Shown in pieces: positions 1 to 26,722 of a stretch of DNA of 26,722 nucleotides (within the stretch, counting starts at the first letter, position 1; every line of letters begins with the position of its first letter). The position numbers and the translations under genes are program-made. The notes beneath the pieces were generated by a model. The model was not told the DNA's origin. It saw only the letters and a program-made list of their open reading frames with translations, and made no database searches. This stretch comes from a virus. The stretch covers positions 1 through 26,722 of the IMG/VR virus record IMGVR_UViG_3300032117_000831; one strand, written 5' to 3'.

Positions 1-41
1 CCATAACAGAATTCAAAAGTTTTATCAATTATATGTGCCAT
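1..41 (-). CDS. queD: Partial QueD-like 6-carboxytetrahydropterin synthase (N-terminus only)
   Basis: Only the first 13 complete codons are in the window; the gene runs off the left edge. They read MAHIIDKTFEFCY followed by two bases of a glycine codon. The start ATG follows directly on the TAA of the upstream gene, and a GAGGAAAAG ribosome-binding site precedes it. The FEFCYG stretch matches the first zinc-ligand region of QueD/PTPS enzymes, where an aromatic-rich strand leads into a His ligand; here that His would be the next residue, outside the window. QueD converts dihydroneopterin triphosphate to 6-carboxytetrahydropterin, the step between FolE and QueE, both of which are encoded in this window. 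The assignment rests on a very short stretch plus context, so it is tentative. Confidence 0.5.
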   Translation of the reverse strand, partial: MAHIIDKTFEFCY

Positions 42-284
42 TTATTTCTTTTCCTCAATGTAATGTTTACTCCAATCATACTGTGTTTCTTGATGTCGAG
101 TGTCTTGATAGTGTGTGGGACCATTGTAATAGTCTAAACCAAAATGACGTCTTATATTCTTCTGATCACCTTGGCTACCACAAATGTCAGCACAACGTTC
201 ACCAACTAGACGATAGAAATGTTCGAGATTATCTGTTACAGGTAATCCTGCTTTTTCTGCTAGTTTTTCTAATTCTTTAGTCAT
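42..284 (-). CDS. Small conserved phage protein, function unknown
   Basis: An 80-residue soluble protein with a charged helical N-terminus (KELEKLAEKAGL), then a stretch resembling small conserved proteins of marine T4-like phages (NLEHFYRLVGERCADIC), and a polar C-terminus rich in His, Tyr and Gln. No catalytic motif is recognisable. The two cysteines near residue 32-35 (CADIC) form a CxxC-like pair, but no second pair follows, so zinc binding is uncertain. A perfect consensus sigma70-type promoter lies directly upstream, with only five bases between its -10 element and the ATG. There is no Shine-Dalgarno sequence, so this mRNA may be leaderless. The downstream gene is a probable queD whose ATG abuts this stop codon. 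Confidence 0.7.
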   Translation of the reverse strand: MTKELEKLAEKAGLPVTDNLEHFYRLVGERCADICGSQGDQKNIRRHFGLDYYNGPTHYQDTRHQETQYDWSKHYIEEKK

Positions 285-289
285 ACTAT

Positions 290-318
290 ATTATATTTAG
301 GTTTTTGGTAAATGTCAA
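290..318 (-). promoter_or_regulatory. Consensus sigma70-type promoter, leaderless type
   Basis: On the minus strand, TTGACA (318-313) and TATAAT (295-290) are separated by exactly 17 bases. Both hexamers match consensus perfectly. The -35 element contains the TGA stop of the upstream exonuclease gene. Only ATAGT separates the -10 element from the ATG at 284, so transcription would begin within about one base of the start codon. No ribosome-binding site is present. Confidence 0.75.
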
Positions 319-896
319 ATATTTTTTGCACTGTCTAATATACTTTCTAATTGGGCCTGCCGTTCTAGCAGTTTGAAAAACAATGCTAGGGTATTGGCCG
401 CATCAACATCCGCTCTATGTGCTTTACCTTTGAAATGCAGTTTGAAATAACCCATGGCTGACGCCAAACCTCCACTGGGTGCCTTACCACGTGTTAGCAT
501 CAAGTAAGTGTACCAGGTCTTGACATCGATCCAACGACGGCCAAAATGCGGAAAATCAGCATGGTTTTTGCTGAATTCTGACAATAATTCCACACTATCG
601 CCTCCACCCCAAGTCACTGGATTGACGAAGGTATTATGCTCTTTGATCAGTTCACTGAGCTCACGGGCAACATATTCATGGCTATAACTTTCGGCACGTA
701 TGTCTGCATCAGTTATACCTGTTAGGTCATTGATGAATTCGCTGATAGGTTCTTGTGGATCTATGAACCATTTGCGTACTATATAGTTTTCAAAGCGTGT
801 GCTCTTGTTACCTATGGCAACACCAACTTGTATTATTTTACTACTAGGTTGGTTAAGCTCTAGATCAAGAGCTAGGAAATTACTGTCAGCTATCAT
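315..896 (-). CDS. DEDDh-family 3'-5' exonuclease (RNase T / Pol III epsilon-like)
   Basis: A 193-residue protein matching the DEDDh exonuclease superfamily. Exo I is DLE at D11/E13 in a hydrophobic strand (FLALDLEL). A following loop, LTGITDADI (58-66), matches the LTGI(T) signature of the family. Exo II is probably D100 in TWGGGDSVELL, and Exo III is H160 with D165 (HRADVDAANT). The length suits a stand-alone exonuclease with no fused domain. Likely roles are trimming nucleic acid 3' ends, proofreading, or host nucleic acid turnover; the substrate cannot be read from sequence. It sits four bases after the zinc-ribbon gene, downstream of the 5' exonuclease, so two exonucleases of opposite polarity share one unit. 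Its ribosome-binding site is weak and translation is probably coupled. Confidence 0.85.
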   Translation of the reverse strand: MIADSNFLALDLELNQPSSKIIQVGVAIGNKSTRFENYIVRKWFIDPQEPISEFINDLTGITDADIRAESYSHEYVARELSELIKEHNTFVNPVTWGGGDSVELLSEFSKNHADFPHFGRRWIDVKTWYTYLMLTRGKAPSGGLASAMGYFKLHFKGKAHRADVDAANTLALFFKLLERQAQLESILDSAKNI

Positions 897-899
897 TGA

Positions 900-1016
900 T
901 TAATTCTGTCTTTCCATAGCCTCGGATATCATACAGACATTACATAATCCATACCATCTATTTTGTAATGGGGCACGACATTTGGTACACATTCCCTGCA
1001 TAGGTGTGTAGGTCAT
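900..1016 (-). CDS. 38-residue zinc-ribbon microprotein (two CxxC pairs)
   Basis: A very short gene lying exactly between the 5' exonuclease and the DEDDh exonuclease. ATG is at 1016 and TAA ends at 900, one base after the upstream stop and three bases before the downstream start. It encodes MTYTPMQGMCTKCRAPL, then a basic/aromatic linker, then CNVC and a helical tail ending ERQN. C10, C13, C25 and C28 make two CxxC knuckles spaced 11 residues apart, the layout of a minimal zinc ribbon. An AGGA ribosome-binding site lies about seven bases upstream of the ATG. Tight packing, the binding site and the four-cysteine pattern support a real gene. A nucleic-acid or protein-binding accessory role for the flanking nucleases is inference. 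Confidence 0.75.
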   Translation of the reverse strand: MTYTPMQGMCTKCRAPLQNRWYGLCNVCMISEAMERQN

Positions 1017-1017
1017 T

Positions 1018-2013
1018 TTAGGTCCTTTCTGGGTAGCCAGCAGTCAGCCATTCAGCCATGGTGCTAGCATTTTCACTGAGTTTAACGAGATCATACTTAC
1101 CACAAAACTTTAAGAACTGTGCACCAACCATTGGTTGGTTTTTAGGTACTTGGGCATTGGCAATCGTTTCTGCTATCTTAACCTTTATGTCATCTGGTTG
1201 AGCTGTCAGATCAACTAAGGTACGATTGCGTTCATAGTCATCTAATACACGATGTTCTAGGCCATTATGGTCAACCCAACGCTGTAGCATGAGATTGTTC
1301 CAATTATAGCCTTTGGTCATACGGTCAGCGAATGCTTCTTCTAAGCCAACCTTGTTCTTACTACCTTTGGTGCGCACGCCTGGAAATGCGGAAAATATAT
1401 TGTCTGTAGGATCACCACGCATACACTTTTCAAAAAGTATAAACTTAGGATCTGGAATCTTCTTAGGTTCTTTGGTCTTTTTATCTATGACAGGTTTACC
1501 TTTCTTGTCAAAGATACCCTGTAAGGTATGGAGCTCATCGCTGATACCATTGTATTGTACTACATTGTAGTCTAGTAATTGGTAAAAGTCAGTATCGCTA
1601 CTTACTACAGTATGATGATCATCTGGGTGACTGGCTATCCAGCCAGCTATCAAATCATCTGCTTCTAGTTCTGGGTGTTGTAAGACTGTGCAGTTGGTCT
1701 TTTCTGCTATAAAAGTCTTTAGAGTGTCAAAAGTTTCCCAGAATAGTCGATCTTCTTCTTGTTCACTTTCTGTCAATGCGGCACGGGCAACACTGCGATT
1801 CTTTTTATAAGGCTCGTAAAAGTCCTTGCGCCAGCTACGTCCTTCTAAACAGAATATCACATGATCAGCCTTTTGATCACGGAATGCTTTGTTCACTGAA
1901 GCTAGGGTTACGTGGATAGCAAAACCCAGCTTATCCCAAGTGTCGCTTTGACGATGTGCTGAATGTCTTGCTCTGAAAAATGTGTTGGCTGTGTCTACTA
2001 ATAGATATCTCAT
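1018..2013 (-). CDS. rnh: T4 RNase H-like 5'-3' exonuclease (FEN family)
   Basis: A 331-residue flap/5' nuclease. The acidic metal-binding residues of the FEN/PIN fold appear in order: D7 (LLVDTANTFF), E117-x-D119-D120 (ELEADDLIAG), D140-x-D142 (SSDTDFYQLL), and D201-x2-D204 (RGDPTDN) followed by a helix-hairpin-helix-like PGV. Length is close to T4 RNase H (305 residues), which removes RNA primers from lagging-strand fragments. An insertion rich in Lys and Pro (about 168-190) precedes the last acidic motif. Its ATG overlaps the upstream stop (ATGA). A perfect consensus promoter sits within the 3' end of the upstream gene, six bases from the ATG, with no Shine-Dalgarno sequence, so this gene may be expressed from a leaderless mRNA. 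Replication role is well supported by family. Confidence 0.88.
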   Translation of the reverse strand: MRYLLVDTANTFFRARHSAHRQSDTWDKLGFAIHVTLASVNKAFRDQKADHVIFCLEGRSWRKDFYEPYKKNRSVARAALTESEQEEDRLFWETFDTLKTFIAEKTNCTVLQHPELEADDLIAGWIASHPDDHHTVVSSDTDFYQLLDYNVVQYNGISDELHTLQGIFDKKGKPVIDKKTKEPKKIPDPKFILFEKCMRGDPTDNIFSAFPGVRTKGSKNKVGLEEAFADRMTKGYNWNNLMLQRWVDHNGLEHRVLDDYERNRTLVDLTAQPDDIKVKIAETIANAQVPKNQPMVGAQFLKFCGKYDLVKLSENASTMAEWLTAGYPERT

Positions 2014-2726
2014 TTAACAATTATACTTTCATTCAGTATATTTGTCAAGTGAGGATCCAAAAACTCAGCCCAAGCTCTATGAGCATCAGGACCAAAATGA
2101 TAGCTATTTGGATTAACTGTTTGAAATCCTTGGGATTTCAACCAATAATAGTATGTTCCGTCGTGGTTATATGGATCTATGTATGAATTCGCCCAATCTC
2201 TACGATCGATAGTGTCGTGGTTAAAAGCGGAAAAAGTATTGAAAAACAAGTGTGGAATCTTTTGATCCTGTAGTTCTAGATGTAGATCAAATATTTGGTT
2301 ATGCCAATGGACTGCTTTATTATTGACATCAGTGTTTAGTACCCACTGTTTATAGTAGTCCTGCACAGCTGGTGGCCAATCACGACCTACGCCACCTGCA
2401 CTGAATTGATAGTAAGTGCCTTCATAGAGATATTCAACTCGTTCCCAAGTGGACCACCCAATTAGTATACCTAGTGGTTTTTGTTTTTCTCTGAGATATT
2501 CTTTGGTAGTGCGTAAGATGCGTTCATTGCTAGCCCCACTTTCTGCAGCACAGTCTAACAGCACACCTTGAGAATTAGCTAGCAGAGTAGCATAGCTGAC
2601 ATATAGATTGTCAGGGTGAGGTTGGCGACCTAGACCACGATATAGTTCGTCGTCTTCCGCAAAACAATGATGATTGACAGCTTCAGCACCCGCTGTATGG
2701 CTATCACCATTGACATAGAGGATCAA
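2010..2726 (-). CDS. SGNH/GDSL hydrolase-like protein (copy 1)
   Basis: A 238-residue protein. The SGNH nucleophile block is at the N-terminus (YVNGDSHTAG, predicted Ser9). A Gly/Asn block II-like region follows (AAESGASNERI, about 61-71), and a C-terminal His block contains SYHFGPDAHRAWAEFL. The family includes esterases, acetylhydrolases and acetyltransferases acting on lipids or glycans; the substrate here is unknown. The start is TTG at 2726, overlapping the upstream TGA (TTGA) and preceded by CGGAAATAAG. No signal peptide or membrane segment is visible, so it would act in the cytoplasm of the infected cell. It is one of five divergent SGNH-like proteins in the window. Confidence 0.72.
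   Translation of the reverse strand: MILYVNGDSHTAGAEAVNHHCFAEDDELYRGLGRQPHPDNLYVSYATLLANSQGVLLDCAAESGASNERILRTTKEYLREKQKPLGILIGWSTWERVEYLYEGTYYQFSAGGVGRDWPPAVQDYYKQWVLNTDVNNKAVHWHNQIFDLHLELQDQKIPHLFFNTFSAFNHDTIDRRDWANSYIDPYNHDGTYYYWLKSQGFQTVNPNSYHFGPDAHRAWAEFLDPHLTNILNESIIVK
2020..2048 (-). promoter_or_regulatory. Consensus sigma70-type promoter, leaderless type
   Basis: TTGACA (2048-2043) and TATAAT (2025-2020) on the minus strand are separated by 17 bases, a perfect match to consensus, inside the last codons of the SGNH gene. TGTTAA then leads straight to the ATG at 2013. The expected +1, seven bases past the -10 element, is the A of that ATG. No Shine-Dalgarno sequence lies between promoter and start. 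Confidence 0.78.
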
Positions 2727-3151
2727 CTTATTTCCGTTCTGCCGTTACCTAGATCACGGCGTGTTACACGATTACTTGGATCTGCTTGTTCTTGTTCATA
2801 GTTTTCCATGACTACATTTGAACACACAGCACGGAACCAATTATCAACTATGTCTTGATCTGTACGGCCTTGATAACCAGCTTTGATAAGACGAGCAACA
2901 AATATATCGTTCCAATCTAATTCAAAAGCACCTTGGCTGGGATTAGCTGTATCGATCTCCATGCTTAATACAGTTACCCAAGGCTCATTTTTCAGTGTAG
3001 CCGCATCCTTTGGATTTTTAGGATCAAGTTTTGGTTTAGCTGATGCTTTAGGTGTTTTAGCGACTGTGGGTTTTTTCTTATCGTTGACCTTTGGTTTAGC
3101 TTTAGCCTTTGGTTTTTCTTGTTTTAATATTTTTTTGAATTTATCTAACAT
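2723..3151 (-). CDS. Conserved phage protein with basic Lys/Pro/Ala tail, function unknown
   Basis: 142 residues in two parts. The first about 50 residues are low-complexity Lys, Pro and Ala, resembling a disordered nucleic-acid or protein-contact tail. The rest (about 55-142) is a compact domain with EPWVTVL, FELDWNDIFVARLIKAGY, IVDNWFRAVC and a DLGNGRTEIS ending. From memory, this C-terminal domain resembles a conserved small protein of T4-like cyanophages, ending in a similar LGNGxxEvS. No enzymatic motif is seen. The ribosome-binding site is AAGGA. It follows metK by two bases and its stop overlaps the TTG start of the next SGNH gene, so it is co-transcribed. Function unknown; a structural or DNA-associated role would fit the basic tail but is inference. 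Confidence 0.75.
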   Translation of the reverse strand: MLDKFKKILKQEKPKAKAKPKVNDKKKPTVAKTPKASAKPKLDPKNPKDAATLKNEPWVTVLSMEIDTANPSQGAFELDWNDIFVARLIKAGYQGRTDQDIVDNWFRAVCSNVVMENYEQEQADPSNRVTRRDLGNGRTEIS

Positions 3152-3153
3152 AA

Positions 3154-4260
3154 TTAGTCCTTAAATAAATCTAACTTTTCCCATGGTAAGTCAGCCTTAC
3201 CAAAGTGTCCATAGTTAGTTGTTTGGCTGTATATCGGACGGAACAGCTCAAATCTATTTATGATGCCCTGTGGTGTTAGGTCAACATTTTCTCGTATCCA
3301 TGCAGTGATGGCATTATCAAACTCAATACCCTTATCAGTCTTGACAAACAAACTGGTAGGTTCTTTAACACCGATAGCATAACTGATTTGTACAGTGGCT
3401 TTATGTGCACCTCGACTGGCTACGATATTCTTAGCTAGATACCTAGCCATATAAGCAGCACTACGATCAACTTTAGTAGGATCTTTGCCGCTAAAAGCAC
3501 CACCGCCATGAGGACTATAGCCACCATAAGTGTCAACAATAATCTTACGCCCAGTAAGACCAGTGTCACCATCAGGCCCACCAATAACAAACCGACCAGT
3601 AGGATTAATAAGGAACTCAGTAGCATCATCGATTAACTCCTCAGGTAATAAATCTTTAATATAAGCTTCAACAGCTAATCGAACTTCACTGATGTCCATA
3701 TCAGCTGAGTGTTGTGTTGAACAGACTATCTTGGCAATACGACTAACTGTGCCATCGTCATTATATTCCATCGTAACTTGACTCTTAGCATCAGGACCTA
3801 ACCAAGTAGCACCATTCTTGCGGCGCAGTGTTAGTTCTTTAACAATCTTATGACTGTAGTAGATAGCACTTGGCATCAAATCCGGTGTTTCATTGATAGC
3901 GTAACCAAACATCAGACCTTGGTCACCCGCACCAAACGTATCAGTGCCTAGGGCGATGTCTGCTGATTGTCCATGCATGTAGTTGTCGATCTTGACAGTA
4001 GACCAATTGAATCCATCTTGCTCGTAGCCAATATCACGGATGACACGACGCACAGCCGTTTCAACTTCTAGGTGATTGTAAATGCCTTTGTATTCACCAG
4101 CTAGGACGACTTGATTGGTGGTTACCAGTGTTTCACAGGCACAACGATATGCGGGATTTTCTTCACGCATCATCAGATCTAATACTGCATCACTGATAGC
4201 ATCTGCTACCTTATCTGGATGCCCTTCGCTAACACTTTCACTTGTAAATAAGTAACTCAT
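3154..4260 (-). CDS. metK: S-adenosylmethionine synthetase
   Basis: A 368-residue, full-length methionine adenosyltransferase (bacterial MetK is about 384). Visible motifs are SESVSEGHPDKVAD (7-20, with H14 and D16 contacting ATP and metal), GAGDQGLMFGYA (110-121, the family signature), and a Gly-rich GGGAFSGKDPTKVDRSAAY loop near residue 255-273. It makes S-adenosylmethionine from methionine and ATP in the cytosol. The window encodes three radical SAM proteins (QueE and two B12-type) and one methyltransferase-like protein that would use the product. Another possibility is replenishing SAM drained by infection or by a host defence. The ribosome-binding site is AAAAGGAAAAAG. It lies ten bases after the SGNH gene in the MazG-QueE unit. 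No key residue appears missing, so it is probably active. Confidence 0.95.
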   Translation of the reverse strand: MSYLFTSESVSEGHPDKVADAISDAVLDLMMREENPAYRCACETLVTTNQVVLAGEYKGIYNHLEVETAVRRVIRDIGYEQDGFNWSTVKIDNYMHGQSADIALGTDTFGAGDQGLMFGYAINETPDLMPSAIYYSHKIVKELTLRRKNGATWLGPDAKSQVTMEYNDDGTVSRIAKIVCSTQHSADMDISEVRLAVEAYIKDLLPEELIDDATEFLINPTGRFVIGGPDGDTGLTGRKIIVDTYGGYSPHGGGAFSGKDPTKVDRSAAYMARYLAKNIVASRGAHKATVQISYAIGVKEPTSLFVKTDKGIEFDNAITAWIRENVDLTPQGIINRFELFRPIYSQTTNYGHFGKADLPWEKLDLFKD

Positions 4261-4270
4261 CTTTTTCCTT

Positions 4271-5161
4271 TTACCATCTATTGGGTTTATTAGTTTGCCA
4301 TGTTATATTTTTACCTTGTCTAAGATCTCGATCAATATCGTCGATCCAGGCTCTAGTTTCAGCGGTGATCTTAAATTTGGGTAACACTATGTCTACATAT
4401 TCTAAATGCTCACCTGGAGTAGCATGATTGTCTATGCGATTATATTTACTTAACAGTTTACGCCAGCCCCATTTATTTTCATCGATGATTTCTCCACGCA
4501 CTTGATCAGGCACAGCACTAAAATCATTCAGTAAAAAATCATCGAACGATGGCCAATGTTCGCCAGCTACTTGTTCATACTTTTCCTGTACAGCCTCGTA
4601 GTCTTTTCTAGGAAGAAACGGTCTACTGGTAAAATCTCCGTTAAACACTAGATCATATATGCTAGGCTTGATATACTCTAAAGTATCTTTGTAGGCAGTG
4701 ATGATTTCATCCGCACGATCGATGACCATATCTTCTATTTCATCTACTTTAGTTATAGGTACTAGGCTTAAGAAATCATGTTTAACACCATAGTGCTCTA
4801 ACAGTTTCTTAGCGGCATGTATGACTGCTAGATCGCGTATTAAGTAACCACGTTCATCTGCGAATTCACGCACAAACTCTTGGCTATAACGATCCTGCGC
4901 ATAGATACTGCCTGCACCTAACCAATGACCTTTGACATATCTATCTTCACGTGCTATATTAGTCCACATGATAACGACTGTGTCCATCGGACCTAGATCG
5001 TTTTTAACTAGACATTCTATTAGAGAATTGAATATAAACTGATTACCACAACCTTGTTGTGCCCAGTTTTCAAAACTGTCGAATTCTTTACTGATTATAT
5101 CAGCCCAGGTCGGCCACTTGTAACTGGTAAAACTACAACCAAACGTGAATAGTCTATTCAC
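4271..5161 (-). CDS. SGNH/GDSL hydrolase-like protein (copy 2)
   Basis: A 296-residue protein, the longest of the SGNH set. The N-terminal block is LFTFGCSFTSYKWPTW, with the serine of GCSF (Ser10) at the nucleophile elbow. GCGNQFIFNSL (about 37-47) is the block with the oxyanion Gly/Asn, TVVIMWTN is a following core strand, and DNHATPGEHLEYVD near the C-terminus provides the His block. The middle (about 140-230) is a family-specific insertion rich in acidic and aromatic residues. GTG start at 5161 is adjacent to the queE TAG (TAGTG), so translation is probably coupled. Substrate unknown; the GCSF variant is common among phage SGNH-like proteins and may not guarantee hydrolase activity. Confidence 0.68.
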   Translation of the reverse strand: MNRLFTFGCSFTSYKWPTWADIISKEFDSFENWAQQGCGNQFIFNSLIECLVKNDLGPMDTVVIMWTNIAREDRYVKGHWLGAGSIYAQDRYSQEFVREFADERGYLIRDLAVIHAAKKLLEHYGVKHDFLSLVPITKVDEIEDMVIDRADEIITAYKDTLEYIKPSIYDLVFNGDFTSRPFLPRKDYEAVQEKYEQVAGEHWPSFDDFLLNDFSAVPDQVRGEIIDENKWGWRKLLSKYNRIDNHATPGEHLEYVDIVLPKFKITAETRAWIDDIDRDLRQGKNITWQTNKPNRW

Positions 5162-6009
5162 TACTTACCCCAACTATTACCCCATAGATCAACATGTAAT
5201 CTTGGACTGTAATAATAGCCACGCACCATGGCTTCATCAGCTACGTTAAATTTATTGCCATCATAAACACTGACTACACCACCTACTGGCATGATGTAAA
5301 CAACACCTTTGAATTTGGCTTTGCGGTATTCTGCCACAGCTCGATCGACTTCGTCAAAATCACTAGGTTTCTCAACTACAAATTTAAGATATGTTGTACC
5401 AATCTTTTCATAGCTTTTGACGATCTCAGGTTTGATAGCATCTGCCCATGCTTCACCTGATGCACTTAATTTAGCACTTACACTAAATGTAATTTCTCTA
5501 CCAGCACGATTCCATAGTTTCAAATACTTGGCAAAGTCTTCATGTAACTCTTGGGTACCATTAGTTTCAAATGTAATGTTCTTTAGGTTATACATGTCTG
5601 AGTGACTTAATAGTTCACTGTAAGCACGTTGCCATCCTAGCAATGGCTCACCACCTGTGATTACTAAATGAGTATCATTACCATTAGGCATGGTCCAGCT
5701 GTTGCTAGGAACTAGCGCCAACATCTTAGCGACTACTTCTTTAGTTTCAAGCGTAGGACTTAGATGTTTAAAGCGGGGATCCCATGACGCATAACTGTCA
5801 CAGCCTGTCGTAACCAATGGTAAGTCTTCATATTTGTTATACAATTCAACTTTGACAGCATCACGTTCTGTTGAACAAGTGCCTCTAGGCATGCCAAATC
5901 CACCACAGGTAAAGTTACAGCCAAATGTTCTTAAAAATACACTAGGAACACCTACAAAGCGTCCTTCACCTTGTGCTGAATAGAATATTTCACTTACTTT
6001 CAGTTTCAT
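5161..6009 (-). CDS. queE: 7-carboxy-7-deazaguanine synthase-like radical SAM enzyme
   Basis: 282 residues. The N-terminus is typical of QueE: VSEIFYSAQGEGRFVGVPSV then FLRTFGCNFTC. The glycine-rich SAM-binding motif TGGEPLLGWQ and the ETNGTQ strand follow. QueE rearranges 6-carboxytetrahydropterin to 7-carboxy-7-deazaguanine, the first committed deazapurine. The cluster-binding cysteines are unusual: C31 and C35 are in the normal CX3C spacing, but the residue two further on is not Cys. The likely third ligand is C70 (TGCDSYASW) after a 34-residue insertion, with C45 a less likely option. I recall cyanophage QueE proteins having the same layout. The first 20 bases overlap mazG. Upstream is a weak GGGA ribosome-binding site. 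Confidence 0.88.
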   Translation of the reverse strand: MKLKVSEIFYSAQGEGRFVGVPSVFLRTFGCNFTCGGFGMPRGTCSTERDAVKVELYNKYEDLPLVTTGCDSYASWDPRFKHLSPTLETKEVVAKMLALVPSNSWTMPNGNDTHLVITGGEPLLGWQRAYSELLSHSDMYNLKNITFETNGTQELHEDFAKYLKLWNRAGREITFSVSAKLSASGEAWADAIKPEIVKSYEKIGTTYLKFVVEKPSDFDEVDRAVAEYRKAKFKGVVYIMPVGGVVSVYDGNKFNVADEAMVRGYYYSPRLHVDLWGNSWGK

Positions 6010-6274
6010 ATAATCCCGACCATTTCTTTAGTTTTTCTTTTTTAGCTGCATTGGCAGCATTAATGTTATTTAGATCAACAACACCGTTGTCTACTAAAAT
6101 ATCTACAAGGGCCAACATGTCACCGATTTCCATTTCTAAATTAGCACGTTGTGTATTTCCGGATTTGTGTTCGTTATCTATACCGAAACGATAGATCTTA
6201 CTGGCTGCTTGGATTACTTCAGCACATTCTTCCTGTAAGATGATCAATGCTTCTTGTGTTTTATTGGCAATCAT
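5990..6274 (-). CDS. mazG: MazG-like nucleotide pyrophosphohydrolase
   Basis: 94 residues from ATG 6274. Two metal-binding helices of the all-alpha NTP pyrophosphatase fold are clear: EECAEVIQAASK (ExxE type) and LEMEIGDMLALVD (ExxD type). Marine phages commonly carry MazG, which hydrolyses (d)NTPs or alarmones to monophosphates and is thought to modulate nucleotide pools during infection. A longer version from GTG at 6298 is possible but unlikely. The extra eight residues would be encoded by the spacer and -10 region of a strong promoter, and the MazG fold begins after MIANKTQEA. No Shine-Dalgarno sequence precedes ATG 6274; the predicted transcription start is the A of this ATG. The 3' end overlaps queE by 20 bases. 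Confidence 0.85.
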   Translation of the reverse strand: MIANKTQEALIILQEECAEVIQAASKIYRFGIDNEHKSGNTQRANLEMEIGDMLALVDILVDNGVVDLNNINAANAAKKEKLKKWSGLYETESK

Positions 6275-6280
6275 AACTAT

Positions 6281-6309
6281 ATTGTACACGAGATTCACTC
6301 AAGTGTCAA
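6281..6309 (-). promoter_or_regulatory. Near-consensus sigma70-type promoter, leaderless type
   Basis: TTGACA (6309-6304) and TACAAT (6286-6281) on the minus strand are separated by 17 bases, with one mismatch overall. ATAGTT then ATG (6274) follow, so the expected +1 is the A of the start codon. The geometry is identical to the promoter at 2020-2048. The spacer contains the TGA stop of the upstream radical SAM gene. Confidence 0.72.
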
Positions 6310-7833
6310 GGTCTCCGATGATGATTTTGTGGGTTTAATATCGATAATTTTCTTATAACTTAATGAGCCGGATTGTAAGTTGGTTTCGGTTATCATGTTT
6401 TTGATATCAGTCAGCCTACCTGGACCACGCCAAACTGGCCAATTGTATTTGATAGCAGTTTCATTGATTTCGATCCTACGACGTATGCGTTCACGTATAT
6501 CCAGATTCTTATTTAGGTCTGATTTCCAAAACAGTCCAGTCAATTGCCCAGTATAGTTTGGTACTTCAGCAAACATCATCTCATGTTGATCTATCAGTCT
6601 ACTCAAAGGTGTGTTTGGATATATGATCAATAGCAGGCCAAGATCGACACCGATGATAGTGCCTGAAGCTACATAACGTTGCCAACGTTTGAACATGTCA
6701 ACAGTGTCTTGATGATCTTCTATAGTTTCGCTGAGATAACCAGTGAACATCAAGAACATGACGTGCAGATTATACTTTTCAAACATTTCCAATTGATAGT
6801 CAGTGTCTTCATTGGTAAAGTTTTTACCCATTTCCTTGCGCACACGATCACTGCCTGTTTCTAATCCCACATAAAAGTCTGAACCCCCGGCTTTACTGAT
6901 CATTTCAAAGTGTTCATCTTTTAGGGCTTTCTTAGGTAAGAATATAAACTGTCCACCCCAATGTAGTTTTTCAGCGAATGGGTATTTGGCCAACATTTCA
7001 CACATCTGTAAGAAGTTCTTTTGATTACCATTCACCAGACTGTCTGTAAAGTAAAAATTAGTCACACCAAAACGTTCATAGTTATCGATAATTTCTCTTG
7101 CGATATTTTCACCTGATCTATAACGGAACTTGGGCCAAAAGCGTTCTACATCACAGAACGTACATTTACGCACACAGCCACGGCTGCCTGTGATAAAGAA
7201 ACTTTTCTTTCCGTTGACATGATCATAGTCATCAGTATCAAAATAACTGTAGTCTGGGAATGGCATGTTGTCTAGATTATCTAGCTGTTCGTAATCGTAA
7301 TCATCTACACCTGGAGCAGACTGCCCACGTAAGTATTCTGTAAGAGAACGTTCAGCTTCGCCTGTGATGATAGTATCAACTAGTCCTTGTTTCTTTAGCT
7401 GTGTACCAAACTTGACTTCATTGTTGTCAAAGATACTTAAACTGTCTAGACCCATTCCACCTACTACTATCTTGCCTTTGAAGAATTCTTTGAGTTTTTT
7501 ACACAACAGTTCAGTAAAGAATCTACTGTCATAGGTAAACACACTGATCATTATATAATCATATTCAGCTTGTTTGATAGTATCGAGATAAGGTTGTAAC
7601 CATTGCTCGATGATCATAGTATCTACTTCACTGGGTGTGACTATCTTACGGAATATACGATCAAAATGATCATAGTCTTTGCCTGTAGCTCTACACCACC
7701 GCACAAACTTAATATTAAGATCATTGGCAGTTACATCATGTCCAAGGCTTTTACAGATAGCACAAACGATAGCCGCCCCACTGGGTGGACGCTCTGCGCT
7801 GATAACTGGTGGACATAATACTAGGGTTTTCAT
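6295..7833 (-). CDS. B12-binding-domain / radical SAM protein (1)
   Basis: 512 residues. The N-terminal region (about 1-165) has the Rossmann-like layout of cobalamin-binding domains, including KIVVGGMGLDS and an IITGEAERSL motif. It lacks an obvious DxHxxG cobalamin-ligand motif, so B12 may bind base-off without His, or not at all. The radical SAM core follows: C220, C224, C227 (RGCVRKCTFCD) bind the 4Fe-4S cluster. YFTDSLVNGN and YVGLETGSDRVR (about 322-333) are typical core strands. The family includes methyltransferases and ring-forming enzymes of natural-product and lipid pathways; the substrate here is unknown. The ATG overlaps the upstream stop (ATGA). It ends the FolE unit, just before the mazG promoter. 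Confidence 0.82.
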   Translation of the reverse strand: MKTLVLCPPVISAERPPSGAAIVCAICKSLGHDVTANDLNIKFVRWCRATGKDYDHFDRIFRKIVTPSEVDTMIIEQWLQPYLDTIKQAEYDYIMISVFTYDSRFFTELLCKKLKEFFKGKIVVGGMGLDSLSIFDNNEVKFGTQLKKQGLVDTIITGEAERSLTEYLRGQSAPGVDDYDYEQLDNLDNMPFPDYSYFDTDDYDHVNGKKSFFITGSRGCVRKCTFCDVERFWPKFRYRSGENIAREIIDNYERFGVTNFYFTDSLVNGNQKNFLQMCEMLAKYPFAEKLHWGGQFIFLPKKALKDEHFEMISKAGGSDFYVGLETGSDRVRKEMGKNFTNEDTDYQLEMFEKYNLHVMFLMFTGYLSETIEDHQDTVDMFKRWQRYVASGTIIGVDLGLLLIIYPNTPLSRLIDQHEMMFAEVPNYTGQLTGLFWKSDLNKNLDIRERIRRRIEINETAIKYNWPVWRGPGRLTDIKNMITETNLQSGSLSYKKIIDIKPTKSSSETLTLE

Positions 7834-8363
7834 TTGATCAGATCTTTAATTTCTTGTATTATTTCTAATTCTTTTTCATAGTGGAACAGCAAAGTATAAT
7901 TACTGTATTCTTCCATTGGTGCTATTTCTTGTTTGAACTTTAACAGTGTCAACCAGCTGAGATAGTCTCTAGGGATTTCTAACACGAATTCACCATCGAT
8001 ACCTACGATACTATCAATGTTGACATTGTCAAAACCTTTGGTATTTTGGAACAACACTCTACCTGCGGCCAACTGATTAAACCAAATACGATCAAAACCT
8101 AGTTTGGTGATACGGAAGTTACAGTCTTGGGTGATATTACCTTGTTGATCTACCACAGTATCGTAGATATGATTCTCACCTTGGCGTTTACCATAGTGTT
8201 GTATTTTCAGTGTATTTTGTTCTTCTAGTTCCAGATCTACTATGATAGATGTTTCAGCGGCTAATTCTCGATCAACTAACACTGTGTCATTGAACACGAT
8301 GCGAACATAAGGCCAATGATTACACCAATTGGCTATAAAGTCAACTTGAAAAGGAATCGACAT
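7830..8363 (-). CDS. Hypothetical beta-rich phage protein
   Basis: 177 residues, no recognised family. Alternating hydrophobic strands, for example VRIVFNDTVLVD, SIIVDLELEEQNTLKIQHYGKR, and FNQLAAGRVLFQ, suggest a beta-sandwich in the first about 135 residues, followed by two helices (MEEYSNYTLLFHYEKELEIIQE). The arrangement resembles a carbohydrate-binding or ligand-binding module, but this is a guess from pattern alone. It lies between a small membrane protein and the B12/radical SAM protein and overlaps the latter (ATGA), which suggests translational coupling. No clear ribosome-binding site precedes its ATG. No signal peptide or membrane segment. Confidence 0.7.
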   Translation of the reverse strand: MSIPFQVDFIANWCNHWPYVRIVFNDTVLVDRELAAETSIIVDLELEEQNTLKIQHYGKRQGENHIYDTVVDQQGNITQDCNFRITKLGFDRIWFNQLAAGRVLFQNTKGFDNVNIDSIVGIDGEFVLEIPRDYLSWLTLLKFKQEIAPMEEYSNYTLLFHYEKELEIIQEIKDLIK

Positions 8364-8374
8364 ATTGTAAGGGA

Positions 8375-8626
8375 TTATCTAATCAATCCATAAACGTATA
8401 TACAAAATATTATGGCATTCAATGTCCATAACTCTGGTTTCTTCCAAAGCATACCAGTTATGACCCAGAACAAACAGGCAAAACTCAGTACAACAATATT
8501 TAATGGATATACGTCGAAGCTGGTCAATGTCACACCAACGATGGTTACTATGTTAGCACCCCAGCCTATGATTTTGCTACGATCTAAGAAAAATTTCAAT
8601 CTAGCTCCCAGGGATAAACTATCCAA
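8375..8626 (-). CDS. Small three-helix membrane protein
   Basis: 83 residues with about three hydrophobic segments: GWGANIVTIVGVTLTSF, LNIVVLSFACLFWVITGML and LNAIIFCIYVYGLI. The short amphipathic N-terminus is basic (ARLKFFLDRSK). It overlaps the end of the phosphoribosyltransferase gene by 31 bases; no shorter start is available before the first helix, so the overlap seems real. The architecture, with a Trp-rich loop before the third helix and a C-terminal Tyr/Arg, resembles the 96-residue membrane protein upstream of the polymerase gene. Function unknown; an inner-membrane location is inferred from hydrophobicity. Confidence 0.68.
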   Translation of the reverse strand: MDSLSLGARLKFFLDRSKIIGWGANIVTIVGVTLTSFDVYPLNIVVLSFACLFWVITGMLWKKPELWTLNAIIFCIYVYGLIR

Positions 8627-9123
8627 ACAGGTTCTTCTGCTTTATTAATCTCAACACCACTATAATTGACCTTACGGCTAAACTCACTGCTTAGATTATC
8701 GGTTAATACAGCGAAGCGGACATTCTGTCCCCAAATAGCTGACCACGCAGTATTGTCAGGCAAACAACTGGCTTGCCAATCTTCGATGATCCAATCTAAT
8801 GTAGCACCAGTATCATTTATGTCATCTACGATTAGGATATTTTTACGCAGTGCCGGATCTGTTTTAGTACCATCGCCATGTACATAACCAAACGCATCTT
8901 CACTCATCCATGCATTCATTTCTGTGTCTGCATGATCACGTAGGCTTACTTTTAATGTCCACATAGGAATATCTAACCAATGACTTAGATAAACAGCAGG
9001 AATCAATCCACCACGTGTTAGTCCTACGATATAATCTGGACGCCATTGATCTTTGCTCAGTTGGAAAGCGATTTTCCTTGTGAGCTTTTCTATATCATTA
9101 TGTGTGTAATATACTTTTTTCAT
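8596..9123 (-). CDS. Type I phosphoribosyltransferase
   Basis: 175 residues. The PRPP-binding signature is clear at 96-109 (ILIVDDINDTGAT), and the first core strand is DYIVGLTRGGLIPAVYLS. The size and the TRGGL loop fit the hypoxanthine/xanthine-guanine PRTase group that also covers small uncharacterised predicted phosphoribosyltransferases. It would join a purine-like base to PRPP, salvaging bases to nucleotides in the cytosol. The exact base cannot be read from sequence. Because this unit begins with FolE, which consumes GTP, guanine salvage would be a sensible partner. The ribosome-binding site is AAAGG ten bases upstream. A role in handling deazapurine bases is possible but speculative. 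Confidence 0.82.
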   Translation of the reverse strand: MKKVYYTHNDIEKLTRKIAFQLSKDQWRPDYIVGLTRGGLIPAVYLSHWLDIPMWTLKVSLRDHADTEMNAWMSEDAFGYVHGDGTKTDPALRKNILIVDDINDTGATLDWIIEDWQASCLPDNTAWSAIWGQNVRFAVLTDNLSSEFSRKVNYSGVEINKAEEPVWIVYPWELD

Positions 9124-9124
9124 A

Positions 9125-9454
9125 TTAGCCTTTGTATGCTCGAATGCTGACTATCTCACCTGAGTCATTGAATGTGATAACATCAACTACTTTAACTGTT
9201 TCTGTTCCATTTACTAAAATATCTAATTCTGCTACTACAGTATTATCATCTTGATATAGTGCCAACGGTGTAGCTTTGATAGTGTCAACACTTTCAAAGA
9301 TCTGTTTGTTAGCTTTGACAACAAAAGTTATACCTGCCTCAGAAACTTCCCAATCACGCAGTGTGACCTGGCTGTTGAACATACCGCTTAATGTACCAAT
9401 ATCTTTATTTGAAAAAGCATTAAAATAACTTAATGCTAAATTTTTAAGATTCAT
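9125..9454 (-). CDS. NTF2/SnoaL-like domain protein
   Basis: 109 residues from ATG 9454. The pattern is that of the cone-shaped NTF2/SnoaL fold: an N-terminal helix (LKNLALSYFNAFSNKDIGTLSGMF), a strand with LRDWEV, and long C-terminal strands ending in VVDVITFNDSGEIVSIRAYKG, which is characteristic. A longer frame begins upstream, but a GGAGAAG ribosome-binding site precedes 9454 and the fold starts there. The family covers isomerases, dehydratases and binding proteins, so no reaction can be assigned. It overlaps the coiled-coil gene by 11 bases and lies one base before the PRTase gene. Confidence 0.72.
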   Translation of the reverse strand: MNLKNLALSYFNAFSNKDIGTLSGMFNSQVTLRDWEVSEAGITFVVKANKQIFESVDTIKATPLALYQDDNTVVAELDILVNGTETVKVVDVITFNDSGEIVSIRAYKG

Positions 9455-9659
9455 TTTTCTTCTCCAAAAATGCAACGCGATTGCGTAACCATTTAACGTC
9501 TTCATATGAAGATGCTAGTTTATTTTTTGTTATTTCAAATTCTTTGCGCAGATCAGCATCAACTTGTTCGATAGTTTTTCTATTCCTGCTTTCACCCAAG
9601 TTAAGCCCAATCAATATACCAAAGAATAAGCCAACGAAAAACCAAGCGAAATCAATCAT
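9444..9659 (-). CDS. Small membrane-anchored coiled-coil protein
   Basis: 71 residues: one N-terminal transmembrane helix (FAWFFVGLFFGILIGLNLG) followed by a charged, heptad-like helix (about 26-70, ending LRNRVAFLEKKNES). This type-II single-span plus coiled-coil layout is common in small phage proteins and resembles spanin-like or membrane-tether proteins, but there is no further evidence for lysis. Its ATG overlaps the folE stop (ATGA), which supports coupled translation. Function unknown. Confidence 0.7.
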   Translation of the reverse strand: MIDFAWFFVGLFFGILIGLNLGESRNRKTIEQVDADLRKEFEITKNKLASSYEDVKWLRNRVAFLEKKNES

Positions 9660-10348
9660 CTGGGTGCAAACTCCTGTTGTAATTTAATATTGTCAAAGAA
9701 CTCTTTCTTGGTATTACCATCTTCTTTGAATGCACCTTTAAGCACAGTTGTCTGTGTTAACGAACTATGTGCCATGATGCCACGATTTTCACAGCAACCA
9801 TGTGTTGCTTGGATATACACAGCGACATTATCACTGCCTGTGGCTTTCATTATTTCTCTTGCGATGTCATTAGCAAGTTCTTCTTGTAGCGTACCGCGAC
9901 GAGCGCACCACTGAGCGATACGAGTATATTTGCTAAGTCCAATAAGTTTTTGGGCAGCGATAATCCCAATATATGCGACACCAGCAACAGGTTGATGATG
10001 ATGGCTACACATACTGCGAAGCTCACTTCTAACAACCAACATACCTTCATATCTGTCCTCACTATCATTTGGAAAAGCTGTAGCATCTGGCGCTGGATCA
10101 TAACGTCCTGCCATGATTTCATACAAGTACATTTTGGCAAGTCTACGTGCTGTGCCTTTTGAATTTGGATCTTCATGTCTATCGATGATTAAACTGTCTA
10201 GAACACCCTCAAACTTTTCTGTAAGTTCGTCTACTAGCTGTTCTCGTTCTTCGTTTTTGATATATTTTGATATATTATCACCTGCCCAGTATCTCGCACC
10301 ATCATTGCTGATACGTTCAAGTATAATATCACTGATTTTATTGCTCAT
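9656..10348 (-). CDS. folE: GTP cyclohydrolase I
   Basis: 230 residues, normal length for the family. The zinc site is C114-x2-H117 (SMCSHHHQPVAG) plus C185 (THGCCENRG). The core signature IGLSKYTRIAQWCARRGTLQEEL (136-158) matches GTP cyclohydrolase I closely. The usual CEHH is CSHH here. The enzyme opens GTP to 7,8-dihydroneopterin triphosphate, the first step to 7-deazaguanines and to folates. With queD and queE in the window, the deazaguanine route is the likely purpose. It is the first gene of its unit, with a GGAGA ribosome-binding site eight bases upstream and a strong promoter ahead. Confidence 0.95.
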   Translation of the reverse strand: MSNKISDIILERISNDGARYWAGDNISKYIKNEEREQLVDELTEKFEGVLDSLIIDRHEDPNSKGTARRLAKMYLYEIMAGRYDPAPDATAFPNDSEDRYEGMLVVRSELRSMCSHHHQPVAGVAYIGIIAAQKLIGLSKYTRIAQWCARRGTLQEELANDIAREIMKATGSDNVAVYIQATHGCCENRGIMAHSSLTQTTVLKGAFKEDGNTKKEFFDNIKLQQEFAPR

Positions 10349-10390
10349 TTATGTCTCCGATGTTAACCCAGTGGATTGGGATATGTATAT

Positions 10391-10419
10391 ATTATATAGG
10401 TTTATTTCAACAAGGTCAA
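10391..10419 (-). promoter_or_regulatory. Consensus sigma70-type promoter upstream of folE
   Basis: TTGACC (10419-10414) and TATAAT (10396-10391) on the minus strand are separated by 17 bases. The TGA stop of the upstream SGNH gene is part of the -35 hexamer. The predicted start near 10384 gives a leader of about 36 bases containing a GGAGA ribosome-binding site before the folE ATG at 10348. This is a leadered promoter, unlike those at 290, 2020 and 6281. Confidence 0.78.
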
Positions 10420-11078
10420 ATATATTTGTGTAGATGTTCTGCCCAAAGAGCATGTCCTTGCTCATTTATATGTGTGTCTATGGAACTAAGGGTGATCTGA
10501 TGTTTAATAATGAATTCAGTCATAAACCCAGCATGTGGTTCACGTAAATCTATACCTTTGACGCTTTCTTCACTGAAGTAAAATGGTATGTAGCGTCCCG
10601 GACAGGTCAATTCAACGCTGTCAGAATAGCTTTGGAAATTGAGTCTTTGTTCATGATCGCTGTAGTAATCTCTAAACCAAATGTCATAATAGGCCAAACC
10701 TTGATCTTTGGGTTTAAAATTCAACCAATTGTTCACATCTTTATTAGTCGGATTATTGCTACGGAAAAATTCTTGTGTGTTGGTTTTGTATATCAATCCT
10801 TGATCACATACCGCCAGATGTTTTGGATTGTCTCTGTCTAGCACAAATGATTTTCTGCTGGGGTGGCTCCACCCAATGATGACTAGATCGTTGTAATTGA
10901 TATCGGGTAAGGCCTGTCTATAAGTATGATATATAAAAAGATTATCAGAACCAGGTTCTGACAGATTACTGTATGGTATGTTGAGACTACGGGCTAAAAG
11001 ATCTACCCAACAGTGTTCTTTGTGTTCTAAGTTAAATGGCAAACAGAAACTATGGCCAAACACCCATAGCTTACGCAT
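10416..11078 (-). CDS. SGNH/GDSL hydrolase-like protein (copy 3)
   Basis: 220 residues. The N-terminus LWVFGHSFCLPF places Ser10 at the nucleophile elbow (GHSF). SEPGSDNLFIYHTY (about 39-52) is the block carrying the Gly and Asn, DLVIIGWSHPSRK is a core strand, and the C-terminal DTHINEQGHALWAEHL carries the His block. It ends the glycan-type cluster and overlaps the upstream oxygenase gene by eight bases. An AGGA ribosome-binding site precedes the ATG. It may remove or transfer an acyl group on a glycan made by this cluster, but this is inferred from neighbours only. Confidence 0.7.
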   Translation of the reverse strand: MRKLWVFGHSFCLPFNLEHKEHCWVDLLARSLNIPYSNLSEPGSDNLFIYHTYRQALPDINYNDLVIIGWSHPSRKSFVLDRDNPKHLAVCDQGLIYKTNTQEFFRSNNPTNKDVNNWLNFKPKDQGLAYYDIWFRDYYSDHEQRLNFQSYSDSVELTCPGRYIPFYFSEESVKGIDLREPHAGFMTEFIIKHQITLSSIDTHINEQGHALWAEHLHKYI

Positions 11079-11598
11079 TTAAGAATCCTGATATCTGTAG
11101 TGTGTGCTTGTTGGTCATACCAGCATTAGCACCAAGATGCAGTATTTCGCTGTCCCAGATCCAACCTTGACCTTGATGCCAGTGTGTGTCTACTGTGTCG
11201 TTGAATTGTATAAAGTGGCCTAATGCCCAATCTTCTAGATAGATGTTAGCACGCACTTTAGTTTCCTTGCGATCAGGATAGAGTTTATTGATCTGATAGA
11301 ATGTATCTCTGTGTAAAGGTATCACACAGCCGGGTGGTTGTCTGATCGAGCTAACAGTAACAACATCAATGCCCAATTGATCACCGATGGTTTTATAGTC
11401 GATCTGATCTTCAGACCACCAAAGTTGATTGATCTTGGTATTTTCAAAACAATAGCTATCAGGGAATCCGCCATATTGTTCATGTATGTCTGTTAGTTCA
11501 TAGACTTGATGTTTGATACAACTACCTTCATGTGTAGAATAGTCTGCATTTAAAAATATGCCAAAGTCATAGTCAAGTTTTGTTGATTTAAGTATCAT
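11071..11598 (-). CDS. 2-oxoglutarate/Fe(II)-type oxygenase-like protein (1)
   Basis: 175 residues. A double-stranded beta-helix pattern with a plausible iron facial triad: H96-x-D98 (PLHRDTFYQ) and H154 (SEILHLGANAG), with K164 or nearby as a 2-oxoglutarate anchor. The short length fits aspartyl-hydroxylase- or phytanoyl-like phage oxygenases. It would hydroxylate an unknown substrate, perhaps a sugar or peptide handled by the neighbouring aminotransferase and radical SAM enzyme. It overlaps the aminotransferase gene at its start (ATGA) and the SGNH gene at its end. The assignment is from motif spacing and needs a structure prediction to be firm. Confidence 0.65.
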   Translation of the reverse strand: MILKSTKLDYDFGIFLNADYSTHEGSCIKHQVYELTDIHEQYGGFPDSYCFENTKINQLWWSEDQIDYKTIGDQLGIDVVTVSSIRQPPGCVIPLHRDTFYQINKLYPDRKETKVRANIYLEDWALGHFIQFNDTVDTHWHQGQGWIWDSEILHLGANAGMTNKHTLQISGFLNA

Positions 11599-12182
11599 TT
11601 TATAGTTATTTCTCTGAGATCAGGGTACTGTTTGTATTTAGGCGTTTGATCGATACTGCCAATTTTTTCCAATCCCTGCTCAGCATCTTCTGGGGTTGGG
11701 CGATAATGGTATCCCATTTCAAATGTCTGCTGTTCTTCCCAGGGGCTGATTGATAGGTCACGCCCATCATAACGCTGACGTATTAATTTCTTATAAGCTG
11801 TTTCATCATCTAACAAGATAGCACCACCATGACCGATAGCCAATGGTTTATCGTAGCCAAAACTTAGACACTGCATCTGCCCTGCGCGATACATACCTTC
11901 TTTAAGCAATCTGGCACTGTCCCAAATGCGTGTGTCAAAGAAATGATACTCACCGATCCATTGTTTGTCGTGTCCTGCATAGCTATAGCGTATATTTAAT
12001 TTGTGCATGAGCATGGGGATACTGATATAAGTATAAGGAGTAAAACGACATTCTTGTACTTGATCATAGCGGAAACACAGTTCAAGAGCATGCGTACAAC
12101 AGTCAGTCATGACTACATACGGTGCGCCTGTGAATATACTCAGATAGTCTTCAAATTGTTTTATTTTGTTAAATGCTGTCAT
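11595..12182 (-). CDS. Compact DegT/DnrJ/EryC1-type aminotransferase homologue
   Basis: 195 residues, about half the usual 360-400. Recognisable pieces are the N-terminal small-molecule loop (VVMTDCCTHALELCF, 23-37), a WDSAR segment (87-91) matching the DxA motif near the PLP ring, and SFGYDKPLAIGHGGAIL (107-123), where K112 is the likely Schiff-base lysine. Most of the C-terminal domain is absent, though a short remnant ends the protein. Sugar aminotransferases of this family make aminosugars from ketosugars. It could be a minimal active enzyme or a binding relic. It sits between a B12/radical SAM gene (ATGA overlap) and an oxygenase gene (ATGA overlap), so it is part of the same pathway. 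Confidence 0.72.
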   Translation of the reverse strand: MTAFNKIKQFEDYLSIFTGAPYVVMTDCCTHALELCFRYDQVQECRFTPYTYISIPMLMHKLNIRYSYAGHDKQWIGEYHFFDTRIWDSARLLKEGMYRAGQMQCLSFGYDKPLAIGHGGAILLDDETAYKKLIRQRYDGRDLSISPWEEQQTFEMGYHYRPTPEDAEQGLEKIGSIDQTPKYKQYPDLREITIK

Positions 12183-13960
12183 GATGTGACCAATAGATTT
12201 TTAATCCTACCCTGTCTCCTAAGAGCATAAAAGTCTTCTAATTTGCCTTCTACTCGAGATGTAGCTGTATAGTTGGTAGGTGTTTTAGATCCTGTTTCTA
12301 CATTGTAATTAGTTTGTAAACTAATAGGATAAGTCGCATTAGCGTCAACAGTAAATGAATTCTGTAAGTCTAATAGGTCTGTAGTCACATCGCTGGTCAA
12401 TGTCTGTAGTACACTTAATGCCAACCTAGCCGCCTGATGTTTGTGTTCGTACATGAATTTATATGATCCTGCGTGTAGAGCATGACCACCTGCACTGTCT
12501 TTACCTAACAAGCCATAATAGAGATAATTTTTAACTGTAAAACGCATAGCAGTATAATGATCTTTAAACACAGGATCCTGTTGGACAGCATCAAAAAATT
12601 CATCATAGAATGTTCTATAAGCGATACCAGCGATGTTTCTAGCATACTTGGCTATGATCTGTGTATAGCCCATGGTATGGAACTGTATGATCATCCAACT
12701 GTACATATAACAGTCAATCATTTCTTCAGTGGTCATGGTATTGGTACTGTTAATGATTTCGATCGATTCAGGGATATCCTCATCATTCTTACCAAGGCTC
12801 ATATAGTCTTTGACCATGACTGTGGATATTTCATATTTCCTACGGCTTTCTTCCGTGGCCAATTCACTGTTGGTAAACAGTTGGCATAACCAAGCATCAA
12901 TGGCTTGATGTTGTCCTAGTTCTAATAGTTGATTAAGTCCTGTGATCCAAGATTCTTTAGTTTCTTCAGGCAATCCTAGGATCAATTCTGAGTAGGTACT
13001 GATGTCATATTTGCGGCTAAGCTCTAATAGATAGCTGATATTGTTAGTTTCCATATTCTTACGTTTGATAGCGTCTAATGTCAGATCATGCATGCTCTGC
13101 ATACTGAATGTGACACCTCTGCTTAATGGTCCCATGATACGAGCTATTTCAAATACAGTTTCTGTGCTGTTCTTTGCATATTGTAAATTAACTGTTTCGA
13201 TCCTGCTGTTGTCAGCGGCCTGTCGTATGATCTTGGCTATTTCAAGATCACGTTCTTTAAAGATACCAAAGTTAGCATCTGCATTGAATATATAAGCCAC
13301 ACGATTCTTAGCAGCCCAAGACATCTCATCGATGATACGACCTAGTTTAAATTTAGCTACTTTGCTGTAAGTTAACCCACCCCAATCACAGAATGTACAG
13401 GCATAAGGACAGCCACGATTGGTTTCTAGTGTCATGGCCCAAATAGCATCAGGATGTTCATTGACTATCTTGTCAAAAACACCTGTGATATAGGGACTAG
13501 GGATGTCAAGGTCTTTCAGTCTACTGCGTGGATAAACAGATTTGATTGTTTCACCTGCGATTATGGTCTTAAGCAATTCAGTAAATGCTAGTTCACCTTC
13601 ACTTAACACTACACTGTCAATGAAATCATAACCGGACATGCGTTCACCAGCTTGAGGCCCACCAAATACGATAATACAATCAGGCCAGTGCTGTTTGATT
13701 TTCTTAGCCAGTTCTATACAATAGTATTCATTCCATGTGTAACAACTAAACCCACATAGTTTGGGGTTGTCTAGCCGATCTAATACTGCTTGATGTGGAT
13801 CACGTTTAAAGATTAATTCTTTAAGATCAAAGTTTTCTGTGATTTCGGAAAATTGACTGGCGTAGGACCAAAGGCATCCTGCACTGTATGGTAACCAATA
13901 ATTGGTTTCTTTGCGGAATTCTACTGAATATTGTGGTTGAAAAAGGTATACATTATACAT
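12179..13960 (-). CDS. B12-binding-domain / radical SAM protein (2)
   Basis: 593 residues. The N-terminal Rossmann-like B12-type domain (about 1-150) includes LCGFSCYTWNEYYC, CIIVFGGPQAG and VVLSEGELAFTELL. No clear DxHxxG motif is seen. The radical SAM core has C184, C188 and C191 (NRGCPYACTFCDWGG). Further core strands are FNADANFGI and VTFSMQSMHDLTLDAIKR (about 283-300). The C-terminal about 200 residues are helical and family-specific. Members transform small molecules, lipids or natural products; the substrate is unknown. It is longer than and only distantly similar to the other such protein at 6295-7833. It lies between the epimerase and aminotransferase, overlapping both neighbours. 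Confidence 0.82.
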   Translation of the reverse strand: MYNVYLFQPQYSVEFRKETNYWLPYSAGCLWSYASQFSEITENFDLKELIFKRDPHQAVLDRLDNPKLCGFSCYTWNEYYCIELAKKIKQHWPDCIIVFGGPQAGERMSGYDFIDSVVLSEGELAFTELLKTIIAGETIKSVYPRSRLKDLDIPSPYITGVFDKIVNEHPDAIWAMTLETNRGCPYACTFCDWGGLTYSKVAKFKLGRIIDEMSWAAKNRVAYIFNADANFGIFKERDLEIAKIIRQAADNSRIETVNLQYAKNSTETVFEIARIMGPLSRGVTFSMQSMHDLTLDAIKRKNMETNNISYLLELSRKYDISTYSELILGLPEETKESWITGLNQLLELGQHQAIDAWLCQLFTNSELATEESRRKYEISTVMVKDYMSLGKNDEDIPESIEIINSTNTMTTEEMIDCYMYSWMIIQFHTMGYTQIIAKYARNIAGIAYRTFYDEFFDAVQQDPVFKDHYTAMRFTVKNYLYYGLLGKDSAGGHALHAGSYKFMYEHKHQAARLALSVLQTLTSDVTTDLLDLQNSFTVDANATYPISLQTNYNVETGSKTPTNYTATSRVEGKLEDFYALRRQGRIKNLLVTS

Positions 13961-14885
13961 TATTATCTTTATTTAATACCTTTTTCCAATGGGCTATAGT
14001 TTGATCTAGACCATCGTTTAAGCTGACTTTAGGAGCCCATCCAGTGACTCTAGTCACTAGGTCATGTGTGCTGTTTAATATATAAATTTCACCTGGACGT
14101 GCTGGTTTAGCGTCCCATTCTATAGTGCCAGACCAATTAAGTTTTTCTGCTATGATCCTTGCCAGTTCTTTGATCTGCACAGCATTGTTAGGTCCGATAG
14201 TAAAGAGATTACCGCCACTGACTAGATCTGGATTTTCTACTATCAATAACCAAAGTTCGATAAGATCATCGATATACAAGAAGTTTCTATAGGGAGTAGC
14301 ATAACCTAGTTTAGCCACACTAGGGTTAGTCAACATCTGCATGATGATCTGTTCTACTACAAAGAAGTCATTTTCTTTGCGACCATAGGTATTGGTCTGG
14401 CGTATAGCACAGAAAGGCAAGTTAAATGATCTACGTGCATATTCTAGATATTTTTCAACACCATATTTGGCCACAGCATATGGCGCATTGGGATTTGGTA
14501 CAGTGTGTTCATCAAATGCAGGTACCGTGTCGATGTAACCTTGCTTTTTGATCACATCACTGACAGGTTGCCAACCATAGACTTCCATGGTGCTGGCAAA
14601 TACAAAGTTTTTAAGATTCTTTAAACTACAAGCCGCATCGATTAAATTAACACTGCCTACATAGTTGATCTGGCTGAACGTGATCTGTTCATAGAAACTC
14701 TTTTCTACTTCGGTACGTGCCGCGAGATGCACGATCACTTCTGGATCAAAGTCAAACAGTTCTTGACGCACAGCATCAAAGTCTACTAGATCAGACTCCA
14801 TGCTGTATATGGTATGTCGGTCTTCAAGCGTTTTAACCAGATGTGATCCAATAAATCCGCTGGTTCCTGTGATAAAAATTCTCAT
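13953..14885 (-). CDS. NAD-dependent nucleotide-sugar epimerase/dehydratase
   Basis: 310 residues, extended short-chain dehydrogenase/reductase. The NAD-binding motif is GTSGFIG (7-13). HLAARTEVEKSF (53-64) is the typical strand, and the catalytic Y136-x3-K140 is in PYAVAKYGVEKY, preceded by a Ser/Thr-rich VFASTMEVYG. RQTNTYG and the NFLYIDDLIELWLL segment are typical of GDP/dTDP-sugar enzymes. It would convert a nucleotide sugar in the cytosol. With the adjacent glycosyltransferase, whose TAA overlaps this ATG (TAATG), and the sugar-type aminotransferase, it suggests synthesis of a modified sugar. The specific reaction cannot be told from sequence. Confidence 0.9.
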   Translation of the reverse strand: MRIFITGTSGFIGSHLVKTLEDRHTIYSMESDLVDFDAVRQELFDFDPEVIVHLAARTEVEKSFYEQITFSQINYVGSVNLIDAACSLKNLKNFVFASTMEVYGWQPVSDVIKKQGYIDTVPAFDEHTVPNPNAPYAVAKYGVEKYLEYARRSFNLPFCAIRQTNTYGRKENDFFVVEQIIMQMLTNPSVAKLGYATPYRNFLYIDDLIELWLLIVENPDLVSGGNLFTIGPNNAVQIKELARIIAEKLNWSGTIEWDAKPARPGEIYILNSTHDLVTRVTGWAPKVSLNDGLDQTIAHWKKVLNKDNNV

Positions 14886-15973
14886 TATTTAATATTAGCT
14901 AATAGGTTAGTTGCTGAAAAGAAATGGTCGTGTAGACTATCTGCTTGCTGTTGTATCTTAGGTAAGTTCTGTTCATAGTTTTCCATATGAGCAACGATCA
15001 ATGCCATCAAACCATCTTTATGTTTGATATAACTGTCCCATGATTCAGTCCATTCACTAGGATATTTAAATACATCATCATACATTTCACTATAGCTCAG
15101 TCTATCTGGAACTAACGGAACTGCACCAACTAACGCACCTTCATAACAGCTGATACCCAGTGTTTCTTGTAGATTAGCACTAAACACTATTTTAGCTGAT
15201 GCTAACAGCATGTGATATTGTATCTTGTTTAATGGCGTATCCTGGCAGACAATAAATTCATATTGATACATAGTCTCTTTAAGATCACGGAATATTTCCA
15301 CTTGCTTCTCTGGTGCTAGTCTATGTGGGAATATGATCAAATCACGTTTGGGGATAGCTTTAAACGGTTCAAACATCTCTGGCATATATTCCATGGGCCA
15401 TCCTGTTCGTACGATCTTTTTCTTTTCTAATAGATTGTTTTTCCACAGTGTGTTAGGTGATCCTTTATTAACGTAACTGAATGTTTCAGCAAATAAGTCT
15501 ATATGGAAGTCTGTGGCGAAATAGTTGTGATCGATAGCTTGATAAAAACTAGCTTCAGCATGACGTACCCAAGGTGCATCACCAATCAATCTACCTAAGA
15601 AGTCCTGTGGATCATAACTACCAGCGTGCCAAAGTGCGTGTATTGTTACCTTTATTCCCAACAGCTCGGACATGTATTTAAGATTAATAATGCCAGGATG
15701 CCAAGCATCAGTAAACAAGAAATGATCACCCTGCTTAACGTTGCCACTGGTAAAGAGACGCCCCATCTCTTCAACTTGGCGGGCTTTATAAATGTTAGTG
15801 CCACCAAAATTAAGAAAAGCGCCGGGAGTAGTAGCGGCAGGTATGTCTGTAGGTCCTTCAATAACATATACATCGTGTCCTTGTGAAGATAAAAGTTCAG
15901 GTACATGGGTTTTCCATTGACCTGTGTATCTAGTTTCAACAGCTTCTAGATCAACTAGAAATACAGTCATCAT
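14885..15973 (-). CDS. GT-B glycosyltransferase (GT4-like)
   Basis: 362 residues. The C-terminal half has FPHRLAPEKQVEIF (the Rossmann donor-domain entry) and an EX7E motif (ETLGISCYE) followed by GALVGAVPLVPDRLSY, as in GT4-family retaining transferases. The N-terminal half contains FTDAWHPG and HALWHAGSYD, matching the acceptor domain. It would transfer a sugar from a nucleotide donor to an unknown acceptor: a protein, a glycan or DNA. The start is ATGATG at 15973 with AGAGG upstream. It overlaps the small conserved protein by four bases and the epimerase by one, so the three are co-expressed. Confidence 0.85.
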   Translation of the reverse strand: MMTVFLVDLEAVETRYTGQWKTHVPELLSSQGHDVYVIEGPTDIPAATTPGAFLNFGGTNIYKARQVEEMGRLFTSGNVKQGDHFLFTDAWHPGIINLKYMSELLGIKVTIHALWHAGSYDPQDFLGRLIGDAPWVRHAEASFYQAIDHNYFATDFHIDLFAETFSYVNKGSPNTLWKNNLLEKKKIVRTGWPMEYMPEMFEPFKAIPKRDLIIFPHRLAPEKQVEIFRDLKETMYQYEFIVCQDTPLNKIQYHMLLASAKIVFSANLQETLGISCYEGALVGAVPLVPDRLSYSEMYDDVFKYPSEWTESWDSYIKHKDGLMALIVAHMENYEQNLPKIQQQADSLHDHFFSATNLLANIK

Positions 15974-16206
15974 TGACCTCTGTTGTAATTGTTGTTACGA
16001 ACAGTCCCATTACGAGCCTGCCATTGTTGTCTTTTCTTACGACGCTCTTGCCATTCTTTATACTCTGGACTACGGTATAGATCAGCAGGATCATACTTGA
16101 TCATACGGAAACGGCAATAGTTACACCATGCGTCTAAGTCGTTGAATATTTGTCTTACTTCTGGGATCATCCTTAGATATTTATTGAGCCATGCTGATTG
16201 TGCCAC
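15970..16206 (-). CDS. Small conserved phage protein, basic C-terminus
   Basis: 78 residues from a GTG start at 16206, placed by a strong AAGGAG site seven bases upstream. The first 45 residues are helical with AWLNKYLRMIPEVRQIFNDL and a CRFRMIKYDPADLYRSPEY motif; the rest is highly basic and Gln/Asn/Arg rich. From memory this resembles a small protein conserved in T4-like cyanophages. Function unknown; nucleic-acid contact by the basic tail is a guess. First gene of the glycosyltransferase unit. Confidence 0.75.
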   Translation of the reverse strand: MAQSAWLNKYLRMIPEVRQIFNDLDAWCNYCRFRMIKYDPADLYRSPEYKEWQERRKKRQQWQARNGTVRNNNYNRGQ

Positions 16207-16235
16207 AGTATTTCTCCTTGTGATTGTGGTTACAG

Positions 16236-16910
16236 TTAACTAATTTTAACACGATTGATCCAAGAGGTCAAATCTTTTTCTATCGCTTTGGCAAACAAAC
16301 TGTTACCATTTTGATTTGGATGTACCCATTTGAATACATTTTTTGATTCCATTTCACGCCAAGATTTGAAAGTTGATATAATCATATTTACTAGTTTTTT
16401 ACTTGGTTTAATATTTCTATATTCTTCTAAGAATATTCTATGTGCTACATCGGCACCCCAGGCATATTCTATATTGGTTCCTGTAGACATAGCTAAAAAT
16501 CTCTGCCAGCTTGGATGTATGATTGATATGTTAGCATGATTACAGTAGCCAACATCACTATGTGCACCTATCAGTGCTATAGGGCAGTTTAAATCAGCTA
16601 TGGCCTGTAATATCTGTTGATGTTTAATTTCTCTTAGTTTATCGCAATCCTCTGACGTGATAAATTGATCTTGTTCTTGTTTAGTAAAATCAATCACAGG
16701 TTCAGCGTAGACCCATATGATACCTAAATAATCACCGGTGTAGCCTTTGACTTTTTCTAACATTTCCATGTTGCCTGCACCAACACGTGATAGATCAACG
16801 ATATCTAAATCAAGTTCACGTGCTAGATTGGTGTAGTCAAGTTCAGAACCTTCGTTGGTATCATAGCTTCTATGTGCCCAACTGGGGCCTACATAGAGTA
16901 TGTTAGACAT
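16236..16910 (-). CDS. SGNH/GDSL hydrolase-like protein (copy 4)
   Basis: 224 residues. The N-terminus YVGPSWAHRSYD gives Ser10 in a GPSW elbow, an unusual variant. LSRVGAGNMEML (about 40-51) is the Gly/Asn block, LGIIWVYAEP and CPIALIGAHSD are core strands, and WVHPNQNGNSLFAKAIEKDL at the C-terminus has the His block. It follows the QueD-fold gene with eight overlapping bases and has no clear ribosome-binding site, so translation is probably coupled. The final codons hold a promoter for the next unit. Substrate unknown; the Pro before the serine may reduce hydrolytic activity, but this is inference. Confidence 0.62.
   Translation of the reverse strand: MSNILYVGPSWAHRSYDTNEGSELDYTNLARELDLDIVDLSRVGAGNMEMLEKVKGYTGDYLGIIWVYAEPVIDFTKQEQDQFITSEDCDKLREIKHQQILQAIADLNCPIALIGAHSDVGYCNHANISIIHPSWQRFLAMSTGTNIEYAWGADVAHRIFLEEYRNIKPSKKLVNMIISTFKSWREMESKNVFKWVHPNQNGNSLFAKAIEKDLTSWINRVKIS
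16243..16271 (-). promoter_or_regulatory. Sigma70-type promoter upstream of glycan-type cluster
   Basis: TTGACC (16271-16266) and TAAAAT (16248-16243) on the minus strand are separated by 17 bases, lying in the last codons of the SGNH gene. The expected start near 16236 gives a leader of about 30 bases with AAGGAG before the GTG at 16206. Confidence 0.65.
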
Positions 16911-17352
16911 TTACTGATTGGTAAGGGCGAGTATGATTGTATTCAACATAACAACCATTTTCACCATCTTCACTGACTTCAATGTGAACGTCACGATTGG
17001 GATACTTTTCAGCTATTTTAAGATACAGTTCATCTGCGATCATTTCACAGCTACGATAATTTAAATCTAAAATGTTCCTATCCGATACATACAAGGACTC
17101 AAGCCAGCGTTTGAATTGGATGAACTCGAGCTCTCTGTCGTCGTGGAACACATCGATGCACACCCTGAAATGGAAAATGTGACGATGAGGACTAGCCAAA
17201 AACGAAACATCATATTCGTCTCCTGTTTTTAGTTTAGGGTCAGTTGCGGCTGCCGGAAAGCAATGAATGCCTTCTTTCTGAAAGGTGACCCATACTTTCT
17301 TTTGTGCGGCCTTAATAATTCTATCTATCTTTTCGCGTTCTTCTAATATCAT
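16903..17352 (-). CDS. QueD/PTPS-fold protein with altered active site
   Basis: 149 residues that can be aligned by eye to QueD. GIHCFPAA (28-35) matches the first zinc His region (H30); PHRHIFHF (55-62) matches the LHGH zinc motif with H56 and H58. The C-terminal SCEMIADELYLKIAEKY and EVSEDGENGCYVEY (125-138, E128) match the PTSE helix and the Glu that holds the pterin. However, the catalytic Cys normally four residues before the first His of HGH is missing. The Asp-His partner is not obvious either. It may bind a pterin without normal QueD chemistry. A probable canonical QueD starts at the left edge, so this one may do something else. GAGGAATTATC precedes the ATG. Confidence 0.6.
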   Translation of the reverse strand: MILEEREKIDRIIKAAQKKVWVTFQKEGIHCFPAAATDPKLKTGDEYDVSFLASPHRHIFHFRVCIDVFHDDRELEFIQFKRWLESLYVSDRNILDLNYRSCEMIADELYLKIAEKYPNRDVHIEVSEDGENGCYVEYNHTRPYQSVNV

Positions 17353-18071
17353 GATAATTCCTCTAATCTTTTTTGTAGATAGTTTGCGATAATAATTCCA
17401 TCTGTATCAGGATCATAATGGAATCTAGCAGTCGATAACTGTCTATTCCATAAACTAAAATCCTCAACTGTTACTTTATTTTTTTCTGGTATCCAATATG
17501 AATCTGCTATGTATTCACCATTGAATAGTGCTTCTATACAGATTAAAAATGGTATAGTTGCTGCAGTCAATCTCCTGCAGGCATCGCTGATTATCCAAGT
17601 GTCAATCTGTTGTTTCACACCAGCATCATATAAATTAACTGTATAGGCTTTTAACGCAGCCTTTTGATCACTAGTTAAATTATAAAACTCTGCGTTGCCA
17701 GAGTCAATGGTTAGATTGCTCATACTTTCACTGATGATCGTTGGATCAACCAAAAAAGCATGTTGGCTACTTAGATCAGGGTGAGGCGCATACTGTATGT
17801 TTGATAGGCCTTTGAGCTTGTCATATCCTTGTATCTGCATGGGTATTTCGATCCTATCTGGTGTGGTAGTACCAACGATCACATAATCAACTTTCAATTC
17901 AATGGCTTTATCAATTTGTAATGCTATGGCAAAATTACTACAGCCACCCCTGGCCAATGACAATAGATTGAATCCATTTTGATCAGCAAGGATCTCACCA
18001 AAACTTTTACCTGGGTATTTGATATCAGATGCGAACCAACTATCACCACAAACTGCTAGGGTTTTATTCAC
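17349..18071 (-). CDS. SGNH/GDSL hydrolase-like protein (copy 5)
   Basis: 240 residues. The N-terminal block LAVCGDSWFASD has Ser11 in a canonical GDS elbow. LARGGCSNFAIALQ (about 39-52) is the Gly/Asn block, DYVIVGTTTPDR a core strand, and RFHYDPDTDGIIIANYL the C-terminal His block. The arrangement resembles phage SGNH proteins more than secreted lipases, and there is no signal peptide. The GTG start overlaps the upstream TGA (GTGA), and its own stop overlaps the QueD-fold gene. A possible internal promoter lies about 115 bases upstream. Substrate unknown. Confidence 0.7.
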   Translation of the reverse strand: MNKTLAVCGDSWFASDIKYPGKSFGEILADQNGFNLLSLARGGCSNFAIALQIDKAIELKVDYVIVGTTTPDRIEIPMQIQGYDKLKGLSNIQYAPHPDLSSQHAFLVDPTIISESMSNLTIDSGNAEFYNLTSDQKAALKAYTVNLYDAGVKQQIDTWIISDACRRLTAATIPFLICIEALFNGEYIADSYWIPEKNKVTVEDFSLWNRQLSTARFHYDPDTDGIIIANYLQKRLEELS

Positions 18072-18592
18072 TTGATAATTTCATCTTTACCATATTGATC
18101 CCAATCAGTAAAGCTCTCGGTTGTTGTTAAATCACGTAGGCGATGACACCAAACACCTGGATTTGATGCATCAAAATCTTTATCGTCTAGCTTAATTGTA
18201 GCATTATATCCAAGTTGTGTCAAGTATGGAATTTTTACCGAAATCTGTGGAATGAAACGTCGATGCTCAATCATCGGGCCTTCTAATACATTTTCTACGC
18301 AGGCTACATCAAAATCCAAGGTGCACCAAAAGTCTGCAGCCAAACACTGCATGATCATTTCTTCCCACGGACGCCAAGGTATATTGCCCATAGGTAATTT
18401 TGGAAAACTCTGATTAGCACCAAAGTAGATGTGTGTGCAGTTGTAGATGCCAGCTTGTTCGATCAGTTTTTCAAAGGGTTGGACACCCACTACAAATAAG
18501 GTTTTCATACCATATGCAGGAGTCCGCTCGATCTCTACACCCGTGAACATGGTCACTTGTTCTTCTACACCTGTAGCATAATCACGCTTCAC
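18068..18592 (-). CDS. Conserved phage protein, function unknown
   Basis: 174 residues from GTG 18592. A perfect AAGGAG seven bases upstream fixes this start. A longer frame opens at GTG 18634 but has no such site and would overlap the upstream gene more. The sequence has TMFTGVEIERTPAYGMKTLFVVGV, CTHIYFGANQS, DFWCTLDFDV and NPGVWCHRLRDL, rich in Trp and Cys and without membrane segments. From memory it resembles a conserved protein of T4-like cyanophages, but I know no function. It lies between the DUF465-like helical protein and an SGNH gene, within the unit that encodes the DpdA-like enzyme, so a link to DNA modification is conceivable but unproven. Confidence 0.75.
   Translation of the reverse strand: MKRDYATGVEEQVTMFTGVEIERTPAYGMKTLFVVGVQPFEKLIEQAGIYNCTHIYFGANQSFPKLPMGNIPWRPWEEMIMQCLAADFWCTLDFDVACVENVLEGPMIEHRRFIPQISVKIPYLTQLGYNATIKLDDKDFDASNPGVWCHRLRDLTTTESFTDWDQYGKDEIIK
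18195..18223 (-). promoter_or_regulatory. Possible internal sigma70-type promoter
   Basis: TTGACA (18223-18218) and TACAAT (18200-18195) on the minus strand are separated by 17 bases, inside the coding sequence of the conserved hypothetical gene. It would serve the SGNH gene at 18071 and the QueD-fold gene, with a leader of about 115 bases. One mismatch to consensus, but its position inside a gene makes chance more likely. Confidence 0.4.
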
Positions 18593-18821
18593 CTGTGATC
18601 TCCTTGAGCTTTTCTTTATATATTTCAATTTCACGCTTGATGATCAGTTTTTGTTGTTTCATTTTACCAAGTTCAGCATCATCTAAGAAATAGCTATGCC
18701 CACGCTTGACGTCTTCTTTGAGACGTTTGTGTTGTTCTGTAAGATATCCAATATGACTACGGATAGTGTCTGGATCATCGTTACGAAGATTATGATAATA
18801 TATTTGTTTGGCCATGCTCAT
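18582..18821 (-). CDS. Small helical hairpin protein, DUF465-like
   Basis: 79 residues. The C-terminal about 55 residues form a charged helical hairpin (EQHKRLKEDVKRGHSYF, then DAELGKMKQQKLIIKREIEIYKEKL) like the YdcH/DUF465 pattern, in which two helices are joined around an acidic LxDxELxxLK-type turn. The role of that family is not well defined. AGGAGA lies six bases before the ATG. It overlaps the next gene's start by 11 bases. The second Met (residue 3) is an alternative start. No catalytic residues are seen. Confidence 0.7.
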   Translation of the reverse strand: MSMAKQIYYHNLRNDDPDTIRSHIGYLTEQHKRLKEDVKRGHSYFLDDAELGKMKQQKLIIKREIEIYKEKLKEITGEA

Positions 18822-18822
18822 G

Positions 18823-19590
18823 TTAGTCTCCTAATATAGTATACACCATTAATGATCTTTTAGTTCTAATACCTTTGCCTAGGAAGTTATCTGCACAATG
18901 CAATTGAGTGTTATCCCAATAGAATAAACTCTTTGGCTTCCATTGGTGCCTTTGCTCAAGTGTAACACCTTCAAACCAATCATAAGGCATGTGATTTAGG
19001 TTAGCATCATACTCTTCTTTAGGTATATGATATCCAGGTACGAAGTCTTCAACTTGGCTCATATCATATGGACGACTCCAAGTGGACATATCATTACGAT
19101 CACCTACTGGGCGTTGACGTTCTTCTTCCGTCCAGCTACTTAGGAAATTACGTTGTTTGAAACTATAGGTAAATGTTTCTGGCCAATGATCAATATCGAC
19201 TGGTCCTGACATGGGTTCTACATCCATGGGAATCAGTATGACTTTATAAGGAATCTTATCTGAATACCAACGTATATCAGCATGTAGTTTCCAAGGTTCG
19301 ATAGCTTCTTGGAATGCCAAGAAGTCTGGCTTCCACCGTGGTAAAATCTCAGTGATCTTATCTTTTAAGAATGTCAATAATGGGCCTGGTCCTGATTCAA
19401 AATTAAATCCCCAATACTTGGCAACACGACCTTGTTCTGGCCATTTCTTAGTATTCATTACCAGTTTTCTACAAAAGGCGAATTCTTCATCAGTCAAGAA
19501 ATTTTCATAACAGGTACTGGTACTAGTGCTTTCTCTTAGTTTCTTTTCCTGTTCTGGCGTAAATGATTGGAATGGAGTGTAAACGTACAT
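18823..19590 (-). CDS. 2-oxoglutarate/Fe(II) oxygenase-like protein (2)
   Basis: 255 residues. The jelly-roll iron triad is H103-x-D105 (WKLHADIRWYS) and H231 (DNTQLHCADN), with R245 (RTKRSLMVYT) as the probable 2-oxoglutarate anchor. The first about 90 residues are helical, and a large insertion (about 140-210) is rich in Trp, Tyr and Pro. It should hydroxylate or oxidise an unknown substrate in the cytosol. Its ATG overlaps the TAA of the DpdA-like gene (TAATG), the closest possible coupling, with GAGGA about ten bases upstream. That linkage suggests action on the same DNA base or on the modified base, but protein or sugar substrates are equally possible. Confidence 0.72.
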   Translation of the reverse strand: MYVYTPFQSFTPEQEKKLRESTSTSTCYENFLTDEEFAFCRKLVMNTKKWPEQGRVAKYWGFNFESGPGPLLTFLKDKITEILPRWKPDFLAFQEAIEPWKLHADIRWYSDKIPYKVILIPMDVEPMSGPVDIDHWPETFTYSFKQRNFLSSWTEEERQRPVGDRNDMSTWSRPYDMSQVEDFVPGYHIPKEEYDANLNHMPYDWFEGVTLEQRHQWKPKSLFYWDNTQLHCADNFLGKGIRTKRSLMVYTILGD

Positions 19591-21119
19591 TATAGTGATT
19601 CCTCAAGTTGATTCAAGTTAGTTTCATCTAACCCACTGTCATCGACTGGGTGTTCTTCCTCTTCACTTTCAAATAAGTTGTTAAACATAGTTGACGCATT
19701 AACAGTTTTCTTACCAGTAGCACCACGTGTACCAATGATTGACATCCAGAATTTACTATGGTCTTCAATTATATTTAACGCAGTTTGTTTGTCACTGGTA
19801 GCGAATATACTATCAACTACATCTTTAAAATAAACACGATTAAATGTTTCTTGTACTAACATCTTTGGAGTTAGTCCTAGGTCATATTGGCGATTGGCTT
19901 CTTGTACTGCGGTAATATGACTCCAAACATTATGCCCCATTTGGATAGCATAACTGAAACTATCCCAAGACGTCTTACCTTCTTTACCTATCTTATTTAG
20001 GTCGCCAGGAGCATAGATACAAATATCTTTGATTAAACTTCTAGCACTAACAGGACTGTCTGTAAAGTTAGCGAATAGATTATCTTGTAGGACTGCATCA
20101 CGGAAACGACGTGAGTCTGTAGAATATTTCTTATCATCGACGCTAGGTACCATACGATATACCCATTTTTCTCTGTCAGCGATTTCTGTTTGGATATAGA
20201 TCTGTCCGTTGGCACTGGCTAAGAACGGACTAGCACAGTCAAAGCTGATAGTAAAGTTTTCATTGTGATATTTACGCACAGCACGTTGGATGTCTGTTAA
20301 CAAACAAGCCCACTCTAGTTTACTTGTGCCCAAAAAATGCATCCAATCATGTAAGCCTTTTTCTAAAAGACCATCATGACGTAATTCAACTAGGCGACGT
20401 AAGACCAAATGTACGTCACACATGTTCTGACCACCCATAGCCCAACCTTCAAATGGTTGCGCATACTGCTTGGGATCACAGTACTTCTTCATACGCTCGT
20501 ACCAGTCATCTGCATCTGCGTGATTCTCACCTTGTAGCACGTTTAAGAACTTACAAGCACCTGTACGATTCTTCATGAAGTAATCATTATTAATGTAAGT
20601 TCCTTGTACCGCTTCGATATAACTGTTGATGCCTGTCGCAGCACGACCTGCTGGACTACGAGCTACCCAAGCTGGAATATCTAAGATCATACCTCGATCC
20701 ATGTAAGCATCCATCCACGACAACACTAGCTCACGTTTCTTCTGTGCTTTAGGACAGTTAGGATTCTTCCAATCACCTTCCCATACACCTTTACCAATTT
20801 GGAAACCACCTGAGTCACCAAGTATAAAGCTACGACTACGATCTCTATTCCTGACCATATCTTCTTTGGGACTGTGTTTGTTTACATCAAGTTCTGCGTG
20901 ACCTGCTGAATACAGTGCCCATTGATAAGGAAAATATGCCGCATCTGGATTGAGCCAATTGAGTCCTTCGATACCTGTTTCAAAGTCTGAGGGAATACGT
21001 GCTGGATCTACATACTGATCAAAGCGTTGTTTGCCTACATAAGTAGCATAAAATCCACTCAATGCAGGCAAGAATACTGCATAGTCTAGTTGTTTTGCTG
21101 TTAGATTATCACGTTCCAT
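19590..21119 (-). CDS. dpdA: DpdA/TGT-like DNA deazaguanine transglycosylase
   Basis: 509 residues. TGT-fold active-site motifs appear in order: GDSGGFQ (101-107, D102), ILDIPAW (D147), LNVLQGE (193-198), GWAMGGQ (225-231) and the nucleophile region ISFDCASPF (291-299, D294). The C-terminal CxCxxC-His zinc site of tRNA-guanine transglycosylases is absent, as in phage DpdA enzymes that act on DNA. The expected reaction swaps guanine in DNA for a 7-deazaguanine base, protecting it from restriction. After about residue 470 comes a polar, acidic, probably disordered tail containing TMFNNLFE (477-484), similar to the polymerase's own C-terminal TTFDNLFTFE. This may bind the sliding clamp. It overlaps the sulfotransferase by 11 bases. 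A tRNA role cannot be fully excluded. Confidence 0.85.
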   Translation of the reverse strand: MERDNLTAKQLDYAVFLPALSGFYATYVGKQRFDQYVDPARIPSDFETGIEGLNWLNPDAAYFPYQWALYSAGHAELDVNKHSPKEDMVRNRDRSRSFILGDSGGFQIGKGVWEGDWKNPNCPKAQKKRELVLSWMDAYMDRGMILDIPAWVARSPAGRAATGINSYIEAVQGTYINNDYFMKNRTGACKFLNVLQGENHADADDWYERMKKYCDPKQYAQPFEGWAMGGQNMCDVHLVLRRLVELRHDGLLEKGLHDWMHFLGTSKLEWACLLTDIQRAVRKYHNENFTISFDCASPFLASANGQIYIQTEIADREKWVYRMVPSVDDKKYSTDSRRFRDAVLQDNLFANFTDSPVSARSLIKDICIYAPGDLNKIGKEGKTSWDSFSYAIQMGHNVWSHITAVQEANRQYDLGLTPKMLVQETFNRVYFKDVVDSIFATSDKQTALNIIEDHSKFWMSIIGTRGATGKKTVNASTMFNNLFESEEEEHPVDDSGLDETNLNQLEESL

Positions 21120-21684
21120 AAAATTTTACTCGGTTAATTAATTCATAGTCTTTCGCATAGTGTTCAGTTAATTTTAACACTAAATCCTGGTCAAAGTCAA
21201 GGATATTGGCATATTGTTTTTGTGCTTGATGATCACCAGTATTGATATTTGGTATTTGGTCGATGTCAGTGACATAATAACCATTTACTGCCATCCAAGA
21301 CTTGATATTGGTTCTTAGATTATCATCAACACGTATAAAATCACACTGTTCTAAATCTATACCTTTTAAGAAATAAGTTTGTAATTCAGTGTGATCGTCA
21401 AAAGTCCAACGATCAGTCAGTTGTTCTATAGTCAAATGTTGGTTGATAGGATTACTCATAAATTGAGTGATACCGCTGATCCAGCGTTCTAAAGGATCAC
21501 GTAGTGTAACAAGATATCTGTCAGCTTGGACGAGACTACTGCTATGCGTGAATTTTCCAGTGCTGAGCAGACAACCTTTCACAAAACTGCTGGCATTTTT
21601 TGGAATGTGAACAAAAGCGATATTTTTGTTGTTGTCAATCCAACATTCACCTAGAGCATGCCCTAGGTGTGCCCATTTATCCAT
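21109..21684 (-). CDS. Sulfotransferase-like protein
   Basis: 191 residues. The 5'-phosphosulfate-binding loop is FVHIPKNASSFVKG (24-37), and the 3'-phosphate-binding strand is YLVTLRDPLERWISG (57-71, with R62 and S70). Both match the HIPK-type sulfotransferase 2 group. The short length is near the lower end for the family. It would transfer a sulfuryl group from PAPS to a hydroxyl or amine acceptor, perhaps a sugar. Its gene starts on the clamp gene's stop (TAATG) and overlaps the DpdA-like gene by 11 bases, so it is sandwiched in a DNA-replication/modification unit. Whether the acceptor is DNA, a glycan or a small molecule cannot be read from sequence. Confidence 0.75.
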   Translation of the reverse strand: MDKWAHLGHALGECWIDNNKNIAFVHIPKNASSFVKGCLLSTGKFTHSSSLVQADRYLVTLRDPLERWISGITQFMSNPINQHLTIEQLTDRWTFDDHTELQTYFLKGIDLEQCDFIRVDDNLRTNIKSWMAVNGYYVTDIDQIPNINTGDHQAQKQYANILDFDQDLVLKLTEHYAKDYELINRVKFYGT

Positions 21685-22412
21685 TACTTGCTTTGCGCTG
21701 GTAAGATAAAGTTATATGTAGCTAATCCCGTGTCAACAGTGATCTGTGCCGCACCTTCATCTGAAATCTTAACAGTTTTATCACCTGCTAGATTTAAAAT
21801 ATTGCTTACTGCTACCACTGGCCAACTCCAACCTTTGCTTAATGTACCATTAACTCCTGATTGGAATACAAAATTACCTGCGTGACTTGAATGATCACCA
21901 AACGATAATTCTAAGTTACCATTGTTAGTCTTAGCAGTGAAATTCGCTTCTTCTGCGTTGGCACTTGCCATAAATTTTAATCTTTGGATATTAGCTACAG
22001 TTGGTTGGAATTCTACGTTCCAATTTACAGCACGCATCTTGACTGTTTTAAGTTTGTCATTGACGATCTCTTGGCTCATAAAACGATAATCGTTTTTAAA
22101 ATCACCAGCGGCATTTTCAAAATGTAAACCTACTGCTACGCTTTCACCATTGCGGTCTTGTTTGGTAATTGAAATCTTAGCATCATCTTTGTATTCTGGA
22201 ATACTTAAGATAGTGCTTAGTTTGCCTAGATTAGGCATACCAAATGTGCCAATGAATTCTGGTACTGGACCATTTAATTTCCCCTGTACGATAACTGAAC
22301 GATCTTCAGCTAGTGCTTCGATCGATGTTTCTGAATCTGTGCCTGTAATTTTGACTAGATCGATGTCCAGACCCTGTGTGTTTTTAACGATGTCTAATAA
22401 GTAATCACGCAT
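21684..22412 (-). CDS. 45: Sliding clamp, T4 gp45-like
   Basis: 242 residues (T4 gp45 is 228). The start MRDYLLDIVKNTQGLDIDLVKI, the FIGTFGMPNLGKLSTILSI strand-helix segment, and the alternating strands through the C-terminus match the two-domain gp45 fold. Gene position next to the family B polymerase supports this. The clamp encircles DNA as a trimer, tethers the polymerase, and in T4 also activates late transcription. It begins a unit with its own promoter and a strong AAGGAGA site. The downstream genes, sulfotransferase and DpdA-like enzyme, are translated immediately after it. Confidence 0.85.
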   Translation of the reverse strand: MRDYLLDIVKNTQGLDIDLVKITGTDSETSIEALAEDRSVIVQGKLNGPVPEFIGTFGMPNLGKLSTILSIPEYKDDAKISITKQDRNGESVAVGLHFENAAGDFKNDYRFMSQEIVNDKLKTVKMRAVNWNVEFQPTVANIQRLKFMASANAEEANFTAKTNNGNLELSFGDHSSHAGNFVFQSGVNGTLSKGWSWPVVAVSNILNLAGDKTVKISDEGAAQITVDTGLATYNFILPAQSK

Positions 22413-22433
22413 AAAAGTTCTCCTTGATAATAT

Positions 22434-22462
22434 ATTGTATATGGTTTATTTAGGTTTTTCAA
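22434..22462 (-). promoter_or_regulatory. Sigma70-type promoter upstream of clamp gene
   Basis: TTGAAA (22462-22457) and TACAAT (22439-22434) on the minus strand are separated by 17 bases, each with one mismatch to consensus. It lies in the 64-base gap before the clamp gene. Expected start near 22427 gives a short leader of about 15 bases with AAGGAGA directly before the ATG at 22412. Confidence 0.65.
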
Positions 22463-22476
22463 GTGGTTTGATAAAT

Positions 22477-23397
22477 TTATTTTGGTAATATTTTACCCGC
22501 CGCCTGTTGTAATTTAACTGTATGTAATGTGCCAGGTTTACGTATTTCTGCCCAACATATATGAGTAAACACTTCATCATCGGTTGGATTATCTTCAAAT
22601 GTAACGGTTTCATACCCAACAGTGTTGATCAATAATCTTAATCTACGACCACTAGCATAACTTTTTGAGTGTGACTCAGACAGTTTGGCAATGCGATCTA
22701 GATCACAGTTATTATAGTTGAATATAAACAATCCACCTGGACGTAATAAATCCCAAACGGTTCTGAGATAATGTTCAATTTGATCAAAAGTTAAGAAATT
22801 TAAAAAATTCCATGCCAGCACAAATCCAAATTGATTCTTAGGCAGTTGATTAAAGTTATCATATAATCTCAGGCGTCTTTGATATATTTCTGGGTATGAT
22901 CCGATCATGTTTGTTAATAACGATATGTCATGATTGACGAGATACAATGGATCGCAGGCTACCATAACATCTACCCATTCTTTACTGTCAGGATAAATGT
23001 GCAGTCCAGGATAGTGCCAATCATTGTAACTACTGACTCTTTCCTTAATACGATTAGTATCAAAATGATCTAATCTATTTTGTAGATTGATAGTAGCCAA
23101 TGAAAAAGTCCTTTGGTGTTCGGGATCATGTATCAATTGATCAGCTGAACTTGTTATTTCAACATCTACATTGTCTATTATTCCACGCAATGAATCTTTG
23201 ATACTATTAACTTCTTTGTTTATGTCTTGGTACCGAGCTAATATCGGTGTGATCCCTTCACTTTGTGTTATTGGATTATCTAACTGTACTGAAGCCACTG
23301 ATGGTATTTTTTCAGCGATTACCTCGTCTAGAGACAAGCTGTTGATAGCAACAGCCAGTTCATTCCTAAACTTTACTAATTCGCTTAATGTAGCCAT
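22477..23397 (-). CDS. Class I methyltransferase-like protein with N-terminal helical domain
   Basis: 306 residues. The first about 120 residues look helical and coiled-coil-like (ILARYQDINKEVNSIKDSLRGIIDNV). The rest has a Rossmann-methyltransferase pattern: VDVMVACDPLYLVNHD (142-157), FGFVLAWNFLNFLTFDQIEHYL, and LLRPGGLFIFNYNNCD (217-232, a typical post-motif III strand). Motif I is degenerate, lacking the usual GxGxG loop, so SAM binding is less certain. The ATG overlaps the polymerase stop (TAATG) with no ribosome-binding site, implying coupled translation. Location between polymerase and clamp suggests DNA as a target, but protein or small-molecule substrates are possible. Confidence 0.65.
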   Translation of the reverse strand: MATLSELVKFRNELAVAINSLSLDEVIAEKIPSVASVQLDNPITQSEGITPILARYQDINKEVNSIKDSLRGIIDNVDVEITSSADQLIHDPEHQRTFSLATINLQNRLDHFDTNRIKERVSSYNDWHYPGLHIYPDSKEWVDVMVACDPLYLVNHDISLLTNMIGSYPEIYQRRLRLYDNFNQLPKNQFGFVLAWNFLNFLTFDQIEHYLRTVWDLLRPGGLFIFNYNNCDLDRIAKLSESHSKSYASGRRLRLLINTVGYETVTFEDNPTDDEVFTHICWAEIRKPGTLHTVKLQQAAGKILPK

Positions 23398-26054
23398 TAT
23401 TCAAAAGTAAATAGATTGTCAAATGTTGTGGCGATCTGTGTATTTTCACCGATCTTCCAATCCAATACACCTAAGAGATTTTCTACCTTTTGATCCACTA
23501 TGCCTGCTTCCATTGAATCTTGATCAAATGGTAATTCTTTAAACCATGTGGGTATATGTGTTTCATCAGTCGGATAACCGATACTGGTATATCCAAGTGG
23601 ATTATCTTTGAGTTTACATACGATGGTTTTCATACCATCAACGATAGCCATACTATAGTTATCGCCCATCATACGTTTTAAGTTGTTCCAATTCATTGCC
23701 GCACGTACATGTCCTGGCATGTTGGCTTTGCCTAGGCGTTCTTCTTCTTTAGTATACTTGGTCAAGTTGTTAACACGTTTAGGTGTACCTTTCTCCCAAG
23801 CTGGTCTTTCAGTAAATGCCAATTTAAATTCACGCACTTTATCGATGACTGCTTCTTTACCAGTACCTGTAAGCACATCAAGTAGTATTTCACTTAAGAA
23901 ATCTTGTATGACTTTAGGAGTATCACTACGTTTTAAATCTAGTCCCATGGCTTTTACTTTGCCTGGAGTACCATGGCTGTCTAAACGTTTACCTTCCATG
24001 TCATAGATCAACACGGCATAACGTTTTTTCTTGATAAACAAGCCTTTGAGTGCTACTAGTTCACGTCCACCTTTGATCAATTCACCTTGTCGACGCGGAG
24101 TATGGAAAGCACGTTCACAGAACTGTGGAAAACTTTCATTGACCTGATCAGCGATGCTGTCATATAAACCTACTGCTATGTCTTTGTTCCATTCCATCTT
24201 ACCCGCTTCTACATCAGTCTTGACCATTGGCCAAGCTGAGAAGTAACATGAGTCAGTGTCACCATAGATGATCGCTTCACCTACGTGATCATATTTGCCC
24301 GTGATACATTCATTTATATATGCATCCATATGTCGAGCGATAGTCCGACCAGTAAGTGTAGTTGACTGCCCAATACGTTTGTCAAAGAAACGACAGCCCG
24401 GATTTAAGATAGCACCATACAAGCTGTTAAGATTAATTTTCTTAACCAATTGTCGTTTGTCCCAGAATGCTTTGTCTTCATCTGTAGTTGCTTCTTTCTT
24501 TTTAGCCTGCATTTCTTGTCGTTCAGCATACCAACGTTCTAGCAAGCCGGGTATAACCCCTTTGCGTTCATTGTTGAAAATAGTTCCGTTGGCTGATAGG
24601 ATCCAAGGTTTATTGCTATCAAATATCAATCGCCAAACATCTGCGGCACTGAGTACATCACTGGTGCCGTTAGCCCAATCAATGGTTATCTCAGTACCTG
24701 GTTCCATGTTCATCACACTGGTATATTCTAAACTACCAAACATGTTTTCCCATGCGTCAGCAAAACTACTGCCTGCTGTCATCTTTTCTTTGATATAATA
24801 TTCTGTCATCACAGGACGTAGCTGTCCTATGATAGTTTCTGGACCCATGTTCAGTGCGCGAATAGCTGAGGGATACAGTGAGTTAATGTCGATAGCACCA
24901 ATGTAATCGTGCATGCCTGCTTTAGGCGTCGCTACATACGCACCTGCGGCCTGTGTGTCAAACTGTTCATCTCTGTTACGATTTGGTACTACCATACCCA
25001 GTTGATGTGCTTCGTTGATGATGGCCTGTTCTGTAACTGCCACAGCACCCATTGTTGTCTGTAACAATACAGTATTATCATGTGCCAATTCATTGGCTAG
25101 ATCCAAGAAGCGTAGTTTCTTATCTAGTTTTGCTAACAAGGCAGTATCTTGTCTGTTATACTCAATGAACTTGGGAAAGTCTTGATTGTATAATTGATCC
25201 AGCGTACCTTCATATTGTGTTTTACGTTCATCTAATTCATATTCAGCGATAGCATCTAATGAATATGAATGGCGTTCTTCATAGGTATATTTGCGATACA
25301 GTTGCATATAGTCCATGTGTACACGACCAATCAAGTCAAATGTCATATTAGCCGCACCAAAGCGTTCAAACTCACGCTGTTTAGGGAATTGACCCCATAA
25401 GCAGAATCTGCGTGTGTCGTCTTTGCTCAGCACACGATTAGTACGCTGTACCATATATGGAATGTCGAAACCTTCTGAGTTCCAACCTGACAGTATGTCG
25501 GCATCATCGATCAAATCCAAGAACGTTTTAAGTAAATCTTCTTCACGTTCCATAAGGAAACAGTTGTCGTACTTGCTGGCTATCTCTTCTGCTGTTTCCC
25601 AGCTCATGCTCTTAGGGGGAATCACCATGGTAACTAATTTATCTAGCCAATCTAGATATACTGACACCGCGGTGATTGGATTGAACGGATCTTCTGGTTT
25701 ACTGAAACCTCTGACAGGATCAAAGTCTACCTCAATGTCGAAGAATGCTGTTTGTAATTTGGGGGACTTCTGTCCTAGATAGTTTTCTTCTAAGCAACGG
25801 AACACGGGATTGATGTCACTTTCCCAGATACGTTTGCCCGAATTGATTTTAAGTTCTTTGTGGAACTCTTTGCCTATGCGTGTTGAGAATCTTGATACAG
25901 GTGTGTCGTAGATCGTGCGGAACTTACCACGAGGATCGTCGTAGTAAAATGTATAACTTGCGGGATATTCTCTATATTCTCTTTGACCGTTGACTCGCTC
26001 AACAATATAGATACGATCTTTTGTTCGATCGAACAGTGCGTCTACATAACTCAT
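23397..26054 (-). CDS. 43: Family B DNA polymerase, T4 gp43-like
   Basis: 885 residues (T4 gp43 is 898). Exonuclease motifs are AFFDIEVDFD (D106, E108), GWNSEGFD (D197) and YNRQDTALL (D303). Polymerase motifs are AIDINSLYPSAIR (D389), KKINLNSLYG (K538-G547) and IIYGDTDSCYF (D599, D601). All catalytic acids are present, so both proofreading and synthesis should work. The C-terminal TTFDNLFTFE resembles the clamp-binding peptide of T4-type polymerases, and the clamp is encoded two genes away. No intein or split is visible. The start has AAAAAGGAAAAAG upstream and lies in its own unit with the methyltransferase-like gene. Confidence 0.97.
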   Translation of the reverse strand: MSYVDALFDRTKDRIYIVERVNGQREYREYPASYTFYYDDPRGKFRTIYDTPVSRFSTRIGKEFHKELKINSGKRIWESDINPVFRCLEENYLGQKSPKLQTAFFDIEVDFDPVRGFSKPEDPFNPITAVSVYLDWLDKLVTMVIPPKSMSWETAEEIASKYDNCFLMEREEDLLKTFLDLIDDADILSGWNSEGFDIPYMVQRTNRVLSKDDTRRFCLWGQFPKQREFERFGAANMTFDLIGRVHMDYMQLYRKYTYEERHSYSLDAIAEYELDERKTQYEGTLDQLYNQDFPKFIEYNRQDTALLAKLDKKLRFLDLANELAHDNTVLLQTTMGAVAVTEQAIINEAHQLGMVVPNRNRDEQFDTQAAGAYVATPKAGMHDYIGAIDINSLYPSAIRALNMGPETIIGQLRPVMTEYYIKEKMTAGSSFADAWENMFGSLEYTSVMNMEPGTEITIDWANGTSDVLSAADVWRLIFDSNKPWILSANGTIFNNERKGVIPGLLERWYAERQEMQAKKKEATTDEDKAFWDKRQLVKKINLNSLYGAILNPGCRFFDKRIGQSTTLTGRTIARHMDAYINECITGKYDHVGEAIIYGDTDSCYFSAWPMVKTDVEAGKMEWNKDIAVGLYDSIADQVNESFPQFCERAFHTPRRQGELIKGGRELVALKGLFIKKKRYAVLIYDMEGKRLDSHGTPGKVKAMGLDLKRSDTPKVIQDFLSEILLDVLTGTGKEAVIDKVREFKLAFTERPAWEKGTPKRVNNLTKYTKEEERLGKANMPGHVRAAMNWNNLKRMMGDNYSMAIVDGMKTIVCKLKDNPLGYTSIGYPTDETHIPTWFKELPFDQDSMEAGIVDQKVENLLGVLDWKIGENTQIATTFDNLFTFE

Positions 26055-26120
26055 CTTTTTCCTTTTTGTGCGACTTCTAGCTCACACACACTCTGCATGC
26101 CCAATATAGGCGGTATTCTA

Positions 26121-26411
26121 TTAATTATACAACAATCTAATATAACCTGCAAGATCAACTATGAAAATAGTTAGGCTGGTCATAAATAAACCAAAACTAC
26201 CACGACTGACCGCTGACCACATGCTGATTGATAAACAACAAAAAAACATAGGGTATACTAACAAAAATGGTACATTTGGCACAGTCAAGGTAAATGTCAT
26301 ACATACTACTATGTTCAGAAACCAATTAATAGTTTCAAATATTAACCTGACAGGGTGACTATTCCAATCATCACGAACAAATTGTACAGTTTTATGCCAA
26401 TCAATTCGCAT
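26121..26411 (-). CDS. Small multi-span membrane protein
   Basis: 96 residues with about three hydrophobic segments: FLNIVVCMTFTL, VPFLLVYPMFFCCLSISMWSAV and FGLFMTSLTIFIVDLAGYI. A soluble, charged N-terminus (RIDWHKTVQFVRDDWNSHPVR) precedes them. The loop SRGSFGL and final YIRLLYN resemble the end of the 83-residue membrane protein at 8375-8626, so the two may be distant relatives. It overlaps the desaturase by 11 bases. Function unknown; co-expression with a desaturase hints at membrane biology but does not prove it. Confidence 0.65.
   Translation of the reverse strand: MRIDWHKTVQFVRDDWNSHPVRLIFETINWFLNIVVCMTFTLTVPNVPFLLVYPMFFCCLSISMWSAVSRGSFGLFMTSLTIFIVDLAGYIRLLYN
26124..26152 (-). promoter_or_regulatory. 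Probable promoter upstream of DNA polymerase gene
   Basis: TATAAT (26129-26124) is perfect, and TTGCAG (26152-26147) is a weaker -35 with the same 17-base spacer as the other promoters. It lies within the 3' end of the membrane-protein gene and would give a leader of about 63 bases. The -35 match is poor, so an activator or a phage-modified sigma could be needed. Confidence 0.5.
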
Positions 26412-26722
26412 GTTGATCTTTTAATTTTATTAGTTTAAAGAAAGCAAAAATTTTAATATATATATAAGAAATATCAAATTCAAACCATCTTCGAGCATTG
26501 TTAGGATTCCATGGGTCATTATGATGATATGTATGTAATTCTTCGCCAGCAAATAAAATACCGATTGGGAATAAAATTTTTGATTTATCTTCACCGCGAG
26601 ATTGAGCATAACTAAATGGTCCTTTGTGTAATAGATAATTCATGACAAACGGAATTATATACCTAAGGAGAATCATATAATGGAATAGCGTCAATAATAA
26701 AGCATTGATAAATCCAAAAAAT
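26401..26722 (-). CDS. Partial fatty acid desaturase (C-terminal part)
   Basis: The reading frame stays open to the right edge, so only the last about 106 residues are present; the apparent TTG start at 26694 is internal. The segment FPIGILFAGEELHTYHHNDPW contains the third histidine box HxxHH of acyl-lipid or acyl-CoA desaturases. It is preceded by a membrane span and NYLLHKGPFSY, the usual region before it, and followed by RRWFEFDISYIYIKIF, a typical delta-9-type C-terminus. The enzyme would introduce a double bond into fatty acyl chains at the inner membrane, using di-iron. Desaturases occur as auxiliary metabolic genes in some marine phages. The earlier histidine boxes lie outside the window. 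Confidence 0.8.
   Translation of the reverse strand, partial: FFGFINALLLTLFHYMILLRYIIPFVMNYLLHKGPFSYAQSRGEDKSKILFPIGILFAGEELHTYHHNDPWNPNNARRWFEFDISYIYIKIFAFFKLIKLKDQHAN

Follow-up and report, generated by a model that had tools for sequence, protein, structure and literature searches.

The window, as we call the whole stretch of DNA that was analysed, is a virus record of 26,722 bases, and on its minus strand a 5' exonuclease gene, an ORF of 38 amino acids and a 3' exonuclease gene follow one another in this order (Table 1). Translation of the ORF gives MTYTPMQGMCTKCRAPLQNRWYGLCNVCMISEAMERQN followed by a stop codon, and places the cysteines at residues 10, 13, 25 and 28, that is, in two CxxC motifs (10-13 and 25-28), as a sequence-only reading of this DNA had described. 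The same reading held that the ORF fits its gap to within three bases on each side; the distances measured are one base upstream, where base 1017 alone parts the ATG from the stop codon of the 5' exonuclease gene (1018-1020), and three bases downstream (897-899), between the stop codon (900-902) and the ATG of the 3' exonuclease gene (894-896). We refer to the space between the two exonuclease genes as the slot, and to the C4 zinc-finger proteins encoded in it as ribbons. Relatives of the 5' exonuclease in phage records carry the annotation RNase H. In Pseudomonas phage 30-3, Klebsiella phage RaK2 and Escherichia phage 121Q a gene annotated as a hypothetical protein of 152-161 aa follows the 5' exonuclease relative, and in the region viewed no annotated 3' exonuclease lies near it.

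Table 1. Genes and candidate ribosome-binding sites at the exonuclease slot (positions in the window)
Feature	Position	Strand	Basis
5' exonuclease resembling T4 RNase H; flanks the slot upstream	1018..2013	-	Pfam PF02739 5_3_exonuc_N, E 1.2e-19; PHROG 107, E 1.5e-38
GAAAGGA, likely ribosome-binding site of the microprotein gene	1023..1029	-	By reading, inferred; 6 bases 5' of the ATG, within the final codons of the 5' exonuclease gene
Microprotein gene, 38 aa, with a C4 zinc finger (ribbon or knuckle); slot-family member consisting of the ribbon only	900..1016	-	Cysteine motif and family profile
GGAAAGA, possible ribosome-binding site for the 3' exonuclease gene	909..915	-	By reading, inferred; 12 bases 5' of the ATG (long spacing), within the final codons of the microprotein gene
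3' exonuclease of RNase_T or DnaQ-like type; flanks the slot downstream	315..896	-	Pfam PF00929 RNase_T, E 4.5e-11; PHROG 192, E 1.2e-17

No other ORF of 30-130 aa that runs from start to stop codon in the window has the pattern CxxC-x(9-13)-CxxC. When the window was subjected to 100 dinucleotide shuffles, the same motif appeared in a mean of 0.14 ORFs and in one at most; the motif by itself is therefore mildly unusual. An ORF that occupies the gap by chance would be in keeping with this frequency, given that C4-motif ORFs are not extremely rare, but the cysteines and the position are kept in 16 distinct slot proteins, and these homologues largely refute such an origin, which we regard as very improbable.

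The homologues come from environmental phage contigs, gathered with both exonucleases of the window and with one exonuclease gene from each of two relatives. The best 80 relatives were taken from at least 599, at least 113 and at least 532 in three of these scans, and all 67 in the fourth; since three scans took the best 80, the junction counts given below describe the sampled loci and not all phages. A first family profile, built from six slot ribbons spotted by their motif, recovered from the collected loci the same six and 10 more, that is 16 distinct proteins including that of the window (E 0.016 or below), and the next match was background (E 0.09). Every one of the 16 is encoded between the 5' and the 3' exonuclease genes on the same strand, as in the window, and in all of them four invariant cysteines form the motif CxxC-x(10-12)-CxxC near the N-terminus. 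Each member was then withheld together with its close kin and ranked against 12,987 distinct background ORFs, and all 16 came out at rank 1. The similarity of the window protein to the family thus extends beyond the cysteines, although it is the weakest and most divergent of the 16 in this test and its margin is small (E 1.1e-4; 21.4 bits, versus 17.6 for the top background ORF). The 16 proteins are not equally independent, given that two of them, L205 and L237, differ by one residue.

Scans seeded with the ribbons themselves, which carry no bias towards the slot, returned 21 loci (19 plus L222 and L162), four of them on contigs not already in the sample, and both nucleases flanked the ribbon in every case. 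When the ribbon profile was run on 28 virus records, 20 had one strong copy each, one of these with a weak second match (E 0.06), and the eight that lack a ribbon in the slot had none elsewhere by this search. A complete tailed member of the family (L047; see below) found as a query three loci only, all with the identical protein, and therefore its close relatives are few. The exact 38-aa form was otherwise seen on just two contigs, which over 3.4-4.2 kb share 99.9% identity with the window. Judged from these sequences, the family is one of real accessory microproteins, so far seen solely in the nuclease slot. The 38-aa ORF is probably a real gene, and it is its conservation across the slot proteins, not the motif, that argues strongly for this. 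The earlier description of an overlooked, probably coding C4 microprotein in the tight space between 5' and 3' exonuclease genes is borne out.

No name for the family was found in the sources searched. Pfam, NCBIfam, PHROGs and PADLOC gave at most weak matches to the 16 members, and PADLOC none; the top ones were NCBIfam aMBF1 (E 0.0016, one member), PHROG 34374 (E 0.0027, two members) and Pfam DUF7129 (E 0.0064, three members), and for the window protein NCBIfam GntX (E 0.0085; 15.6 bits, with a cut-off of 304) and Pfam Zn_ribbon_LapB (E 0.023). Three family queries against 50,697 phage records produced no convincing match: the window protein hit three records at E 3-4, which we judge to be chance, and two tailed members hit none at E 1. 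In the PDB sequences the best match of the core profile was a GATA-1 finger (E 0.047). The best hit of the core model in a Foldseek structural search was not significant (E 0.45), a VIA comparison of the same model reached at best Z 2.8, with a ribosome chain of Pyrococcus furiosus (Z 2 or higher for 16 of the 76 chains), and the model of a tailed member, L190, compared with viral models gave E 0.74 at best. In the literature searches no title or abstract start among the matches listed points to the slot or the ribbon family. Nothing in these libraries was significant enough to identify the family.

Most members are longer than the window protein. In 14 of the 16, which measure 98-147 aa, the ribbon is followed by a linker that varies and by a hydrophobic tail at the C-terminus; 12 of the 14 tails exceed 1.6 in 19-residue hydropathy, and those of L190 and L167 stay below the usual threshold (1.33 and 1.45). 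The tail is a putative membrane anchor. The tail-less members are the window protein, the smallest found, which has neither linker nor tail and a peak 19-residue hydropathy of 0.18, and the 76-aa protein of L043. The model of the window core is of moderate confidence (mean pLDDT 74.7, pTM 0.41) and has a C-terminal helix from residue 26; together with the C4 pattern it is consistent with a predicted single zinc on the four cysteines. The model of the tailed L190 protein (mean pLDDT 71.9, pTM 0.34) also has a helix after the second knuckle, followed by a linker predicted with low confidence and, at the C-terminus, by a long helix predicted with confidence (block pLDDT 74-95).

The lengths raise the question of whether a stop codon arose in a tailed gene and left its 5' part, a 38-aa product without a function of its own. 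The window protein ends at residue 38 where most members go on to a tail, and the family profile matches it less well than any other member, as such decay would predict, but its stop codon lies three bases before the next gene with no residual linker or tail DNA, its four cysteines are all retained, and L043 provides a second tail-less member; we therefore consider a decaying remnant unlikely.

Tails were also found without a ribbon. The 53-aa slot proteins of L193 (1872-2033), L196 and L197, which are two distinct proteins, are recognised by the tail profile at E 5.6e-6 to 2.5e-5 (the next match, unrelated, has E 0.71) and have a DYNLNW stretch in common with the tails of L190 and L167. Two other small slot ORFs with a hydrophobic helix, in L199 (54 aa) and L201 (36 aa), gave no match to the tail profile. 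These data suggest that the ribbon head and the tail exist both fused and separate, and the link to the tail-only proteins is suggestive because profiles of hydrophobic sequences are biased by composition. The accessory status of the gene, the linker and putative membrane anchor of most members and the tail-only slot proteins are points that go beyond the sequence-only reading.

The size of the family members and their single C4 site followed by a helix recall TraR and DksA, that is, small phage-encoded proteins such as phage lambda Orf73 and its relatives, and the similarity in sequence and structure is weak. TraR homologues combine an N-terminal DxxDxA helix with a CxxC-17-CxxC arrangement (PMC9239242). 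The window protein has nine residues before the first cysteine and no DxxDxA helix, its CxxC spacing is 11 instead of 17, and most slot-family members carry a hydrophobic tail; given the motif and the spacing, a TraR reading of the window protein was dropped. Among the structural neighbours of the core model, ribosome chains rank at the top, with DksA and TraR chains below them: the six best Foldseek neighbours are all ribosome chains, 14-32% identical to the core over 31-38 columns and none of them significant. The top ribosome chains (small-subunit chains N or n, unnamed in the output) are presumably uS14, going by the chain letters. At E 0.001 the window contains no match to Pfam Ribosomal_S14 (PF00253), and the control was found in 14 of 14 genomes. 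A broader version of this likeness, in which the knuckle and helix would reprogram the host by docking on its RNA polymerase or on the small subunit of the ribosome, could draw on these neighbours and on PHROG 54 (DksA-like), which weakly matches four of the 16 members (best E 0.037). Nevertheless, all the structural matches are non-significant (Foldseek E at least 0.45, VIA Z not above 2.8), the TraR helix and spacing are missing from the 38-aa protein and a Ribosomal_S14 match from the window, and we hold such mimicry to be quite improbable.

Other resemblances concern the motif or the size. The Pfam double zinc ribbons DZR_2 and DZR also have two CxxC knuckles and match six and three of the 16 members, in all cases weakly (best E 0.022 and 0.028; DZR_2 reaches 15 bits in L062, with a curated cut-off of 27). 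NinF-family proteins, which are small phage proteins, are found among the structural neighbours of the tailed L190 model, with E-values of 1.1 and 3.2 that do not support homology. By size and motif, the nearest experimentally studied analogues that we found are archaeal zinc-finger micro-proteins (PMC10716476): the C(P)XCG micro-proteins of Haloferax volcanii are stand-alone proteins of fewer than 70 aa with two CxxC-type motifs, and one of them, the zinc-finger protein HVO_0758, requires all four cysteines for folding. These are products of archaeal cellular genes, and the glycine of C(P)XCG is missing after either knuckle of the window protein (CTKC-R, CNVC-M).

The distribution of the ribbon was examined in 296 sequences, of which 26 had no 3' exonuclease match and two were cut; the remaining 268 represent 104 distinct junctions. 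The two nuclease genes touch (gap of 20 bases or fewer) in 68 of these, a ribbon is present in 17, among them the window and its near-copy L001, and 19 have another insert. The expectation that relatives would have the same gene with its cysteines at this locus therefore held for the cysteines, invariant wherever the ribbon occurs, and not for the gene, which most sampled junctions lack. On a tree of both nucleases obtained by a quick search, which covers 97 of the 104 junctions and 16 of the 17 with a ribbon, short or cut sequences having been left out, the ribbon label changes at least 11 times, eight of them forced by well-supported branches. This is fewer changes than in any of 500 shuffles, yet still at least 11, and therefore the ribbon is clustered but has been gained or lost repeatedly. 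The 'tail only' class of this tree, five junctions, was set by gap length, and the tail profile backs three of them (L193, L196 and L197). L190 and L192 form a clean, precise cassette-like pair: before the slot they are 96.9% identical over 3.5 kb, and beyond it 92.6% identical over 0.6 kb. L190 carries the ribbon gene behind the upstream ribosome-binding-like sequence, with another such sequence between the ribbon gene and the 3' exonuclease gene, and the slot of L192 is empty.

Ribbon and nuclease sequences also follow each other loosely. The window and L045 have nucleases that are 89% and 92% identical and ribbon cores that are 30% identical, and for L045 and L162 the ribbon cores are 70% identical and the nucleases 80% and 72%. 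Over all pairs, which are not independent of one another, the identities of ribbon and 5' exonuclease are weakly correlated (Spearman 0.19, p 0.055). The decoupling is incomplete, as the closest ribbon pairs (L205/L237/L222 and L190/L167) also have the closest nucleases; beyond these pairs, nuclease similarity hardly predicts ribbon similarity. In six of the eight pairs compared, those with dS below 1.2, which overlap and involve the longer members, dN/dS was 0.07-0.36, and the other two pairs are saturated; close pairs of the longer members are thus shown to be under purifying selection.

These results bear on the claim that the microprotein is a partner of the nucleases, a zinc finger that would bind one or both exonucleases, or their DNA or RNA substrate, and tune their activity, with the tailed relatives bringing the nucleases to the membrane. 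All family members found lie between both nuclease genes and share one orientation, and most are closely spaced from their neighbours, which is what such a partner would lead one to expect, and this was the explanation considered first. It was downgraded because the ribbon is to a large extent uncoupled from the nucleases in both presence and sequence, as the many junctions with both nucleases and no insert and the weak correlation of identities indicate; in addition, unrelated and tail-only proteins occupy the same slot. A nuclease partner is in our judgement doubtful. The loose relation between ribbon and nuclease similarity, together with the L190/L192 pair, argues against a dedicated nuclease subunit and fits an accessory cassette that is swapped.

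The account that we prefer, and to which we give an even chance, is that the ORF is expressed as an accessory gene, the smallest found of a family seen only in the slot, which would encode a zinc-bearing docking head carried on a swapped cassette and aimed at the host rather than at the nucleases. According to this account the four cysteines would hold one zinc and so give a compact knuckle followed by a helix, and in the reducing cytoplasm this head may dock onto a protein or a nucleic acid. In most members the linker and hydrophobic helix would anchor the head to the inner membrane; the head-only form of the window phage would be soluble. The cassette could pass from one related phage to another by recombination in the conserved nuclease genes on either side and, by borrowing the ribosome-binding site of the upstream gene, would be made with the nuclease operon. 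As docking target, a host component, in takeover or counter-defence, would be likelier than the flanking nucleases. It is typical of host-directed phage accessory genes to be patchily distributed, to be exchanged and to turn over in sequence. Small host-reprogramming phage proteins are the subject of a review (PMC11323111).

The modules are found apart, as head only in the window and as tail only in L193, L196 and L197, and fused in other members. A more specific and tentative proposal is that the slot is, in a group of uncultured phages, a swap site for a two-module anti-host factor made of a cytoplasmic C4 head and a membrane anchor, for which the conserved nuclease genes would act as recombination arms, and that phages tether, free or omit the head according to the host. 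What the present analysis adds is a family of zinc-finger proteins of very small size, nameless in the libraries searched, and it shows the junction of two conserved nuclease genes to be an exchange site for accessory genes. The pair of phages with and without the gene, along with the head-only, tail-only and fused forms, makes the function testable by simple comparison, and should the target prove to be a defence of the host or its transcription, the slot would serve to mark further genes of this kind.

Some of the other inserts are of a different nature. In L166 the slot encodes a tail-less CxxC...CxC protein of 52 aa, perhaps an independent version of the zinc finger or a degenerate one. 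Look-alike proteins of 176-182 aa occupy the slots of L164, L169, L184, L030, L127 and L234, and those of L164 and L030 had no PHROG match at E 0.01. In L160, L235, L236 and L254 the slot protein measures 262-301 aa and bears RLFTFGCS close to its start, and the product of 4271-5161 in the window, by reading, begins much like them; therefore one gene type seems to be mobile in these genomes. Neither this window protein nor that of L160 matched a PHROG.

Elsewhere in the window, 23397-26054 encodes a family B DNA polymerase and 21684-22412 a possible sliding clamp, which matches PHROG 12062, of unknown function, at E 6.4e-36 and PHROG 223, a processivity factor, at E 0.0034. A QueE-like radical SAM protein (PHROG 2076, E 9e-54) is encoded at 5161-6009 and a GTP cyclohydrolase I (Pfam, E 1.4e-39) at 9656-10348. 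The protein encoded at 19590-21119, which had no match in the Pfam, PHROGs or PDB searches, has a DSGGFQ stretch by which we take it to resemble a DpdA-type transglycosylase. The QueE-like protein, the GTP cyclohydrolase I and this DpdA-type candidate hint at 7-deazaguanine modification of the DNA.
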